Notes under the pieces: generated by a model | Databases searched by the model: none | Told to the model about the DNA's origin: nothing | The model's input: only the letters and a program-made list of their open reading frames with translations | DNA from: Candidatus Rokuibacteriota bacterium | GTDB taxonomy: Bacteria > Methylomirabilota > Methylomirabilia > Rokubacteriales > CSP1-6 | Reading direction: 5' to 3' | NCBI GenBank assembly: GCA_003221695.1 | Contig: QHSX01000051.1 | Location: 1 to 64,000 of the forward strand | DNA: 64,000 nt | Position numbers and translations under genes: made by a program | Shown here: one piece after another, positions 1-64,000 of the stretch | Position numbering within the stretch: position 1 is the stretch's first letter | How the letters are laid out: every line of letters begins with the position of its first letter

Positions 1-260
1 CGGCTCGGGTCCGGCCCCTCGACGGGCGCGCCGTTCGCCCACACCTGGCCGCGCGTGGGCCGGTCGAAGCCGGCCACCATGTTGAGGAGCGTGGACTTGC
101 CGCAGCCCGAGGGGCCGAGGATCGCGGCGAACTCGTTCGGCGCCACCGCGAAGTCGATCGCCTGCACGGCCTCGACCCGGCGCCCGCGCTTGACGAACTC
201 CTTCCAGACGTCGCGAAGCTCCGCGGCCAGACGCGGCTCGGCGCGCGGACGCTCAGCCAT
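1..260 (-). CDS. ABC transporter ATP-binding protein (sulfonate/nitrate type), partial
   Basis: This is the N-terminal 86 residues of an ABC ATPase; the rest lies beyond the left edge. The Walker A motif GPSGCGKST is visible at about residues 49-57, followed by [14 protein letters not shown], typical of SsuB/TauB/NrtD ATPases. The ATG at 260 overlaps the last 8 bases of the upstream permease gene, so the two are translationally coupled. It should energise import by the permease at 253-1044 and the binding protein at 1054-2058 on the cytoplasmic face of the membrane. The substrate (sulfonate, nitrate, riboflavin or thiamine precursor) cannot be read from this fragment. Confidence 0.9.
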
Positions 261-1044
261 GCGCCTCGAGCGCGCGCCACCTGAGGAGCAGGTGCCCGGC
301 GCCCAGGATGATCCGGTCGGAGACGAAGCCCAGGAGACCCACCGAGAACATCGTCGCCACGCAGATGTCCATCCGCCCCACGTAATACGCGTCCCAGAGG
401 ACGTAGCCGAGCCCCGACTTCACCGCGATCATCTCGGCCACGATCACCGCCGTCCACGCCACGCCCACGCCGAGGCGTAGCCCCGTGAAGATCGACGGGA
501 GCGCCGAGGGGAAGACGACCTTGCGGAGAATCGCCGCCTCGCCGGCGCCCAGCATGCGCGCGGCGCGCAGCAGGAGGAGATTCGTATCGCGCACGCCGTG
601 CGTCGTGTTCACCACGATCGGATAGAAGGCACCCAGGCCGATGAGGAAGAGCGCGCCGGCGTCGTAGATCCCGAAGACGGCGATGGAGAAGGGCAGCCAC
701 GCCGTGATGGGCACGGGGCGGAGGAGCTGGATCGAGGGGTCGACCAGGGTCGACGCGAGCCGGTTCCAGCCGATCATGAGACCGAGGGGGATCCCGACGA
801 CGGCGGCGATGAGGAAGCCCTCGAACACGCGACGGGACGAGTAGAGAACGTTGGCGAGCCAGGTCCCCGAGTAGGGCGAGAGGCTCTTGCCCGGCGGGCC
901 GACGATCCACGTGGACCAGGACGCGGCGACCTGCGCGGGCGCGGGGATGATCCCGGGCGCGACCCACTGCCGGGTGACGGCCGCGTGCCACACGAGGAGC
1001 AGCGCCAGGGGCAGCAGGACGAACCAGGGACCGCGGCGCAGCAC
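253..1044 (-). CDS. ABC transporter permease, SsuC/TauC family
   Basis: A 263-residue inner-membrane permease with an N-terminal membrane segment (residues about 7-22) and further hydrophobic segments characteristic of BPD_transp_1 proteins. The EAA-type cytoplasmic loop is seen around [20 protein letters not shown] (about residues 155-174), where the ATPase docks. Length is normal for SsuC/TauC/NrtB. It lies 9 bases downstream of the binding-protein gene and overlaps the ATPase gene, forming one operon. The family imports sulfonates, nitrate/cyanate or pyrimidine-like compounds; which one is not decidable here. Confidence 0.9.
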
Positions 1045-1053
1045 GGTCGTCGC

Positions 1054-2058
1054 TTACTGGTTCTGACCCAGCTCCACGGGCGACTTCCCGGTGGCCTTCG
1101 ACAGGAACTCATAGGTGTAATGCCGGGCGATCTCGCCCGACACGTCGCGCGTGATGACGCCGTTGTCGGACAGGAACTTCGAGATGCGCGCGATGGAGGC
1201 GAGCGGCAGCGTCGCGTCGAGCCGAGTGATGCGGATGGACTCGGCGGCGACCGGCTCGGGCAGCCCCGCCTTTTCGGCGTAGATCGTCGACCACCGCTGC
1301 GGATTCGCCTGGGCGAACGCGAGCACGTCCACGTACGCGACCACGAGCCGCTGGACGGCGTCGGGGTGCTTCTCCATGAAGGCGCGGTTCACCGCCAGCA
1401 CGGCGATGAGGCCTCCCACGGCCTTCGAGCGGTTGTGATCGAGCGTCGGGTACTGGGCGTAGCCATCCACGAGGCCCTGCGCGCAGAACGGCTGCCAGAC
1501 GACCGCCAGATCGATCTCCTTCCCCTGCAGCGCCTTCAGGTAGTTGGCGCCACCGCCGACGATGTTGGTGATCTGGAGCTTGCCGTAGTCGACGCCGTGC
1601 TCCTGGACCGAGGCGGCGAACTTCAGCCACGAGATCGACCCCGCGCCGATCCCGATCTTCCTGGTCCCGAGCTCCCTCCAGTCACGGATGTCCTCGCCGC
1701 GGCGCACGAGCAGGCAGTCGTTGCCCGACCCCACGCCCGCCACCCCGACGAGCGATCGGGCGCCCTGGGCCACGGCGAGCGTGATGTCCTGGGGGCCGAA
1801 CGCCGTGATGTCCAGATCGCCCGAGGCGAGCGCCGTCCGCCCGTCGGCGAAGCGCTGGAACATCACGGTCTCGATCTGGATGTTGTACGCAGCCGCGTAC
1901 TCGGGCAGGAGCCAGAGCGGCGAGAGGGCGGGCACGTTGAGCATGCCGAGCTTGGCCGTGACCCGCGCCGGGAGGGGCGTGCGGGGGGCGCCGCCCTGCG
2001 CGAGCGCGCCGGACGCGGCACAGCCCAGCACCAGGACGGCCAGGACCAGGCGCGTCAT
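1054..2058 (-). CDS. ABC transporter substrate-binding protein, NMT1/SsuA-like
   Basis: A 334-residue exported solute-binding protein. The ATG at 2058 gives MTRLVLAVLVLGCAASGALAQ, a clean signal peptide with a cleavage-like ALA; reading further upstream only adds an arginine-rich stretch without signal character. The mature part matches the NMT1/THI5-like periplasmic fold (GMLNVPALSPLWL near the N-terminus, followed by an LASGDLDITAFGPQD-type ligand loop). It feeds the permease and ATPase immediately downstream. The gene starts 11 bases after the stop of the DGQHR gene at 2070-3203, so both may be on one transcript. Confidence 0.88.
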   Translation of the reverse strand: MTRLVLAVLVLGCAASGALAQGGAPRTPLPARVTAKLGMLNVPALSPLWLLPEYAAAYNIQIETVMFQRFADGRTALASGDLDITAFGPQDITLAVAQGARSLVGVAGVGSGNDCLLVRRGEDIRDWRELGTRKIGIGAGSISWLKFAASVQEHGVDYGKLQITNIVGGGANYLKALQGKEIDLAVVWQPFCAQGLVDGYAQYPTLDHNRSKAVGGLIAVLAVNRAFMEKHPDAVQRLVVAYVDVLAFAQANPQRWSTIYAEKAGLPEPVAAESIRITRLDATLPLASIARISKFLSDNGVITRDVSGEIARHYTYEFLSKATGKSPVELGQNQ

Positions 2059-2069
2059 CGGAGGACGGC

Positions 2070-3203
2070 CTAACGGAGCGCGTCGCGCAATTCGCGCGTG
2101 AGGATCTCGACCGTGCCGCGCGTGCCGCCGGCGAGCTTCAGCTTCCATTCGCCCTCGGTCTCGAACCGCCGATCGCGGAGCCGCTCACTCCAGGGCTTGA
2201 TCGCCTCGCGGATCGCGTTCAGGTCGAACGGGTCCCGCCGGAGCTCGCGCGTGCGGGCCATGACGTCGGGCGCCGTGCGGATGAACGCCCGGAGCGCCGC
2301 GCCCGTCTTGATCGAGTACTTCCGGCCGGCCCACGCGGTCGGGAACGTGGTCGAGAGCGCCTTGACGTAGTTCAGGAAGAAGCGCTTCGCCCCCTGGCGG
2401 ATCTCCTGGATCTTGCCGCCGCTGCCGAGCTTCTCGACCGTCTCGAGGAAGTCCACGATCTCTTCGGCGAGCGGCGCCTGGCTCACGCGCCCGCGCCCGG
2501 TGCCGAGCATCTTGATCTCGCCGTGGAGCGGCGAGGTCTCGTCCTCGTTGAGCGAGCGGATCACGTCGTGCGCCAGCGCCTGGTTCGGGTCCGGGTAGAG
2601 CTTGCGACCGGCGAGGCTGATGATGTGGGACGGGTTCAGGCGCGTGTGCTTGGCGTTGATCGTGACGAAGAGCTCGACGATTTGACGCGCGTCGAGGGAG
2701 TCGAAGAGGACGGCGGGGACCTCGATGGCGATGGTCTCGCCCGCCTGGCTCAGCGCGTGGAGCGCCAAGAGGCGGTGCTGGCCGTCGAGCACGCGGAGCA
2801 CGCCGTGCTCCTCGGGGATCTGCAGGAGCCCGAGGTCGTGATGACCCGCGACCGGGGTGAAGGTGAAGCGCTTCTCGGAGGTGATGATGACGGCGCCGGG
2901 GATCGCGGGCAGCGTGCCGGCGTCCTTGCACTCCTTGTAGTAGGTGACCAGCTCGTCGATCTTTCGTCGGATGACCGGCCGCTGGTAGGCCGTCTCGCTC
3001 TCGGCGATCCGCTTCTCGAGCATGTCCCAGTTCACCCGCGCCCGGGCGCCCGAGCGGCCCTTCTTCGGCGCCTCGTCCTGCGGGCCCCCCGAGTACCCCA
3101 GCACCTCGAACTTCACGAGCCGATCGATGTCCTTCGCCGAGAGGCCGGCCTGATAGAACTCCACCCCGAACTGCTTTACGCGGCGCGCCGGGACAGTAAT
3201 CAT
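2070..3203 (-). CDS. DGQHR-domain protein (DndB/DpdB-like)
   Basis: A 377-residue protein with the signature D-G-Q-H-R at residues 140-144, followed by LLALHAL and, about 45 residues on, FVTINAKHTRLNPSHI, the usual second block of DGQHR proteins. Known members include DndB, a regulator of DNA phosphorothioation, and DpdB of the 7-deazaguanine DNA modification system; the fold is related to ParB nucleases. No dnd, dpd or restriction gene is nearby, so this copy is an orphan whose partner cannot be named. It is divergent from the EamA gene at 3269 across a 65-bp gap and sits at the head of the ABC operon. Confidence 0.8.
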   Translation of the reverse strand: MITVPARRVKQFGVEFYQAGLSAKDIDRLVKFEVLGYSGGPQDEAPKKGRSGARARVNWDMLEKRIAESETAYQRPVIRRKIDELVTYYKECKDAGTLPAIPGAVIITSEKRFTFTPVAGHHDLGLLQIPEEHGVLRVLDGQHRLLALHALSQAGETIAIEVPAVLFDSLDARQIVELFVTINAKHTRLNPSHIISLAGRKLYPDPNQALAHDVIRSLNEDETSPLHGEIKMLGTGRGRVSQAPLAEEIVDFLETVEKLGSGGKIQEIRQGAKRFFLNYVKALSTTFPTAWAGRKYSIKTGAALRAFIRTAPDVMARTRELRRDPFDLNAIREAIKPWSERLRDRRFETEGEWKLKLAGGTRGTVEILTRELRDALR

Positions 3204-3268
3204 CGGGCGGCTACTCTACTTGGAATGCAAACCCCTGTCAATAGAGGGATTTTCGTTAAGATGCCTCC

Positions 3269-4132
3269 GTGACGGGCCAGGCGCTCCTCCTGGTCATCCT
3301 GGCGGCCATGCTCCACGCCGTCTGGAACGCGCTCGCCAAGCGCGCGCGGGACCAGCTCGTCTTCCTCTGGTCTTCGGTGTCCCTCGCGAGCGTGATCCTG
3401 GTGCCGGTCGGCCTCCTCGGCCTCCCCGCCGGAGGAGTCCCGGCGGCCGCCGTGCCCTTTGTGATCGCGACCATCGTGATCCACGCGGTGTACTTCTACG
3501 CGCTGGGGCGCACCTATCGGCACGGCGACTTCTCGCGCGTCTATCCGATCGCCCGGGGCCTCGGCGTGGCGCTGGTGCCGGTGGTCGCGCTGGTGGTTTT
3601 CGGCGAGCGGCTCTCGCGGCTCGGAACCGTGGGCGTGGCCCTGGTCGTCGCTGGCATCGTCGCCCTCCACCTCGCGGTCGGCTGGCGGGGTGGCCGCCGC
3701 GGGGAGCCGCGCGGCGCCGGGACGGCCTGGGCGCTCCTCACGGGCCTCCTCATCGCGAGCTACTCGATCGTCGACAAGGCCGGCGTCAGCCGCCTCCACC
3801 CGCTGCCGTACATCGCCCTCATGGGGCTCGGCATGAGCGCCCTCCTCGCGCCGGCGGTCGTGGTACGCGACCGGCAGGCCCTCGCCCGCGAGTGGCGCGA
3901 CAACTGGCGGACGATCGTCGTCGCGTCGTCGATGAATCTCACGAGCTACCTGCTCGTCCTGTTCGCCTTCCGTCTCTCGAAGGTCGGTTACGTCGTCGCG
4001 GCGCGCGAGCTCTCGATTCTCTTCTCGACGTTCATCGGAAGCCTCTGGCTCGGCGAGGGTCGGCTCCTGCCCCGGCTCGCGGGCGCCTCGATCGTGCTCG
4101 CCGGCGTCGTCTGCGTCGCGCTCGCGCATTAA
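3269..4132 (+). CDS. EamA/DMT-family transporter
   Basis: A 287-residue, almost wholly hydrophobic protein of the drug/metabolite transporter family. The GTG start at 3269 gives MTGQALLLVILAAMLHAVWNALAKRA, the standard first helix of EamA proteins. Two EamA repeats (about residues 5-140 and 150-285) give about ten predicted membrane helices; AWALLTGLLIASYSIVDKAGV marks the start of the second repeat. Such proteins export amino acids, nucleosides or other small metabolites; the substrate here is unknown. It is transcribed divergently from the DGQHR gene. Confidence 0.88.
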   Translation: MTGQALLLVILAAMLHAVWNALAKRARDQLVFLWSSVSLASVILVPVGLLGLPAGGVPAAAVPFVIATIVIHAVYFYALGRTYRHGDFSRVYPIARGLGVALVPVVALVVFGERLSRLGTVGVALVVAGIVALHLAVGWRGGRRGEPRGAGTAWALLTGLLIASYSIVDKAGVSRLHPLPYIALMGLGMSALLAPAVVVRDRQALAREWRDNWRTIVVASSMNLTSYLLVLFAFRLSKVGYVVAARELSILFSTFIGSLWLGEGRLLPRLAGASIVLAGVVCVALAH

Positions 4133-4137
4133 TGAAT

Positions 4138-4214
4138 GTCGGGGGAGCGACGCCGCTCCTCCGACCGCGGAGGGCTACGCCCCCCTCGGACTCCCCCGGC
4201 CGACGCCCCCCACC
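4138..4214 (+). repeat. GC-rich palindromic element after the EamA gene
   Basis: Five bases after the EamA stop codon lies GTCGGGGGAGCG followed by its near-inverse CGCTCCTCC, then a second inverted pair (CGGAGGG / CCCCCCTCGG) and a closing CGACGCCCCCCACC. A shorter version with the same outer ends occurs after the permease stop at 10838-10877. Position and stems suggest a factor-dependent or bidirectional terminator between the convergent genes at 3269 and 4224; there is no T-run. Confidence 0.55.
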
Positions 4215-4223
4215 GATTCGTCC

Positions 4224-5426
4224 CTACCGGAGGCCGAAGGTCTCGGTTGCCAGCTCGGCGATGTGGCGGCCGATCGCGAGCGAGGCGGTGGCCGCCGGCG
4301 AGGGCGCGTTGAGGACGTGGATCGCGTCGGGCCCGGTGACGATGCGGAAGTCGTCGACGAGCGAGCCGTCGGGGCTGACGGCCTGGGCGCGGACGCCCGC
4401 GCCCCCCCGCGCCAGGTCCGCGGCGGTCAGCTCGGGAACGAGCCGCCCGAGCGCCCGCGCGAAGGCCGCTCGGCTGAGCGAGCGGTACATCTCGTACGTC
4501 CCGGTGCGCCAGTAGCGGCGCGCCATCCGCCAGAACCCTCGGTAGGCGAGCGTCGCGGCGAGCTCGCTCGGGCAGATGCGAGAGAAGCGGTAACCCTCGC
4601 GCGCGAACGCGAGGACGGCGTTCGGCCCCGCCTCGACGTCGCCGTGGACGGTCCGCGTGAGGTGGACACCGAGGAAGGGGAACTCGGGGTCGGGGACGGG
4701 ATAGATCAGCCCCCGCACGAGCGCGCGCCGCTCGGGCCGGAGCATGTAGTACTCGCCGCGGAAGGGGATGATCCGCACGTCGGGACGCACTCCCGCCAGG
4801 CGCGCGACGACGTCGGAGTAGAGTCCCGCGCAGTTGACGAGCCGCCGTGTGTGCACGGCGCCACGCGGGGTGGCGAGCTCCAGGCCCTCACCCGTCCGCC
4901 CGATCGCCGTGACGCGGGCGCCCGTCTCGAGCATGACGCCCGCGCCCTCGAGCTCCCGCGCCATGGCGGCTGCGACCTCGCCATAGTCCACGATCCCCGT
5001 CGATGGCGAGTGGATCGCGCGGAGCGCCCTCGCGTGCGGCTCGAGGTCGGAGAGGCGTGCGGGCTCGAGCAGCTCGACGGGCACGCCGTTGGCGATCCCG
5101 CGCTCGTAGAGCGTCATGAGGCGCGGGAGCTCCGCCTCCGTCGTGGCCACGATGACCTTGCCGCAGCGCTCCACGCGGATCCCGTGCTTCGCGCAGAACT
5201 CGTACATGAGCGTCTTGCCCTCGACGCAGAGCTTCGCCTTGAACGAGCCGGGCTTGTAGTAGATGCCCGAATGGATGACGCCCGAGTTGTGGCCGGTCTG
5301 GTGCGTGGCGGGGCGGTGCTCCTTTTCGAGGATCACGAGGCGCGCCCCGGGGAGGTGCGCGCGGAGCGCCCGCGCGGTGGCGAGGCCGACGATGCCGCCG
5401 CCGACGATCGCGATGTCGTGGGTCAT
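4224..5426 (-). CDS. lhgO: L-2-hydroxyglutarate oxidase family FAD enzyme
   Basis: A 400-residue FAD-dependent oxidoreductase of the DAO superfamily. The ATG at 5426 gives MTHDIAIVGGGIVGLATARAL, with the FAD-binding GxGxxG at residues 8-13; the reading frame upstream has no such signal. The sequence HQTGHNSGVIHSGIYYKPGS (about residues 45-64) is diagnostic of the YgaF/LhgO branch, which oxidises L-2-hydroxyglutarate to 2-oxoglutarate and passes electrons to the quinone pool. Length is close to the usual 395-425. It lies 11 bases downstream of the NIPSNAP gene in the same direction. Confidence 0.87.
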   Translation of the reverse strand: MTHDIAIVGGGIVGLATARALRAHLPGARLVILEKEHRPATHQTGHNSGVIHSGIYYKPGSFKAKLCVEGKTLMYEFCAKHGIRVERCGKVIVATTEAELPRLMTLYERGIANGVPVELLEPARLSDLEPHARALRAIHSPSTGIVDYGEVAAAMARELEGAGVMLETGARVTAIGRTGEGLELATPRGAVHTRRLVNCAGLYSDVVARLAGVRPDVRIIPFRGEYYMLRPERRALVRGLIYPVPDPEFPFLGVHLTRTVHGDVEAGPNAVLAFAREGYRFSRICPSELAATLAYRGFWRMARRYWRTGTYEMYRSLSRAAFARALGRLVPELTAADLARGGAGVRAQAVSPDGSLVDDFRIVTGPDAIHVLNAPSPAATASLAIGRHIAELATETFGLR

Positions 5427-5437
5427 GGGGCGGGCGT

Positions 5438-5761
5438 CTACTGGAGCGGCGAGAAGGCGGTCGGCCTCCAGATCTTGTTGACGACGCGCTCGACGAGGGG
5501 CCCGTTCGCCTCCGTCGCCTTCCGCGCGGCCTGCCATTCCGGATCCGCCATGAACGCCGACCACGCCCGCTGGCGATGGGCGAGATCGTCGTAGGCGCAG
5601 ATGTAGACGAGCTCGTTCGACTCGCCGATGACGGTCTCCCAGAAGCCGACGACGCGGATCCCGTGCTTCTTGAAGAGGTTCAGCGTGATCTCGGCAAAGC
5701 GCCGCTGGAGGTCGGGCATGCGTCCGGGCATCACGTAGTACGCGCGGTACTCGTAGATCAT
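5438..5761 (-). CDS. NIPSNAP family protein
   Basis: A 107-residue protein beginning [19 protein letters not shown] and containing [22 protein letters not shown], the typical NIPSNAP dimeric alpha+beta-barrel pattern. A strong AGGAGGA ribosome site lies 5 bases before the ATG. The family has no firmly assigned catalytic role in bacteria; members often sit beside oxidoreductases and CoA-linked catabolic genes, as here beside lhgO. Probably cytoplasmic. It is divergent from the MaoC gene at 5830. Confidence 0.85.
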
Positions 5762-5829
5762 CGGGGTCCTCCTGGGTGGGATGTTATACCATCGCGCCGG
5801 GAGGTCCGCTATGCGGCGCGTCGCCTGAG

Positions 5830-6282
5830 ATGGCGGGGAAGTTCTTCGAGGAGCTCGAGGTCGGGCAGACGTTCCGTCATCAGCCGGGACGGACCATCAC
5901 CGAGGCCGACAACGTCTTCTTCACGTGTCTCACGATGAACCCGCAGCCGCTCCACCTCGACTTCCACGCCGCGTCGAAGGCCGAGTTCGGCAAGCCGCTC
6001 GTCAACAGCCTGCTGACGCTCGGGATCGCCGTCGGCCTTTCGGTCGGCGAGACGACGCTGGGCACGACGGTTGGGAATCTGGGCTTCGACAAGATCGAGT
6101 TCCCGAAGCCCGTCTTCCACGGCGATACCCTCTACGCGGAGACCGAGGTGGTGGACAAGCGCGAGTCGCGCTCGCGCCCCGCGTGGGGCATCGTCACCTT
6201 CGAGCACCGGGCCCGCAATCAGCACGGCGACGTCGTCATGGTCGCGCGCCGGAACGCGATGATGCGCAAGCGGGGTGCCTGA
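5830..6282 (+). CDS. MaoC-family hydratase
   Basis: A 150-residue single-hotdog hydratase. The ATG at 5830 starts [17 protein letters not shown], the usual start of MaoC-like mesaconyl/itaconyl-CoA hydratases; [21 protein letters not shown] (about residues 25-45) carries the catalytic D/H region. The family adds water across the double bond of branched unsaturated acyl-CoAs. Its stop codon overlaps the start of the CitE-type lyase gene by one base, so the pair probably acts in sequence: hydration followed by cleavage, as in itaconate degradation or the mesaconyl/malyl-CoA steps. Which of these applies is inference. Confidence 0.88.
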
Positions 6283-7166
6283 TGGTCCGGCGCCGGCGGT
6301 CGCTCCACTTCGTGCCGGGCGGCAACGAGAAGATGCTCCTGAAGGCCCTCGCGCTCCCCGCCGACGGGCTGATCCTCGACCTTGAGGATGCGGTGCCGCC
6401 CGATCGGAAGGTGGCGACGCGGCCGGTCGTCAAGGACTGGCTCAGCACGCGAGAGTTCGGCGCCCGAGAACGCTGGGTGAGGATGAACCCGATCTGGGGC
6501 CCGCTCGGGGCCGCGGACCTCGAGGAAACGATCGCCGGCCGCCCCGACGGGTACGTGGTGCCGAAGCCGCGGCACGCCGGCGACGTGCGCGGGATCGCCC
6601 AGGCGCTCGACCGGCTCGAGCAGCGCCACGGGATCCCGCACGGCTCGACGCGGCTCACGCTCATCGCGACCGAGACGCCCGAGGGGCTCCTGAACATCCG
6701 CGAGGTCGCCTCGGCGTCGCCGCGCGTGGTCGCGGTCTCGTGGGGCGTCGAGGACCTGGGCGCGGCGATGGGCCTCCAGCGGGTGCGCGACGCCGAGGGG
6801 CGCTATCTCGACATTCCCCGCTACGCGCGCGTCGTGTGCGCGGTCGCGGCGGCCGCCGCCGGCGTGGACGCGCTCGACACGGTCTACACGGAAATCGCCG
6901 ACCTCGCGGGCCTCCGCCGCGAGTGCGAGGACGCGGTCGCCATGGGCTTCACCGGGAAGATCTCGATCCACCCGAACCAGGTCCCGGTCATCAACGACGT
7001 CTTCACGCCGGCGAAGGAGGCGCTCGAGGAGGCGCGCGAACTGGTCGCCGCCTTCGAGGAGTACGCCCGGCGCGGGGTGTACGCGTTTACCTTCAGGGGC
7101 CGGATGGTGGACGCGCCGCATCTCGCGCGCGCGCGGAAGCTCCTGGCCCGCGCAGGCGTGGAATGA
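6282..7166 (+). CDS. HpcH/HpaI (CitE-type) acyl-CoA lyase
   Basis: A 294-residue member of the citrate lyase beta/malyl-CoA lyase TIM-barrel family. It begins [19 protein letters not shown] and carries LILDLEDAVPP (Mg-binding and active-site block), LIATETPEGLLNI and GFTGKISIHPNQV, all standard for CitE-like lyases of 3-hydroxyacyl-CoA esters such as malyl-CoA, citramalyl-CoA or beta-methylmalyl-CoA. TGATG coupling to the preceding MaoC hydratase supports a two-step route ending in acetyl-CoA or glyoxylate plus a small acid or ester. Cytoplasmic. Confidence 0.88.
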   Translation: MVRRRRSLHFVPGGNEKMLLKALALPADGLILDLEDAVPPDRKVATRPVVKDWLSTREFGARERWVRMNPIWGPLGAADLEETIAGRPDGYVVPKPRHAGDVRGIAQALDRLEQRHGIPHGSTRLTLIATETPEGLLNIREVASASPRVVAVSWGVEDLGAAMGLQRVRDAEGRYLDIPRYARVVCAVAAAAAGVDALDTVYTEIADLAGLRRECEDAVAMGFTGKISIHPNQVPVINDVFTPAKEALEEARELVAAFEEYARRGVYAFTFRGRMVDAPHLARARKLLARAGVE

Positions 7167-7200
7167 GCGCGTGGAAGGGCCCCGTCGTGGCTTCCCCACG

Positions 7201-8211
7201 GTGAGGGCGCTGGCGCTCGCTGCCCAGGCCGCGATCGAGAAGGAGCCCCTCCGCCTCGAGGAGCGCCCGGTCCCCGAGCCGGGCCCGGGTGAGATCCTCG
7301 TCCGGGTCGCCGCGTGCGGCGTCTGTCGCACCGATCTCCACCTCGTCGAGGGTGACCTGCCACTCGTCCGGTCGCCGGTCGTCCTCGGCCACCAGATCGT
7401 CGGCACGGTCGAGCGCACGGGCCCCGGGGCGGCGCGCTTCGAGGCGAGCGCGCGCGTGGGCATCGGGTGGCTGCGCCGCACGTGCGGCGCCTGTGCGTGC
7501 TGTGCGTCGGGCCGCGAGAACCTCTGCGAGCGGGCCGAGTTCACCGGGTACCACGCCGACGGCGGCTTCGCCGACTACGTGGTCGTGCCGGCGGCGTTCG
7601 CCTACCGGATCCCGGCGGCCTTCAGCGACGCCGACGCGGCGCCGCTCCTCTGCGGGGGCATCATCGGGTACCGGGCGCTCAAGCGAGCCGACGTGCCGCC
7701 CGGCGGCCGGCTCGGCATCTACGGCTTCGGCTCGTCCGCCCACGTCACGCTCCAGGTGGCGCGCGCGCGAGGGTGCGAGGTGTTCGTGTGCACGCGCAGA
7801 GCGTCCCACCGCGAGCTCGCCCACCGACTCGGCGCGACGTGGGCCGGCGGCCTTCGCGAGCCGATGCCGGCGAAGACGGACGGGGCCATCATCTTCGCTC
7901 CCCTGGGCGACGTCGTGCCGCTGGCGCTCCGGAACCTCGCGCGGGGCGGGACGCTGGCGCTCGCGGGGATCTACATGACCCCGGTGCCCGCCCTCGAGTA
8001 CGACCGCGACCTCTTCTACGAGCGCTCGATCCGGAGCGTCACCGCGAACACGCGCGCCGATGGTGAGGAGCTGCTCGCCGAGGCGGCGCGAATCCCCATC
8101 CGCTCGGCGGCGGCGACGCTCCCGCTGGAGGAAGCGAACCGGGCGCTCCAGCTCCTCAAGCGCGGCGAGTTCGCGGGCTCCGGCGTTCTCTTGACCGGCG
8201 CGGGTTCTTGA
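7201..8211 (+). CDS. Zinc-dependent alcohol dehydrogenase family protein
   Basis: A 336-residue medium-chain dehydrogenase. The catalytic-zinc block CGVCRTDLH and the structural-zinc pattern C-x2-C-x2-C-x7-C (CGACACCASGRENLC) are intact. GIYGFGSSAHVTLQVA is the Rossmann NAD(P) loop. The GTG at 7201 opens MRALALAAQA, the normal first strand; an in-frame GTG at 7171 would add ten residues without family similarity. The best fit is the AdhP-like 'zinc-binding alcohol dehydrogenase' branch acting on simple alcohols and aldehydes. It lies 34 bases after the CitE-type gene. Confidence 0.87.
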   Translation: MRALALAAQAAIEKEPLRLEERPVPEPGPGEILVRVAACGVCRTDLHLVEGDLPLVRSPVVLGHQIVGTVERTGPGAARFEASARVGIGWLRRTCGACACCASGRENLCERAEFTGYHADGGFADYVVVPAAFAYRIPAAFSDADAAPLLCGGIIGYRALKRADVPPGGRLGIYGFGSSAHVTLQVARARGCEVFVCTRRASHRELAHRLGATWAGGLREPMPAKTDGAIIFAPLGDVVPLALRNLARGGTLALAGIYMTPVPALEYDRDLFYERSIRSVTANTRADGEELLAEAARIPIRSAAATLPLEEANRALQLLKRGEFAGSGVLLTGAGS

Positions 8212-8258
8212 GTATGATCGCCGCACCCGTTGGCAAGTCGACCCGGGAGGACTCCCAC

Positions 8259-9890
8259 ATGCGTCTGAGTCGTCGCGAACTCCTCGCGCTCGGTGGCCTC
8301 ACGCTCGTGGGAACGGCCGTGGCGCCGTCGCTCGCCCGCGGGCAGACGCCCAAGCGGGGCGGCACGCTGTCGCTCAAGACGTGGGATCCCCCGCACTTCG
8401 ACCTTCACGGCGCGGGCGGCATCTCGTACAAGATCCATATCCCGCTGACCTTCACCCACAGCCGGCTCCTCAAGCACAAGGCGGGGCCGCAGGTGCAGCC
8501 GGGCACGTTCCCGCTCGAGGGTGACCTGGCCGAGTCGTGGACCCAGCCGACCGAGACGACGTACATTTTCAAGCTCCGACGTGGCGTGCGGTGGCACGCG
8601 AAGCCCCCCGTCAACGGGCGGGAGTTGACGGCGGAGGACGTCGTCTACACGGTCGAGCGGTTCCTGACGCTCAAGGGCAACGCCAACGCCTACATGCTGG
8701 CGAGCGTCGCCAAGGTCGAACCCCTCGACCGCCACACCGTCAAGTTCACGCTCAAAGAGCCGTTCGCGTGGTTCCTCGACATCCTCGCCAACCCGATGGC
8801 CGTGGCCATCATCCCCAAGGAATGCGTCGAGAAGTTCGGCGACCTGAAGAAGCCGGAGTCCGTGGTCGGCACGGGGCCGTGGATGCTCGAGAGCTACCGG
8901 CCGAACGTGGGCATGACCTTCATGCGGAATCCGAATTACTTCATCCCGGGCCTGCCGCACGTCGACCGCGTCGAGATGTTCGTCGATGAGGACAAGGCCT
9001 CGCGCATCGCCGCGTTCCTCACCGGCAAGTACGACCTCGGCACCGAGTTCCCCGGCACGATCGACCGCACCGATTGGGTTCAGATCAAGGACACGCTCCA
9101 GAGCAAGCGGCCGAATCTCAAAACACTCGAGTTTACCGCGAACGTGATGAGCCACATCTCGATGCGTACCGACGCGAAGCCGTTCGGCGACGTGCGCGTC
9201 CGCCAGGCGATGTCTATGGCGATCGATCGACGGGCGCTCATCGACGCGGTCTTCGAGGGCGTCGGGGCGATGAACCCGCCGGTGCCGGCGGCGCTCCGGG
9301 AGTGGTCGATCCCGTTTGACCAGCTCGGCGACGGGGCGAAGTACTACACGTACGACCCCAAGGAGGCCAGGCGACTCCTCGCCGCGGCCGGCTATCCGAA
9401 CGGCTTTCCGGGCTCCATCTGCTTCACCACCTACGGCTCGACGATCCTCGTCGATGCTGCCCAGGTCATCGTCAAGTCCCTCAAAGATATCGGGATCGAC
9501 GCCCGGCTCGACACGAAAGAGTACGGCGCCTACGTCTCGACGTGCTTCTACGGCAAGTTCGACTCGATGGCCTTCGGGCCCCAGACGCCGTACCTCGAGC
9601 CCGACAACTTCCTCTACGGCCAGTACTACCCGGGCGAGCTCAAGAACCAGAGCCACAGCGACGACCCGGTCGTCGCCGATATGCTCGTGCGCCAGCGCCG
9701 CACGTTCGACGTGGCCAAGCGGCGCGAGATCATCTTCGAGATCCAGCGGCACCTGGCGAAGCAGCAGTACTACGTCCAGACGCCGTCCGGTGTGTACGTC
9801 GCCGTGTGGGAGGGCGCCCTCAAGAACTACGGACCGAACCTGGGCTATGACTACGGCGGTCGGCTGATGGCGGCCTGGCTCGATCGGTAG
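8259..9890 (+). CDS. Peptide-type ABC transporter substrate-binding protein (family 5)
   Basis: A 543-residue SBP_bac_5 protein. The ATG at 8259 has a GGGAGG ribosome site 8 bases upstream and begins MRLSRRELLALGGLTLVGTAVA, a twin-arginine-like signal (S-R-R-E-L) before a hydrophobic stretch, so export may be by Tat. The mature protein shows the DppA/OppA pattern (RGVRWHAKPPVNGRELTAEDV, VGTGPWMLESY). It should capture peptides or another bulky solute for the permeases at 9894 and 10962. No ATPase gene follows, so ATPases must be supplied from elsewhere. Confidence 0.9.
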   Translation: MRLSRRELLALGGLTLVGTAVAPSLARGQTPKRGGTLSLKTWDPPHFDLHGAGGISYKIHIPLTFTHSRLLKHKAGPQVQPGTFPLEGDLAESWTQPTETTYIFKLRRGVRWHAKPPVNGRELTAEDVVYTVERFLTLKGNANAYMLASVAKVEPLDRHTVKFTLKEPFAWFLDILANPMAVAIIPKECVEKFGDLKKPESVVGTGPWMLESYRPNVGMTFMRNPNYFIPGLPHVDRVEMFVDEDKASRIAAFLTGKYDLGTEFPGTIDRTDWVQIKDTLQSKRPNLKTLEFTANVMSHISMRTDAKPFGDVRVRQAMSMAIDRRALIDAVFEGVGAMNPPVPAALREWSIPFDQLGDGAKYYTYDPKEARRLLAAAGYPNGFPGSICFTTYGSTILVDAAQVIVKSLKDIGIDARLDTKEYGAYVSTCFYGKFDSMAFGPQTPYLEPDNFLYGQYYPGELKNQSHSDDPVVADMLVRQRRTFDVAKRREIIFEIQRHLAKQQYYVQTPSGVYVAVWEGALKNYGPNLGYDYGGRLMAAWLDR

Positions 9891-9893
9891 CCC

Positions 9894-10838
9894 GTGCTGA
9901 GGCGCTACCTCGCGAAACGGCTGCTGATCGCGGTCCCGTCGCTCCTGATCGCCTCGCTGATCGTCTTCACGCTGCCGCGCCTTCTCCCCGGCGACGCGGT
10001 CCAGCTCATGCTCGCGGAAAAGGCGTACGCGAAAGACGTCGACGAGCTCCGGGCGAAGCTCGGACTCGACCGGCCGCTCGCCGTGCAGTACGTCGAGTGG
10101 CTCGGGCGCGTGGCGCAGGGCGATCTGGGGGAGTCGCTCTGGACGCGGCGGCCGGTGCTCCAGGAGCTCGGCCAGCGGCTGCCGATCACGCTGGAACTCG
10201 CGTTCTTCGCGCTCGCGTTCGCCCTGCTGATCGCGTTGCCCGTCGGCGTGATCTCCGCGGCGCGCGCGGACACCCTCCAGGACTACCTCGCGCGGAGCGC
10301 GGCGATCGTCGGCCTCTCGGTGCCCGGCTTCTGGCTCGCGACGCTCCTGATCGTGCTCCCCGCGATCTGGTGGGGGTGGCGGCCCCTGATCGAGTTCACC
10401 GAGTTCTCGAAGAACCCGCTCGCGCACGTCGCGCAGTTCCTGATTCCCGCGCTCATCCTCGGCGTCGCCGCCGGGGCGGCGTTGATGCGGCTCACGCGCT
10501 CCATGCTCCTCGAAGTGTTGCGTCAGGACTACGTGCGGACGGCCTGGGCGAAGGGGCTCGCCGAGCGCGTGATCGTCCTGAAGCACGGCTTGCGCAACGC
10601 GATCATTCCGGTCGTGACCCTGTTGGGCACGCAGCTTCCGCAGATCATCGGTGGCACCGTGATCATCGAGACGGTCTTCGGCTTGCCCGGCATGAGCCGC
10701 TTCCTCTTCGACGCGATCAACCAGCGCGACTACCCCGTGATCCAGGGCGTGAACCTCGTGGTCGTCTCGACGATCGTCACACTCAACCTGGCCGTCGACG
10801 CGCTCTATGCCGTCCTCGATCCGCGAATCCGATATTAG
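9894..10838 (+). CDS. ABC transporter permease, DppB family
   Basis: A 314-residue permease starting at GTG 9894, three bases after the binding-protein stop. The N-terminal helix LLIAVPSLLIASLIVFTLPRLLPGD and the loop DELRAKLGLDRPLAVQYVEWL are typical of DppB/OppB. The EAA loop (YVRTAWAKGLAERVIVLKHG, about residues 212-231) contacts the ATPase. About six membrane segments. It forms an importer with the downstream DppC-type permease. Confidence 0.9.
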   Translation: MLRRYLAKRLLIAVPSLLIASLIVFTLPRLLPGDAVQLMLAEKAYAKDVDELRAKLGLDRPLAVQYVEWLGRVAQGDLGESLWTRRPVLQELGQRLPITLELAFFALAFALLIALPVGVISAARADTLQDYLARSAAIVGLSVPGFWLATLLIVLPAIWWGWRPLIEFTEFSKNPLAHVAQFLIPALILGVAAGAALMRLTRSMLLEVLRQDYVRTAWAKGLAERVIVLKHGLRNAIIPVVTLLGTQLPQIIGGTVIIETVFGLPGMSRFLFDAINQRDYPVIQGVNLVVVSTIVTLNLAVDALYAVLDPRIRY

Positions 10839-10934
10839 TCGGGGGAGCGGCGGCGCTCCTCCCCGACACCCCCCACCGTGGACGCGCGCGCCGGATTCCC
10901 GGATCAGGCGGCGCGGGCAAAGCCCGCGCTCGAA
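10838..10934 (+). repeat. Two-hairpin intergenic element between dppB- and dppC-type genes
   Basis: The stem GTCGGGGGAGCG / GCTCCTCCCCGAC begins on the last base of the permease stop codon and is followed by CACCCCCCACC (10838-10877). About 33 bases further is the palindrome GCGCGGGCaaaGCCCGCGCTCGAA (10911-10934). The second palindrome recurs exactly, in the opposite orientation, at 48371-48394, and as a compensated variant at 57551-57574. Changes on both sides of the stem keep the pairing, which argues for selection on structure. It probably acts in mRNA stability or attenuation. Confidence 0.6.
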
Positions 10935-10961
10935 AGCGGTCGACCGCACAGGCTCACCGAG

Positions 10962-11807
10962 ATGCTGAGGGCGGTGGGGAGGTTCGCGCGGAAGAAGCCG
11001 CTCGGCGCGCTCGGCGCCCTGATCGTCGTCGCGCTGCTACTGATGGCGGCGTTCGCCGAGCGGATCGCGCCGTACGGCTACGACGACCCGATCCGTGGCG
11101 CGCGCATGCGGCCGCCCAGCGCCGCCCATTGGCTCGGGACCGACAACCTTTCCCGTGACATGTGGAGCCGTGTCGTCTACGGCGCGCGCGTGTCGGTGAC
11201 GGTGGGCTTCGCCACGATCGCCCTCGCGACCTTCCTGGCGACGGTGGTCGGCGTGTCGAGCGGGTACTTCGGCGGCGCCTACGACCTCGTGGTTCAGCGG
11301 GTCGTCGACGCGTGGCTGTCCTTCCCGTACCTGGTGATCATCCTCTCGGTCATGGCCGTCCTCGGCCCCGGGCTCCTCAACCTCGTGGTGGCGCTCACCA
11401 TCCTCAGCGCGGCGGTCAACTCGCGCGTGATCCGTGGCGCGACGATCGCGGTGGCCCAGTCCACCTACGTCGAGGCAGCGCGCGCGCTCGGCTGCGGCCA
11501 CGCCCGGATCATCACCCGCCATATCCTGCCCAACGTCACGGCGACGGTCATCATCCTGGCGACCATTGGACTCGGCGCCGTGACCCTGGCGGAGTCGGCG
11601 CTCTCGTTCCTCGGCTTCGGCGTGCCGCCACCCTTCCCGTCGTGGGGTGCCATGCTCTCCGGCTCGGGCCGCACGTACATGTTTCGCGCGCCGTGGATGG
11701 CGGTGTGGCCCGGGGTGGCGATCTCGCTCGCCGTCTTCGGGTTCAACATGCTCGGCGACGCGCTGCGCGATGTGCTCGACCCGCGCCTCCGCGGAGCCAC
11801 ACGGTGA
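10962..11807 (+). CDS. ABC transporter permease, DppC family
   Basis: A 281-residue permease. The ATG at 10962 gives MLRAVGRFARKKPLGALGALIVVALLLMAAF, the normal short cytoplasmic tail plus first helix of DppC/OppC; an earlier in-frame GTG at 10878 lies inside the palindromic intergenic element and is unlikely. The periplasmic block HWLGTDNLSRDMWSRVVYGAR (HxxGTDxxGRDxxSR family motif, with S for the second G) and the EAA loop STYVEAARALGCGHARIITRHI are intact. It partners the DppB-type permease upstream. Confidence 0.9.
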   Translation: MLRAVGRFARKKPLGALGALIVVALLLMAAFAERIAPYGYDDPIRGARMRPPSAAHWLGTDNLSRDMWSRVVYGARVSVTVGFATIALATFLATVVGVSSGYFGGAYDLVVQRVVDAWLSFPYLVIILSVMAVLGPGLLNLVVALTILSAAVNSRVIRGATIAVAQSTYVEAARALGCGHARIITRHILPNVTATVIILATIGLGAVTLAESALSFLGFGVPPPFPSWGAMLSGSGRTYMFRAPWMAVWPGVAISLAVFGFNMLGDALRDVLDPRLRGATR

Positions 11808-12123
11808 AGTCGCTTCCAGGCTTGACGCGGGGCCGAGCCCGGAGTAGAGAGAGGGTACGGTGATGCGGCAGACGTCCCGCACGCCGTGCCCACTCCAATC
11901 CAGGAGGTGGTGGATGGAGACGCTACCACCGGACCTAGTAGCCGCGCCGCGCGGAGCTTGCTAGCGGCACGAGCGGCGCCCGAGCCTGAAGTCCCTTGAT
12001 CCCGGTTTGAACCGGGACGCGCAGCGATGTCTGCGCAACCACGACAAGGGGATGCCGTGGGCGGGAGTCCGTCCCGCCCACGCCCCCGACGATCCCGCCC
12101 GTGTCCTTTGATGCCAACTGATC
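11808..12123. other. Gene-free structured stretch, possible noncoding RNA
   Basis: No convincing protein is seen in these 316 bases, which are unusually rich in perfect inverted repeats: 11906-11930 (6-bp stem), 12000-12017 (TCCCGGTT/AACCGGGA), 12019-12036 (GCGCAG/CTGCGC) and 12057-12081 (10-bp stem, 5-nt loop). TTGACG at about 11821, then 17 bases, then TAGAGA could be a promoter. The last stem would serve as a terminator, although no T-run follows. Signature bases of RNase P RNA, tmRNA, SRP RNA or 5S rRNA were looked for by eye and not found. A decayed IS200/IS605-type end with its guide-RNA scaffold is another possibility. Confidence 0.4.
12057..12081 (+). terminator. Strong hairpin, terminator candidate
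   Basis: GTGGGCGGGA and TCCCGCCCAC form a perfect 10-bp stem with a 5-base loop. It closes the structured stretch ahead of the peptidase gene. No U-run follows, so any termination would need Rho or another factor. Confidence 0.4.
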
Positions 12124-13188
12124 ATGCCGACTGATCTCTTTGTCGCGGCCTCGGGCTGGCCGGCGAGTGCCCTCGCGGACGTGGTGCCCCCCGCGTGCCG
12201 CCGCCGTGTCGAGACCGCGCCTGCTCCGCGCCGCGACGGCGCCGACGCGGTCGTCGAGCTTCCCACGTGGCGCCCGCGCCGGGCGGCGCGTCACCTCGTG
12301 CCCGCGTTCAGCGGGCTCCACCCCGCGCCCGCGAGCTTCAGGTTCGAGGTCTCGCTCGAGCGGGCGGGCCGGTGGTCGACGTGGGTGGCGGGCGAGACGA
12401 TCGGCGAGGCGCGCTTCGCGCCGCTCGGTGGGCGCGCCGACGGGCTCGCCGCGGAGATCGACGAGTTTGTGCCGGAGGCGCCCGCGCGCGCCGTGCGTGT
12501 GCGGCTGCGCGTCCGCGCCGACGATGGGCACGCCGTCTTTCGGGCACCCTGGCTGGTGAGCCTCTCCGCGTGGGACGGCAGCCTGCCGGCGTCAGACACA
12601 GCGCCGCCCGGCGGCGCCGTGCGTCTCGCGGTGCCTGCGCTGAGCCAGATGGAAGCCGACGAGGCGCTCCGGATGCGGATCTGCTCGCCCGCCAGCGTCG
12701 CCATGGTCCTCGCGTACTGGAGCGCACGCGTGGAGGTCGCGTCATTGGCGCGCGAGATCTTTCACCCGGGCCTCGACCGCTACGGTGTCTGGCCGGCGGC
12801 GATCCGCGCGGCGGGACGTCACGGCGTGGCCGGCTACCTCTTGAGATTCCCCGACTGGCGGACGGCGGCGTGGTGTCTCGCGAAGGGCCTGCCCGTGATC
12901 GCCTCCGTCAGATACGGCGCCGGAGAGCTCGAGGGCGCTGCGATTCCGGAGACGACCGGGCACCTGCTGGTGCTGACCGGTTACGAGGGCGACGCGGTCC
13001 TCGTGAACGATCCCGCCGCCGCGACCGGGGCGACCGTCGCGCGTCGCTACCGCCTCGACCAGATCTGCCGCGTCTGGCTCGAGCGCGCGGGTGTGGGCTA
13101 CGTGCTCGTCAGGCCACCCACCTCCCCCAGCCGGCGTTCTTCGAGTGGGCGCACGCCACCGCGCCGTGGGCGCGAACCCCGCCGATGA
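12124..13188 (+). CDS. C39-like cysteine peptidase domain protein
   Basis: A 354-residue protein. Residues about 1-165 form a poorly characterised N-terminal part with a beta-sandwich-like pattern (RFEVSLERAGRWSTWVAGET). The C-terminal half is a papain-like C39 domain: the cysteine in RICSPASVAMVLAYW (near residue 196), the histidine in TGHLLVLTGYEG and the aspartate in LVNDPAA form the catalytic set. No signal peptide is obvious. There is no bacteriocin exporter beside it, so it is not a leader-peptide-processing transporter; its substrate is unknown. The tail is arginine and serine rich and overlaps nothing. Confidence 0.72.
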   Translation: MPTDLFVAASGWPASALADVVPPACRRRVETAPAPRRDGADAVVELPTWRPRRAARHLVPAFSGLHPAPASFRFEVSLERAGRWSTWVAGETIGEARFAPLGGRADGLAAEIDEFVPEAPARAVRVRLRVRADDGHAVFRAPWLVSLSAWDGSLPASDTAPPGGAVRLAVPALSQMEADEALRMRICSPASVAMVLAYWSARVEVASLAREIFHPGLDRYGVWPAAIRAAGRHGVAGYLLRFPDWRTAAWCLAKGLPVIASVRYGAGELEGAAIPETTGHLLVLTGYEGDAVLVNDPAAATGATVARRYRLDQICRVWLERAGVGYVLVRPPTSPSRRSSSGRTPPRRGREPRR

Positions 13189-13230
13189 ACTCCTCCCGGC
13201 GGCGTGGGTCAGGCGGTACAATCGGTGAGA

Positions 13231-13500
13231 ATGCGCAGGAGGGCGATGCTGCTCGGTCTGGGGCTGGCCGTGGTCCTCGAGGGTTGCTCGAGCGGCGATG
13301 ATCGCGAGTGGATGAAGATCAACGAAAAGTACACGACGGAAGAGTTTCGTCGCGACTACGCCGAGTGCTCCAAGGGCGGCAAGCTCGACGAGGAATGCAT
13401 GAAGCGCCGCGGCTGGGTCGCGGTGACCGCTCCCAAGCAGGAGGACAAGCCGTTCGGCGACCCTTACGGGCGCGGCGGCAGTCCCCGCATCAGGTATTGA
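13231..13500 (+). CDS. Small lipoprotein, unknown function
   Basis: An 89-residue protein. The ATG at 13231 begins MRRRAMLLGLGLAVVLEGCSSG, a lipoprotein signal with lipobox L-E-G-C, so the mature protein would start at Cys19 and be membrane-anchored. The mature part is short, charged and has two further cysteines (in YAECSKGG and DEECMKRRG) that could form a disulfide; it ends in a proline/glycine-rich tail. No family is recognised. Its stop overlaps the TTG start proposed for the HAD gene. Confidence 0.7.
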   Translation: MRRRAMLLGLGLAVVLEGCSSGDDREWMKINEKYTTEEFRRDYAECSKGGKLDEECMKRRGWVAVTAPKQEDKPFGDPYGRGGSPRIRY

Positions 13501-14126
13501 TCACGCCGCCGCGCGCCGTCATCTTCGACTTCGGCGGCGTGATCTGGAACATGGGGCGGGCCGCGGCGCGCGCGCTCGAGGCGACGCACGGCCTGCCCGC
13601 CGGGAGTCTCCACGCGACCCTCTACGGCGGAGACGCGTGGCGCCTCGTGGAGCGCGGGCGCGGCGACCGTGATGCGTGGCTCGCCGGTGCCCACCGTGCG
13701 CTCGAGCAGCTCGCCGGCCGGCGGCTCCCGCCGCTCCACGCCGAGTGGCGCGCGCTGCAGGCGCCGATCCACCCGAACATCGAGGTGGTGCGGGCGCTCC
13801 GCCCGCGCCATCGCACGGGAATCCTGTCGAACGCCGACGCGACGCTGCGCGAGCGGCTCACGAACGTCGTCGGCATCGCGGACCTCTTCGACGACATCGT
13901 GTGCTCGGCGGAGGTCGGGCTCGCCAAGCCGGAGCCGGAGATCTACGCGCTCGCGTGCGACCGGCTCGGGTTCTCCCCGGGCGCTTGCGTGTTCGTCGAC
14001 GACCACGAGGCCAACGTCGCCGCGGCCACGGACGCCGGGCTCCGCGCGATCCTCTACTGGGTGGACCGGGGCGACGACCTGCGCGCCCAGCTCGCGACGG
14101 TCGGCGTTGTGGTCTCTCCGTCGTGA
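13497..14126 (+). CDS. HAD-superfamily hydrolase (subfamily IA)
   Basis: A 209-residue HAD phosphatase. Motif I is AVIFDFGGVIW, with the usual nucleophilic Asp but G in place of the second Asp, as in the YihX-like alpha-D-glucose-1-phosphate phosphatase branch. Motif II is GILSNAD, motif III is LAKPEPEIY and motif IV is CVFVDDHEANV. The proposed TTG start at 13497 overlaps the lipoprotein stop (TTGA), and no ATG or GTG fits better upstream. The downstream channel gene starts inside its stop (GTGA). Substrate unknown. Confidence 0.82.
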   Translation: MITPPRAVIFDFGGVIWNMGRAAARALEATHGLPAGSLHATLYGGDAWRLVERGRGDRDAWLAGAHRALEQLAGRRLPPLHAEWRALQAPIHPNIEVVRALRPRHRTGILSNADATLRERLTNVVGIADLFDDIVCSAEVGLAKPEPEIYALACDRLGFSPGACVFVDDHEANVAAATDAGLRAILYWVDRGDDLRAQLATVGVVVSPS

Positions 14127-15124
14127 GCGCGCGCGACCGTCTCAAGAAGATCCTGATCGTCCTCGTCGGGATCATCGCGTTCGGCACGGTGGGCTACCAG
14201 CTCGTCGAGCGGTGGGCCTTCTTCGACTCGCTCTACATGACCGTCGGCACGATCTCCTCGGTTGCCTTCGAAGAGATCCACCCTCTGTCGCGGGCCGGCC
14301 GCTGGCTCACGATCGTCCTGATCGTCGTGGGCCGGGCGAGCGTCCTGTACGGGATCGGCGCGTTCACCGCGTTCTGCGTCGAGGGTGACCTTTCGCACCT
14401 ATGGGAGAAGCGAAGGATGGAGCGACAGATCGCAGCGCTGCGGGACCACATTGTCGTCTGCGGGGGCGGCGAGATGGGACGTCACGTCGTGCGGGAGCTG
14501 CTCAGGACGCGCCGGCCCTTCGTCTGCATCGAGATCGATCCGGGTCGGGAGGAGGCGCTTCGGAAGCTCGGCGAGGGGATGCTCTACATCATCGGCGACG
14601 CGACCACGAGCGACGTGCTCCAGCGGGCGCGGGTCGAGACGGCGCGCGGGCTCGTTGCGTGCATGCCCTCGGACAAGGACAACCTCTTCGCGCTCATGTC
14701 GGCCCACGAGCTGAACGCGACGATGCGGATCGTGTCGCGCGCCGTCGCCTACGACGCCGGCCCCAAGCTCGTCAAGGCGGGCGCCGACGCGGTGGTCTCC
14801 GTGAACACCATCGGCGCCCTGCGCCTCGCCTCGGCGATGGTGCGCCCGAACGTCGTGGACCTCCTCGACGCGATGCTCCGCGCGCCCGGCGCGACGCGCG
14901 TCGAGGAGGTCACGGTCGGCCGCGCGGCGGCGGGTCAGACGCTCGGGACGATGAAGCTCCAGGAACGGACCGGCGTGATCGTGTTCGCCCTGCGTGAGGC
15001 GGCGACGCAGCGCCACGTCTTCAACCCACCGCCGGACCGTGTGCTCGAGACCGGGGACGTGCTGATGGGATGCGCCGCCCCCGAGCAGGTCGCCGCCCTG
15101 CAGCGCATCGTCACGGAGGGCTGA
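14123..15124 (+). CDS. Two-TM RCK ion-channel-like protein with altered selectivity filter
   Basis: A 333-residue protein with the MthK/Kch layout: TM1 (about residues 7-26), pore region (28-50), TM2 (about 54-78), then a TrkA-N/RCK domain starting DHIVVCGGGEMGRHVVRELL (GxGxxG nucleotide-binding loop) and a TrkA-C domain from about residue 245. K channels of this type carry T-V-G-Y-G in the context TIS-TVGYG-ExHPLS; here the same context reads TIS-SVAFE-EIHPLS, so the potassium filter is lost while everything around it is kept. It may be a non-selective or ligand-sensing derivative. GTG start at 14123 overlaps the HAD stop. Confidence 0.82.
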   Translation: MSARDRLKKILIVLVGIIAFGTVGYQLVERWAFFDSLYMTVGTISSVAFEEIHPLSRAGRWLTIVLIVVGRASVLYGIGAFTAFCVEGDLSHLWEKRRMERQIAALRDHIVVCGGGEMGRHVVRELLRTRRPFVCIEIDPGREEALRKLGEGMLYIIGDATTSDVLQRARVETARGLVACMPSDKDNLFALMSAHELNATMRIVSRAVAYDAGPKLVKAGADAVVSVNTIGALRLASAMVRPNVVDLLDAMLRAPGATRVEEVTVGRAAAGQTLGTMKLQERTGVIVFALREAATQRHVFNPPPDRVLETGDVLMGCAAPEQVAALQRIVTEG

Positions 15125-15138
15125 GGGGTCGTGCTCCG

Positions 15139-15633
15139 CTACGCCGGCGCGGGCTTCGCCGGGACCGTGTAGCGCTCGGCGAGGGCGGCCGCGAGAGCGC
15201 GCACGCGGTCGGCGGAGTCCTTGTCACTGTGGAGCGCCGCGAGCCCCTCGGCGACGCGGAGGCACTGCTCGACCATCGCGGTGTCGCCGAGCGCGCCGAA
15301 CGCCTCCGCGGTGTCGAGCACGCCGTTGAGCGACCCCTGCTGGCGCGCGCGGAACAGCGCCAGCCAGTATGTCTCCCGTGCCCGTGCCTCCGATGCCTTG
15401 CCAAAGCCCGGGATCGCGCCGATCCTGAGGGACCCAGCGGCGACCTCCACGAGCCCGCGCCACCCTGGCGTCCCGAGGGCCGCCGCGTAGGCGTTACGCC
15501 AGGCGCGCACGGCCGCCGTCGCGTTCCGCTCTTCAAGCGCCTGGTCCATCGCGCGGATGTGCTCGGTCCACGGCGCCGAAGCGATCCCCGCCGCCGTCCC
15601 GCCGTCGACTCCGTTGTGCGCTGGGTCTGTCAT
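15139..15633 (-). CDS. Hypothetical alpha-helical protein
   Basis: A 164-residue soluble protein with no recognised family. It is alanine-rich and predicted all-helical; segments such as AVRAWRNAYAAALG and SLNGVLDTAEAFGALGDTAMVEQ resemble TPR-like helical pairs. Weak TPR proteins of this sort often bind partner proteins. It is transcribed divergently from the large chimeric regulator at 15768 and shares a 134-bp promoter region with it, so the two may be functionally linked. It converges with the channel gene at 14123. Confidence 0.6.
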   Translation of the reverse strand: MTDPAHNGVDGGTAAGIASAPWTEHIRAMDQALEERNATAAVRAWRNAYAAALGTPGWRGLVEVAAGSLRIGAIPGFGKASEARARETYWLALFRARQQGSLNGVLDTAEAFGALGDTAMVEQCLRVAEGLAALHSDKDSADRVRALAAALAERYTVPAKPAPA

Positions 15634-15728
15634 GGCCTGTCACAGTACGCAATGCCGGTACCAAGTGGAAACTCACAGGGAATTAGAGAGTTACGACCGG
15701 ACAGTGCGGTGGTCAGAGGGGTCCTGGT

Positions 15729-15755
15729 GGTCAAGGTTTGAACACCAAGTTGACC
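15729..15755. promoter_or_regulatory. Inverted repeat upstream of the chimeric regulator
   Basis: GGTCAA (15729-15734) and TTGACC (15750-15755) form an inverted repeat with centres 21 bp apart, two helical turns, in the divergent region between 15633 and 15768. This suits a dimeric DNA-binding protein and may be an autoregulatory site of the downstream Fis-HTH regulator. Inference from symmetry only. Confidence 0.3.
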
Positions 15756-15767
15756 GGTTGGAGTAAC

Positions 15768-18700
15768 ATGCGGGGCACGATGGGCCCGATGGCCGAGCTC
15801 CTCGGCGAGAGCGCCGGGATCAAGGCTGTGCGCGACAAGCTCCGGCGGCTGATCGAGCGCCCGCAGAAACTGCGCCGGGTGCCGCCCGTGCTGATCGAAG
15901 GGGAGACGGGCACCGGCAAGGGGCTGCTCGCGCGAATCCTCTATCGGACGGGCCCGCGCCCGGACGGTCCGTTCGTGGACGTGAACTGCGCAGCGATTCC
16001 CGAGACGCTGCTCGAGGCCGAGATGTTCGGGTTCGAGCGCGGCGCATTCACGGACGCGCGGCGCGCCAAGCCGGGACTCTTCCAGGCGGCTCACCGTGGG
16101 ACGATCTTCCTCGACGAGGTCGGACTCCTGCCCGAGGCGCTCCAGGCGAAGCTCCTCAAAGTGCTGGAAGAGCACGCCGTGCGTCGCCTCGGGTCCACAC
16201 GTGACGATCCCGTGGACGTGTGGATCGTCACGGCGACCAACGAAGACCTCCTCACGGCGGTCCGCGAGCGGCGCTTCCGTGAGGACCTCTACCACCGCCT
16301 CGCCGTGCTCACGCTCACGCTGCCGCCGCTGCGCGAGCGCGGCGCGGACATCCTGGCGCTGGCCGACCATTTCCTCCAAGGCGCGTGCGCGGACTATGGC
16401 GTCCCGCCCAAGACGCTCACCTCGACGGCGCAGGCCGCGCTCTTGGCGTATCCGTGGCCGGGCAACGTGCGGGAGCTAGGCAACCTCATGGAGCGGGTCA
16501 CGCTCCTGTCACCCGAGCCGGAGGTGACGGCAGAGATGCTCGGACTCTCGAGGCCGGCGCGCGGGGAGGAGCGCGAGGCCAAGCGCGTCGAGCCGGCGGG
16601 CTCCCTGGAGGACGCCGTCCGCGCCCGAGTGGCAGAGGTGCTCAGCCAGACCCACTGGAACATCTCCCGCTCGGCCGCGCTCCTCGGGATCTCACGCAAC
16701 ACGCTGCGCGCGCGCATCGAGAAGTACGGCCTCAAGGGCGGCGCGCCGGCGCCAGCCGTGCCCCGGCCCGCCGCGCGGCCGGCAGCGCGTCCGGCCGTCG
16801 CGCCGCCGGCCGCGCCCGCCCCGGGGGCGCCCGCCGCGCTCCGGTGGGAGCGCCGGCGCGTGACGCTCTTGCGGGCGGTGCTCACCCTCGCCCCGGAGTC
16901 CGACGAGCCGCGCGAGGCAAGCCGCGCCCTCGAGGTTCTGGTCGAGAAGGTCACGAGCTTCGGTGGGCGCGTCGAGGGCATGAGCCCGATCGGTGTCGTG
17001 GCGGCGTTCGGGCTCGACGCGACTGAGGACGCGCCGAGCCGGGCCGCGCACGCCGCGATGGCGATCCAGAAGGCCGCCGCGCGGGCGCGCCAGGCGGATC
17101 CACGGGCGCCGGCCGTGACGATCGGGATCCACCTCGCGCAGTGTCTCGTGGGGTGGGCCCCGCGCACGACGGAGCTCGCGGTCGAGGCCAAGCAGAAGGC
17201 GGTCGAGGTGCTGGCGGCGCTCGTCGAGCGCGGCGAGCCCGGATCGGTCCTCGTCACCGAGGCCGCCGCGCCGTTCTTGGAGCGCCGCTTCGAGCTGCTG
17301 GATTTCGCGGGCGGCGTGCTCGGCCGCGTCTTCGTCCTCGCCGGGCGCGGGTCGAGCCGCCTCGGAAGGCACGTGGCGACGTTCGTCGGCCGCCACCGCG
17401 AGATCGAGCTCCTCTGGAGCCGCCTCGAGTCGGCGATGCGGGGCCAGGGCCAGATCGTCGGGATCAGCGGTGAGGCCGGGATCGGCAAGTCGCGCTTGCT
17501 CTACGAGTTCTGCCAGGGCGTCGTCGGCAAACCGATCGGCTACGTCGAGGCGCAGTGCCTCTCCTATGGCCCGGCCACCCCTTACCTGCCGGTGCTGGAG
17601 GCGCTCAAGGCGAGCTGCGGGATCACCGACGCCGACACGCCCGACGTCGTGGTCGAGCGCGTCAGCGTCGGTCTGCGGGAGGTCGGCATGGATCCCGCGC
17701 GGAGCGGCCCGTACCTCTTCCATCTCCTCGGCCTCCAGGAGGGCGTGGAGCGACTCGCGACGCTCGAGCCGGCCGTGCGCAAGGCGCGCGTATTCGAGAC
17801 GCTGCGGCAGATGTGGGTCGGTCGCAGCCGCCAGCTCCCGCTCGTCATCGTGGTCGAAGATCTCCAGTGGATCGACACCATCTCCGAGGAGTTCTTCGTG
17901 TCGCTCGCCGAGGTTCTGGTGGGCTCACCGATTCTTCTGGTCTCGACCTACCGCGCGGGCTACCGGCCGCCGTGGATCGACAAATCTTACGCGACCCAGA
18001 TGGCGCTCCTGCCGCTCGCCCCCGACGAGAGCCGGCACGTGCTCAAGTCGGCGCTCGGCGCGGGTGAGATCTCGGACGCCCTCGCCGACCTCATCGTCGC
18101 CAAGGCCGAGGGCAACCCCTTCTTCGTGGAGGAGCTCGGGCGCGCGGTACGAGAGCAGGGCGGACCGGCGGCGGCCCTCGCGGTGCCGGACACGATCCAG
18201 GAGGTGCTCCTCGGGCGGATCGGCCGCCTCGCCCCGGAGGACAAGCGGCTGCTCGAGATTGCGGCGGTGGTCGGCAAGCACGTGCCGTTCGCGATCGTCC
18301 ACGCGGTGGCCGGGATCGGGGAGGACGTGCTCCGGGCCGTTTGCGCCCGTCTCAAGAGCGCCGAGTTTCTCCACGAGACGAGCGTCTCGCCCGACCCCGA
18401 GTACACCTTCAGGCACGCGCTCACCCACGAGGTCGCGTACGCGAGCGTGCCCCCGGAGCAGCGCCAGATCCTCCATGCGCGGATCGTGGAGGCGATCGAG
18501 CGGCGCTACCCCGACCGGCTCGCGGACCACGTCGAACGTCTCGCCCACCACGCGGTGCTCGGAGAGGTGTGGGCCAAAGCCGTGGGCTACCTCCGTCAGG
18601 CTGCGGCGCGGGCGACCGCGCGCTCTGCGCATCGCGAGGCGGTGGAGTACCTCGAGCAGGCGCTGGCCGCCCTCGCGCGTCTCCCGGAGAGTCGCGCCAA

Positions 18701-19856
18701 ACTCGAGGCGGCGATCGACGTTCGCCTCGACTTCCGGCTCGCGCTCCTGCCGCTCGGCGAGCTCGGGCAGATCCTTCCCTATCTCCTTGAGGCCGAGGTC
18801 CTCGCCGAGAGCCTGGGCGACCAACACCGTCTCGGACGCCTCTGCGTCTTCATGGCCGGCCAGTTCTACCTGACGGGTGCTCACGACCGCGCCCTCGAGT
18901 ACGGCCGGCGCGCGCAGGCGATCACCGAGGCGCTGCGCGACTTCAGCCTGGAGGTCGCGACGAACGCGTACGTCGGGCAGATCCGTCTGGTCCACGGCGA
19001 GTACCGCGCCGCCGCGGCGCTGTTCCGCAAGAACGTCGAGTCGATCGTCGGCGAGCTGATCCACGAGCGGTTCGGCCTGCCCCAACTCCCCGCCGTGCAT
19101 TCGCGCTCGTGCCTGGTGCTGTGCCTCGCCGAGCTCGGCGATTTCGCCGAGGGCGTCCTCGTGGGGGAGGAAGGCGTCCGGATCGCGGAGTCGATCGATC
19201 AGCCGCTCAACCTGACGGTCGCGTCCTCGGGGCTCGGCGTCCTGTACCTCCGCAAGGGCGACCTCGGCCCGGCCATCGCGGTGCTGGAGCGCGGGCTCGA
19301 GCTGAGCCGGACGTGGAACCAGTGGATCTGGTTCCCGCGCGTCGCGTCGGCGCTCGGCGCGGCCTACGCCTTGGCGGGCCGGCTGACCGACGCACTGCCG
19401 TTGCTCGAGGAGTCCGTGGAACGGACGGCGTCGATGCGGCTCTTGAGCGCCCATTCCCTGGCCCTCACGACGCTCGGCGAGGCGTCCATGCTCGGCGGTC
19501 GCCTCGCACGGGCCCTCGAGCTCGCCCGGCAGGGCCTCGCCGTCGCCGAGCAGAACGGCGAGCGCGGGCACGCGGCTTGGGCGCTCCGGCTCCTCGGCGA
19601 GATCGCGCTCAGGTCCGGGCGCGCGGACGCGGAGCGTGCGGGAGAGTGGTTCCTTCGCGCGCTGACCCTGGCGACCGAGCTCGACATGCGCCCGCTGATC
19701 GCCCACTGCCGGCTCGCCCTTGGCGGGACGGCTCGGCTCCGCGGCGACGCGACGGGCGCGGAGGCGCACCTCGGGACGGCCGCCGACCTGTTCCGGACGA
19801 TGGAGATGCGGTTCTGGGAGGCGCGGAGCCTGGCGGAGCTGGACGGTCTACGCTGA
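15768..19856 (+). CDS. Chimeric regulator: sigma-54-type AAA+, Fis HTH, cyclase-like domain, STAND ATPase, TPR
   Basis: A 1362-residue multidomain protein. Residues about 10-245 are an NtrC-type AAA+ domain (Walker A GETGTGKG 45-52, Walker B TIFLDEV 112-118), but the sigma-54 contact loop GAFTGA reads GAFTDA (92-97). Residues about 281-322 are a Fis-type HTH. A Pro/Ala linker (325-358) leads to a class III cyclase-like fold (360-525) lacking the metal-binding Asp residues, so it is probably non-catalytic. A second ATPase of the AAA_16/MalT kind follows (Walker A GEAGIGKS 568-575, Walker B LVIVVEDLQWID 692-703), then about 400 residues of TPR-like repeats. There is no response-regulator receiver domain. 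ATG 15768 has GGAG just upstream; the in-frame TTG at 15738 is less likely. Confidence 0.85.
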   Translation: MRGTMGPMAELLGESAGIKAVRDKLRRLIERPQKLRRVPPVLIEGETGTGKGLLARILYRTGPRPDGPFVDVNCAAIPETLLEAEMFGFERGAFTDARRAKPGLFQAAHRGTIFLDEVGLLPEALQAKLLKVLEEHAVRRLGSTRDDPVDVWIVTATNEDLLTAVRERRFREDLYHRLAVLTLTLPPLRERGADILALADHFLQGACADYGVPPKTLTSTAQAALLAYPWPGNVRELGNLMERVTLLSPEPEVTAEMLGLSRPARGEEREAKRVEPAGSLEDAVRARVAEVLSQTHWNISRSAALLGISRNTLRARIEKYGLKGGAPAPAVPRPAARPAARPAVAPPAAPAPGAPAALRWERRRVTLLRAVLTLAPESDEPREASRALEVLVEKVTSFGGRVEGMSPIGVVAAFGLDATEDAPSRAAHAAMAIQKAAARARQADPRAPAVTIGIHLAQCLVGWAPRTTELAVEAKQKAVEVLAALVERGEPGSVLVTEAAAPFLERRFELLDFAGGVLGRVFVLAGRGSSRLGRHVATFVGRHREIELLWSRLESAMRGQGQIVGISGEAGIGKSRLLYEFCQGVVGKPIGYVEAQCLSYGPATPYLPVLEALKASCGITDADTPDVVVERVSVGLREVGMDPARSGPYLFHLLGLQEGVERLATLEPAVRKARVFETLRQMWVGRSRQLPLVIVVEDLQWIDTISEEFFVSLAEVLVGSPILLVSTYRAGYRPPWIDKSYATQMALLPLAPDESRHVLKSALGAGEISDALADLIVAKAEGNPFFVEELGRAVREQGGPAAALAVPDTIQEVLLGRIGRLAPEDKRLLEIAAVVGKHVPFAIVHAVAGIGEDVLRAVCARLKSAEFLHETSVSPDPEYTFRHALTHEVAYASVPPEQRQILHARIVEAIERRYPDRLADHVERLAHHAVLGEVWAKAVGYLRQAAARATARSAHREAVEYLEQALAALARLPESRAKLEAAIDVRLDFRLALLPLGELGQILPYLLEAEVLAESLGDQHRLGRLCVFMAGQFYLTGAHDRALEYGRRAQAITEALRDFSLEVATNAYVGQIRLVHGEYRAAAALFRKNVESIVGELIHERFGLPQLPAVHSRSCLVLCLAELGDFAEGVLVGEEGVRIAESIDQPLNLTVASSGLGVLYLRKGDLGPAIAVLERGLELSRTWNQWIWFPRVASALGAAYALAGRLTDALPLLEESVERTASMRLLSAHSLALTTLGEASMLGGRLARALELARQGLAVAEQNGERGHAAWALRLLGEIALRSGRADAERAGEWFLRALTLATELDMRPLIAHCRLALGGTARLRGDATGAEAHLGTAADLFRTMEMRFWEARSLAELDGLR

Positions 19857-20048
19857 GCGTCGCGGCCGCCGCGGCGCCGACTCGATACGGATCTCGGTCA
19901 GGTCGAGGCCGAAGCGCGCCGCGACGCGCGTGAGCTCGAGGGTGAGCGCCTCCGCGGTGAGGCGATCGAGGTCGCCCTCGACCTCGAAGACCTCGCGCTC
20001 CATGTCGGACCGGGTCGCCATCGTGGCTCCGTCGAGCACGGTCGCCAT
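19848..20048 (-). CDS. Small hypothetical protein
   Basis: A 66-residue acidic then basic protein. Its core, from MEREVFEVEGDLDRL to FGLDLTEIRIES, has an alternating strand-helix-strand pattern, with a basic RRPRRS tail. The 3' end overlaps the last 9 bases of the large regulator on the other strand. No family is recognised. It may be co-transcribed with the 50-residue basic protein at 20096-20248, whose stop lies 47 bases upstream. Confidence 0.45.
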   Translation of the reverse strand: MATVLDGATMATRSDMEREVFEVEGDLDRLTAEALTLELTRVAARFGLDLTEIRIESAPRRPRRSA

Positions 20049-20095
20049 CTCCCGCTGCCGGCGCGGGAGATGGCCCGCGCAAAGATTGGTCGGGC

Positions 20096-20248
20096 TTACT
20101 TCCGCTTCCGCCGTCTGACCTTGCCCCCGTGCTTCCTGACGACCTTCTGCATCGCGCGGACGAGTCTATCCATCGCCTTCGGGGTCTTGGGCCGCCTGAC
20201 CGAGAACGACACCCGGACCTTCTTGCCCGATGGCTTCACGATCGGCAT
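20096..20248 (-). CDS. 50-residue very basic protein
   Basis: A short gene with a good ribosome site (AAAGGAGGA, 7 bases before the ATG at 20248). The product begins MPIVKPSGKKVRVSFSV and ends in a Lys/Arg cluster (KVRRRKRK); about 40% of its residues are Lys or Arg. The middle (KAMDRLVRAMQKVVRKHG) can form an amphipathic helix. Such composition points to nucleic-acid binding, but no family is recognised. It lies downstream of the ATP-grasp gene on the same strand. Confidence 0.6.
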   Translation of the reverse strand: MPIVKPSGKKVRVSFSVRRPKTPKAMDRLVRAMQKVVRKHGGKVRRRKRK

Positions 20249-20295
20249 CCCGCATCCTCCTTTGCCCTGGGTTGACTGTTCACCGCTCCCACGCC

Positions 20296-21360
20296 CTACG
20301 GCCGCACGTCTTCGATTCCCTCGAAGAACTCATCGGCGTGGAAGATCCCCGCCAGCGTATCCAACTCCCTCACCATATAATAGCCTTCCGGCGCGTCGTA
20401 CTCGTCCTCGATATCCACCGGTTCGTCGAGGGCCAGGCGCACGTACATGAGCGCCATGTTGTGCTTGCCGACGAGGTCGTAGAGGTTCGTGCTCAGGCTG
20501 AAGCGCCCCGCATTGATCTCCGTGACGCAGGGCACGCCGTGCGCGTCCTCGCGCACGTCGAAGCAGAAGACCCCCGACGCGCGCCGGTCGACCGCGCGGA
20601 CCGCCGCCGCGCAGACGTCGGCCACGCGGGGATCCGACACGACCTTGGCGAGCGCCGCCACCGAGGCCCCGCCCGGCTGGCCGCCGAACGGGGCGATCCG
20701 CTCGAACGTCTTCGTCAGCACGAGGGCGCCGTCGTGCCAGAGGCTCTGGCAGCTGAAGTCCCGCCCCGGCAGGTACTCCGACAGCGTGAACGAGGTCGCC
20801 CGGACGCCGTGCACGCGCTCCCAGTAGTCGATCCAGTTGCGCGCCTGGGCCGTGGTCGTCACGGCGAGCGCTCCCAGCGCTCCCTGACCGAACCGGATGC
20901 GGCACCAGACCGGCCGCGCCGGTCCGAGGCGCCCGAAGAGCGCGCCGATGGCGCGCGGGCTCGTGACGCGGTAGGTGCGCGGAGCCGGGACACCGCGGGC
21001 GCGCAGCCGTACCGTCAGCGCATACTTGTCCTGGCACAGCTCGATCACCGATGTCCGCGGCAGGAACACCCGGCACGGGAGACGGCGGCGGACACTGGCG
21101 ACGCGTCTCACATCGGCGTCCGACGTCGGGATCAGGAGGTCGACGTGCTCGCGCGCGATGATCCGCGCGAGCGCGCGCGCGTAGTCGCGATGCGCGGCGG
21201 GGGGCACCAGGTATTTCGCGTCCACCGCCGAGCTCTTGAGGGCGAACCGATCGTGGTGGCAACCGACGAGCGCCAGCGAGGCGTCGCTGGCTCTGAGGCT
21301 TCTGAGCAGATTTTCGCTCGGGCCGGTTCCGGCGCCGGTCACGAGCACGCGCGCCGTCAT
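20296..21360 (-). CDS. ATP-grasp domain protein (carbamoyl-phosphate-synthase-like)
   Basis: A 354-residue protein. It opens with a Rossmann-like preATP-grasp lobe (MTARVLVTGAGTGPSENLLRSL, then VDLLIPTSDADV) and continues with an ATP-grasp fold. The metal/ATP site is seen in GVFCFDVRED and VTEINAGRFSLS, where E and N coordinate Mg-ATP. Family members ligate a carboxylate to an amine or thiol; the substrate is not predictable. It is monocistronic-looking or leads into the two small genes at 20248 and 20048, and converges with nothing. Confidence 0.82.
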   Translation of the reverse strand: MTARVLVTGAGTGPSENLLRSLRASDASLALVGCHHDRFALKSSAVDAKYLVPPAAHRDYARALARIIAREHVDLLIPTSDADVRRVASVRRRLPCRVFLPRTSVIELCQDKYALTVRLRARGVPAPRTYRVTSPRAIGALFGRLGPARPVWCRIRFGQGALGALAVTTTAQARNWIDYWERVHGVRATSFTLSEYLPGRDFSCQSLWHDGALVLTKTFERIAPFGGQPGGASVAALAKVVSDPRVADVCAAAVRAVDRRASGVFCFDVREDAHGVPCVTEINAGRFSLSTNLYDLVGKHNMALMYVRLALDEPVDIEDEYDAPEGYYMVRELDTLAGIFHADEFFEGIEDVRP

Positions 21361-21442
21361 CGGCGTCGCCGCGAGGGTACGATCCCACGCGGAGTGAAGC
21401 GGAACAATTTGCGAGGGACGCGACGGCGATGGGGCAGGGGCG

Positions 21443-21940
21443 CTACGCGCGTCCCTCGAGCGCGCGCCTGAGCTGGTCGAGGTGGTTGTCGTCGTGCGCC
21501 GCCATCACCGTCACGAAGTCGTCGATCGTGATCCGGCCCCGTGTGGCGTGGATTCCCCCGCGCGTCCACTGGGCATGCGTGAGCGTCCGCAGAAACGCGA
21601 GTGACTCCTCGCGGCGCTTGCGGAAGGCGGCGAGCGCGGCGGCGGCGTCGTTCCGGAGATACTGGCGCTCCGCGGCCCAGCGGTCGGGGGTGGCGGGATC
21701 GAAGGAAAGCTTCGGGTCGTCCATCGCCATGATCAGCTCGAACCGCCCCATGAAGAGCTCCTCGGCGTCGCGGAGGTGGCAGACTACCTCCTTCGCGGCC
21801 CAGTTCTTCGGGTCGGGACGTCGGGCGAGCGTGGCCTCGCTCTGGCTGCGGAGGGCGGTGGCGAGCTCGTCAGGGGTGCGCTCGAGGCGCTTCAGGCGCT
21901 CGGCGGCCGGCGCTTTGGCATACTCGTCCATGGTCGGCAT
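21443..21940 (-). CDS. DinB family protein
   Basis: A 165-residue four-helix DinB/YfiT-type protein. Conserved metal-site histidines lie in VVCHLRDAEELFMGR (about residue 55) and in AAHDDNHLDQL (near the C-terminus). The family includes metal-dependent thiol transferases and hydrolases in mycothiol or bacillithiol chemistry. A close paralogue forms the C-terminal half of the fused gene at 35207-36208; both contain RRPDPKNWAAKEVVCHLRD. It is divergent from the OsmC-like selenoprotein gene at 22038. Confidence 0.86.
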   Translation of the reverse strand: MPTMDEYAKAPAAERLKRLERTPDELATALRSQSEATLARRPDPKNWAAKEVVCHLRDAEELFMGRFELIMAMDDPKLSFDPATPDRWAAERQYLRNDAAAALAAFRKRREESLAFLRTLTHAQWTRGGIHATRGRITIDDFVTVMAAHDDNHLDQLRRALEGRA

Positions 21941-22037
21941 GGGACGAATCTACGGCAACCGACCGCTCGGGCGCCAGAGCCTCGTGCGCGATGGGCGGCG
22001 GGTTCGTGTAGAGTTCGCAGACGGAGGAGGGACGCCC

Positions 22038-22505
22038 ATGGGTGAGCTGATTCACGTCTCGAGGGTCCGGATCGTCAAGGACAAGGGCCCGCTGCGCCGC
22101 GCGTGGATCGAGAACTTTCCCGACCCGGTCGTCTACGGCGTGCACGGCGGCATCAAGAAGTTCTACGGCGTCGAGCCGGAACAGGAGGCGCCGGCGACGC
22201 TCGACCACCTCGTGGCCGCCGTCGGCGGCTGAATGACGGGCACGCTAGCCGGGGCGCTAGCGGCGCGGAAGATCCCCACCCAGCCCGACCGGCTCAGCGC
22301 CGAGGTCGAGGGGTTCATCGAGAACGTCGAGGGCAAGCCGCTCGTCACGCGGATCAAGGTCCGCTACACGGTCAGGGTCCCGAAGGGCAAGCGGCCGGAC
22401 GCGCTGCGGGCCATCGAGGTCCACGAGAAGGGCTGCCCGGCGTCGCAGTCGGTCCAGCGCGGCATCGCCGTCGAGTGGGAGGGCGACGTCCGCGAGGATG
22501 ACTAG
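22038..22505 (+). CDS. OsmC-like protein with in-frame UGA (probable selenocysteine)
   Basis: One 155-residue frame interrupted by TGA at 22230-22232 (residue 65). Upstream, ATLDHLVAAVGG ends where OsmC/Ohr proteins carry the first catalytic cysteine (…A-G-C-x3-L); downstream, MTGTLAGALAARK continues the same helix and GCPASQSV supplies the second catalytic cysteine. The total length equals a normal OsmC (about 140 residues). A hairpin suited to a bacterial SECIS follows the TGA. OsmC proteins reduce organic hydroperoxides, and Sec would raise reactivity. The ATG at 22038 has GGAGGAGGG 7 bases before it. The ordinary alternative is a pseudogene or two fused-by-chance halves; conservation on both sides of the TGA argues against that. 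Confidence 0.8.
22230..22262 (+). promoter_or_regulatory. bSECIS-like hairpin in the OsmC-like gene
   Basis: After TGA (22230-22232), CGCTAGC (22243-22249) pairs with GCTAGCG (22256-22262) around the loop CGGGGC. Seventeen nucleotides separate the UGA from the apical loop, and the second loop base is G. Known bacterial SECIS elements have the loop about 16-37 nt after the UGA with a G in the first two loop positions. Confidence 0.7.
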
Positions 22506-22513
22506 AGCCGCGC

Positions 22514-22867
22514 TCAGGCCGCGCGCGGCAGCGCTCGGTCGGTGCGATCGTCGGCGGCGGCATGCGGTCGCGTGACGACCAGCTCGTAGCCTGACGGCAG
22601 GCGACTCGCCACCGTCGACCAGACCGCCTCGGTCAGGTACTCGTAACCGCTGGGCGTCGAGAGCACGACCCGCCCGGGCCGTCTGAACGTCGCGGGCGTC
22701 ACCTGCACCGAGAGGAGCGACTCGCCGTGCAATCGGCGCCGCACGGCCGCCCGGATGTCGGCGGCGACGACGTCGGCCGACTCGCGCCGGCGATCGCGCG
22801 CCGCCATCACGGCCAGTGGACCGACGGTCAGCGCGGCGATGAACAGAAGCGCCAGGACGGCTTCCAT
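22514..22867 (-). CDS. Membrane-anchored hypothetical protein
   Basis: A 117-residue protein. The ATG at 22867 is preceded by GGAGGA and opens MEAVLALLFIAALTVGPLAVMAARDRR, a single N-terminal membrane anchor with the rest probably cytoplasmic by the positive-inside rule. The soluble part (GESLLSVQVTPATFRRPGRV … GYELVVTRPHAAADDR) has a mixed alpha/beta pattern and no recognised family. It converges with the OsmC-like gene and is divergent from the debranching enzyme gene. Confidence 0.6.
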   Translation of the reverse strand: MEAVLALLFIAALTVGPLAVMAARDRRRESADVVAADIRAAVRRRLHGESLLSVQVTPATFRRPGRVVLSTPSGYEYLTEAVWSTVASRLPSGYELVVTRPHAAADDRTDRALPRAA

Positions 22868-22964
22868 GTCCGTATCCTCCCGACTCTTGCGATGAGCGGG
22901 GAGACGCGTGGGATTCAGGCTGCGGCGGACGTCACCACTCGCGCGCTCAGGTAAACTCCGGAGC

Positions 22965-24947
22965 GTGATCGGCTGGGGCAGGGAGGTTGCCGGCGATCTC
23001 GTCGCGGCGGAGCGTCGCGAGTGGCTCTGCACGAACGGTCTGGGTGGCTTCGCGTCGGGCACCGTGGCGGGAACGCTCACGCGGCGCTACCACGGGCTCC
23101 TCGTGGCCGCGCGCGAGCCGCCTCTCGGCCGCATCCTGCTCGTGCCGAAGGTGAACGAGACGATCGGCTACGACGGTCTCACGCGTTTGCTCGGGGCCGA
23201 CCGCTGGGCGGGCGGCGCGGTCGATCCGCACGGCTACCGCGACATCGAGCGGTTCGCTCTCGACGGCACGACGCCCGTCTGGACGTACGCCGTCGCCGAC
23301 GCCCGGCTCGAGAAGCGCGTGTGGATGGAGCCGGGCGCGAACACGACGTACGTGGGCTACCGTGTCCTCCGCGCCCGGGGACCGCTGGGGCTCGAGCTCA
23401 AGGTCTTCGTCAACTACCGCGACTATCACGGCGTGACACGCGGCGACGGCCACCCCATGGACGTGGCGCCGGTCCAGAACGGGTTACGCGTCCTCGCGTT
23501 CGACGGCGCGTCGCCCCTCCTGCTCCTCGCCCAGGGCGCCGCGGCGCAGCCCGCCCACACCTGGTACCGGAACTTTGACCTGCCGCGTGAGCGCGAGCGC
23601 GGGCTCGAGGCGACAGAAGACCACCTCCATGCGGGGACGTTCGCGACGACGCTCGCGTCGGGCGAGGCGCTGACGCTCGTGCTCTCGGTCGAGGCCGCGC
23701 CGTCGGTCGACGGTACCGCGGCGTGGCGCCGCCGTGCACGCCACGAGGCCGAGCTGCTCGCCGTCTGGCGGCGCGCCCGGCCCGAGGCGCGCCGGGCGCC
23801 GGCGTGGATCGGGCAGCTCGTCCTGGCGGCGGATCAGTTCGTCGCCCGGCGCCGCCTGGCCGAGGACGCCGAGGGCACGACCGTCGTCGCCGGCTACCAC
23901 TGGTTCGGCGACTGGGGCCGCGACACGATGATCGCGCTGCCGGGACTGACGCTCGTGACGGGACGCCCCGACGTCACCCGACGCGTGCTGGCGACGTTCG
24001 CCCGCTTCGTCGATCGAGGATTGTTGCCGAATCGGTTCCCCGAGGCTGGGGAGGCGCCCGAGTACAACACGGTGGACGCGACGCTCTGGTACGTGGAGGC
24101 GGTCCGCGCCTACCACGCCGCCACGGGCGACGACGGCCTCCTCGAGGCGCTCTACCCCGGGCTCGAGGAGATCGTGCGCTGGCATCGCGAAGGCACCCGC
24201 TACGGCATCAAGGAGGATCCCACCGACGGGCTGCTCACCGCGGGCGCGCCCGGCGTCCAGCTCACGTGGATGGACGCGAAGGCCGGCGACCGGATCGTCA
24301 CTCCGCGCCGCGGCAAGGCGATCGAGATCAACGCCCTCTGGTACAACGCGCTCCACGCGATGCGCGGGTTCGCAAGGCGCCGGCGGAGGCCGGTCGAGCC
24401 CTGGGACGCGCTCGCCGCGCGGGTGCGGGCGGGATTCGAGCGGTTCTGGAGTGAGCGTGCGGGCCATTGCTACGACGTGATCGATGGTCCGGACGGCAAC
24501 GACGACACGCTCCGGCCCAACCAGATCATCGCCGTCTCGCTCCCCGAGAGCGCGCTGCCCGCCGCGCGCCAGCGCATGGTCGTGGACGCGTGTGCCCGCC
24601 ACCTCCTCACGTCCTACGGACTCCGGAGCTTGGCGCCCAGTCATCCGGAGTACCGCGGCCATTACGGCGGCGACCAGCGGGAGCGCGCCGGCGCCTACCA
24701 TCAGGGCACGGCGTGGGCGTGGCTCCTCGGTCCGTTCGCGCTCGCCCACCACAAGGTGTATCGCGACGCCGCCGTGGCGCGTTCCTTCCTCGAGCCGCTC
24801 GCCGACCACCTCGCCGACTACGGCGTGGGCTCCGTCGCCGAGATCTTCGACGGCGATCCGCCCTTCACGCCGCGCGGCTGCGTCGCCCAGGCGTGGTCGG
24901 TCGGCGAGACGCTCCGCGCCTGGCACGCGCTCGCCGCAGGCCGCTGA
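22965..24947 (+). CDS. Glycogen debranching enzyme (amylo-alpha-1,6-glucosidase type)
   Basis: A 660-residue enzyme with an N-terminal GDE_N domain (EWLCTNGLGGFASGTVAGTLTRRYHGLL) and a C-terminal (alpha/alpha)6 GH domain. Characteristic blocks are GYHWFGDWGRDTMIALPGL, EYNTVDATLWYVEAV and GAYHQGTAWAWLLGPF, which carry the catalytic acids of this archaeal/bacterial debranching family. It hydrolyses alpha-1,6 branches in glycogen or related glucans and so feeds glucose to the pgi, gnd, fba and glk genes that follow. The GTG at 22965 is favoured because the residues upstream of it lack family similarity. Confidence 0.88.
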   Translation: MIGWGREVAGDLVAAERREWLCTNGLGGFASGTVAGTLTRRYHGLLVAAREPPLGRILLVPKVNETIGYDGLTRLLGADRWAGGAVDPHGYRDIERFALDGTTPVWTYAVADARLEKRVWMEPGANTTYVGYRVLRARGPLGLELKVFVNYRDYHGVTRGDGHPMDVAPVQNGLRVLAFDGASPLLLLAQGAAAQPAHTWYRNFDLPRERERGLEATEDHLHAGTFATTLASGEALTLVLSVEAAPSVDGTAAWRRRARHEAELLAVWRRARPEARRAPAWIGQLVLAADQFVARRRLAEDAEGTTVVAGYHWFGDWGRDTMIALPGLTLVTGRPDVTRRVLATFARFVDRGLLPNRFPEAGEAPEYNTVDATLWYVEAVRAYHAATGDDGLLEALYPGLEEIVRWHREGTRYGIKEDPTDGLLTAGAPGVQLTWMDAKAGDRIVTPRRGKAIEINALWYNALHAMRGFARRRRRPVEPWDALAARVRAGFERFWSERAGHCYDVIDGPDGNDDTLRPNQIIAVSLPESALPAARQRMVVDACARHLLTSYGLRSLAPSHPEYRGHYGGDQRERAGAYHQGTAWAWLLGPFALAHHKVYRDAAVARSFLEPLADHLADYGVGSVAEIFDGDPPFTPRGCVAQAWSVGETLRAWHALAAGR

Positions 24948-24976
24948 GACGCTGGCGGCAACTCGGGGATCGTGTT

Positions 24977-25675
24977 ATGGGTGCGGAAAGCGTGCAGTTC
25001 GACACAACGGAACCGCTCGGTGCTCTCGCGCGCCGGGCCCTCGGGTTCGTCAAGGACGACACCGCCGTGGGGCTCGGCGCGGGCCGGGCCGCAACGGCGT
25101 TCGTGAGGGCGCTCGCCGCCCGCGTGCGCGACGGCCTCCGCGTGCGTGGTGTGCCCGTGTCCGAGGCCACGGCGGCGCTCGCGGGGGAGCTCGGCATCCC
25201 GCTGGTCGGTCTCGAGGTGGAGATCGACGTCACGGTGGATGGGGCCGACGAGGTGGATCCCGATCTGAATTTGATCAAGGGGTACGGCGGGGCCCTGGTG
25301 CGCGAGCGCATCGTGGCCGCGGCGTCGCGGCGCCAGATCATCCTCGTCGAGCGCGACAAGCTCGTTCCGCGGCTCGGCAGTCGGGGTCGCCTGCCCGTCG
25401 AGGTCGTCTCGTTCGCGCTGCCGCTCAGCCGGCGCCGCCTCGCCGCCCTCGGCCTCGCGCCCACGCTCCGGATGGCCGGCGAGAGTCAGTTCGTGACGGA
25501 CAACGGGAACGTCATCCTGGACTGCGTCGTGGGACCGATCGTAGACCCGCCCGCGCTCGAGCGGGCGCTCCGCGCGGTGCCCGGCGTCGTGGACACGGGG
25601 CTCTTCCTCGGGACGGCAGACACCGTCCTGGTCGCCGACGGCACCTCGGTGAGCGAGCTCAGCCGGCAGCGGTAA
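24977..25675 (+). CDS. rpiA: Ribose-5-phosphate isomerase A
   Basis: A 232-residue RpiA interconverting ribose-5-phosphate and ribulose-5-phosphate. The phosphate loop GLGAGRAATAF and the active-site block VDGADEVDPDLNLIKGYGGAL are present, as are the catalytic-region residues in ERDKLVPRLG. ATG at 24977. It sits 29 bases after the debranching enzyme and 3 bases before pgi, consistent with one operon for the pentose phosphate and upper glycolytic steps. Length is normal. Confidence 0.92.
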   Translation: MGAESVQFDTTEPLGALARRALGFVKDDTAVGLGAGRAATAFVRALAARVRDGLRVRGVPVSEATAALAGELGIPLVGLEVEIDVTVDGADEVDPDLNLIKGYGGALVRERIVAAASRRQIILVERDKLVPRLGSRGRLPVEVVSFALPLSRRRLAALGLAPTLRMAGESQFVTDNGNVILDCVVGPIVDPPALERALRAVPGVVDTGLFLGTADTVLVADGTSVSELSRQR

Positions 25676-25678
25676 GAG

Positions 25679-27337
25679 ATGAACCGCCAGACGCGGCTCT
25701 TGCCCGCCGAGCTCGAGAAGCAGGTGAGGCGGACACTCGAGGAGTGGGCGGCCACGGGGAAGGTGCGCCGCCTGTGGGCGCGCGACGCCACCCTCTGGAC
25801 GGGCGCGGACGAAGCGAGCTGGCTCGGCTGGCTCGGGATCGCACGCCACCAGGTCGGCCGCGTCGACGACCTCCGTCGCCTGGCCGAGGACGTCCGGCGT
25901 GAGGGCTTCACGCGCGCGCTCCTGCTCGGCATGGGAGGCTCGAGCCTCGCTCCCGAGGTGCTGAAGGAGACGTTCGGCCGGATCGACGGATTCCCCGAGG
26001 TGCTCGTGCTCGACTCTACCGATCCCGCCCAGATCAAGGCGCTCGAGCGGAAGGTGGACCTCGCGAAGGCGCTCTTCATCGTCTCGTCGAAGTCGGGGAC
26101 CACGCTGGAGCCGAACATCTTCAAGCGGTACTTCTTCGAGCGCGCCAGCCAGGTGGTCGGCGCGGAGCGCGCGGGCAGCCGGTTCATCGCGATCACCGAT
26201 CCGGGCTCGCACCTCCACAAGGTCGCCGACGTCGACCGGTTCCGCCGCATCTTCTTCGGTGACCCGTCGATCGGCGGACGGTACTCCGCGCTCTCGGACT
26301 TCGGCATGGTGTCCGCGGCCGTCATGGGCCTCGACGTGTCGCGGCTTCTCGAGCGGGCGGAGGAGATGGCGGAGGCCTGCGCGGCCAGCGTGCCGGTGGA
26401 GAAGAATCCCGGCGTCGTCCTCGGCGTCACCCTGGGCGTGCTCGCGACGCACGGACGCGACAAGGTCACGCTGATCGTGTCGCCCGCCCTCTACGATCTC
26501 GGCGCATGGCTCGAGCAGCTCCTCGCCGAGTCGACCGGCAAGGAGGGGAAGGGGCTGATCCCCGTCGACCGCGAGCCGCTCGGCCCGCCTGAGGTCTACG
26601 GCGCCGACCGCCTCTTCGTGTATCTCCGGCTCGCGTCCGCGCCGGACGAGCATCAAGACCCCGCGGTGGAGGCGCTCGAGGGCGCGGGACACCCGGTCGT
26701 CAGGATCACGCTGAACGATCTCTACGATCTCGGGGCCGAATTCTTCCGGTGGGAGTTCGCGACGGCCGTGGCGGGCTCCGTGCTCGGCGTCAACGCGTTC
26801 AACCAGCCCGACGTCGAGGCGAGCAAGGTCGCGACGCGTCGGCTGACGGACGAGTACGAGAAAACGGGGAAGCTGCCGCTCGAGTCGCCGCTCAGCGTGA
26901 GTGAGGGGACCCTCGCCGCGGCGCTCGGCGCGCACTTCCGGACGATCAAGCCCGGAGACTACGTCGCGCTTCTCGCCTATGTCGAGATGAGCGCCGCACA
27001 CGAGGCCACGCTCCAGACGATCCGCCGGTCCCTCCGGGACCGGTACCGGGTCGCGACGTGCCTGGGGTTCGGACCGCGCTTTTTGCACTCGACGGGACAG
27101 GCGTACAAGGGCGGTCCGAACACGGGCGTGTTCCTCCAGGTCACGTGCGACGACGCCGGGGACCTCGCGGTGCCCGGGCAGACCTACACGTTCGGCGTCG
27201 TGAAGACTGCGCAGGCGCGCGGCGACTTTCAGGTGCTCGTCGAGCGCGGCCGCCGCGCCCTGCGGGTCCATCTCGGCACGGACGTCGCGGATGGGCTCCG
27301 GACGCTGCGGTCGGCCGTCGGCGAGGCGCTCGGATAA
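25679..27337 (+). CDS. pgi: Glucose-6-phosphate isomerase
   Basis: A 552-residue PGI. SIS-fold signatures are seen in [13 protein letters not shown] and in [14 protein letters not shown] (phosphate-binding SKSGTT), plus [13 protein letters not shown]. The sequence resembles the PGI part of bifunctional transaldolase/PGI proteins but lacks a transaldolase domain. It converts glucose-6-phosphate to fructose-6-phosphate, linking glucan breakdown to glycolysis. ATG three bases after rpiA. Confidence 0.92.
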
Positions 27338-27360
27338 CGGACTGTGGCGAGGAGACGAGC

Positions 27361-28344
27361 ATGCAGATCGGGATGGTCGGCCTGGGGCGGATGGGCGGGA
27401 ACATGGCGCGGCGGCTCCTGCGGGGCGGCCACGAGGTCGTCGCCTACGCGACCGATGCGACCGCCGTCCGCCAGCTCGCGGGCGAGGGCGCGGTCGGGGC
27501 GCTGACGCTCGACGACTTCGTGGCCAGGCTCAAGCCGCCGCGCGTGGCATGGGTGATGGTGCCGGCGGGTCCGCCGACCGAGCAGGTCGTGACGGACCTC
27601 GCCCGCCGCCTGGATCCCGGTGACACGCTCATCGACGGCGGCAACTCCTACTTCAAGGACGACGTGCGCCGGAGCCGGACGCTCCGCGAGCGACGGATCA
27701 ACTTCGTGGACGTCGGCACGAGCGGCGGCGTCTGGGGGCTCGAGCGCGGGTACTGTCTGATGATCGGCGGCGACCGGGCGGTCGTGGCCCGCCTCGATCC
27801 GATCTTCCGGACGCTCGCGCCCGGGGTAGACACCGTCCCGGGCACGCCCGGGCGCGAGAGGTCCGGGTCCCCCGCGGAGCACGGCTACCTCTATTGCGGG
27901 CCGTCGGGTGCCGGCCACTTCGTCAAGATGGTCCACAACGGGATCGAGTACGGGCTGATGCAGGCGTACGCGGAGGGGCTCGACATCATGAAGAACGCGA
28001 ACTCGAAGGACCTGCCGGAGGAGCTCAGGTACGACCTCGACCTCGCGGACATTGCCGAGCTGTGGCGTCGCGGCTCCGTCGTCAGCTCCTGGCTCCTGGA
28101 CCTCACGGCGCAGGCGCTCGCCGAGAACCCGACCCTCTCCGCCTACACGGGCGTCGTCGCGGACTCCGGCGAGGGGCGCTGGACGATCATGGCGGCACTC
28201 GAGGAGGCCGTGCCCTGCGACGTTCTCGCCGCCTCCCTCTCCGCGCGCTTCCGCTCGCGCCAGGAGCACACCTTCGCGGAGAGGGTGCTCTCGGCGATGC
28301 GCCACAAGTTCGGCGGCCACGTCGAGCAGCCGACGGGCGGTTGA
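27361..28344 (+). CDS. gnd: 6-phosphogluconate dehydrogenase (decarboxylating), short form
   Basis: A 327-residue enzyme of the short GndA type. It starts [19 protein letters not shown], with GxGxxG for NAD(P). The substrate and catalytic blocks are [32 protein letters not shown], and [19 protein letters not shown] with the catalytic lysine. It oxidatively decarboxylates 6-phosphogluconate to ribulose-5-phosphate, the substrate of the rpiA product three genes upstream. No zwf is seen in the window. Confidence 0.93.
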
Positions 28345-28362
28345 GAGCGGGTCCGGCGGAAC

Positions 28363-29112
28363 GTGACCGAGCCGATCACGCTCCACGCGCACGTCGAGGG
28401 CTCGAGCGCCCCTGACGCGGCGGAGCTCGCCGTGCTCCTCGGCCAGCTCGCCGTCGCCGGGAAGATCGTCGCGCGTGAGCTCGCTAGCGCCGCGCTCGTC
28501 GGTCAGCTCGGGCCGACCGGCGCCACGAACGTCCAGGGCGAAGCCGTCAAGAAGCTGGACGCGTGGGCGAACGACGTGGTCGTGCGCGCGCTCGAGGCGA
28601 CGGGGCTCGTGAGCGCGCTCGTCTCCGAGGAGTCGGACGAGCCGATTCGCCCCGCGGCGCGGGGTGCTCGCGGCGGATACGTCGTCTGCGTCGACCCCGT
28701 CGACGGGTCGTCGAACCTGGATGTCAACGGGATCGTCGGGACCATCTTCTCGACCCGGCGGAGCCGGGGGCCGGGGGACGACACGCGACAGCCGGGCACG
28801 GCGGCCTTACACGGCGCGTTACGTCGGCTCGCTCGTCGCCGACTTTCACCGCACACTGCTCGAAGGCGGGATCTATCTCTACCCGCCCGAGGCGAGCCGA
28901 GCGTCGGGGAAGCTCCGCCTCCACTACGAGGCGGCGCCCATGGCCTTCCTCGCCGAGCAGGCGGGCGGCCGCGCGAGCACCGGACACGAGAGATCATGAC
29001 GATCGACGCGGCCACGCCGCACGCGCGGGTGCCGCTCGTCATCGGGAGTCCCGACGACGTGGCGATGGCGGAGGATTTCATCGGAGGACGGCAATGGCGA
29101 CGGAGCGGGTGA
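28363..29112 (+). pseudogene. fbp: Class I fructose-1,6-bisphosphatase, broken (internal deletion plus frameshifts)
   Basis: Three blocks of a class I FBPase are recognisable in two frames. Frame 1 (28363 to about 28755) gives the N-terminal half up to [13 protein letters not shown] and VGTIFS. The second block, from 28802 in another frame, gives [21 protein letters not shown] and [14 protein letters not shown]. After about 28985 the first frame resumes with HARVPLVIGSPDDV. About 100 residues that normally lie between the first two blocks are missing. Two indels plus a deletion make an active enzyme unlikely. The 3' end overlaps the aldolase start. A misassembled contig is the main alternative, since neighbours are intact. 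Confidence 0.8.
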
Positions 29113-30020
29113 GCGAGATCCTGAGCTGGTACGGCAGCGACAACCCCGGGACGCTGACGAACCTCGCGCGTCTTCTGAACCACGGCGCGCTCGCAGGCAC
29201 CGGGCGCCTCGTGATCCTGCCGGTGGATCAGGGGTTCGAGCACGGGCCGGGACGGTCCTTCGCGATGAACCCGACCGCGTACGACCCGCGCTACCACTTC
29301 GGGCTCGCGATCGAGGCGGGGTGCAACGCCTACGCGGCGCCGCTCGGTTTCCTCGAGGCGGGGGCGCGCGAGTTCGCGGGCCGGGTGCCGTTGATCCTGA
29401 AGCTCAACAACCACGACGTGCTCCTCGAGGAGCGCGACCCGGCGCAGGCCCTCACGGGCAGCGTCGGCGACGCCGTGCGCCTCGGCTGCGTCGGAATCGG
29501 CTTCACGATCTATCCCGGGTCCGAGCATCGGCTGACGATGTACGGCCAGCTTCGCGCCCTCGCCGAGGAGGCGAAGGCGCACGGTCTCGCCGTGGTCGTG
29601 TGGTCGTACCCGCGCGGCTCGGGGCTCTCCAAGGAAGGCGAGACGGCGATCGACGTCACGGCGTACGCCGCCCACATCGCCGCCCAGCTCGGCGCCCACG
29701 TCATCAAGGTAAAACTGCCCTCGGCGCACGTCGAACAGGCCGCGGCGAAGAAGGTCTACGACAAGGAGGGGGTCCCCCTCGGGACGCTCGCCGAACGCGT
29801 GCGCCATGTCGTCCAGGCCGCCTTCGACGGGCGGCGGATCGTGATCTTCTCGGGAGGGGCGGCCGACACGGACGAGGCGGTCTTCGAGCAGGTCAGGGCG
29901 ATCCGCGACGGCGGGGGCTTCGGCTCGATCATCGGGCGCAACTCGTTCCAGCGGCGGAAGCCCGACGCCCTGCGGTTCCTCAAGACGGTCATGGACATCT
30001 ACGCCGGGGCCAAGAAGTAG
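29094..30020 (+). CDS. fba: Class I (DhnA-type) fructose-bisphosphate aldolase
   Basis: A 308-residue Schiff-base aldolase of the DhnA/FbaB type. Blocks include LVILPVDQGFEHGPG near the N-terminus, VVVWSYPRGSGLSKEG and the Schiff-base lysine in AHVIKVKLPSAH (near residue 205). It cleaves fructose-1,6-bisphosphate to triose phosphates, or runs in reverse for gluconeogenesis. ATG at 29094 with GGAGGA 5 bases upstream; this start lies inside the remnant of the fbp gene. Its stop overlaps the glk start by one base. Confidence 0.92.
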   Translation: MATERVSEILSWYGSDNPGTLTNLARLLNHGALAGTGRLVILPVDQGFEHGPGRSFAMNPTAYDPRYHFGLAIEAGCNAYAAPLGFLEAGAREFAGRVPLILKLNNHDVLLEERDPAQALTGSVGDAVRLGCVGIGFTIYPGSEHRLTMYGQLRALAEEAKAHGLAVVVWSYPRGSGLSKEGETAIDVTAYAAHIAAQLGAHVIKVKLPSAHVEQAAAKKVYDKEGVPLGTLAERVRHVVQAAFDGRRIVIFSGGAADTDEAVFEQVRAIRDGGGFGSIIGRNSFQRRKPDALRFLKTVMDIYAGAKK

Positions 30021-31039
30021 TGATCCTCGCCGGCGACGTCGGCGGGACCAAGACGGCGCTCGCCCTGTTCGACCGTCGGGACGGTGCCCTCGTGCTGGCG
30101 CGCGCGGCGGAGCTCTCGAGCCATGAGTTCCCGACGTTCGAGGACGCGGTCGCGCGCTTCATCGCCGACGGCCCGAGGCCGACGATCGACGCCGCCTGCT
30201 TCGGTGTCGCCGGGCGCGTCGCCAGCGGACGGAGCGTCGCGACCAATCTCCCCTGGCGCCTCGACGAGGCGACGCTCCGCACGAGCATTCCCGCGCCGCG
30301 GGTCCGGCTGCTCAACGACCTCGAGGCGACGGGCTACGGCGTGCTCACGTTGCCACCGACGGCGCTCGCGCCGCTCCAGCCCGGCACCCCGCGGCGGGGC
30401 AACATGGCGCTGCTCGCCGCGGGCACGGGGCTGGGCGAGGCGCTCCTCATCTGGGACGGCGAGCGCCATCTCGTGGTCGCCTCCGAGGGCGGGCACGCCG
30501 ACTTCGCGCCGCGCACCGACCTCGAGCTGGAGCTGCTCCGCTTCCTCCGGAAGGAGCACGGCCGGGTGAGCTGGGAGCGCGTGCTCTCCGGACCGGGTCT
30601 CTTCAACATCTATCGGTTTCTCCGCGACACCGGCGACGTGCCGGAACCGTCGTGGCTCGGCGACCGGATCGCGCACGGCGACCCGAGCGCCGTCGTGTCC
30701 GAGGTCGGGCTGGCCGGTGCCCATCCGCTCTGCGTCCAGGCGCTCGACCTCTTCAGTGCGGTCTACGGCGCGGAGGCGGGCAACCTCGCCCTCAAGGCCC
30801 TGGCGGTGGGCGGCGTCTACCTCGGTGGCGGGATCGCGCCGAAGCTCAGCGCGAAGCTCGCCGACGGGGCGTTCGCGACCGCGTTCTGCGACAAGGGACG
30901 GTTCGCGGACTTGATGGCGTCGATCCCGGTATGGCTTGTGCTCGAGCCGCGCGCGGCGCTCCTCGGCGCCGCCCACGTCGCCGCGACGCTCTTGGCCGAG
31001 GGCACCGAACGCACAATCCGAGTCGGAGGCAATCAATGA
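30020..31039 (+). CDS. glk: Glucokinase (Glk family)
   Basis: A 339-residue ASKHA kinase of the proteobacterial Glk type. ILAGDVGGTKTALALF is the phosphate-1 loop, RLLNDLEATGYG carries the catalytic Asp, and AAGTGLGEALL is phosphate-2. It phosphorylates glucose released by the debranching enzyme and the GH63-type glucosidase nearby. GTG start at 30020 overlaps the aldolase stop; its own stop overlaps the start of the selenoprotein oxidoreductase (ATGATGG). Confidence 0.92.
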   Translation: MILAGDVGGTKTALALFDRRDGALVLARAAELSSHEFPTFEDAVARFIADGPRPTIDAACFGVAGRVASGRSVATNLPWRLDEATLRTSIPAPRVRLLNDLEATGYGVLTLPPTALAPLQPGTPRRGNMALLAAGTGLGEALLIWDGERHLVVASEGGHADFAPRTDLELELLRFLRKEHGRVSWERVLSGPGLFNIYRFLRDTGDVPEPSWLGDRIAHGDPSAVVSEVGLAGAHPLCVQALDLFSAVYGAEAGNLALKALAVGGVYLGGGIAPKLSAKLADGAFATAFCDKGRFADLMASIPVWLVLEPRAALLGAAHVAATLLAEGTERTIRVGGNQ

Positions 31040-32412
31040 TGGATCGCTACGACCTGCTCGTCATCGGTGGCGGCGCGGCCGGCATCAACGCCCTCAAGCA
31101 GGGCGTGAAGCTTGGCGTCCGCGTCGCGCTCGTGGATTCGGGGCCGCTCGGAGGTACCTGCATCAACCGTGGGTGAATCCCCAAAAAGACCTTGGTAAGG
31201 TCTGGGCGGATTCACCGGCTGGTCAAGGAGGCGGGGGCCTTCGGCACACGGACGGGTCCGGACGTCGCGCTCGACTGGGACACGATCGTCCGGCGCCAGC
31301 ACGCGATCGTCCGCGAGCTCCAGCCGCCCGCCGCGGCCTTCGAGAAGTCGGGGGCAAAAATCTACCTCGGCGAGGCGCGCTTCGTCAACGCGCACACGGT
31401 CCAGGCCGACGGCCGGCAGATCCAGGGCGACAAGATCGTCATCGCGGCGGGCTCCGAGCCGGTCGTGCCGCCGGTTCCGGGATGCGGGCTCGCGATCACC
31501 TCAGACGATCTCCTGTTCCTGCCGCAGTTCCCCCAGAGCCTCGTGCTCGTCGGCGGCGGCGTGATCGGCCTCGAGATGGCGGGAGCGTTCAGCGACCTCG
31601 GCTCCACCGTCACCGTGATCGCCCGCGATCCCGAGGTTCTCCCGACGCTCGACGGTGACGTCGCGGCGTATATCAGGAAAACGCTCGAGGGCCGCGGGGT
31701 GACGTTTCACCTCGGCGCGACCCTCGAGCGGCTCTCGGGCGCCCGGGGTGCGATCACCGCTCACATCACGAGCGGCGGCGCGCCGCTCGCCGTCACGGCG
31801 CAGCAGGTCTGCCTGGCGATCGGACGCCGCTACACTCCGCGACGCACCGGGACCGATGCGATCGGGCTGGAGCACGGCGGGCTGGGGCTCAGGGTCGACG
31901 CGTACCTCCGGACGACGCTGCCCCACGTCTACGCCGCGGGCGACGCGGCGGGCAACGTGCAGCTCACACCCACCGCCGCCTACGAGGGGAAGACCGCGGC
32001 GCTCAACGCGCTCCGCGGCAACGTAGAGACCGTGGAGTACACGGTCGTCCCGCAGACGATCTTCACGACGCCTGAAGTCGCGCGCGTCGGGCTCACGCAG
32101 GCCGAGGCCACGCGCCGCGGCGTCAAGTGTCACGTCGCCCGGCACGACCTCACGGGCGCGTCGAACGGGCGCGTGACGGGCGAGGACGGCGGCTACCTCA
32201 AGCTCGTCTTCGACGGCGCGACCGAGAAGGTCCTGGGCGTCCAGATGGTGTCCTGGGCGGCGGCGGAGCTGATCCAGCTCGCCGCCCTCGCCATTCGCAC
32301 CGGCGCCAACGCCGGCCTCCTGTCGAGCCAGCTCGCGATCCACCCGAGCCACGGCGAGCGGTTGATCAAATTCTTCGGGCACGATCACCACGAGGTCTGC
32401 GCGCCCGAGTAG
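31036..32412 (+). CDS. FAD pyridine nucleotide-disulfide oxidoreductase with in-frame UGA (probable selenocysteine)
   Basis: A 458-residue dihydrolipoamide dehydrogenase/mercuric-reductase-like enzyme. The FAD loop VIGGGAAGINAL is at residues 9-20. The redox motif normally reads GGTC-x4-C-IPKK; here it is GGTCINRG, then TGA (31174-31176, residue 47), then IPKKTL, so UGA sits exactly on the second cysteine. The frame continues with the NAD loop LVGGGVIGLEMAG, the second FAD block VYAAGDAAG and the C-terminal catalytic HPSHGE. All are intact, which rules against a decayed gene. A SECIS-like hairpin follows the TGA. It is last-but-one in the sugar operon, overlapping glk. The electron acceptor and substrate are unknown; no extra C-terminal CysCys of MerA is present. 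Confidence 0.85.
31174..31203 (+). promoter_or_regulatory. bSECIS-like hairpin in the disulfide oxidoreductase gene
   Basis: After TGA (31174-31176), AGACCTT (31187-31193) pairs with AAGGTCT (31197-31203) around GGT. Seventeen nucleotides separate the UGA from the apical loop, the same distance as in the OsmC-like gene, and the loop begins with G. This meets the published bacterial SECIS spacing and loop-G rule. Confidence 0.72.
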
Positions 32413-32430
32413 CGCCGAACGGTGTGAGGA

Positions 32431-35058
32431 GTGACCAAGGAGGAGCTGAGGCTCAAGGAGGCCCGGGAGCGGAGCGCTCACTGGAAGCGCTGGGGGCCCT
32501 ACCTCGCCGAGCGGCAGTGGGGCACGGTGCGCGAGGACTACAGCCCCCACGGCACCGCCTGGGATTTCTTCCCCCACGACCACGCCCGGTCGCGCGCCTA
32601 CCGCTGGGGTGAGGACGGCCTGGGCGGGATCACCGACAACCACGGGCGCCTCTGCTTCGCCCTGGCCCTCTGGAACGGCCATGATCCCATTCTCAAGGAG
32701 CGGCTGTTCGGGCTGACCGGCCCCGAGGGCAACCACGGCGAGGACGTGAAGGAGTACTACTTCTATCTCGACTCGACACCGACGCACTCCTACATGAAGT
32801 TCCTCTACAAGTACCCGCAGGCGGCGTTCCCGTACGGGACCCTGATCGAGGAAAACGGAGGGCGGGACCGGCAGGCGCCCGAGTTCGAGCTGATCGACAC
32901 GGGCGTCTTCGACGGCGACCGTTACTTCGACGTGCTGGTCGAGTACGCGAAGGCGGCGCCCGACGACCTCCTGATCCGGGTCACCGCGGTGAACCGCGGC
33001 CCCGGGGAGGCGACGCTCCACCTGCTGCCGACCCTCTGGTATCGGAACACGTGGTCGTGGAACCCGGCGGGCCCCGAGCGACCGGTGCTGCGTCAGGGGG
33101 TGGCCACGGCCGGCCACGTCGTGATCGAGGGCGAGCACCCCTCGCTCGGGGCGCGCTGGCTCTACTGCGAGGGCGCACCCGAGCTGCGCTTCACCGAGAA
33201 CGAGACCAATACAGAGCGCCTGTGGCGGGCGCCGAATCGGGCGCGCTACGTGAAGGACGGCATCGGCCGCTCCGTGGTCGCGGGGGAGCGGGACGCCGTC
33301 AACCCGGCCGCGGTCGGCACGAAGGCGGCCGCGTATCATCGCTGGACGCTCGCGCCCGGCGAGAGCCGGTCGACACGCTTGCGGCTCGCGAACACGCCGA
33401 TTCCGGGCGACCCGTTCGGGCGGGAGTTCGACAGCACGTGTACCCGGCGCCTGGCCGAGGCGGACGAGTTCTACGCGACCGTGATCCCCAAGGCCCTGTC
33501 GGACGACGCCAAGAGCGTCATGCGACAGGCCTTCGCCGGGCTGCTCTGGTCCAAGCAGTTCTACCACTACGACGTCCGGCGCTGGCTCGAGGGCGACCCG
33601 GGGTCGCCGCCGCCCCCGCCCGAGCGGTGGCAAGGGCGGAACCGCGAGTGGCTCCACCTCTACAACGAGGACGTCGTCTCGATGCCGGACAAGTGGGAGT
33701 ACCCGTGGTACGCGGCGTGGGATCTCGCGTTCCACATGATTCCGCTCGCGCTGATCGACCCCGACTTCGCCAAGGCGCAACTCGTCCTGTTCCTGCGCGA
33801 GTGGTACATGCATCCGAACGGGCAGCTTCCGGCGTACGAGTGGGCGCTCGGTGACGTGAACCCGCCGGTACACGCGTGGGCGGCCCTGCGCGTGTACCGG
33901 ATCGAGCGACGGCTCCGGGGCAAGGGGGATCGGACGTTCCTGGCGCGGGTGTTCCACAAGCTCCTGCTGAACTTCACGTGGTGGGTGAACCGCGAGGACG
34001 CCGAGGGGAAGAACGTCTTCCAGGGGGGGTTTCTCGGGCTCGACAACATCGGGGTGTTCGACCGGTCGGCGCCGCTGCCGACGGGGGGCCACATCGAGCA
34101 GTCCGACGGCACCTCGTGGATGGGGATGTACTGTCTGAACATGCTGGCGATCGCGCTCGAGCTGGCGAAGGAGGACCCGGCGTACGAGGACGTGGCCTCG
34201 AAGTTCTTCGAGCACTTCGTCTACATCGCTCACGCCATGAACACCCTCGACCTCTGGGACGAGGTCGACGGCTTCTATTACGACGTGCTCCGCACCGACG
34301 GCGCGGCCTGCCGGCTCAAGGTGCGCTCGATGGTCGGGCTCATCCCGCTCTTCGCGGTGGAGACGCTCGAGCCCGAGGTCGTGGAGAGGCTCCACGGCTT
34401 CAAGCGCCGGATGCAGTGGTTCATCGACAATCATCCGGAGTTCCGCGAGCACGTCGAGACGGCGACGAAGCCGGGCGTGGGGCCGCGGCGTCTGCTCGCG
34501 ATCGTGCCGCGTGAGCGGCTGCCGCGCGTGCTTGGCTATATGCTGGACGAGGCCGAGTTCTTCTCGCCCCACGGGATCCGCGCCGTCTCACGCTTCCACA
34601 AGGACCACCCGTACGTGCTCAGCCTGAACGGGACGGAGCACCGGGTCGACTACGAGCCCGCCGAGTCCACGGGCGGGCTCTTCGGCGGCAACTCGAACTG
34701 GCGGGGGCCGGTCTGGTTCCCGGTGAACTATCTCCTGATCGAGTCGCTCCAGCGCTGCCACCATTTCTACGGCGACGGCATGAAGGTCCCCTGCCCGACG
34801 GGCTCCGGCCGGATGCTCAACCTCTGGGAGGTGGCCGCCGAGCTCTCGCGACGGCTCGCGCGGATCTTCCTCCGGGGCAGGGACGGTCGGCGCCCTGTCT
34901 ACGGCGGGACGGAGAAGTTCCAGCGCGACCCCCACTGGCGCGACCTGATCCTCTTCCACGAGTACTTCCACGGCGACACCGGCGCCGGCATCGGCGCGAG
35001 CCACCAGACGGGCTGGACCGGCCTCGTCGCCAAGCTTCTCCAGCAGAGCGGGGAGTAG
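32431..35058 (+). CDS. GH63/MGH1-like glucosidase
   Basis: An 875-residue enzyme of the bacterial GH63-like group (related to glucosylglycerate/mannosylglycerate hydrolases). It opens [38 protein letters not shown], then shows [38 protein letters not shown] and [14 protein letters not shown] in an (alpha/alpha)6 barrel; the catalytic acids lie in these last two blocks and in the [11 protein letters not shown] region near the C-terminus. No signal peptide, so it acts in the cytoplasm. GTG start 18 bases after the oxidoreductase gene, closing the carbohydrate cluster. Confidence 0.85.
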
Positions 35059-35083
35059 CGTTACACTCCTCTCACGCCCGCTG

Positions 35084-35102
35084 CGTCGCCCTCTTGGCGA
35101 CG
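35084..35102 (+). terminator. Hairpin between convergent genes
   Basis: CGTCGCC and GGCGACG form a perfect 7-bp stem with loop CTCTT, 25 bases after the glucosidase stop. No T-run follows. The position between convergent genes fits a terminator. Confidence 0.45.
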
Positions 35103-35206
35103 GGTGAAGCCTCGGCGCTGCGGCCAGCGCCGGAAGTCGGGGAAGGTGGCCCCCGAGCCATCGCCGCGGATAGCCGCCGGAGTAACGTCCGGCCGGCGGG
35201 CTCGCC

Positions 35207-36208
35207 TCAGGCGCGGCCTTCCAGCGCCCGCTGGAGCTGGTCCAGATGGTTGTCGTCGTGCCACGCCATGACGGCCACCCAATCGCCGATCGTCATCCGG
35301 CCGCGCACGGCGTGAAGCCCGCCCCGCTGCCAGTCGGACGGGCCGAGATTCCGTAGGAAGGCTAACGCCTCCTCTCGCCGCTTGCGGAACGCCTCGAGCG
35401 CGCGCTCGGCGTCGCACCGGAGGTACTGGCGCTCCTCGGCCCAGCGATCGGCGAGGTCGGGGGCCGGGGCGAGCAGCTTCGGCTCGTCCATGGAGAGGAT
35501 CGTCTGGAAACGACCCATGAAGACTTCCTCGGTGTCCCGGAGATGGCAGACGACCTCCTTGGCCGCCCAGTTCTTCGGGTCGGGCCGGCGTGACAGCGCG
35601 GCCTCCCTCTGGCCCTTGATCGCGGCGGCGAGGTCGGTGGCCGTTCGCTCCATCCGTTCCAGGTTCGCTTCGGGCGGGAGCTTCAGGCGCTCCTCGATCG
35701 TCACCATGACGGTTCTCCTCTCGGGCACGAGCTGGTAGAAGAGGCTCGACTCGCGCTTGTAGAAGCCCTCCGTGTGGAACGAGTCCTTCAGGCGGAGCCC
35801 CGTGTAGTCGACGTGATGCCCGACCTCGTGGAGCAGGGTCCGGAGGAAGGTGCGGAACGCGACCACGCGCTTCTGCTTGGCCGTCCGCATCCAGAGCTGG
35901 ATCTTCGGCGGCTTGCCGCGCTCGTTGGTATAGAGGCCGTGGAGCTCGCCCCAGCGCGCGTGGGGTCGGGCCGCCAGCACGGTGACCTCGACCGGCGGCA
36001 ACCCCATGGCGTCGGTGAGCCCGCGAATCAGCGCCCGGCTCGCCGCCTGGGTCGCCGCGCGGTCTTCCGCCTTCAACGCCGTCTCCAACGCCGCGACGCG
36101 TGGGTGGAGGTCGGCCGGCCGCTCCAGGCGGACCTCGGTGAGCGCGTCGCTCTTCCGGTAGATCGCCTGCTGCGCGCGCGTGAGCCGGGCGTAGTACGCG
36201 AACACCAC
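35207..36208 (-). CDS. Zinc-metallopeptidase-like protein fused to a DinB domain
   Basis: A 333-residue open frame. Residues about 1-165 form a small metallopeptidase domain with the zinc motif HEVGHH (LLHEVGHHVDY) and the conserved tail KRESSLFYQLVP. From about residue 168 the frame continues without a stop into a complete DinB domain (CHLRDTEEVFMGR, AWHDDNHLDQL) that is a paralogue of the protein at 21443-21940. An internal ATG at 35707 has AGAGGAGAA 5-6 bases upstream, so DinB may also be made separately. The GTG at 36208 is the first credible start after the crotonase stop at 36214. It is either a true fusion or two genes joined by loss of a stop. Confidence 0.75.
   Translation of the reverse strand: MVFAYYARLTRAQQAIYRKSDALTEVRLERPADLHPRVAALETALKAEDRAATQAASRALIRGLTDAMGLPPVEVTVLAARPHARWGELHGLYTNERGKPPKIQLWMRTAKQKRVVAFRTFLRTLLHEVGHHVDYTGLRLKDSFHTEGFYKRESSLFYQLVPERRTVMVTIEERLKLPPEANLERMERTATDLAAAIKGQREAALSRRPDPKNWAAKEVVCHLRDTEEVFMGRFQTILSMDEPKLLAPAPDLADRWAEERQYLRCDAERALEAFRKRREEALAFLRNLGPSDWQRGGLHAVRGRMTIGDWVAVMAWHDDNHLDQLQRALEGRA
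35707..35722 (-). promoter_or_regulatory. Internal ribosome site and start for the DinB half
   Basis: On the minus strand AGAGGAGAACCGTC precedes ATG (35707-35705). The resulting 166-residue protein would start MVTIEERLKLPPE, which aligns with the start of the paralogue at 21940. This is a strong signal inside an open frame. Confidence 0.5.
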
Positions 36209-36213
36209 CGCGC

Positions 36214-36996
36214 TTACGTGCCCGAAAAGCGAGGCTTGCGCTTCTCGAGGAACGCCTTCGCGCCCTCGACGCGGTCCTCGGTGGTGCGGAGGAGTGTCGC
36301 CAGGTCGTTCTCGAGGCGGAGCCCGTCGGCGAGCGGCAGCTCGAGCCCCTTGACGACCGCCTCCTTGGCGTAGCGGAGCGCCACCGGCGCCTTGTCGGCG
36401 AGCGCGCGCGCGAGCTCCCGCGCCGCCGGGAGCACGCCCGCCGCGGGCACGACCCGCTCGACGAGCCCGAGGGAGAGCGCCTCGCGCGCGTCGATGCGCG
36501 CGCCGGTCAGGATCATCTCGAGCGCCTTGCCGCGGCCGATCAGGCGCGGGAGCCGCTGCGTGCCGCCTCCGCCGGGGATGATCGCGAGGTTGATCTCGGT
36601 CAAGCCGAGCTGCGCGTCCTCTGACGCGATCCGGAGATCGCACGCGAGCGCCAGCTCGAGCCCGCCGCCGAGCGCGTAGCCCCGGATCGCGGCGATGATC
36701 GGCTGGGGGCAGCGGTCCATCGCCGCGCGGAAGTCCACGCGTCGACGGCTCTCGCGGAAGCGGACGGGCGCCTCGCGCTCGACGAACTCGCGGATGTCGG
36801 CGCCCGCCGAAAAGGCGCGTTCGCCCGCGCCCGTGACGACCACGACGCGCACCGCGTCGCTCGTGGCCAGGTCGCCGAAGCAGCGCGTGAGCTCGCGGCG
36901 CATCGGCTCGTTCATCGCGTTATGGACCGCGGGCCGGTTGAGCGTGACGGTCGCGACGCCGTCGGCCACGTCGTAGAGGATCGTCGCGTCGGTCAT
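36214..36996 (-). CDS. Enoyl-CoA hydratase/isomerase
   Basis: A 260-residue crotonase. The CoA/oxyanion-hole blocks are AFSAGADIREF and ALGGGLELALACDLRIAS, with the catalytic-region glutamates around LTEINLAIIPGGGGTQRLPRLIG. It hydrates trans-2-enoyl-CoAs in beta-oxidation or related routes. Its start overlaps the stop of the CaiB-type gene (ATGA), and it ends six bases before the proposed start of the peptidase fusion. Substrate chain not predictable. Confidence 0.9.
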   Translation of the reverse strand: MTDATILYDVADGVATVTLNRPAVHNAMNEPMRRELTRCFGDLATSDAVRVVVVTGAGERAFSAGADIREFVEREAPVRFRESRRRVDFRAAMDRCPQPIIAAIRGYALGGGLELALACDLRIASEDAQLGLTEINLAIIPGGGGTQRLPRLIGRGKALEMILTGARIDAREALSLGLVERVVPAAGVLPAARELARALADKAPVALRYAKEAVVKGLELPLADGLRLENDLATLLRTTEDRVEGAKAFLEKRKPRFSGT

Positions 36997-38153
36997 CGGC
37001 GGGGGCCTCCCAACACGCGGCGCGCGTGGAGCGCGGCGATCTCGGCATCCGTGTAGCCGAGCTCACTCAGGATCGCGTCGGTGTGCTGGCCGAGCGTCGG
37101 TGGTGGACCCGGATCTCGCGTCGGCGTCTCGGCGAAGACGAGCGGCTGGCCCATCAGGCGGAGGCGGCCGACCTCGGGATGGTCGTACTCGTGGACCAGG
37201 CCGTGATGGCGCACCGCCGGGTCCTCGAAGAAGTCGAGCAGCGGCTGCACGGGCGCCGCCGGAATGTCGTGGGCGGCCAGGACGTCGAGCCACTCGGCGC
37301 GGGATTGCTCGCGGAACCGCGCCTCGAGGATCGGCAGGAGATCCGCGTTGTTCTGGATGCGCAGGAGCCAGGAGCCGAAGCGCGGATCGTCGGCGAGGTG
37401 CTCGAGGCCGAGCGCCTTGCAGAGCTTGACCCAGAAGGACTGGTTGCCGACCGCGAGGAAGAACCATTGGCCGTCGCCCGCCTGGTAGAGGCGATAGGTC
37501 GGGTTGTCGCGGACCAGCGAGGGCTTGCTCGGGTAGTCGACGGCGACCCCCGACTGGAGCGCCAGCACGCCCCTCAGGAGTGAGGTCTCGACGCGCTGGC
37601 CCCGCCCCGTGCGCTCGCGCGCGAAGAGGGCCGCGAGGATGGCCTGGGTCGCCAGCGCCGCCGTGTAGTAGTCGGTCGGCGCCGTGCGGAGGTACTGGGG
37701 CGGCCCGCCGAAGCCCTGGAGCGTCATGAGGCCGCCGAGCGCCTGGAAGATCGGATCGAAGCCCGGACGCTCGACGCCCGGGCCCGTGGAGCCGAACGCG
37801 GTGACCGAGCAGTAGACGAGGCGCGGGTTGAGCGCGGCGAGCCGCGTCCAGCCGACGCCGAGGCGCTCGGCGACGCCGGGCCGCATGTTCTCCATGACCA
37901 CGTCGCCGCGCGCCGCGAGCCGCTCGACGACCTCACGACCCTCCGGGGTCTTGAGGTCCACGCTGATCGAGCGCTTGCCGCGGTTCCACCCGAAGAACCC
38001 CGGTAGCTCACGGAACGAGTCGCCCTCGGGCGACTCCACCTTGACGACGTCGGCGCCCAGATCGGCGAGCTGCATCGCGGCGTACGCGCCGGCGATGTAG
38101 CTCGTGAGATCGACGACACGGATCCCGTCGAGCGGCGGTGGTTGGGTGGCCAC
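36993..38153 (-). CDS. CaiB/BaiF family III CoA-transferase
   Basis: A 386-residue class III CoA-transferase. It begins with PPLDGIRVVDLTSYIAGAYAAMQLADLGADVVKVE, then RGKRSISVDLKTPEGREVV and GFDPIFQALGGLM; the catalytic Asp lies in the PTDYYTAALA block region. Such enzymes move CoA between carboxylic acids and so activate substrates for the neighbouring acyl-CoA dehydrogenases. GTG start. It is upstream of and overlaps the enoyl-CoA hydratase gene, and lies 26 bases after the acyl-CoA dehydrogenase gene at 38180. Confidence 0.92.
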   Translation of the reverse strand: MATQPPPLDGIRVVDLTSYIAGAYAAMQLADLGADVVKVESPEGDSFRELPGFFGWNRGKRSISVDLKTPEGREVVERLAARGDVVMENMRPGVAERLGVGWTRLAALNPRLVYCSVTAFGSTGPGVERPGFDPIFQALGGLMTLQGFGGPPQYLRTAPTDYYTAALATQAILAALFARERTGRGQRVETSLLRGVLALQSGVAVDYPSKPSLVRDNPTYRLYQAGDGQWFFLAVGNQSFWVKLCKALGLEHLADDPRFGSWLLRIQNNADLLPILEARFREQSRAEWLDVLAAHDIPAAPVQPLLDFFEDPAVRHHGLVHEYDHPEVGRLRLMGQPLVFAETPTRDPGPPPTLGQHTDAILSELGYTDAEIAALHARRVLGGPRR

Positions 38154-38179
38154 GGGGAGCGGCGCGGGGCTCCCGCGGC

Positions 38180-39298
38180 CTACGCGGCGACCCGCCGGAC
38201 GATCAGCTCACGGTGATGGTCGGCGTCCCCGTACATCGCCTCGAGCGCCTTCGCACGCTTGAAGTAGAGGTGCAGGTCGTACTCCCACGTGAACCCGATG
38301 CCCCCGTGCACCTGAATCGCCTCGCCGCAGACGCGGCGCGCGGCGTCGCCCACGTACGCCTTGGCGACCGACGGTGCGAGCTCCGCGTCCTCGGCCTTCG
38401 CGTCGAGCGCCCACGCGGCGTAGTAGACGGCCGAGTGCGAGTTCTCGACCTCCAGGAGCATCTCGGCGCACTTGTGGCGGATCGCCTGGAAGGACCCGAT
38501 CGGCTGCCCGAACTGCTCGCGCACCTTCGCGTAGCCGACGGCCATGTCGAGGCACCGCCGCGCGGCCCCGAGCATCTCCGCCGCCGCGCCGACCGCGCCG
38601 CGCCTGAGCAGGCTCGCCAGCAACGGTCCCGCCTGGCCGGGGGCGCCGAGGACGGCGTCGCCCGCCACGGGCGTCCCCTCCAGCGTGACGGTGACGAGAC
38701 GGGTCGCCCCATCCATCACCTGCGCCGGTTCGAGCGTGAGCCCCGCGGCCCCCGGGTCCACGAGGAAGAGCGTGAGCCCGTCGGGCGTCCGCGCGGGCAC
38801 CAGGAGCACGTCGGCGACATGGGCCCACGGGACGAACCGCTTCGTGCCCGAGAGCGTCCAGCCCGTCGCTCGCTTCTCCGCGCGGGCCTGGGTCGCCTCG
38901 GGGCGCCAGTCGAGATCGGCGTCGAGGAAGGCGAGCGTCGCCCGGGCGTCGCCGGTGGCGATCGCGGACAGCCAACGCTTTCGCTGCCCGTCGGTGCCCG
39001 ACTCCTCGATCGCCCGGGCGGCGAGGACCGTCGGCAGGTACGGGCCGGGCACGGCGGCGCGCCCCATCTCCTCGAGGAGGATCGCGGTCTCGACCATGCC
39101 GAGCCCGCTTCCGCCGTGCGCCTCCGGGAGGGAGAGGCCGAGCCAGCCGAGCTCCCCCATCTCTTTCCACAGCGTCTCGCTCTCGCCCCGCGGGTCGTCC
39201 CAGAGCAGCCGCACGGTCGCGGGCGTCATGTGCTCGTCGAGGAAGGCGCGCGCCGAGTTTTTTAGTAATTGCTGGTCGGAGCTGAACGCGAAGTTCAT
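38180..39298 (-). CDS. Acyl-CoA dehydrogenase (small-subunit type)
   Basis: A 372-residue flavoprotein of the ACAD superfamily with the usual N-terminal helical, middle beta and C-terminal helical domains (LGWLGLSLPEAHGGSGLG; AVGYAKVREQFGQPIGSFQAIRH; QVHGGIGFTWEYDLHLYFKRA). It pairs with the larger ACAD gene immediately upstream (39303-40508, 4 bases apart), an arrangement typical of heteromeric ACADs acting on steroids or branched/aromatic acyl chains. The start region (residues about 10-13) contains rare TTA and CTA codons and an A6C run. Confidence 0.9.
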   Translation of the reverse strand: MNFAFSSDQQLLKNSARAFLDEHMTPATVRLLWDDPRGESETLWKEMGELGWLGLSLPEAHGGSGLGMVETAILLEEMGRAAVPGPYLPTVLAARAIEESGTDGQRKRWLSAIATGDARATLAFLDADLDWRPEATQARAEKRATGWTLSGTKRFVPWAHVADVLLVPARTPDGLTLFLVDPGAAGLTLEPAQVMDGATRLVTVTLEGTPVAGDAVLGAPGQAGPLLASLLRRGAVGAAAEMLGAARRCLDMAVGYAKVREQFGQPIGSFQAIRHKCAEMLLEVENSHSAVYYAAWALDAKAEDAELAPSVAKAYVGDAARRVCGEAIQVHGGIGFTWEYDLHLYFKRAKALEAMYGDADHHRELIVRRVAA

Positions 39299-39302
39299 GG
39301 CG

Positions 39303-40508
39303 TCACGCCTTCAGACGATCGGCGCGCACTTCCTTGGGCAGGCCGAGCACGCGTTCGCCGATGATGTTCTTCTGGATCTCGGAGGAGCCCGAGTAGATGG
39401 TTCCCGCGCGCGACCACAGGAACGCGGTCGCCCACGTGCCGGGCTCGCCCGAGGACGTGTCGATCTCCTCGAACTCCTCGCGCGCCGTCACGAGCTGGCC
39501 CCACGGCCCCAGGATCTCGAGCGCCAGCTCGTAGTAGCGCTTCTCGAACTCCGTGTACGAGAGCTTGGTGATCGACGACGCCGCGCCGGGGGACTCGCCG
39601 CGGTTCAGCGCGGAGAGCACGCGCAGCCCCGCGTAGCGCTGGACCTCGAGCTCGGCGTAGATCTTTCCCAGCTTGGCGCGGACGCGTGGGTCCTCGATGA
39701 GCGGCCGGCCGTCGCGCCGGAGCTCCTTCGCGGCGCGCACGAGCTGGTTGAAGGCGATCGCGTAGCGCGTGACGCGCCCGAGGGAGTTCGAGCCGCGCTC
39801 GAAGCCGAGCGTGGTCTGCGCGATCTCCCACCCCTGGTTCAGGCGACCGATGAGATCGCGCCGGTCGGCGCGGGCGTTGGTCATGAAGACCTCGGAGAAG
39901 AGCGAGGAGCCGGTGATCTGCCTGAGCGGGCGGACCTCGACGCCCGGCTGGCGCATGTTGAGGAGGAGGCACGAGATGCCCTTGTGCTTGGGCGCCTTCG
40001 GGTCGGTGCGGGCGAGCAGGATTCCCCAGTCGGCGATGGGCCCGCTCGAGGTCCAGATCTTCTGGCCGTTGACGACGAAGTGGTCGCCCTGGTCCTCGGC
40101 GCGCGTCTTGAGGCTCGCGAGGTCCGAGCCGGCATTGGGCTCGGAGTAGAGCTGACACCAGATCTCCTCGGCCGTGAGCATCTTCTTCAAGTAGCGCTGC
40201 TTCTGCCAGTCGGTGCCGTGAACGATGATCGTCGGCCCGATGAACCCGATCCCGAGTCCGTTGATGGCGGGCGGCGCGTCGACACGCGCCATCTCGTCCT
40301 GGACGATCGCCTGCTGCATCGGCGAGGCTCCCCAGCCGCCCAACTCGCGCGGCCACAGCATGCCGACGTAACCCGCCTCGTAGAGCTTCCGGTGCCACGC
40401 CTTGCGCTCGTCGAGCGTCTTGAGCTCGTGCGCGGGGACGTTGGCCCCGAGCCAGCGACGGACCTGGTTCCGGAACGCGAGGTCTTCGGGGGTGGGAGTC
40501 AGATCCAC
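39303..40508 (-). CDS. Acyl-CoA dehydrogenase (FadE-type partner)
   Basis: A 401-residue ACAD. GTG at 40508 is preceded by GAGGAGG 7 bases upstream and begins MDLTPTPEDLAFRNQVRRWLGANVP, the standard N-terminus; residues further upstream only translate a dispersed repeat. Blocks WPRELGGWGAS, CQLYSEPNAGSDLASLKTRA, GQKIWTSSG and the C-terminal YSGSSEIQKNIIGERVLGLP (FAD-contacting) are intact. It probably forms a hetero-oligomer with the product of 38180-39298. First gene of the acyl-CoA operon running to 35207. Confidence 0.92.
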   Translation of the reverse strand: MDLTPTPEDLAFRNQVRRWLGANVPAHELKTLDERKAWHRKLYEAGYVGMLWPRELGGWGASPMQQAIVQDEMARVDAPPAINGLGIGFIGPTIIVHGTDWQKQRYLKKMLTAEEIWCQLYSEPNAGSDLASLKTRAEDQGDHFVVNGQKIWTSSGPIADWGILLARTDPKAPKHKGISCLLLNMRQPGVEVRPLRQITGSSLFSEVFMTNARADRRDLIGRLNQGWEIAQTTLGFERGSNSLGRVTRYAIAFNQLVRAAKELRRDGRPLIEDPRVRAKLGKIYAELEVQRYAGLRVLSALNRGESPGAASSITKLSYTEFEKRYYELALEILGPWGQLVTAREEFEEIDTSSGEPGTWATAFLWSRAGTIYSGSSEIQKNIIGERVLGLPKEVRADRLKA

Positions 40509-40524
40509 CGGGCGGCCTCCTCTC

Positions 40525-40565
40525 TCACAGACTCGCCTCGCCTGCGGCTGCGGCTCGCACGGCCA
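40525..40565 (-). repeat. Dispersed GC-rich repeat, copy A
   Basis: TCACAGACTCGCCTCGCCTG followed by CGGCTGCGGCTCGCACGGCCA, 41 bp, 17 bp upstream of the acyl-CoA dehydrogenase start. Identical to 55871-55911 and one of at least seven copies in the window. Confidence 0.8.
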
Positions 40566-40615
40566 CGAGATGGACGTTTCTAGCACGCGCGCGCGGGTGA
40601 ATCAACGGGAGCCGT

Positions 40616-41431
40616 TCACGCCGGCGGGGGCAGGTGGTAGATCGCGGTATGTTGGACGTGGGCGACGGGACGGCGGCGGTCGCCGGCGACGATCACCAGG
40701 TCGAGCTCGACGAACTCGCGTCCCTTCTTTTCGAAGAGCGAGCGGACCCGGCCTCGCGTCGCGAGGGTCTCGCCGACGCGCGCGCCGCCCAGGTGACGCA
40801 CCGCGCTCCCGACGTGGATCCACAGACCGAGCGTCACGTTACGGTCGAGGGCGCGGTTGGCCTGGTCGAGGAAGAAGCCCGGATGGACGAAGCCGCGCGC
40901 GCCGCGATAGAGCCCGAGCGCGTCCCCGACCTTCTCGAGATACTCGCCGGCGCGCGCATCGTCGTACGTGGCGACCGGAGTGCCGAGGGCGGCGAGGCCA
41001 TCGAGGTGGGCGCGTGTCGCGGCGGGCCGCTCGGCGGGCACCGGCGCCGCCGGATAGAGCGCGAGGTTCACGGGTACCGGCGAGCCTGCCGGCACGGTCG
41101 CCGTCAGCGTGGCGCACTCGCCCGCCGCTGCCGTCGACGCGACGAGCGTGGCGGTCACGCGCCGCGCGTCATGCCCCACGACCGCCCCGGTGACGGTGAC
41201 CTCTTCGCCGTCGAGCACGGGCTCCACGAACCTGACGGCGGCCGTGCCGCGCTCGAGCCAGGCCGCGCCGAACGCCGCGACGAGGGGATGGGTCAGGTAG
41301 GCGTAGACGATCATGCCCGGCACGAGCCCGCCGCGGAACCCGTACCGGCGCGCCACGACGTCGTCGTGGATCTGGTTCTCCGAGTTCTCCGGAGTGTTCC
41401 GCGCCTTGACGCGGTACTCGGGCAGCCTCAC
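40616..41431 (-). CDS. MaoC/FAS1-like double-hotdog dehydratase domain protein
   Basis: A 271-residue protein with two hotdog-like halves. The first half carries NTPENSENQIHDDVVARRYGFRGGLVPGM, the hydratase-type D/H motif with acyl-CoA-binding glycines; the second half (GARVGETLATRGRVRSLFEKKGREFVELD) is a non-catalytic hotdog. This layout is common in Rokubacterial and actinobacterial acyl-CoA clusters and fits a 2-enoyl-CoA hydratase. The GTG start at 41431 overlaps the stop of the GYD gene (GTGA), so translation is coupled. It is separated from the ACAD genes by copy A of the dispersed repeat. Confidence 0.78.
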   Translation of the reverse strand: MRLPEYRVKARNTPENSENQIHDDVVARRYGFRGGLVPGMIVYAYLTHPLVAAFGAAWLERGTAAVRFVEPVLDGEEVTVTGAVVGHDARRVTATLVASTAAAGECATLTATVPAGSPVPVNLALYPAAPVPAERPAATRAHLDGLAALGTPVATYDDARAGEYLEKVGDALGLYRGARGFVHPGFFLDQANRALDRNVTLGLWIHVGSAVRHLGGARVGETLATRGRVRSLFEKKGREFVELDLVIVAGDRRRPVAHVQHTAIYHLPPPA

Positions 41432-41721
41432 GGAAGCGTCGAGATCAGCTTCCGGTACTCCGCCTCGGTGAACGCCTTCATCGTTGTCGTGCGGACGTTT
41501 CCACCCGCGGCGAGCATGAGGATGAACTTTGCGGCCGTCTCGTCGCTCGGGGCCTCCATGACCGTGACGATGTCGTGGGCGCCCATCGTCAGATAGAACT
41601 GCTTCACCTCGCCGCCCATGTCCTTCAGCGTCTTCTTGGCGGCGTCGAGGCGCTTGGGGCTGTCCTTGATGTTCCGGATCCCCTGATCGCTGTAGTTGAC
41701 GAGGGAGATGTAGGTCGGCAT
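41428..41721 (-). CDS. GYD domain protein
   Basis: A 97-residue ferredoxin-like alpha/beta protein. It begins MPTYISLVNYSDQGIRNIKDS and continues with FYLTMGAHDIVTVMEAPSDE, the characteristic G-x-x-D core after which the GYD family is named. AAGGAGG lies 5 bases before the ATG. The function of GYD proteins is not established; they are dimeric and often accompany oxidative or CoA-linked catabolism. Coupled to the downstream hydratase gene. Confidence 0.85.
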   Translation of the reverse strand: MPTYISLVNYSDQGIRNIKDSPKRLDAAKKTLKDMGGEVKQFYLTMGAHDIVTVMEAPSDETAAKFILMLAAGGNVRTTTMKAFTEAEYRKLISTLP

Positions 41722-41771
41722 GGAGACCTCCTTCGTTCCGCGGTCGTGCCGGGTGGCCAAGTATATAATCA

Positions 41772-42377
41772 ATGCCCGTTATGACGCGTGGCCTCCTGAT
41801 CGCCCTCGTGGCGGTCGTCATCTTCGTCGTCGGCGTCCTTGCCTGGGCGGTGTCCGTCAACAATCAGCTCGTCGTGGCCGAGCAGAACGTCAACGAGAAG
41901 TGGGCGCAGGTGCAGAACGTCTACCAGCGCCGCGCCGACCTCGTCCCGAACCTCGTCGAGACCGTGAAGGGCTTCGCGGCTCAAGAGCGGACGGTCCTGG
42001 AGGAGGTGACGCGGGCGCGCGCGAGCGCCAGCTCCATCCAGCTCACGCCCCAGGCCCTCACCGATCCCAAGGCGCTCGAGCGGTTCCAAGCCGCCCAGAA
42101 CCAGCTGTCGGGCGCCCTGAGTCGTCTCCTGGTGACTGTCGAGCGCTACCCCGACCTCAAGTCGAACGCGAACTTCCTCGCGCTCCAGACCCAGCTCGAG
42201 GGCACGGAGAACCGCATCACCGTGGAGCGGCGACGCTTCAACGAGGCGGTGCGCGACTACAACACACGCCTGCGCCTGTTCCCCGGCTCTGTGGTCGCGT
42301 CCAGGGCAGGCTACCAGCCCAAGGCCTTCTTCGAGGCCACGGGGGACGCAGCCACCGCGCCCAAGGTGAAGTTCTAG
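41772..42377 (+). CDS. lemA: LemA family protein
   Basis: A 201-residue protein with one N-terminal membrane helix (GLLIALVAVVIFVVGVLAW) and a long helical-bundle body (NEKWAQVQNVYQRRADLVPNLVETVKGFA), the LemA signature; the family is exposed on the outer side of the inner membrane. Its biochemical role is unknown. The standard neighbour is a TPM-domain protein, and two follow here. It starts 50 bases from the divergent GYD gene. A second in-frame ATG at 41781 is also possible. Confidence 0.9.
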   Translation: MPVMTRGLLIALVAVVIFVVGVLAWAVSVNNQLVVAEQNVNEKWAQVQNVYQRRADLVPNLVETVKGFAAQERTVLEEVTRARASASSIQLTPQALTDPKALERFQAAQNQLSGALSRLLVTVERYPDLKSNANFLALQTQLEGTENRITVERRRFNEAVRDYNTRLRLFPGSVVASRAGYQPKAFFEATGDAATAPKVKF

Positions 42378-42378
42378 C

Positions 42379-43125
42379 CTGCTTCTTCCGGCACTCGTCG
42401 CCGTCGCCCTCGTCCTGCCCCCCGCTCCCGGCGCTCGCGTCAACGACTATGCGGGGGTCCTGGCGGTCGGCGAGCGTGGGCGGCTCGAGGCGAAGCTCGC
42501 CCACTACGAGCGCGCCACGGGTGCCCAGATGGCGATCGCGATCTTCCGCTCGCTCGAGGGCGAGAGCGTCGAGGATGTCGCCAACCGGCTCTTCCAGCAG
42601 TGGCGGCTCGGCAAGACGGGGCTCGACAACGGCGTCCTCCTCGTGGTCTTCGTCCAGGATCGGAAGCTGCGCTTCGAGATCGGTTACGGGCTCGAGGCGG
42701 TCGTGCCCGACGCAGCGGCCGGCCAGATCATCCGCCAGATCATCGCGCCGAGCTTCAGAGACCGGCGCTACGCCGCCGGGCTCGAGGCCGCGGCGGACGC
42801 AGTCTACGCGCGAATCGCGTCGGGCGGGTCGGCGCCGGGTGAGCCACGGCGTCGGGTCGAGGGCGCTCGGCGTGGGCAAGGCGAGAGCGAACAGGCCGCC
42901 GATCTCTACGCGCTCCTCTTCCTCGGGCTCGCGGCGCTCACGATCGGCGGGATCGCCCTCCAGGCCGCGCGTCAGCGTGGCAGCTACTCCGCCGGGCGCG
43001 GCGGCCGGTGGTACTCTTCGGGTCCGGTCTTTTGGGGCGGCGGGGGCGGCTGGGACGGGGGCGGCGGCGGTTTCTCGGGTGGTGGGGGCGAGTCGGGTGG
43101 CGGTGGCGCAAGCGGGGGCTGGTAG
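42379..43125 (+). CDS. TPM-domain protein (YgcG-like), non-canonical start
   Basis: A 248-residue membrane protein. After a signal-like LLLPALVAVALVLPPAPGA comes the TPM domain (VNDYAGVLAVGERGRLE … LDNGVLLVVFVQDRKLRFEIGYGLEAVVPDA), then a membrane helix (LLFLGLAALTIGGIALQAA) and a glycine/serine-rich tail, as usual for YgcG. The frame has no ATG, GTG or TTG between the upstream in-frame stop (42367-42369) and 42529, well inside the domain. CTG at 42379 gives the expected signal peptide. A base error or a CTG start coupled to the lemA stop (42375-42377) are the two readings. Confidence 0.78.
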   Translation: MLLPALVAVALVLPPAPGARVNDYAGVLAVGERGRLEAKLAHYERATGAQMAIAIFRSLEGESVEDVANRLFQQWRLGKTGLDNGVLLVVFVQDRKLRFEIGYGLEAVVPDAAAGQIIRQIIAPSFRDRRYAAGLEAAADAVYARIASGGSAPGEPRRRVEGARRGQGESEQAADLYALLFLGLAALTIGGIALQAARQRGSYSAGRGGRWYSSGPVFWGGGGGWDGGGGGFSGGGGESGGGGASGGW

Positions 43126-43129
43126 GGCC

Positions 43130-43600
43130 ATGGCAAAGCGCCCCAGGTGGACGCGGCGGTTCCTCGGCGAGCCGGACTTCGACGCGATCAGCGACGCGAT
43201 CAAGGCCGCCGAGACGCGGACATCGGCCGAGATCCGGGTGCATCTGGAGCGCCGGCTGCCGCGCCGCTTCTTTGGCAAGCCCGTGGACGCCCTCGCGCGG
43301 GCGCGGACGCTCTTCACGAAGCTCGGCATGCACGAGACGGCCGAGCGGCACGGCGTGCTCCTCTACCTCGCCATCGACGATCGGAAGCTCGCCGTCGTGG
43401 GCGACGTGGGAATCCACGGGCGCGTCGGTGACCGCCACTGGCACCGCGTGCGCGACGGGATGATCGAGCGGCTCCGCGCGGGGGCGCCACGGGAGGCGCT
43501 CATCGGCGGGATCGAGGAGATCGGGCGGGCGCTCGCCACGCATTATCCGCGCCGGCCGGGCGACTCGAACGAGCTTGGCGACGAGGTGAGCGTGTCGTGA
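43130..43600 (+). CDS. TPM-domain protein, soluble
   Basis: A 156-residue protein with a single TPM domain and no signal peptide: FDAISDAIKAAETRTSAEIRVHLE, RHGVLLYLAIDDRKLAVVGDVGIHGRVG and LIGGIEEIGRALATHYPRR. This is the common short TPM protein paired with LemA and the YgcG-like protein, so the three genes 41772-43600 form a conserved module, probably linked to the cell envelope. ATG four bases after the upstream stop. Confidence 0.85.
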   Translation: MAKRPRWTRRFLGEPDFDAISDAIKAAETRTSAEIRVHLERRLPRRFFGKPVDALARARTLFTKLGMHETAERHGVLLYLAIDDRKLAVVGDVGIHGRVGDRHWHRVRDGMIERLRAGAPREALIGGIEEIGRALATHYPRRPGDSNELGDEVSVS

Positions 43601-43602
43601 GG

Positions 43603-43803
43603 GTGGTCGTGCGAGCTGAGCGGCGGCCGCGGAGGCGCGGCGAGGCGCGCCGCGAGGCGAGTCTGTGACGTGGTCGTGCGAGCTGAGCGGCGGCCGCGGA
43701 GGCGCGGCGAGGCGCGCCGCGAGGCGAGTCTGTGACGTGGTCGTGCGAGCTGAGCAGCGGCCGTGGAGGCTCGGCGAGACGCGCCGCGAGGCGAGTCTGT
43801 GAA
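43603..43803 (+). repeat. Tandem array, 3 x 67 bp, of the dispersed repeat
   Basis: Three direct copies of a 67-bp unit start at 43603, 43670 and 43737. Each begins GTGGTCGTGCGAGC and ends GCGAGGCGAGTCTGTGA; the first two are identical and the third has several substitutions. The ends match the dispersed repeat (copies A-C) in reverse orientation, with an enlarged middle. It fills the gap between the TPM gene and the secreted protein gene at 43820. Confidence 0.85.
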
Positions 43804-43819
43804 GTTGTATGCTCGGGCC

Positions 43820-44155
43820 ATGCGCCGTGCGATCGTCGGACTGCTCGTCCTGCTGGCGCTCCTCGTGGTGGCCGACGCCCAGATGGCACCCGCGCTGGGC
43901 CAGATGCCGCTCGAGATCAGGAAACCGGAGAGCCCGCCCGAGTCCAAGCTCGGGCGCCCGGTCGTCTCACCGGCGCCTCAGTCGGAGGACGCCGTCCGTG
44001 AAGCCGAGCGCGGCGTCGCCGACCTCGAGCGCTCTGCACGCGACCGCAGGGCGCTCCGCGAGCAGACTCCGCAGTTCCCGCGACGTCCGGACCTCGGGTA
44101 CGACGTCCAGAGCTCCATTCAGCAGAGGAACCTCAGGCGGGCGCTCCCGCGCTGA
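43820..44155 (+). CDS. Small secreted hypothetical protein
   Basis: A 111-residue protein beginning MRRAIVGLLVLLALLVVADAQ, a signal peptide with a plausible ADA-Q cleavage. The mature part is rich in Pro, Arg and Glu (AVREAERGVADLERSARDRRALREQ is a likely helix) and has no recognised domain. It starts 16 bases after the tandem array and its 3' end overlaps the aminotransferase gene on the other strand by 23 bases. Confidence 0.6.
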   Translation: MRRAIVGLLVLLALLVVADAQMAPALGQMPLEIRKPESPPESKLGRPVVSPAPQSEDAVREAERGVADLERSARDRRALREQTPQFPRRPDLGYDVQSSIQQRNLRRALPR

Positions 44156-45320
44156 TCGGCTGACCCAGCAGGAACTCCTGGGCGGCGGCCAAGCCGGCGC
44201 CGAGCCGCACGGGCACGCCGAAGTCCTTCAGCGCCATCTCGACTCCCGCGAGCCCGCCGAGCAGGTCGAGGTCGTTGAGGCTCCCGAGATGGCCGATGCG
44301 GAACACCTTGCCACGGACCGCGCCCAGCCCGACGCCGAGGGACAGGTCGAGCCGTCGATGGGCGTGGCGGACGAACTCGTCGGAGTCGAAGCCCGGTGGC
44401 ATCACGACCGCGGTGAGCGTGTGCGAGTATTCGGCGGGATTCCGGCAGAGGATCGCGAGCCCGAGCGCGCGCACCGCGCGCCGGCACGCCTCGGCGAGCC
44501 GCGCGTGGCGGGCGAAGACGTTGTGTAGCCCCTCTTCGTCGAGCATCCGGAGCGCCTCCTCGAGACCGAAGAGGAGCAGCGTCGCGGGGGTGTAGGGGAA
44601 TTCGCCGCGACGGTTCCGCTCGAGGACGGGACGCCAGTCCCAGTACGCGCGCGGGCAGCGCGCCTTGTCGCTCGCCCCGAGGGCCTTTTCGCTGATCGCG
44701 AGGATCGCCATCCCCGGCGGCAGCATGAGCCCCTTCTGGGGTCCGGTGAGCGCGACGTCCACTCCCCAGTCGTCGAACCGAAAGTCGATCGACGCCAGCG
44801 ACGACACGGTGTCTACGAGGAGGAGCGCCGGGTGCTGGGCGCGGTCGAGCGCGGTGCGCAGCGCGGCGACGTTCGAGGTGACGCCGGTGGAGGTCTCGTT
44901 GTGGACGACGAGCAGGGCTTTGAGCTGGTGAGCCGCGTCCGCGCGGAGCCGCCGCTCGAGCTCGTCCGCGGGCGCTCCGTCGCCGTAGGGGACCTCGACG
45001 CGCTCGCACTCGACGCCGTACGCCTCGGCCGTCCGCGCGAAGCCCGTCGAGAAGTGACCGTTCACGCACGCGAGCACGCGGTCGCCGGGCGACAGCGTGT
45101 TCACGATCGCCGCCTCCCACGCGCCGGTGCCCGAGCCCGGGTAGAGGACGATGTGGCCCGTCCGCGTCTGGAAGACTCGCTTGAGCCCGTCGAGGCAGGC
45201 CCCGACGAGCGCCGCGAACCTGGGGCCGCGGTGGTCGATGATCGGCTGCGACATGGCCCGCACGATCCGCTCGGGCACCAGGGTCGGGCCCGGGATCTGC
45301 AGAAAGGGCCGTCCCGGCAT
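44133..45320 (-). CDS. Class V aminotransferase (alanine/serine-glyoxylate type)
   Basis: A 395-residue PLP enzyme. It begins with RPFLQIPGPTLVPERIVRAM, the signature of serine-glyoxylate/alanine-glyoxylate transaminases, and has VVHNETSTGVTSNV (cofactor-contacting) and the Schiff-base lysine in VALTGPQKGLMLPPG. Such enzymes make glycine from glyoxylate, or phosphonopyruvate-type products. It is divergent from the D-threonine-aldolase-like gene, with a 14-bp palindrome between them. Confidence 0.9.
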   Translation of the reverse strand: MPGRPFLQIPGPTLVPERIVRAMSQPIIDHRGPRFAALVGACLDGLKRVFQTRTGHIVLYPGSGTGAWEAAIVNTLSPGDRVLACVNGHFSTGFARTAEAYGVECERVEVPYGDGAPADELERRLRADAAHQLKALLVVHNETSTGVTSNVAALRTALDRAQHPALLLVDTVSSLASIDFRFDDWGVDVALTGPQKGLMLPPGMAILAISEKALGASDKARCPRAYWDWRPVLERNRRGEFPYTPATLLLFGLEEALRMLDEEGLHNVFARHARLAEACRRAVRALGLAILCRNPAEYSHTLTAVVMPPGFDSDEFVRHAHRRLDLSLGVGLGAVRGKVFRIGHLGSLNDLDLLGGLAGVEMALKDFGVPVRLGAGLAAAQEFLLGQPISAGAPA

Positions 45321-45328
45321 GGCCCGAG

Positions 45329-45342
45329 TCTAGCATGCTAGA
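45329..45342. promoter_or_regulatory. 14-bp perfect palindrome in a divergent promoter
   Basis: TCTAGCATGCTAGA lies in the 32-bp gap between two divergent PLP-enzyme genes (starts at 45320 and 45353). Symmetry, length and position suggest an operator shared by both. Confidence 0.4.
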
Positions 45343-45352
45343 GTGACCATTC

Positions 45353-46453
45353 ATGACGCGTGACGACATCCCGACGCCGGCCCTGCTGCTCGATCTCGAC
45401 CGTTTCGAGCGAAACCTCCGCCGGATGGCGGAACACGTCGTGCGCCACGGCAAACACCTCCGCCCCCACGCGAAGACCCACAAGTGTCCCGAGATCGCGC
45501 GCCGCCAGATCGCTTCGGGCGCACGCGGCGTGGCGTGCGCGAAGGTCGGCGAGGCAGAGGTGCTGGCGCGCGCCGGGATCCGCGGCCTCCTGATCACGAC
45601 CGAGATCGTGGTGCCGGCGGCCATCCGCCGCCTCATGCACCTGGTCTCCGAGGCGCCGGACACGCTGATCGTCGTGGACCACCCTGACAACGTCGCCGCC
45701 CTCGGACGCGAGGCCGCGGCGGACGGCGTCGTCGTCGACGTGCTCGTGGACGTGGACGTGGGGAACCGCCGGACGGGTGTGGCGCCGGGCGAGCCCGCCC
45801 TCGCGCTGGCCCGGGCGGTGGCCGCGCAACGCGCGCTCCGGCTCCGTGGGCTCCAGGGCTACGCGGGGCACTGCGCCCACGTCGTCGGCTGGAAGGCGCG
45901 TCGCGAGGCGTCGCTCGACGCGCTCCGGCCCCTCATGGAGACGCGCGCGCTCCTCGAGCGCCACGGCCTGCCCGTCGAGATCGTCGCGGGGGGCTCGACG
46001 GGCACGTGGGACATTGACGTCGAGCAGCCGGGGCTCACCGAGCTCCAGGCGGGCTCGTACTGCGTGATGGACCTCGACTATCGCCGGATCGGCGGACGCG
46101 GCGGCGAGCTCCTCACCGACTTCGAGATGGCGCTCACCGTAGTGGCGACCGTCGTCAGCGTGCCGACGCGCGACCGCGCGATGGTGGACGCCGGCCTCAA
46201 GGCGTTCTCGACCGACAAGCCGTTCCCGCCCGAGCCCGTCGAGCGTGCCGGGTTCACGTACGCCTTCGCCGGCGACGAGCACGGCAGGCTCACGCTCATC
46301 GACCCCGCGCGCGCCCCGCGTCTGGGCGAGCGCATCGAGTTCTTCCCGCCACACTGCGATCCGACGATCAATCTCTACGACCGCATCTACGTCGTCCGCG
46401 GCTCGACGGTCGAGGCGGTCTGGGAGGTCGCGGCGCGCGGGCGGTCGGACTAG
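45353..46453 (+). CDS. D-threonine aldolase-like (DSD1 family) PLP enzyme
   Basis: A 366-residue fold-III PLP enzyme. It opens MTRDDIPTPALLLDLDRFERNL, with the PLP lysine in LRPHAKTHKCPEIA and the C-terminal metal site FFPPHCDPTINLYD (HxCD pattern), as in D-threonine aldolase and D-serine dehydratase. It cleaves D-beta-hydroxy amino acids to glycine plus aldehyde, or dehydrates D-serine. Glycine/glyoxylate chemistry links it to the divergent aminotransferase. Its 3' end overlaps the HAD gene by 4 bases. Confidence 0.88.
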   Translation: MTRDDIPTPALLLDLDRFERNLRRMAEHVVRHGKHLRPHAKTHKCPEIARRQIASGARGVACAKVGEAEVLARAGIRGLLITTEIVVPAAIRRLMHLVSEAPDTLIVVDHPDNVAALGREAAADGVVVDVLVDVDVGNRRTGVAPGEPALALARAVAAQRALRLRGLQGYAGHCAHVVGWKARREASLDALRPLMETRALLERHGLPVEIVAGGSTGTWDIDVEQPGLTELQAGSYCVMDLDYRRIGGRGGELLTDFEMALTVVATVVSVPTRDRAMVDAGLKAFSTDKPFPPEPVERAGFTYAFAGDEHGRLTLIDPARAPRLGERIEFFPPHCDPTINLYDRIYVVRGSTVEAVWEVAARGRSD

Positions 46454-47115
46454 GGGAGGATCGAGAGGAGCTCGGGGAGCGCGTCCAGCCTGAAGTCTGC
46501 CTCGGAGAAGTCCTCGTGGCGCGTGGCCCCACAGGGAATCGCCGCGCACGCCATGCGTGCGGCCGTCGCCGCGAGAAGCCCGTTCCGCGAGTCCTCGACG
46601 ACCAGGCAGGCGCGCGGCGGCAGGCCGAGCCTCCGCGCGGTCTCGACGAAGACGTCGGGCGCCGGCTTGCCGCGCCCCACGTCGAGACCCGAGACGAGGG
46701 CCTCGAACAACGACGCGATGCCGAGCGCCTCCACGGTCGCGCGGATGACGACCGGCGCCGAGGACGACGCGACCGCGAGCCGGTAGCCCCGACCGTGGAG
46801 CGCGCGCGGGACGTCGGGAACGCCGGGCATGGGCACCGTGCCCTTTCGCGTGAACTCCACGAGAAGCTCCGTCCGCCGGCGGGTGAGCTCGAGCGGTTCC
46901 GGGGCGAGGCCGTAACGGGCCCGGAGGATCCCGAAGACCTCGGGATCGGTAAAGCCGAAGAACTCCGCGTTCTCGCGATCGGTGTAGGCGACGCCGTACG
47001 GTGTGAGCACCCGGCGCATCGCGTCCAGGTGCATCGGCTCGGAGTCCACGAGGACACCGTCCATGTCGAAGATGACCGCTGTGAACCGCCGCGGGGGTGG
47101 CGGTAGGGTCGTCAC
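46450..47115 (-). CDS. HAD-IA hydrolase (beta-phosphoglucomutase-like)
   Basis: A 221-residue HAD protein with motif I AVIFDMDGVLVDSEPMHLDA (DxD nucleophile and acid), motif II in LAVASSSAPV, motif III in GRGKPAPDVF and motif IV in CLVVEDSRNG. The large helical cap and VDSEP loop fit the phosphoglucomutase/phosphatase branch acting on sugar phosphates. GTG start. It converges with the aldolase-like gene and is followed, on the same strand upstream, by dusB. Confidence 0.87.
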   Translation of the reverse strand: MTTLPPPPRRFTAVIFDMDGVLVDSEPMHLDAMRRVLTPYGVAYTDRENAEFFGFTDPEVFGILRARYGLAPEPLELTRRRTELLVEFTRKGTVPMPGVPDVPRALHGRGYRLAVASSSAPVVIRATVEALGIASLFEALVSGLDVGRGKPAPDVFVETARRLGLPPRACLVVEDSRNGLLAATAARMACAAIPCGATRHEDFSEADFRLDALPELLSILP

Positions 47116-47149
47116 GCGGCGGGGCGGGGGACGATCAGGGCGCGCCGGG

Positions 47150-48076
47150 TCACCAGAGCCGCCAGAAGGCGTCCGAGACCGCGGCCGCGCTCGGCGCGGC
47201 GAAGAGCTCCGCGCGGATCCGCGCGGCGAAGGGCAGGCCGTTCGCGTACCACGCGAGATGCTTTTTCAGCTGGACGAGCGCGGTCCGAGGGTCGAGGTGA
47301 GCCTCGATCAGCGCCGAGTGGCGGCGAATGATCTGCGCCTGCTCCGCGCGGGACACCGCGCGACCGGTGAAGATCCAGGGGGCGCCGAGGGCGCCGCGAC
47401 CGATCATCACCGCGGCGCAGCCGGTCGCACGGATCATGGCGCGCGCGTCGTCGTGGCTCCTCACGTCGCCATTCCCGGTGACGGAGATCCTCACCGCGTC
47501 GACGACCGCCCCGATGATCGCCCAGGGGGCGAGACCGGAGAACTGCTGCGAGCGCGTGCGCGGGTGGACGGTGATCGCGTCGACGCCCTCGCTCTCGGCG
47601 AGCTGCGCGATCTCGACGGCGTTCACCGTCCGGCCGTCCCAGCCGCCGCGGATCTTGATCGTGACCGGAACGCCGACCGCCTTCCGCAGCGCGCGGAGGA
47701 TCAGCGCGGCGGCGAGCGGATCGCGCATGAGGGCCGCGCCCTGGCCCTTGGCGACGATCTTCGCGACAGGACAGCCCATGTTCAGGTCGATCCGGTCGGC
47801 ACCCGCGGCCTCGAGCCGACGCGCCGCCTCGGCCAGGACGTCCGGGTCAGAGCCCAGGAGCTGCATCGCGATCGGATGCTCCTCGGGCAGGAAGCGCGCG
47901 AGCGCAACGGTGTGGCCGTTGCCCTGGACGAGCGCGCGCGCGTCGATCTCCTCGCTCGTCAGGAGCCCGGCGCCACACTCGCGCGAGACCAGTCTGAACG
48001 GCGCGTTGGTCACGGCCGCCATCGGCGCGAGGCGGAGATCCAGCGTGGTGACGCCGCTGTGGCTCCCGCTCATCAT
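47150..48076 (-). CDS. dusB: tRNA-dihydrouridine synthase (Dus family)
   Basis: A 308-residue FMN enzyme. LDLRLAPMAAVTNAPFRLV is the FMN-binding start of the TIM barrel, DLNMGCPVAKIVAKGQGAAL holds the catalytic cysteine, and TVHPRTRSQQF and TGNGDVRS are standard Dus blocks. It reduces uridines in the tRNA D-loop with NADPH. ATG 48076 (or the adjacent ATG 48073). The region upstream does not resemble the family, so longer readings were rejected. DusB assignment over DusA/C is by overall pattern. Confidence 0.88.
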   Translation of the reverse strand: MMSGSHSGVTTLDLRLAPMAAVTNAPFRLVSRECGAGLLTSEEIDARALVQGNGHTVALARFLPEEHPIAMQLLGSDPDVLAEAARRLEAAGADRIDLNMGCPVAKIVAKGQGAALMRDPLAAALILRALRKAVGVPVTIKIRGGWDGRTVNAVEIAQLAESEGVDAITVHPRTRSQQFSGLAPWAIIGAVVDAVRISVTGNGDVRSHDDARAMIRATGCAAVMIGRGALGAPWIFTGRAVSRAEQAQIIRRHSALIEAHLDPRTALVQLKKHLAWYANGLPFAARIRAELFAAPSAAAVSDAFWRLW

Positions 48077-48155
48077 CGCGAGTCTATCACCGAGCAGTGT
48101 CGCCGCCTTGATACGCCTTGCCGGGACGAGGCCACGGCGGTAGGCTGACCCGGAG

Positions 48156-48365
48156 ATGACGCTCGAGGGCCTCTCTTGGATCGTGATCGCGAACGGGCTG
48201 GTCCAGCTGGCCGGCCTCCTCGCGATCATCGTCATGGCGGTCCAGGCTCACCGGGAACATCGCGAGATCATGCGCTTGAGCCGTGGTGTCGCGGGCCTTG
48301 TGTACCAGGAGAACGAGAAGATCCGCGCCCGCCTCGACGAGCTGTTCGGTTCCGGATCCCGATAG
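48156..48365 (+). CDS. Small single-pass membrane protein
   Basis: A 69-residue protein: one membrane helix (IVIANGLVQLAGLLAIIVMAV) followed by a charged helical tail (REHREIMRLSRGVAGLVYQENEKIRARLDEL) that could form a coiled coil. No family recognised. It is divergent from dusB and is followed by the two-hairpin element. Confidence 0.6.
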   Translation: MTLEGLSWIVIANGLVQLAGLLAIIVMAVQAHREHREIMRLSRGVAGLVYQENEKIRARLDELFGSGSR

Positions 48366-48370
48366 TTCAT

Positions 48371-48444
48371 TCGAGCGCGGGCTTTGCCCGCGCAACCCTT
48401 CCTGGGGGAGGCATCGGAGGGGGCCGTCGAGGCCCCCTCCGATG
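48371..48444 (-). repeat. Two-hairpin intergenic element (74 bp)
   Basis: Read on the minus strand: a 14-bp perfect stem CATCGGAGGGGGCC / GGCCCCCTCCGATG (48412-48444), then GGTTGCGCGGGCAAAGCCCG with its palindrome ending CGCTCGAA (48371-48394). The same two hairpins, in the same order and the same 74-bp span, occur at 57501-57574. It separates convergent genes and probably terminates both. Confidence 0.65.
48412..48444. terminator. Bidirectional terminator-like hairpin
   Basis: A 14-bp perfect stem with loop GTCGA, symmetric, between the convergent genes ending at 48365 and 48447. No T-runs. Confidence 0.5.
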
Positions 48445-48446
48445 GA

Positions 48447-49682
48447 TCACAGGGTCCGCTTGTAGAGGCGCCCGCCCTTCATGATGACCTTGAGGTTGTC
48501 CTGGGTCTGGAAGACGCGCAGGTTCCGGAGCGGGTCGCCCGTGACGACGACGAGGTCGGCGTACTTTCCCGCCTCGACGGTGCCGATCCGGTCGGACATC
48601 CGGAAGAGCTCGGCGTTGACCCGCGTCGCGGAGAGGAGCACCTCCATCGGCGTCATCACCTGGGCCTTCAGCTCGAACTCGACCGCGCGCTGGACCATCA
48701 TGTCGCCCAGGAGGTCGGAACCCGAGCCGATCTTGCAGCCCGCGCGGTACGCGTACGTGAGCCCCTGCACCGACTGCTCGCGCGCCAGGTTGATCTTGTG
48801 GATCTGGTGGTCGCCGATCCCGTAGCGCTTCCCCTCGCGGTAGATCGCCTCGTAGGTGACCATCGTCGGCACGAGGAAGGCGCCGGCGTCCCTGATCGCC
48901 TTCGCCGCGGCCTCGCGGATCAGGTTGCCGTGCTCGATCGAGCGCACGCCCGCGGCCACCGCGTTGCGCACGGCTCCGTCCGAGTAGGCGTGCGCCAGGA
49001 CGTACTTCCCGACCGCCTGGGCTTCCTCGACCGCGGCCCGCATCTCGGCGACCGTGAACTGCGTCGTGTCGAGCTCGTCGGACGGGGACATGGCGCCGCC
49101 GGACGCCATGATCTTGATCTGGTTCACGTCGCGCCGGATCTGCTCGCGGGCGGCCTTCCGGACCTCCGCCTCGCCGTCGGCGATCGAGCCGATCATGCCG
49201 ATGCAGCAGTCGATCGGTGGGATCCACTCGGCCCGCCGGCGCTTGTCGCCGTGGCCGCCGGTCTGGGAGATGTAGTGGCCCGAGACGAGCAGCCGCGGCC
49301 CGGGGTAGAGGCCGTCCTCGATCGCCTCGCGAAACCCATAATCGGCGCCGCCCGCATCTCGAACCGTCGTGAATCCTTGCATGAGACATTCTTCGGCCCG
49401 TCGTAGTGCTTTGGCTGCCAAAAGGCTCGGCGGGAGATACCGGTGCTGGTCGGTGATGTTGCCCTCGACGGCGCAGATGTGGACGTGGGCGTCGGTGAGC
49501 CCGGGCAGGAGCGTCGCGCCCTTCAGGTCGAGCGTCGTGACCGGCCCGGGCAGCGGGCCGACCCGTCCGTTGGGGAGGACCTCTTTGATGCGGTCGTCCT
49601 CGACAACGACGGCGGCGCCCCCCAGCGGGTCTGTCCCGGTGCAATCGATCAGGAACGCGTTGGTGAGGACGGTGAGGCTCAC
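48447..49682 (-). CDS. Metal-dependent amidohydrolase (imidazolonepropionase-like)
   Basis: A 411-residue amidohydrolase. The metal-binding HxH is in GLTDAHVHICAVEG, the bridging/carboxylate region in QIKIMASGGAMS, later histidines in VLAHAYSDGAVRNAVAAGVRSIEHG, and the catalytic Asp in GSGSDLLG. The family hydrolyses cyclic amides, dipeptides or prolidase-type substrates. GTG start overlaps the stop of the peptide-binding protein gene, which suggests that this enzyme processes the compound imported by the operon 49679-53579. Confidence 0.9.
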   Translation of the reverse strand: MSLTVLTNAFLIDCTGTDPLGGAAVVVEDDRIKEVLPNGRVGPLPGPVTTLDLKGATLLPGLTDAHVHICAVEGNITDQHRYLPPSLLAAKALRRAEECLMQGFTTVRDAGGADYGFREAIEDGLYPGPRLLVSGHYISQTGGHGDKRRRAEWIPPIDCCIGMIGSIADGEAEVRKAAREQIRRDVNQIKIMASGGAMSPSDELDTTQFTVAEMRAAVEEAQAVGKYVLAHAYSDGAVRNAVAAGVRSIEHGNLIREAAAKAIRDAGAFLVPTMVTYEAIYREGKRYGIGDHQIHKINLAREQSVQGLTYAYRAGCKIGSGSDLLGDMMVQRAVEFELKAQVMTPMEVLLSATRVNAELFRMSDRIGTVEAGKYADLVVVTGDPLRNLRVFQTQDNLKVIMKGGRLYKRTL

Positions 49683-51211
49683 TGCGCCACCACCTTCGCG
49701 TCGTACATCCACACCTTCTCGTCGGCGCGCGGCGACCACTCGACGCGGCCCGCGACGCCGTAGAGGTCGTGCTGCTGCCAGAGAAACACCCAGGGCGCTT
49801 CGTCGTGGACCAGCCGCTGCAGTTCCGCGTACGCTTCCGCGCGCGCCTTCGGATCGAGCAGGGTCGAGGCGCGAGAGATTTTCTCGCTGAGCATCGCGTT
49901 GTTGCCGTACGACGCGTAGGTCTGATCGGCCAGGAAGAGCGGCTGCATCGTGCCCTGGCCGTGGAGCGCCGGGCCCCAGCCGAGGAAGAACATGTCCCCG
50001 GTGTTGCGGTTCTTGATCTTGTCGAGATGGGTGCCCCACTCGTTGACGACGACGTTGACCTTGATCCCGAGCCGCTGGAGCTGGGCCGCGATGGCGAGCG
50101 AGACGTCCTTGTCGAGCGGGTAGCGCCCCGAGGGTGTGTCGAGCGTGAGCTCGAGCTTCGCCGGGTCCTGACCCACCTCTTTGAGGAGGGCGAGGGCGCG
50201 CGCCTGGTCGTGCTTGTAGCACTCGACGGGCGCGTAGTCGACGTTCGCGGGCGCCATCGGGCCGCACATGCGTGTCGCTCGGCCCTTGAGCACCTGCTTG
50301 ATCAGCTCGTCCACGTCCACTGCATGGTTCATCGCCCGCCGCACGCGTACGTCCTGCATCGGCCCGGGCTTGAGGTTCACCAGCGCGAGGTAGTTGATGC
50401 GGGAGGACACCGTGGAGCGCAGCCGCGCTCGGCCGCTCCGCTCGACCGCCTCGACGGCGTGGGGCGGGACGTCCTTCATGATGTCGATCTCGCCCGAGAG
50501 CAGGGCGGCCATCCGCGCGCTGAACTCGGGGATGAACCGGAACGTGACGCGGCTCACGTCTGCCGGCCCCTGCCAGTAGTCCGGGTTGCGCTCGAGCACC
50601 AGGCGCTCGTCGCGCTTCCACTCGACGAACCTGAACGGGCCGGTCCCGATCGGCTTCTCGGCGAGCTTCGCCGGCCCGAGCTCACGGAGCGCCTTGGCCG
50701 GCATGATGAGAGAGTTGGTCAGCGAGGCGCTGTCGATGAGATTCGGCCACGGTTGCTTGGTGAGGAACCGCACCGCGAAGTCGTCGACGACCTGCACCTC
50801 TTTGACGAGACCCCAGTACGCCGCGGCGGTGAAGTGACTCTTGTTCGCCGGATCGAGCGCGTAGTCGATCGTGGCCTTGACCGCGTGCGCGGTGAAGGGC
50901 TCGCCGTTGTGGAACTTGACGCCCTTGCGGAGCTTGAACTCCCAGGTTGTGTCGGTCACGATCCGCCAGCTCTCGGCCAGCATCGGCCTGGGCTTGAAGG
51001 TCTTGGGGTCGCGGTCGAGCAAGCGGTCATAGATGTGCTCGAGCATGTTGTTCGTCGTCCAGTCCACGATCGTGACGGCGAGCATCGTCCGGGGCTCGGC
51101 GCCGAGCCCGATCACGACTTCCTTGGTCCGGGCGCGGTCCTGGGCCGGGGCGGCGCCGGCGCCGATGAGCGCGAGCGCGACCGCGAGGGCGAGCACGGTT
51201 AGGCGGCGCAT
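49679..51211 (-). CDS. Peptide-type ABC transporter substrate-binding protein
   Basis: A 510-residue SBP_bac_5 protein with a Sec signal peptide (RLTVLALAVALALIGAGAAPAQ). Typical blocks are KEVVIGLGAEPRTML, LAESWRIVTDTTWEFKLRKGV and GTGPFRFVEWKRDERLVL. It binds oligopeptides or related solutes in the periplasm. It belongs to an operon with DppB- and DppC-type permeases upstream and the amidohydrolase downstream; again no ATPase genes are in the window. Confidence 0.9.
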   Translation of the reverse strand: MRRLTVLALAVALALIGAGAAPAQDRARTKEVVIGLGAEPRTMLAVTIVDWTTNNMLEHIYDRLLDRDPKTFKPRPMLAESWRIVTDTTWEFKLRKGVKFHNGEPFTAHAVKATIDYALDPANKSHFTAAAYWGLVKEVQVVDDFAVRFLTKQPWPNLIDSASLTNSLIMPAKALRELGPAKLAEKPIGTGPFRFVEWKRDERLVLERNPDYWQGPADVSRVTFRFIPEFSARMAALLSGEIDIMKDVPPHAVEAVERSGRARLRSTVSSRINYLALVNLKPGPMQDVRVRRAMNHAVDVDELIKQVLKGRATRMCGPMAPANVDYAPVECYKHDQARALALLKEVGQDPAKLELTLDTPSGRYPLDKDVSLAIAAQLQRLGIKVNVVVNEWGTHLDKIKNRNTGDMFFLGWGPALHGQGTMQPLFLADQTYASYGNNAMLSEKISRASTLLDPKARAEAYAELQRLVHDEAPWVFLWQQHDLYGVAGRVEWSPRADEKVWMYDAKVVAQ

Positions 51212-51259
51212 GGAGTCTCCTCGGGTGTCATCGGGGGATCAAGGATACAACCAGTCGGG

Positions 51260-51841
51260 TCAGTGGAGCTCGTCGAGTGTGAGCCTGAAGCTCGGCACGA
51301 AGGTCTCCAGGAAGTAGCGGACTTCCGGGAGGTCGATGCGCTCCACGCCCGCCCGCAGAGCCTTTTCCGCCTGGGCGAACTCCGGATTGCCCGCGCCGAC
51401 CTCCTCGAGGCACTTGATGTAGGCGCAGAGCTTGTCCGCGGCGCGCACGAGCTCGAGGTGGACGCCGTCCGCCTCGCGGTGGCGGAAGTAGGGCTCGTAG
51501 TCGGCTCGGAGCGCGACGGGGATCATGTCGAGGAGCTTCTCCCGGGACGCGGCCTCGATCGCGTGGTAGGCGCGCTTGATCTCGGGGTTGAACTCCTTGA
51601 CCGGCGCGGGCAGATCGCCGGTGAGGACCTCGCTCGTGTCGTGGTAGAGCGCCAGCGCCACGGTTCGCTCGGGATCGACGTCGCCCCCGAAGAGCCCGTT
51701 CCGGATGATCGCGAGCGCGTGGGCGATCTGCGCGACGCGCAGGCTGTGCTCCTGGATGTTCTCGGGGTACGTGCTGTGCATGAGTCCCCAGCGGCGGATG
51801 AACTTCATGCGGGACAGGTACGCGAAGAAATGGCTCGTCAC
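51260..51841 (-). CDS. yfbR: YfbR-like 5'-deoxynucleotidase (HD domain)
   Basis: A 193-residue HD-domain phosphohydrolase. GTG at 51841 gives MTSHFFAYLSRMKFIRRWGLM, aligning with the N-terminus of E. coli YfbR. The metal-binding set is EHS (ENIQEHSLRVAQIAHAL), HD (ALYHDTSEVLTGDLP) and the distal Asp in RAADKLCAYIKCLEE. YfbR dephosphorylates deoxyribonucleoside 5'-monophosphates. It lies between permease and binding-protein genes of a peptide ABC operon, an unusual place for a nucleotide-salvage enzyme. Confidence 0.88.
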   Translation of the reverse strand: MTSHFFAYLSRMKFIRRWGLMHSTYPENIQEHSLRVAQIAHALAIIRNGLFGGDVDPERTVALALYHDTSEVLTGDLPAPVKEFNPEIKRAYHAIEAASREKLLDMIPVALRADYEPYFRHREADGVHLELVRAADKLCAYIKCLEEVGAGNPEFAQAEKALRAGVERIDLPEVRYFLETFVPSFRLTLDELH

Positions 51842-51864
51842 GCTGCGGCGCCTCCGGCTGAGGG

Positions 51865-52665
51865 TCAGACTCTGAGCTTCGGGTCCAGGGTGTCGCGGAG
51901 CCAGTCGCCGAGCAGGTTGACGCTGAGCGCGGTGACGGCGAGCGCGGCGCCGGGAAACGCGGCCAGCCACCACGCGACGTACAGAAAATCACGGCTCTCG
52001 GAGAGCATGCTGCCCCACGCCGGCGTTGGAGGCTGCACGCCGAACCCGAGAAAGCTGATCGCGGCCTCCGCGACGATGAAGGACGAGAACTGGAGACTCG
52101 CGACGACGATGATGGAGGGCACGACGTTCGGCAGCACGTGCCGGAACAGGAGGCGGACGCGGCTCATCCCGAGCGCCGCGGCCGCCTGGACGAAGTCGCG
52201 CTGCTTGACGGACAGCACCTCGCCGCGCACGACGCGAGCATACACGACCCAACCGGCGGCCGAAAGGCTGAGGATGATGTTCCGGAGCCCGAGGCCCACG
52301 ATGGCGTTGATGGTCATCGCGAGCAGGATGAACGGGAACGAGAGCTGGACGTCGGCCACGCGCATGAGCACGGCGGCGGGCCACCGCTCGACGAACCCCG
52401 CGACGAGACCGAGCAGCCCGCCGACGGCGGCGGTGATGAGCACCGTCGAGACGCCGATGAAGAGCGCGAGCCGCGCGCCGTGAAGGACGCGCGCCAGGAG
52501 GTCTCGGCCGAGCTGATCGGTGCCGAGGAGGTGGCCGGGCGAGCCCGGCGGCAGGAGACTCGCGGCGAAGTCGGTCGCGAGCGGGTCCCGGGGCGCGAGC
52601 CAGGGCGCCGCCACCGCCGTCACGACGACCGCGACGCTGAGACCGATGCCGAGCCACTTCTTCAC
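51865..52665 (-). CDS. ABC transporter permease, DppC family
   Basis: A 266-residue permease with first helix LGIGLSVAVVVTAVAAPWLAP, the periplasmic block HLLGTDQLGRDLLARVLHGARLAL, and EAA loop RDFVQAAAALGMSRVRLLFRHVLP. It overlaps the DppB-type gene by 4 bases. Together they form the channel for the binding protein at 49679. Confidence 0.92.
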   Translation of the reverse strand: MKKWLGIGLSVAVVVTAVAAPWLAPRDPLATDFAASLLPPGSPGHLLGTDQLGRDLLARVLHGARLALFIGVSTVLITAAVGGLLGLVAGFVERWPAAVLMRVADVQLSFPFILLAMTINAIVGLGLRNIILSLSAAGWVVYARVVRGEVLSVKQRDFVQAAAALGMSRVRLLFRHVLPNVVPSIIVVASLQFSSFIVAEAAISFLGFGVQPPTPAWGSMLSESRDFLYVAWWLAAFPGAALAVTALSVNLLGDWLRDTLDPKLRV

Positions 52666-53579
52666 CGCAGGCGCACCCGCGGATCGAGCCAGCCGTAGAG
52701 GAGGTCAACCGCGAGGTTGCTCAGCGTGTAGATGACCGAGATGACGAAGACCGCGGCGAGCACAATGGGGAAGTCGCGGTTCAGCAGCGCCTGCACCGTG
52801 AGCCGGCCGAGCCCGGGCCACGCGAAGATCGTCTCGGTGATCACGGCGCCCCCGAGCACCTGCCCCGCCTCGAGCCCCGCGAGCGTCACGATCGGGATCG
52901 CCGAGTTGCGGAGCGTGTGCTTGCCGATCACGCGCGCCTCGCGAAGACCCTTCGCGCGCGCGGTGAGAATGTACTCCTCGTTCAGGACCTCGAGGACGGC
53001 CGAGCGCGTGAGCCGGGCGATCCGCGCGGAGAAGAACGCCGCGAGCACGACCGAGGGCATGACCAGGTGGGCCAGTCCGCCCGTTCCCCCCGTCGGCAGC
53101 CATCGAAGCTTCACCGAGAAGACGTAGATCAGGATCAGGCCGAGCCAGAAGCCGGGCGTCGCTTGGCCGAGGACGGTCACGACCGTGCCGGCGTGGTCGA
53201 GCGGCGTGTTCCGGTGCACCGCCGACAGGACGCCGAGCGGCACGGCGACGCACATCGTGAGCAGGAGGGACGTCCCGGCGAGGAGGAAGGTCGCCGGGAG
53301 GCGCTCGAGCACGAGCCCCAGCGCGTCGCGCCGGTAGCGGAGCGACTCACCGAAGTCGCCGCGGACCGCGCCGGCGACGAAGCGCACGTACTGGACCGGC
53401 ACGGGGTCGTTGAAGCCGAGCCGCTCGCGGAACTCGTTGACGTCCTTTGTCTGGATATCCATCGGCATGAACAGGAGCACCGGATCGCCCGAGAGCCGCA
53501 CCAGCACGAACACCGCGGTGAGCGAGAGGAAGACGACGAGCACGGTTTGGGCGAGGCGCGAAAGCGCGTAGGCCCGCAT
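52662..53579 (-). CDS. ABC transporter permease, DppB family
   Basis: A 305-residue permease. It opens MRAYALSRLAQTVLVVFLSLTAVFVLVRLSGDP, followed by VNEFRERLGFNDPVPVQYVRFV, and has the EAA loop YILTARAKGLREARVIGKHTLRN. First gene of the operon 53579 to 48447. Length and helices are normal for DppB/GsiC. Confidence 0.92.
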   Translation of the reverse strand: MRAYALSRLAQTVLVVFLSLTAVFVLVRLSGDPVLLFMPMDIQTKDVNEFRERLGFNDPVPVQYVRFVAGAVRGDFGESLRYRRDALGLVLERLPATFLLAGTSLLLTMCVAVPLGVLSAVHRNTPLDHAGTVVTVLGQATPGFWLGLILIYVFSVKLRWLPTGGTGGLAHLVMPSVVLAAFFSARIARLTRSAVLEVLNEEYILTARAKGLREARVIGKHTLRNSAIPIVTLAGLEAGQVLGGAVITETIFAWPGLGRLTVQALLNRDFPIVLAAVFVISVIYTLSNLAVDLLYGWLDPRVRLR

Positions 53580-53632
53580 GGGCCTACAGTTGTATCACGG
53601 GGCCACGCGTGCCTCGGGTGGGGAGTCGCGGT

Positions 53633-53648
53633 GGTCCCGCGCGGGACC
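53633..53648. terminator. 16-bp perfect palindrome downstream of the secreted protein gene
   Basis: GGTCCCGCGCGGGACC lies 16 bases past the stop of the gene at 53664-54164 and ahead of the dppB-type start at 53579. It could end transcription or act as an operator. Confidence 0.35.
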
Positions 53649-53663
53649 GTCGCGCTCTCCGCG

Positions 53664-54164
53664 CTAGCAGTCGCTCCAGCGTTCCGGGATCCAGTACGGC
53701 TGGTAATAGCCCGACGAGTAGATGCGGGGCTCCCAATACCCCCCGACCCAGAGCCCCTCCTCCGAGTACTGGCCGTCGACCCAGGCGCTGTACGCGTAGC
53801 TCTGGGCGATCCAGGCGTACGCCCAGTAGCCCGGGACGAGGCAGCGGCGCGGCGCCGCCACGTAGACGGGGAACGCCAGGACAGGCGGCGTTCGGACGAT
53901 GATCCGGCTCGGCGCGTTGACGATGACCTGGCTCGGTGGAGCGACGACGACCCGGCTGGGCGCGTTGACGACGACCCGGCTCGAGGGACCAACGGTGACC
54001 CGGCTCGGGCTGCTGACGACGACCTGACCACCAGACGCACCGATGGCGCGTTGCGACGCGGATCGCCCGGCTCCGCTGACGACGACCTTCACGTCGCCAG
54101 CCTCCACGGGGCCGACGCTGTGGGCGAGGACGACGAGCAACGCTGCGAGTCCGGCGCGAATCAC
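53664..54164 (-). CDS. Secreted protein with five 8-residue repeats and aromatic C-terminus
   Basis: A 166-residue exported protein. GTG 54164, after GAGGGGAA, opens a signal peptide (IRAGLAALLVVLAHSVGPVEAG). Residues 48-87 are five tandem octads of the form V-x-V-x-x-P-S-R (VVVSSPSR, VTVGPSSR, VVVNAPSR, VVVAPPSQ, VIVNAPSR), a beta-strand-turn pattern. The last 65 residues are crowded with Tyr and Trp (WAYAWIAQSYAYSAWVDGQY) and end in Cys. It looks like a YXWGXGYW-type surface or envelope protein. No enzyme family recognised. Confidence 0.7.
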   Translation of the reverse strand: MIRAGLAALLVVLAHSVGPVEAGDVKVVVSGAGRSASQRAIGASGGQVVVSSPSRVTVGPSSRVVVNAPSRVVVAPPSQVIVNAPSRIIVRTPPVLAFPVYVAAPRRCLVPGYWAYAWIAQSYAYSAWVDGQYSEEGLWVGGYWEPRIYSSGYYQPYWIPERWSDC

Positions 54165-54210
54165 GACGATTCCCCTCGTCTCCTTTCGACGCCGCTCCCG
54201 ACGCGCGTAT

Positions 54211-54912
54211 TTACCGTGACGCGATGCGTGCCTCAACGCCCTCCCAGAGCAACGCCGCCCAGCGTGCGTACCCTGCATCCGACGGGTGGTAGCCGTCCGG
54301 CCCGACGAGCTCGGGCCGGCGGGAGACCTCGCGCTGGCTCGCGGTGTACAGGTCGACGAGCTGCACGCCGCGCGCTCGGGCTCGCCGCGCGAGCGCCTCG
54401 TTGAAACGGACGGTGCGCGCGGCAACGGCGTCCTGCTCCGGGCTCCCCTTGAAGCGCGGTGTCACCGCGAGATCAGGGATCAGGTTCGCGACGACGACCG
54501 CCGTCGTCTCGTCGGTGAGCCGCCCGAGGATGGTCTCGAGGTTCTTCTCGTAGGTCTCGACCGACACCCGTCCGGTGATGTCGTTGGGTCCGATCGAGAG
54601 GGTGACGAGGTCCGGGCCCAGCTCGATGGCCCGGTCGAGCTGGCGCAGGAGCACGAGGGCCGAGGTAGCGCCGCTCACGCCGAGGTTGGCCAGACGCGCG
54701 TCGGGGTACACGCTGCGCAGGCGCGCGTGGACCCGACTCACGTAGGTGTGCTCGAGGCTCGAGGCGCCGATGCCTTCGACGGTGCTGTCGCCGAGGGCGA
54801 CGTAGGTCACAGCGGCGCTCCGATCGGCCGGAAGGAGCCGCGCGCCATCGTGACCGCCCCGCGCGCACCCGGCGAAGAGCACCGCGAGCGCGACGAGCGC
54901 CGGGCGCTTCAC
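54211..54912 (-). CDS. SGNH/GDSL hydrolase, lipoprotein
   Basis: A 233-residue esterase-type protein with a lipoprotein signal (LVALAVLFAGCARG, lipobox FAGC). Block I is VALGDSTVEG (catalytic Ser), block II glycine in NLGVSGATS, block III is IGPNDI, and block V is DGYHPSDAGY (catalytic Asp and His). Such enzymes hydrolyse lipid, carbohydrate or thioester bonds in the envelope. GTG start overlaps the stop of the LLM oxidoreductase gene by 4 bases. Confidence 0.88.
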   Translation of the reverse strand: MKRPALVALAVLFAGCARGGHDGARLLPADRSAAVTYVALGDSTVEGIGASSLEHTYVSRVHARLRSVYPDARLANLGVSGATSALVLLRQLDRAIELGPDLVTLSIGPNDITGRVSVETYEKNLETILGRLTDETTAVVVANLIPDLAVTPRFKGSPEQDAVAARTVRFNEALARRARARGVQLVDLYTASQREVSRRPELVGPDGYHPSDAGYARWAALLWEGVEARIASR

Positions 54913-55874
54913 CAGCGTGCGGCCTCCTCGAGGGTGCGCCCGTACCAGGGCGCGTCTGGGAAGGTGATGGGGCGGATCGCCGGGAGCGTGACGCCGGCCT
55001 TTCGATAGGCGGCGACGTACGCCCGCCCGGCGACGGCGTCACCGACCGCGCCGAGCTCCGCGGCGAGCGTCTCGGGCACCTCGCCGTCGCGGTCGAAGGC
55101 CCGCACGCCCTCGCCGAGGCCGCTGGCCACGAGCATCGCACGGTAGAAGGGGAGCGCGAGATAGCGTGCGAGCTCGGCCCGGAACGCCGCCCGCGCGCCC
55201 GCGACATCGCCGGTGACCGCGAGCGGCACCGCGGCGACGATCTCGAAGCCCACGAGCGTCTTGCCCGTTCGCCTCCGCCCGCGCTCGATCGCCGGCAGCG
55301 CGACCTCGCGCACGTAGGCGGGCGGGCAGAGCCAGAGGATCGCGCCGTCGGCGATCTCGCCCGCCAGCTCGAGCATCTTGCGGGAGAGCGCGGCGAGGTA
55401 GATGCGCGGCGCCGCCGGCCGCTCGGGGAGGGCGAGACTCCACCGGACGCGGAAGTGCCGGCCCTCGAAGTCGGCGCCGGCGCCCAGGGCGCCCCGGAGC
55501 ACGGCGACGTACTCGCGCATCACCGCGAGCGGCGCGTCGAGTGCGAGCCCGAGCATCGTCTCCATCGTTGCGCGGTGGCTCACGCCGATGCCGAGCGTGA
55601 AGCGCCCGCCCGTGATCTCGCTGAGTGTGAGAGCCGCCTGGGCCATCGCGACCGGGTGGCGCGGATAGATCGGGACGACGCCGACGCCCAGCCCGACGCG
55701 TGTGGTGGCCGCCCCGTACGCGGCGAGGACGAGGAACGAGTCGCGACCCAGGCCGTGAGTGAGCCAGACGCTCTCGTAGTCCAGGGCCTCGGCGCGCCGG
55801 GCGAGCTCCACCGCGGCGGAGAGGTCGCGCCCGGGGGTCAGGTAGGCGGCACGCCTCGGCTCAGCCAGGATCAC
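54909..55874 (-). CDS. LLM-class flavin-dependent oxidoreductase
   Basis: A 321-residue luciferase-like TIM-barrel enzyme (F420- or FMN-dependent): ALDYESVWLTHGLGRDSF, TTRVGLGVGVVPIYPRHPVAMAQ and GRFTLGIGVSHR are typical of the F420-type branch. The credible start is GTG 55874, which lies inside copy B of the dispersed repeat (55871-55911). Translation further upstream only reads the repeat. Substrate unknown. It runs into the SGNH hydrolase gene. Confidence 0.85.
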   Translation of the reverse strand: MILAEPRRAAYLTPGRDLSAAVELARRAEALDYESVWLTHGLGRDSFLVLAAYGAATTRVGLGVGVVPIYPRHPVAMAQAALTLSEITGGRFTLGIGVSHRATMETMLGLALDAPLAVMREYVAVLRGALGAGADFEGRHFRVRWSLALPERPAAPRIYLAALSRKMLELAGEIADGAILWLCPPAYVREVALPAIERGRRRTGKTLVGFEIVAAVPLAVTGDVAGARAAFRAELARYLALPFYRAMLVASGLGEGVRAFDRDGEVPETLAAELGAVGDAVAGRAYVAAYRKAGVTLPAIRPITFPDAPWYGRTLEEAARW

Positions 55875-55956
55875 AGACTCGCCTCGCCTGCGGCTGCGGC
55901 TCGCACGGCCAGGATCCACAGACTCGCCTCGCCTTCGGCTGCGGCTCGCACGGCCA
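55871..55956 (-). repeat. Dispersed GC-rich repeat, tandem copies B and C
   Basis: Copy B (55871-55911) is identical to copy A at 40525-40565; copy C (55916-55956) differs at two positions. They are joined by GGAT and fill the gap between the HTH gene stop (55958) and the LLM gene, even supplying the LLM start codon. Confidence 0.85.
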
Positions 55957-55957
55957 C

Positions 55958-56233
55958 TCAGTCGCGGATCCACGATTCCGCCAGCGGAATCGGGGGAGCG
56001 GCGCGGCGGCGCGCCCGTAGCGGGACCACGTTCGAGGAGCGCTCCCGGCTCGGCGCCAAGCGCAGCAGGCCCTCCACCTCCGTTCGGCGGTAGAGGCGTT
56101 GACGCCTGATCCCCTGGCGGTAGCTCCGGAGGACGCCACGGCTCACGTAGGCATAGAGCGTCGCGGGCTTGACGCCCAGCAGGCGCGCGGCCTCGCGCAC
56201 GGTCAGGTACTCCTCGCCCTCGATGGTGACCAC
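55958..56233 (-). CDS. BldC/MerR-like helix-turn-helix protein
   Basis: A 91-residue DNA-binding protein. EGEEYLTVREAARLLGVKPATLYAYVSRGVLRSYRQ is a winged HTH of the HTH_17/MerR kind, followed by RRQRLYRRTEVEGLLRL, the wing and last helix. In many bacteria this exact HTH type is fused to the N-terminus of a citrate synthase family protein; here it is separate and divergent from the citrate synthase gene at 56346. The C-terminal 30 residues are basic and proline-rich. It probably binds the phased ATCAA repeats in the shared promoter. Confidence 0.82.
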   Translation of the reverse strand: MVTIEGEEYLTVREAARLLGVKPATLYAYVSRGVLRSYRQGIRRQRLYRRTEVEGLLRLAPSRERSSNVVPLRARRRAAPPIPLAESWIRD

Positions 56234-56286
56234 CGTCGCCTCACGCTAGCAGGGTCCCCGGACCCGGTCCAGCCACGAGTAGCTGT

Positions 56287-56311
56287 ATCAATATAAATCA
56301 AGTATAATCAA
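56287..56311. promoter_or_regulatory. Three 10-bp-phased ATCAA repeats over a TATAAT box
   Basis: ATCAA occurs at 56287-56291, 56297-56301 and 56307-56311, exactly 10 bp apart, in an AT-rich patch of this GC-rich sequence. An exact TATAAT (56303-56308) overlaps the third copy and points toward the citrate synthase gene. One repeat per helical turn fits head-to-tail binding as described for BldC. Confidence 0.55.
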
Positions 56312-56345
56312 GTCTAGAAGAGACAGAGACCTCTCGGGAGGCGGC

Positions 56346-57497
56346 ATGGAGACGGCGTGGAAGGCGGGGCTCGAGGACGCGATCGCGGCGCGCTCCGCGA
56401 TCTGCAGGGTGGACGGCGCGGCCGGGCGGCTCTACTACCGGGGCTACGAGATCGGCGAGCTGGCGGGGGCGGTGAGCTTCGAGGACGTGACGGCGCTGCT
56501 CTGGTTCGGCGAGCCGCCGCGCCCGTCGGAGGCGGTGGCCTTCGCCGCCCGCCTGCGGGCGGCGCGTGGCCTCCCGGCGCCGGTCCGAGCGCTCCTCGAG
56601 CGACTGCCGCGCGACACCCACCCGCTCGACGCGCTCCGGACGGCGGTGTCGCTCGCCGCCGCCCACGATCCCGACGCGCGCTCGAGCGATCGGGAGGCGA
56701 ATCTGCGCAAGGCGGTCCGGCTGATGACCCTGGTGCCGGAGACGGTCGCCGCATGGCAGCGGATCCGCACGGGGCATGCGCCGGTCGAGGCCCCGGGGGC
56801 GGAGTCCCACGCCGCGTACTTCCTCGAGCTGCTCGCGGGCCGCGCGCCCGCGCCCGAGGTGGCGCGGGTGCTCGACGTGGTCCTGACGCTCCATGCCGAT
56901 CACGAGCTCAACGCCTCCACGTTCGCCGCGCGCGTCGCGGTCGCGACGCTCGCCGACCTCCACGCGGCCGTGGTGGCGGCGGTCGCGACGTTGAAGGGGC
57001 CCCGCCACGGCGGCGCCAACGAGGACGTCCTCGCAATGCTGCTCGAGATCGGCGACCCCGCGCGCGCAGAGGCTTTCGTCGAGCGGCGGCTCGCCGCGCG
57101 GGCGGCGCTCTCCAAGCAGGCACGCGGCGACCCGCAGGCGCGCGTGCCCGGCTTCGGCCACCGCGTCTACAAAGTCGACGACGCCCGCGCCCGCGTCCTA
57201 CGCGGGATGGCGAAGTCCATGGCGGAGGCCACCGGTCGGCAAAGGCTCTTCGAGGTCGCCGAGCGCGTGGTCGACGCGGTGCGGGCGCGCACGACGCTGC
57301 CGGTGAACGTGGATTTCTTCTCGGCCGTCGTCTACGACGCACTCGGCATTCCGCCGGACTTCTGCACCGCGATCTTCGCCGCGGGGCGGGTCGCGGGGTG
57401 GTGCGCCCACGCGCTGGAGCAGTACGCCGACAACCGGCTCATCCGTCCCCGGGCCGCGTACATCGGCCCGGCGCCTCGTCCCTTCCCGGCACGCTAA
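56346..57497 (+). CDS. Citrate synthase family protein
   Basis: A 383-residue citrate/2-methylcitrate synthase-type enzyme. It has ICRVDGAAGRLYYRGYEIGELA near the start, the first catalytic His region in VLTLHADHELNASTFAAR, GPRHGGANEDV (second His) and VPGFGHRVYKVDDARA, with the catalytic Asp in NVDFFSAVVYDALGIP. It condenses an acyl-CoA with oxaloacetate or a similar keto acid. The HTH normally fused to this subgroup is encoded separately across the promoter. Confidence 0.88.
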   Translation: METAWKAGLEDAIAARSAICRVDGAAGRLYYRGYEIGELAGAVSFEDVTALLWFGEPPRPSEAVAFAARLRAARGLPAPVRALLERLPRDTHPLDALRTAVSLAAAHDPDARSSDREANLRKAVRLMTLVPETVAAWQRIRTGHAPVEAPGAESHAAYFLELLAGRAPAPEVARVLDVVLTLHADHELNASTFAARVAVATLADLHAAVVAAVATLKGPRHGGANEDVLAMLLEIGDPARAEAFVERRLAARAALSKQARGDPQARVPGFGHRVYKVDDARARVLRGMAKSMAEATGRQRLFEVAERVVDAVRARTTLPVNVDFFSAVVYDALGIPPDFCTAIFAAGRVAGWCAHALEQYADNRLIRPRAAYIGPAPRPFPAR

Positions 57498-57500
57498 ATC

Positions 57501-57574
57501 ATCGAAGGGGGCCTCGACGGCCCCCACCGAGCCACCCCCGGGATCCGGTTGCGCCGGCGGAGCCGGCGCTCGGA
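57501..57574 (+). repeat. Two-hairpin intergenic element (74 bp)
   Basis: GGGGGCC / GGCCCCC around TCGAC (57507-57525), then GGTTGCGCCGGCGGAGCCGG with its palindrome ending CGCTCGGA (57551-57574). Same order, spacing and length as 48371-48444 reversed. Stem bases differ (CCGGC/GCCGG against CGGGC/GCCCG) but remain paired. Confidence 0.65.
57507..57525 (+). terminator. Hairpin after citrate synthase
   Basis: A 7-bp GC stem nine bases after the citrate synthase stop, in the gap between convergent genes. No T-run. Confidence 0.45.
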
Positions 57575-57592
57575 CCGCGATCCGGCGGGGCG

Positions 57593-58153
57593 CTAGCCGC
57601 GGAGGATCGAGACCTCCATCGCGTCGTCGCCGAAGTCGTGCTCGCGCGACTCCCAGCGTCCGGCGCTGGCGCGCACGTGCTCGAGGTACGGCGCCACGTC
57701 GCGGCGGAATACCCCGGTGTTGTCGGCGACGACGACCGCGCCCGGCACGAGCTTCGGCTCGAGCTGACGGAGATAGTCGAGGTAGTCTTCCTTGACGGCG
57801 TCGATGAAGACGAAGTCGAAGCGCCCGGACAGGAGCGGGAGGACGCGCAGCGCGTCGCCGCCGACGACCTTGACCCGCCGGCCGAGCCCGGCGACCTCGA
57901 GGTTGCTCTTCACGAACTTCGCGAGATAGGGATTCGACTCCACGCACGTCAGGCGGCCACGCGGCGGCAGCGCTCCGGCGATCAGGATCGCCGAGTAGCC
58001 GAGGAGGGAACCAATCTCGATCGCGCGCGTGGGCCGGTGGCGCTCGAGGAGGCGCCGGATCACGCGGCCCTTGGCCCGCCCGACGACGGGGATGTGCCAG
58101 AGCGTCGTCGCGCGGTCCATCAGCGCGAGCATGCGCCGCGCCCGTTTCGTCAC
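57593..58153 (-). CDS. O-methyltransferase, class I SAM-dependent
   Basis: A 186-residue catechol-O-methyltransferase-like enzyme. SAM-binding motif I is AIEIGSLLGYSAILIAGAL; FVFIDAVKEDYLDYL contains the metal/catalytic Asp; VVVADNTGVFRRDV gives the second acidic metal ligand. GTG start at 58153 overlaps the stop of the HMG-CoA-lyase-like gene, so the two are coupled. It methylates a small hydroxylated acceptor, identity unknown. Confidence 0.85.
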   Translation of the reverse strand: MTKRARRMLALMDRATTLWHIPVVGRAKGRVIRRLLERHRPTRAIEIGSLLGYSAILIAGALPPRGRLTCVESNPYLAKFVKSNLEVAGLGRRVKVVGGDALRVLPLLSGRFDFVFIDAVKEDYLDYLRQLEPKLVPGAVVVADNTGVFRRDVAPYLEHVRASAGRWESREHDFGDDAMEVSILRG

Positions 58154-59094
58154 GCCCGGAGTCGCGCCGCCACGGTGTCGGGGAGCGGGTACCGGCGCGT
58201 GGCTTTGCCCGCCTTGACGATCTGCCCGGGCAGCGTCCGTCCCACGATCGCCTGGACGCGCCGGGCGGCCGCGATGAGCTTGTCGAGGTCGATCCCGGTC
58301 TCGACGCCCATCGCCCCGAGGCAGTGGACGAGATCCTCGCTCGAGACGTTCCCCGAGGCGCCCGGCGCGAAGGGGCACCCGCCCAGGCCGCCGATGGAGG
58401 AATCGAAGTGCGTCACGCCGCACTCCATCGCGGCGAGGATGTTCGGGATCGCCATCGCCCGCGTGTCGTGCGTGTGGAGCGTCCACTCGACCCCCGGGAA
58501 GCGCGCGATCAGGTGGTCGAAGACGCGGGCGACCTGGCGTGGGTTGGCCATGCCCGTCGTGTCCGCGAGACCGACCGCGCGCGCGCCGATGTCCACGAGG
58601 CGGCGGACGACGCTCTCGAGGTGCGACAGGGGGACGTCGCCCTCGAAGGGGCAGCCGAAGGAGGTCGAGATGCCGCAGCCCACGTCCACCTTGGCCGGCT
58701 CGGCCACGCGCATGACCGCGGCGATTTTCTGGATCGACTCGCCGATCGTCATGTTCACGTTGGCGAGGTTGTGGCTCTCGCTCGCCGAGACGACGGTGTG
58801 GATCGCATCCACGCCCGCGTCCACCGCGCGCACCGCGCCTTTGTCGTTCGGCACCAGCGCCGCGTAGCGCGTCCCCGGCCGGCGGCGGATCTTCGCCATG
58901 ACCTCCTCGGCGTCGCGCAGCTGGGGAACCACCTTGGGGTGGACGAACGAGGTGACCTCGATCCGGGGCACGGCCGCCTCGGCGAGGAGGTTCACGACCT
59001 CGACCTTCAGCTCGGTCGGGATGAAGTCGGGCTCGATCTGGAAGCCGTCCCGGGTTCCCACTTCGCAGATCGTCACGCGCTCGGGGACCTTCAT
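58150..59094 (-). CDS. Hydroxymethylglutaryl-CoA lyase-like enzyme
   Basis: A 314-residue DRE-TIM metallolyase. VTICEVGTRDGFQIEP contains the D-G-x-Q metal and catalytic block with the Arg; WTLHTHDTRAMAI gives the metal histidines; GLGGCPFAPGASGNVSSED holds the catalytic cysteine (GGCPFAxGASGN), diagnostic of HMG-CoA lyase. It splits 3-hydroxy-3-methylglutaryl-CoA to acetyl-CoA and acetoacetate, ending leucine or isoprenoid-acid breakdown. ATG 59094; the reading upstream is not conserved. Confidence 0.92.
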   Translation of the reverse strand: MKVPERVTICEVGTRDGFQIEPDFIPTELKVEVVNLLAEAAVPRIEVTSFVHPKVVPQLRDAEEVMAKIRRRPGTRYAALVPNDKGAVRAVDAGVDAIHTVVSASESHNLANVNMTIGESIQKIAAVMRVAEPAKVDVGCGISTSFGCPFEGDVPLSHLESVVRRLVDIGARAVGLADTTGMANPRQVARVFDHLIARFPGVEWTLHTHDTRAMAIPNILAAMECGVTHFDSSIGGLGGCPFAPGASGNVSSEDLVHCLGAMGVETGIDLDKLIAAARRVQAIVGRTLPGQIVKAGKATRRYPLPDTVAARLRA

Positions 59095-59214
59095 GGTATC
59101 CTCCGACCTCGCCGTGCCCAACTCTAGCACGATGGACCCGAGGACGCTCCCCGAGCGGTCCAACGGCACCGCTCGGCGGGCGTCGCGCATCTAAAGGCCA
59201 GGAGGTCAGGCACC

Positions 59215-59688
59215 ATGAACCCGAACCTCGGGATGAGCGACGGCAGCCGTCAGAACGTCGTCACGATCCTCAACGACGTGCTCGCCGACGAGTACGTGCT
59301 CTACACCAAGACGCGGAACTATCACTGGAACGTGGTCGGTCCGCAGTTCAATGACCTGCACAAGTTCTTCGAGGCGCAGTACTCCGAGCTGAACGACATC
59401 GTGGACGACGTGGCCGAGCGGGCCCGCGCGCTCGGCGGCAGGGCCCTCGGCACCCTCGCCGAGTTCTCCCAGCACGCCCGGCTCAAGGAGCAGCCGGGCA
59501 CCTACCCCGACGCCACGGGCATGCTGCGGGACCTCCTCGGGGACCACGAGGCGGTGATCCGCCGGCTCCGCGAGGATCTCGAGGTCGTGATGGAGAAGCA
59601 CCGTGACGCCGGGACCAACGACTTCCTCACGGGGCTCATGGAGCAGCACGAGAAGATGGCGTGGATGCTGCGCGCCTTCCTCGGCTAA
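59215..59688 (+). CDS. dps: Dps-family ferritin-like DNA-protection protein
   Basis: A 157-residue four-helix ferritin-like protein. YHWNVVGPQFNDLHKFFEAQYSELNDIVDDVAERARALGG carries the inter-subunit ferroxidase ligands (His, then Asp and Glu) of Dps. It oxidises ferrous iron with hydrogen peroxide and protects DNA in a dodecamer. AGGAGG lies about 10 bases before the ATG. It is divergent from the HMG-CoA-lyase-like gene. Confidence 0.92.
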   Translation: MNPNLGMSDGSRQNVVTILNDVLADEYVLYTKTRNYHWNVVGPQFNDLHKFFEAQYSELNDIVDDVAERARALGGRALGTLAEFSQHARLKEQPGTYPDATGMLRDLLGDHEAVIRRLREDLEVVMEKHRDAGTNDFLTGLMEQHEKMAWMLRAFLG

Positions 59689-59716
59689 CCGCGGCGCTCG
59701 CTCCCCCCGACGCTGA

Positions 59717-60892
59717 CTAGTAGGAGCGCGGCAGCCCCAGGACGTGCTCGCCGACGTACGCGAGCACGAGGTTGTTGTTGATCGGCGCGGTCTTGTAGAG
59801 GCGGCACTCGCGGAACTTGCGCTCGACGTCGTACTCCTCGGCGAACCCGTACCCGCCGTGGCAGTCGATACACGCGTTGGCCGCCTCCCACGCCGCCTCC
59901 GCCGCGAGGTACTTGGCCATGTTGGCCTCGGGCCCGCACGGCTGGCCGGCGTCGAACAGCGCGGCGGCCTTGTCGCGCATGAGCGCGGCCGCCTCGACGG
60001 AGGTGTGTGCCTTGGCGATGGGAAACTGCACGCCCTGGTTCGCGCCGATCGGCCGGCCGAAGATGACGCGCTGGCTCGAGTAGGCCACGGCCTTTTCGAC
60101 GAACCAGCGGCCGTCCCCGATCGACTCCGACCCGACCAGGATCCGCTCGGCGTTCATGCCGTCGAGGATGTAGGCGAAGCCCGCGCCCTCGTCACCGATC
60201 AGGCTGTCGGCCGGGATCTCGGCGTCGTCGAAGAAGAGCGCGTTCGTCGAATGGTTCATCATCATCCGAAGCGGGCGGACCTCGAGGCCTTTGAGGTTGC
60301 GGATGTCGACGAGGAAGACCGAGAGGCCGTCGGTCCGCCGCTTGACCTGGTCGACGGGCGTCGTGCGCGCCAGGAGCAGCATGAGGTCCGACTGGAGCAC
60401 GCGCGAGATGAACATCTTGCGCCCGTTGACGATGTACCGGTCGTCCCGACGCACGGCGGTCGTCGCGAGTTTCGTGGTGTCCGACCCCGAGTTCGGCTCG
60501 GTCACGCCGAACGCCTGCAGTCGAAGCTCGCCGGTCGCGATCTTCGGCAGGTACTTCCGCTTCTGGTCCGCCGAGCCATGACGCAGGAGCGTGCCCATGA
60601 TGTACATCTGCGCGTGGCAGGCCGCGGCGTTGCCGCCTGCGGCGTGGATCGTCTCGAGGATCAGGGCGCCCTCGGCCATGCCGAGCCCGGCGCCGCCGAA
60701 CTCCTGTGGGATCAGCGCCGCCAGGTAGCCGGCCTGCGTGAGCTCCTTGACGAACTTCTCGGGATACTCGCGCCGCGCGTCGAGCTCGCGCCAGTACTCA
60801 CCCGGATAGCGCCGGCAGATCTCGAGCACCCCCGCCCTGAGCGCCCGCTGGTCGTCCGTGAGCGTGAGGGGGATCATGGCCATCGTCGTCAT
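59717..60892 (-). CDS. Acyl-CoA dehydrogenase
   Basis: A 391-residue ACAD. It starts MTTMAMIPLTLTDDQRALRAGV three bases after the upstream crotonase stop. FGVTEPNSGSDTTKLATTA and GRKMFISRV are flavin/substrate contacts, FGRPIGANQGVQFPIAKA and CHGGYGFAEEYDVERKFRECRLYKTAPINNN are the usual C-terminal blocks; the catalytic Glu lies near the end of this region. One of three ACADs in the window. Nearest relatives act on short or branched acyl-CoAs; exact substrate unknown. Confidence 0.92.
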   Translation of the reverse strand: MTTMAMIPLTLTDDQRALRAGVLEICRRYPGEYWRELDARREYPEKFVKELTQAGYLAALIPQEFGGAGLGMAEGALILETIHAAGGNAAACHAQMYIMGTLLRHGSADQKRKYLPKIATGELRLQAFGVTEPNSGSDTTKLATTAVRRDDRYIVNGRKMFISRVLQSDLMLLLARTTPVDQVKRRTDGLSVFLVDIRNLKGLEVRPLRMMMNHSTNALFFDDAEIPADSLIGDEGAGFAYILDGMNAERILVGSESIGDGRWFVEKAVAYSSQRVIFGRPIGANQGVQFPIAKAHTSVEAAALMRDKAAALFDAGQPCGPEANMAKYLAAEAAWEAANACIDCHGGYGFAEEYDVERKFRECRLYKTAPINNNLVLAYVGEHVLGLPRSY

Positions 60893-60894
60893 CC

Positions 60895-61689
60895 CTATCG
60901 GCCCTTGAACTGCGGCTTGCGCTTCTCGTTGAAGGCGCGGACACCCTCGAGCCGGTCCTCGGTCACCACGGTGGCATTGTACGCCTCGATCGCCAGGATC
61001 ATCGCGGTGTCGAGGTCCGTCTCCAGACCGTAGGCGATCGCCTTCTTGGCCTGCCGGATAGCGATCGGGCCGTTCCGCGCGATCGTCTCGGCGAGCTCGA
61101 GCGCCTTCGCGCGCGCCCCGCCTCGGGCGACGAGGTGATTGACGAGCCCTGCGGCCTTCGCCTCGTCGGCCTTCATGCGTCGCCCCGTGAAGATCAGCTC
61201 CTTGGCAAGCGGCGCGCCGAGGATCCGCGGCAGGAGCTGGGTGCCCCCGATCCCCGGGAAGATCCCGAGCGTCGTCTCGGGCACGCCGAACACCGCCGTC
61301 TCGCTCGCGACGATGAAATCCGCGAGGACCGCGAGCTCGCAGCCACCGGCGAGGGCGAAGCCCTCGACGGCGGCGATCACGGGCACCGGGGTCTTCAGTA
61401 TACGGAACGCCGCCCGCTCGAAGATGACGTGCTGGGCGCGCCACACCTCGTCCGTCATCTCGTTGCGTTCCTTGAGGTCGCCGCCCGCGCAGAACGCGCG
61501 GTCGCCGGCGCCCGTGACGACGACCGCACGGACGAGGGGGTCGTGGTGGAGGCCCTCGAAGCAGGCGAGGAGGTCCTCGCCCATCGCGGTGTTCATCGCG
61601 TTCATCTGCTCCGGGCGGTTGAGCGTCACGGTCGCCACGAAGCCGTCGGCCGAGCGCTCGACGAGCAGGTGGCGGTACGGCGCCGTCAT
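60895..61689 (-). CDS. Enoyl-CoA hydratase/isomerase
   Basis: A 264-residue crotonase with oxyanion-hole blocks AFCAGGDLKERNEM and FALAGGCELAVLADFIVAS, and GVPETTLGIFPGIGGTQLLPRILG with the catalytic Glu region. It acts with the ACAD gene directly downstream (2-base gap) and the CoA-transferase gene upstream as a compact acyl-CoA degradation unit, parallel to the set at 36214-40508. Confidence 0.92.
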   Translation of the reverse strand: MTAPYRHLLVERSADGFVATVTLNRPEQMNAMNTAMGEDLLACFEGLHHDPLVRAVVVTGAGDRAFCAGGDLKERNEMTDEVWRAQHVIFERAAFRILKTPVPVIAAVEGFALAGGCELAVLADFIVASETAVFGVPETTLGIFPGIGGTQLLPRILGAPLAKELIFTGRRMKADEAKAAGLVNHLVARGGARAKALELAETIARNGPIAIRQAKKAIAYGLETDLDTAMILAIEAYNATVVTEDRLEGVRAFNEKRKPQFKGR

Positions 61690-61726
61690 TGGAGCGGGCC
61701 GCGCGAGGCCGGAAGACTCCGTGGGA

Positions 61727-61771
61727 GTGCGAAGCCGCAGCGCGTCCGACGCGCGAGGCGAGCCTGTGTGA
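61727..61771 (+). repeat. Diverged copy of the dispersed repeat
   Basis: GTGCGAAGCCGCAGCG, an altered middle, then GCGAGGCGAGCCTGTGTGA. Both ends resemble the repeat family (GTGCGAGC … GCGAGGCGAGTCTGTGA), in the same orientation as the array at 43603. It lies in the gap between the crotonase and CaiB-type genes. Confidence 0.55.
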
Positions 61772-61816
61772 GTCGGCCTGAGCGAGGTGCGGCGCGGCTC
61801 CGGTCTGCTATTGCCG

Positions 61817-63007
61817 TCATTGGATGACTCCTTTGGTGCGGAGCGCTCGGACGTCGTCGAGGGTGTAGCCGAGCCAGGTCAAGACGTCGGCCGAGTGCTC
61901 GCCGAGGCGCGGCGGCACCCGGCGCACCTCTGGACGGTGATCGTTCCAGAGGATCGGGAGCCCGAGGCTCCGGTAGTCGGCGACGCGCGGGTGCGGCGCC
62001 GAGACGAGCATGCCGCTCGCGTGCGTCTGCGGCTCCGCCAGCGCGGCGTCCACCGTGAGGATCGGCGCGCTCGGGACGTCGGCGGCCCGGAGGCGCTCGA
62101 GGAGGTCGGCGGTCTTGAGCTCGCGCGTGATCGCCGACAGCGCCGCGACGAGCTGGCCGCGGTGCCGGACGCGCGAGGGGTTGTCCGTGAAGCGCGCGTC
62201 GTCCGCGAGCCCCGGCGCGCCGAGTGCCGCGGCGAGCCGGTGAAAAATCGCGTCGGACCCGGCGGCGATCATCGCGTAGCCGTCGGCCGTGGGGAAGGCC
62301 TGGTAAGGCGCGATCATCGCCGTGCCCGAGCCCTGTGGCCGCGGCACCTCGCCGGAGCCCAGGTAGCCCATCGCGTGGTAGGAGACCCACATCAGGGCCG
62401 TCTCGAAGAGCGTGGTCGTGACCTCCACCGCCCGGCCCGTCGCGTCCCGCTGCCGGAGCGCCGCGACGATCCCGAGCGCCGCCCACATGCCCGTCCCCAT
62501 GTCCACGATCGAGGTGCCCACCCGCGCGGGCTCCTGGCCGGGGTGGCCGTTGACCGACATGAGCCCGCCGTACGCCTGCATCAGCGGATCGTACCCGGGC
62601 CGGTCGGCGAGGGGCCCGCGCTTGCCGAACGCCGTGATCGCGCAGTAGACGAGCCGCGAGTTGATCCGGGTCGCGCCCGGGAAGTCGAGCCCGAGCTCGC
62701 CGATGGCGCCGACGCGGAGGCTCTGCACGAAGACGTCCGCGCGCGCGATCAGGCGGTGGAGGACCTCGAGCCCGCCGTCCCGCTTCAGATCCAGGGCCAG
62801 GCTCTTCTTGTTGCGGTTCAGCGCCAGGAAGGTCGCGCTCTCGTCGCCCCAGAACGGCGGGGCCCACGCGCGGGCGTCGTCGCCGCGCCCCGGGCGCTCC
62901 ACCTTGACGACCTCGGCCCCCATGTCACCGAGGATCTGCGTGCAGAAGGGGCCGGCGACGTTCTGCGTGAGGTCCGCGACGACGATCCCTTCCAGGGGGA
63001 GAGCCAC
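61817..63007 (-). CDS. CaiB/BaiF family III CoA-transferase
   Basis: A 396-residue class III CoA-transferase: ALPLEGIVVADLTQNVAGPFCTQILGDMGAEVVKVE, RNKKSLALDLKRDGGLEVL, GYDPLMQAYGGLMSVNG and the catalytic Asp in TSIVDMGTGMWAALGI. GTG start at 63007. It heads the second acyl-CoA set. It shares a 165-bp divergent region with the pilB/gspE gene. Confidence 0.92.
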   Translation of the reverse strand: MALPLEGIVVADLTQNVAGPFCTQILGDMGAEVVKVERPGRGDDARAWAPPFWGDESATFLALNRNKKSLALDLKRDGGLEVLHRLIARADVFVQSLRVGAIGELGLDFPGATRINSRLVYCAITAFGKRGPLADRPGYDPLMQAYGGLMSVNGHPGQEPARVGTSIVDMGTGMWAALGIVAALRQRDATGRAVEVTTTLFETALMWVSYHAMGYLGSGEVPRPQGSGTAMIAPYQAFPTADGYAMIAAGSDAIFHRLAAALGAPGLADDARFTDNPSRVRHRGQLVAALSAITRELKTADLLERLRAADVPSAPILTVDAALAEPQTHASGMLVSAPHPRVADYRSLGLPILWNDHRPEVRRVPPRLGEHSADVLTWLGYTLDDVRALRTKGVIQ

Positions 63008-63133
63008 GGCGTGGAGTCTAGCAGAAAGGAAACTGGTCACCCTGCAACGAAACTGGCCGCGCCGGACCGTGAGTGGCGCACCGATACCACTGCTAAATTC
63101 CTGTTTTTCCTCGATCCGGAAATGCCCTGGGGG

Positions 63134-63148
63134 TGGCATCGGGTTTGC
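63134..63148 (+). promoter_or_regulatory. Sigma-54-type (-24/-12) promoter of pilB/gspE
   Basis: TGGCAT-CGGGT-TTGC matches TGGCAC-N5-TTGC at nine of ten specified positions, with invariant GG and GC correctly spaced. It ends 24 bases before the ATG at 63173. Pilus genes are often sigma-54 controlled. Confidence 0.6.
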
Positions 63149-63172
63149 GACGTCTGGGTCGACCCTCGAACT

Positions 63173-64000
63173 ATGAAGAGCGGACAACGGCACGAGATCG
63201 GGAGGCTTCTGGAAAGCGCGCGCGGGGACGGCGAGGAGACCAAGGCCGGCGCTGCGACGCCGATCCCCCGCCGCCCGGGCCAGGCGCCGATCGGCCGGCG
63301 CTTCGGTGATCTGCTCATTGCTGACGGCCAGATCACGCAGGAACAGTTCGACCGGGCGCTCGCCGAGCAGAAGCGGACAGGCGAGAAACTCGGCGAGATC
63401 CTCATCCGCGTCGGGCTGCTCACCGAAGACCAGCTCGTCCACTTCCTCTCGCGCCAGTACGGCATCCCCGAGATCGCCTTCCCCGAGAAGATCATCCCCG
63501 AGATCATCAAGCTGATCCCGGGGCGCATCGCGCGCAAGTACGGCGTCATGCCGATCGGCCGGGCGCTCGGCTCCGTGACGCTGGCCGTCGGGGACCCGAC
63601 CAACCTGTCGGCGCTCGACGACGTCGCCTTCATGACGGGCCTCAAAGTCGTGGCGACGATCGCGTCGCCGTCGATCATCCGACAGGCGATCGAGCGCTAC
63701 TACGGGACCGCGTCGGCGGCGCCGACGATCGCGGACGTGCTCTCGGAGGTCGAGGCGGAAGCCGCCGAGGTCGAGTTCGTCGAAGGGCAGCAGACGAACA
63801 GTCAGGTCGACCTCAATGCGCTGCGGTCGTCGGCCGACGAGGTGCCGATCGTCAGGCTCGTGAACTCGATCCTCGTCGACGCGATGAAGCGAGGCGCCTC
63901 CGACATCCACATCGACCCGGGCGACGGCACCCTGGGGATCAGGTACCGGATCGACGGGATCCTGCACGAGGTGATGGCGCCGCCCAAGCGGGTCGAGCCC
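63173..64000 (+). CDS. Type IV pilus/type II secretion ATPase (PilB/GspE), N-terminal part
   Basis: The first 276 residues of a secretion ATPase, cut by the window edge. After a charged leader, GRRFGDLLIADGQITQEQFD through LSRQYGIPEIAFPEKIIPE is an MshEN/T2SSE_N domain, which in relatives binds cyclic di-GMP. The ATPase part begins VPIVRLVNSILVDAMKRGASDIHIDPGDG, with the typical SDIHI motif, and RYRIDGILHEV. The Walker motifs lie beyond the edge. It powers pilus assembly or type II secretion at the inner membrane. Confidence 0.92.
   Translation, partial: MKSGQRHEIGRLLESARGDGEETKAGAATPIPRRPGQAPIGRRFGDLLIADGQITQEQFDRALAEQKRTGEKLGEILIRVGLLTEDQLVHFLSRQYGIPEIAFPEKIIPEIIKLIPGRIARKYGVMPIGRALGSVTLAVGDPTNLSALDDVAFMTGLKVVATIASPSIIRQAIERYYGTASAAPTIADVLSEVEAEAAEVEFVEGQQTNSQVDLNALRSSADEVPIVRLVNSILVDAMKRGASDIHIDPGDGTLGIRYRIDGILHEVMAPPKRVEP

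Follow-up and report, generated by a model that had tools for sequence, protein, structure and literature searches.

The OsmC-family gene at positions 22038–22505 (+ strand) of the window, the 64,000-nt stretch of DNA analysed here, almost certainly encodes a genuine selenoprotein, with selenocysteine (Sec) predicted at residue 65 in the place of the peroxidatic cysteine. Dozens of bacteria in several phyla share this TGA arrangement, and we therefore regard it as a real and under-annotated branch of the family. That branch is probably a separate, second Sec-OsmC subfamily, near-obligately Sec (104 Sec forms to 6 Cys forms) and distributed across several phyla. Its SECIS would have shifted among three registers with the protein unchanged, and its Cys forms would be secondary, having arisen through loss of Sec, decay of the SECIS and often loss of the Sec machinery.

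Standard annotation would truncate the genes of this subfamily at the UGA or start them past it, so that most Methylomirabilota, Acidobacteriota and Desulfobacterota gene tables probably lack an enzyme family that is widespread. With one protein, three SECIS positions and two independent changes to Cys, the subfamily also constitutes a natural experiment on SECIS evolution, and it allows a direct test of the rules that govern spacing in SelB decoding and of the order in which SECIS decay and Sec-to-Cys change take place.

Layout of the OsmC gene

The frame opens with an ATG at 22038, immediately preceded by the ribosome-binding-site-like sequence GGAGGAGGG (22023–22031, + strand; found by inspection), and closes with a TAG at 22503–22505. 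Read through the in-frame TGA at 22230–22232 (codon 65), it specifies 155 residues, and orthologues share both its length and its start. The read-through product matches the Pfam OsmC profile PF02566 over residues 49–148 with 47.4 bits (gathering score 27.5), and the match spans the TGA. In a phmmer alignment with the Thermus OsmC protein 1ukk, residue 65 pairs with a cysteine, and the cysteine of the GCP motif pairs with Cys133 (codon 22434–22436, + strand), the predicted resolving cysteine, which is invariant in an alignment of 30 sequences spanning 45–85% identity. The central claim of the preliminary description, that a TGA splits an OsmC frame at the peroxidatic cysteine, is thus borne out by the coordinates and by the Pfam match across the TGA, and the OsmC/Ohr alignment that it proposed as a check places residue 65 on the conserved Cys, both in 1ukk and among the relatives described below.

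The gene stands alone in the window, with a divergent DinB_2 gene on one side and a minus-strand ORF on the other. Searches for a sigma-70 promoter, a terminator and a plasmid homologue found none, and an Rfam scan of the gene region returned chance matches only. A window-wide scan for further in-frame Sec-UGA codons yielded a single other candidate, at 28342–28344, which was rejected as the ordinary stop between genes for 6-phosphogluconate dehydrogenase (6PGD) and fructose-1,6-bisphosphatase; the long open frame on both sides of that TGA reflects two genes that share a frame.

Selenocysteine machinery of the source genome

The source genome, that of a Rokubacteria-type soil bacterium of the Methylomirabilota (4.6 Mb in 109 contigs, completeness 100), contains all four components for which the preliminary description had suggested a search, selA, selB, selC and selD. 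Its tRNA-Sec scores 69.8 bits, over the cut-off, and is called by ARAGORN as tRNA-SeC with anticodon tca; selA (588.6 bits) and selB (373.3 bits) share its contig and lie less than 5 kb away. SelA, SelB, SelD and tRNA-Sec, the set expected where bacterial selenoproteins are made, are present together. The selD gene, on another contig (337.1 bits), has one internal TGA in the context YATCAG-U-ASKMAP, at what we take to be the catalytic Cys/Sec position of SelD. It appears to be a selenoprotein gene itself.

Codon 65 and the downstream frame in relatives

Matches at E ≤ 1e-8 were found in 61 of 148 related genomes, and every one of them contains a TGA. Across 110 fetched loci, a set that counts some genomes twice with one copy per collection, codon 65 is TGA in 104, TGC in 6 and any other codon in none, so that the in-frame UGA aligns with Cys in homologues as it does in 1ukk. 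The named relatives include Rokubacteria, NC10/Methylomirabilota, Acidobacteriota, delta-type groups (Thermodesulfobacteriota and records labelled Deltaproteobacteria), Actinomycetota and single representatives of others. Invariant columns in the 30-sequence alignment comprise, besides Cys133, position 65 itself (Sec or Cys), T54, D56 and a few Gly and Tyr residues.

For the stretch 3′ of the UGA, comparison of the window gene with 30 relatives (identity 69% or higher) gave a median dN of 0.130 and a median dS of 0.669, which argues that this stretch is translated and constrained; judged by these rates, the frame downstream of the TGA is under purifying selection. Comparative sequence evidence strongly supports the predicted insertion of Sec at residue 65.

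The gene is accompanied by selA in most hosts, selA being found in 52 of the 61 genomes that carry a TGA gene. The other 9 gave no selA match at the threshold used; most of these are incomplete, several being incomplete MAGs, but three of the 9 are rated 95–100% complete. No neighbourhood partner consistent across phyla was found for the OsmC gene; the largest neighbourhood clusters overlie the gene itself, as shadow frames or parts of it, and the others are limited to a few loci.

The SECIS hairpin

The predicted SECIS of the window gene (22243–22262, + strand), in the register designated r45, begins 10 nt past the UGA and consists of a 7-bp stem, CGCUAGC (22243–22249) paired with GCUAGCG (22256–22262), and the loop CGGGGC (22250–22255). 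The spacing from UGA to loop is 17 nt, and the folding energy is −19.5 kcal/mol over a 46-nt stretch. These values lie within the published bSECIS bounds, namely a loop of 3–9 nt with a G in its first two bases, a stem of 4–16 bp, a distance of 16–37 nt from the UGA and an MFE ≤ −7.5 (PMC13188914). The preliminary description was right about the 7-bp stem and its position and about a SECIS-like hairpin, which proved to be present and conserved among relatives. The weight that it placed on the fold of this single sequence was not upheld: compared with dinucleotide shuffles z is −2.1, with 8 of 200 shuffles folding as well, and compared with synonymous recodings p is 0.16. We accordingly rejected the hairpin as stand-alone proof, being marginal in GC-rich sequence.

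What makes the hairpin convincing is its retention across relatives, its use of rare codons and its compensatory changes. The stem contains two CUA codons, whereas six neighbouring genes use CUA for only 2 of their roughly 405 Leu codons; at both sites CUA is kept in 18–19 of 30 relatives, and the others mostly have CUG, which retains a G-U pair. The mean stem score of 95 distinct TGA genes is 18.3 and that of their synonymous recodings 10.9; for the 6 Cys genes the two values are 12.0 and 12.3. Paired cells exceed 97% in each of the three registers. In r60, a conserved Ala codon (GCG, GCC or GCA) varies at its third base in step with the second base of an Ala/Gly/Val codon, the two agreeing in 30 of 30 genes; shuffles, which ignore relatedness, average 11.4, and none of 20000 does as well. 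In r49, the C or T that begins a Leu codon tracks a G or A of a Gly/Lys codon farther downstream in 35 of 39 genes, versus 22.4 when shuffled, relatedness again being ignored. A predicted SECIS hairpin thus follows the UGA, is maintained across relatives with compensatory changes and is degraded in the Cys forms.

Two ways of dispensing with Sec were weighed against this evidence. A pseudogene or sequencing error, in which a nonsense mutation struck the Cys codon, might be entertained for a MAG-type assembly in which TGC-to-TGA is a single step and the hairpin taken alone is marginal. It is refuted by recurrence in independent genomes, the same TGA being shared by over 100 loci in several phyla, and it is at odds with purifying selection downstream of the TGA, with a covarying SECIS and with a full Sec machinery in the genome; we give it almost no credence. 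Hardly more plausible is that the UGA is read without Sec, either by generic reassignment or read-through (e.g. as Trp or Gly) or by termination to give a 64-aa peptide. The frame would be open either way, but the nearby 6PGD gene ends normally in its TGA at 28342–28344, Cys is the only sense alternative at codon 65, the SECIS is conserved in TGA genes only, and SelB and tRNA-Sec are present. Under the Sec reading, the hairpin, with its loop 17 nt past the UGA, would recruit SelB with Sec-tRNA(Sec), and selenocysteine would be placed at residue 65.

SECIS registers and Sec-to-Cys changes

Every TGA gene of the tree that could be assigned unambiguously fits one of three registers, with the loop about 17 nt (27 genes), 19 nt (38 genes) or 26 nt (31 genes) past the UGA. 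At least five register changes are needed on a quick tree, a count that is provisional because of the nature of the tree and its long branches. Three genes could be assigned to either of two registers, and they may show how a switch of register occurs.

Cys forms occupy two places in the tree, both nested among Sec forms, corresponding to two changes. Their hosts are five Terriglobia genomes and one Syntrophaceae genome. No selA match was obtained in four of the five Terriglobia genomes and a partial-length match in the remaining one; the Syntrophaceae genome has selA. Overall, selA was detected in 16 of 18 sampled Sec genomes versus 2 of 6 Cys genomes (Fisher p 0.018). The five Terriglobia Cys forms carry mismatched remnants of the r60 hairpin. 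They also adjoin a gene that resembles sulfite/nitrite reductases by eye, no profile search having been made.

Predicted fold and chemistry

An AlphaFold2 model of the protein (pLDDT 96.2) adopts the OsmC fold, and its best-scoring PDB matches, headed by 1ukk (E 4.8e-9), are proteins of the OsmC and Ohr types. Together with the domain score, the resemblance of the model to OsmC/Ohr structures places the protein in the OsmC superfamily (PF02566). Sec65 would sit in the long helix that bears the peroxidatic cysteine of OsmC/Ohr proteins, and the mature selenoprotein would probably be a homodimer, as in OsmC/Ohr. By analogy with these enzymes, we propose that the Sec65 selenolate would attack a hydroperoxide or other electrophilic substrate, that Cys133 would resolve it as a selenenylsulfide, and that a dithiol would then reduce the enzyme; both the peroxidase substrate and the reductant are what we infer from the family.

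The protein shares with the Ohr/OsmC peroxiredoxins (TIGR03561, TIGR03562; PDB 1ukk, 1qwi, 1zb9, 6eb4) its fold and two redox residues at equivalent places. It differs from them in having Sec for Cys, in reaching no family cut-off and in lacking a recognisable Ohr Arg. Of the Arg-Glu-Cys-Cys network of Ohr, residue 65, Cys133 and D56 are invariant in the 30-sequence alignment, and a search of that alignment for the catalytic Arg found no invariant Arg, which makes peroxidase activity less certain than Sec insertion. Family membership, the sole basis for assigning a function, on balance favours Sec-dependent thiol peroxidase chemistry of the OsmC/Ohr type.

Ohr activity is unproven for many OsmC/YhfA-type proteins that await characterisation, and it is possible, if rather unlikely, that this Sec-OsmC is not a peroxidase and handles persulfides or other sulfur or selenium electrophiles. 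Such a role would accord with scores far below the cut-offs for membership of TIGR03562 OsmC (23.2 vs 85.8 bits) and TIGR03561 Ohr (13.2 vs 88.85 bits), with the absence of an invariant Arg, with the sulfite/nitrite-reductase-like neighbour of the Terriglobia Cys forms (seen by inspection only) and with the lack of a conserved neighbour that would define a substrate. Against it, the redox positions U65 and C133 are kept, the acidic D56 lies about where the catalytic Glu sits, and the closest solved structures are those of OsmC and Ohr.

Relationship to known Sec-OsmC proteins

OsmC-like selenoproteins (COG1765/PF02566, motif UxxT) have been reported since 2005, from the Sargasso Sea and GOS and in later surveys (PMC1088965, PMC2398784, PMC9312934, PMC13188914), with counts of 3 Sec and 10 Cys forms in the Sargasso set and 5 Sec and 161 Cys forms in GOS (PMC1088965, PMC2398784). 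The preliminary description was right that Sec-OsmC proteins are known from metagenome surveys (PMC1088965, PMC2398784); the window protein, with its UMTG motif, is of another type than the published one. Like the Sargasso/GOS proteins, it combines an OsmC domain and Sec replacing the catalytic Cys with a bacterial SECIS directly downstream. Unlike them, it reads U-M-T-G-T (UxxG, not UxxT) and belongs to a subfamily in which Sec dominates.

A similar relationship holds with NCBIfam NF041052 (OsmC_like_Se, OsmC-related (seleno)protein), members of which have the OsmC fold with Sec at the homologous place. In related genomes, including Rokubacteria-type ones, these members read SAALAF-U-LMT and hence conform to UxxT. 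The window protein scores 26.5 bits against this model, whose cut-off is 95, and falls in a separate clade on very long branches. Low score and U-M-T-G motif together argue that it represents a predicted Sec-OsmC subfamily that is distinct from the UxxT/NF041052 type. In the main texts of freely accessible papers we found no description of this subfamily or of Rokubacteria selenoproteins, except that one review mentions 63 predicted selenoprotein genes in a MAG of the Methylomirabilota; the subfamily may already be listed elsewhere.

Two further Sec-OsmC arrangements were observed among the relatives. A diverged paralogue group of nine loci, with about 40–44% identity, has a U-M-Y-G motif, a TGA and an r60-type hairpin; it belongs to the same bacterial family and is found in relatives that include one of the same genus as the source. 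In three genomes, a member of the window subfamily and an NF041052-type Sec-OsmC lie about 1–2 kb apart on the same contig.
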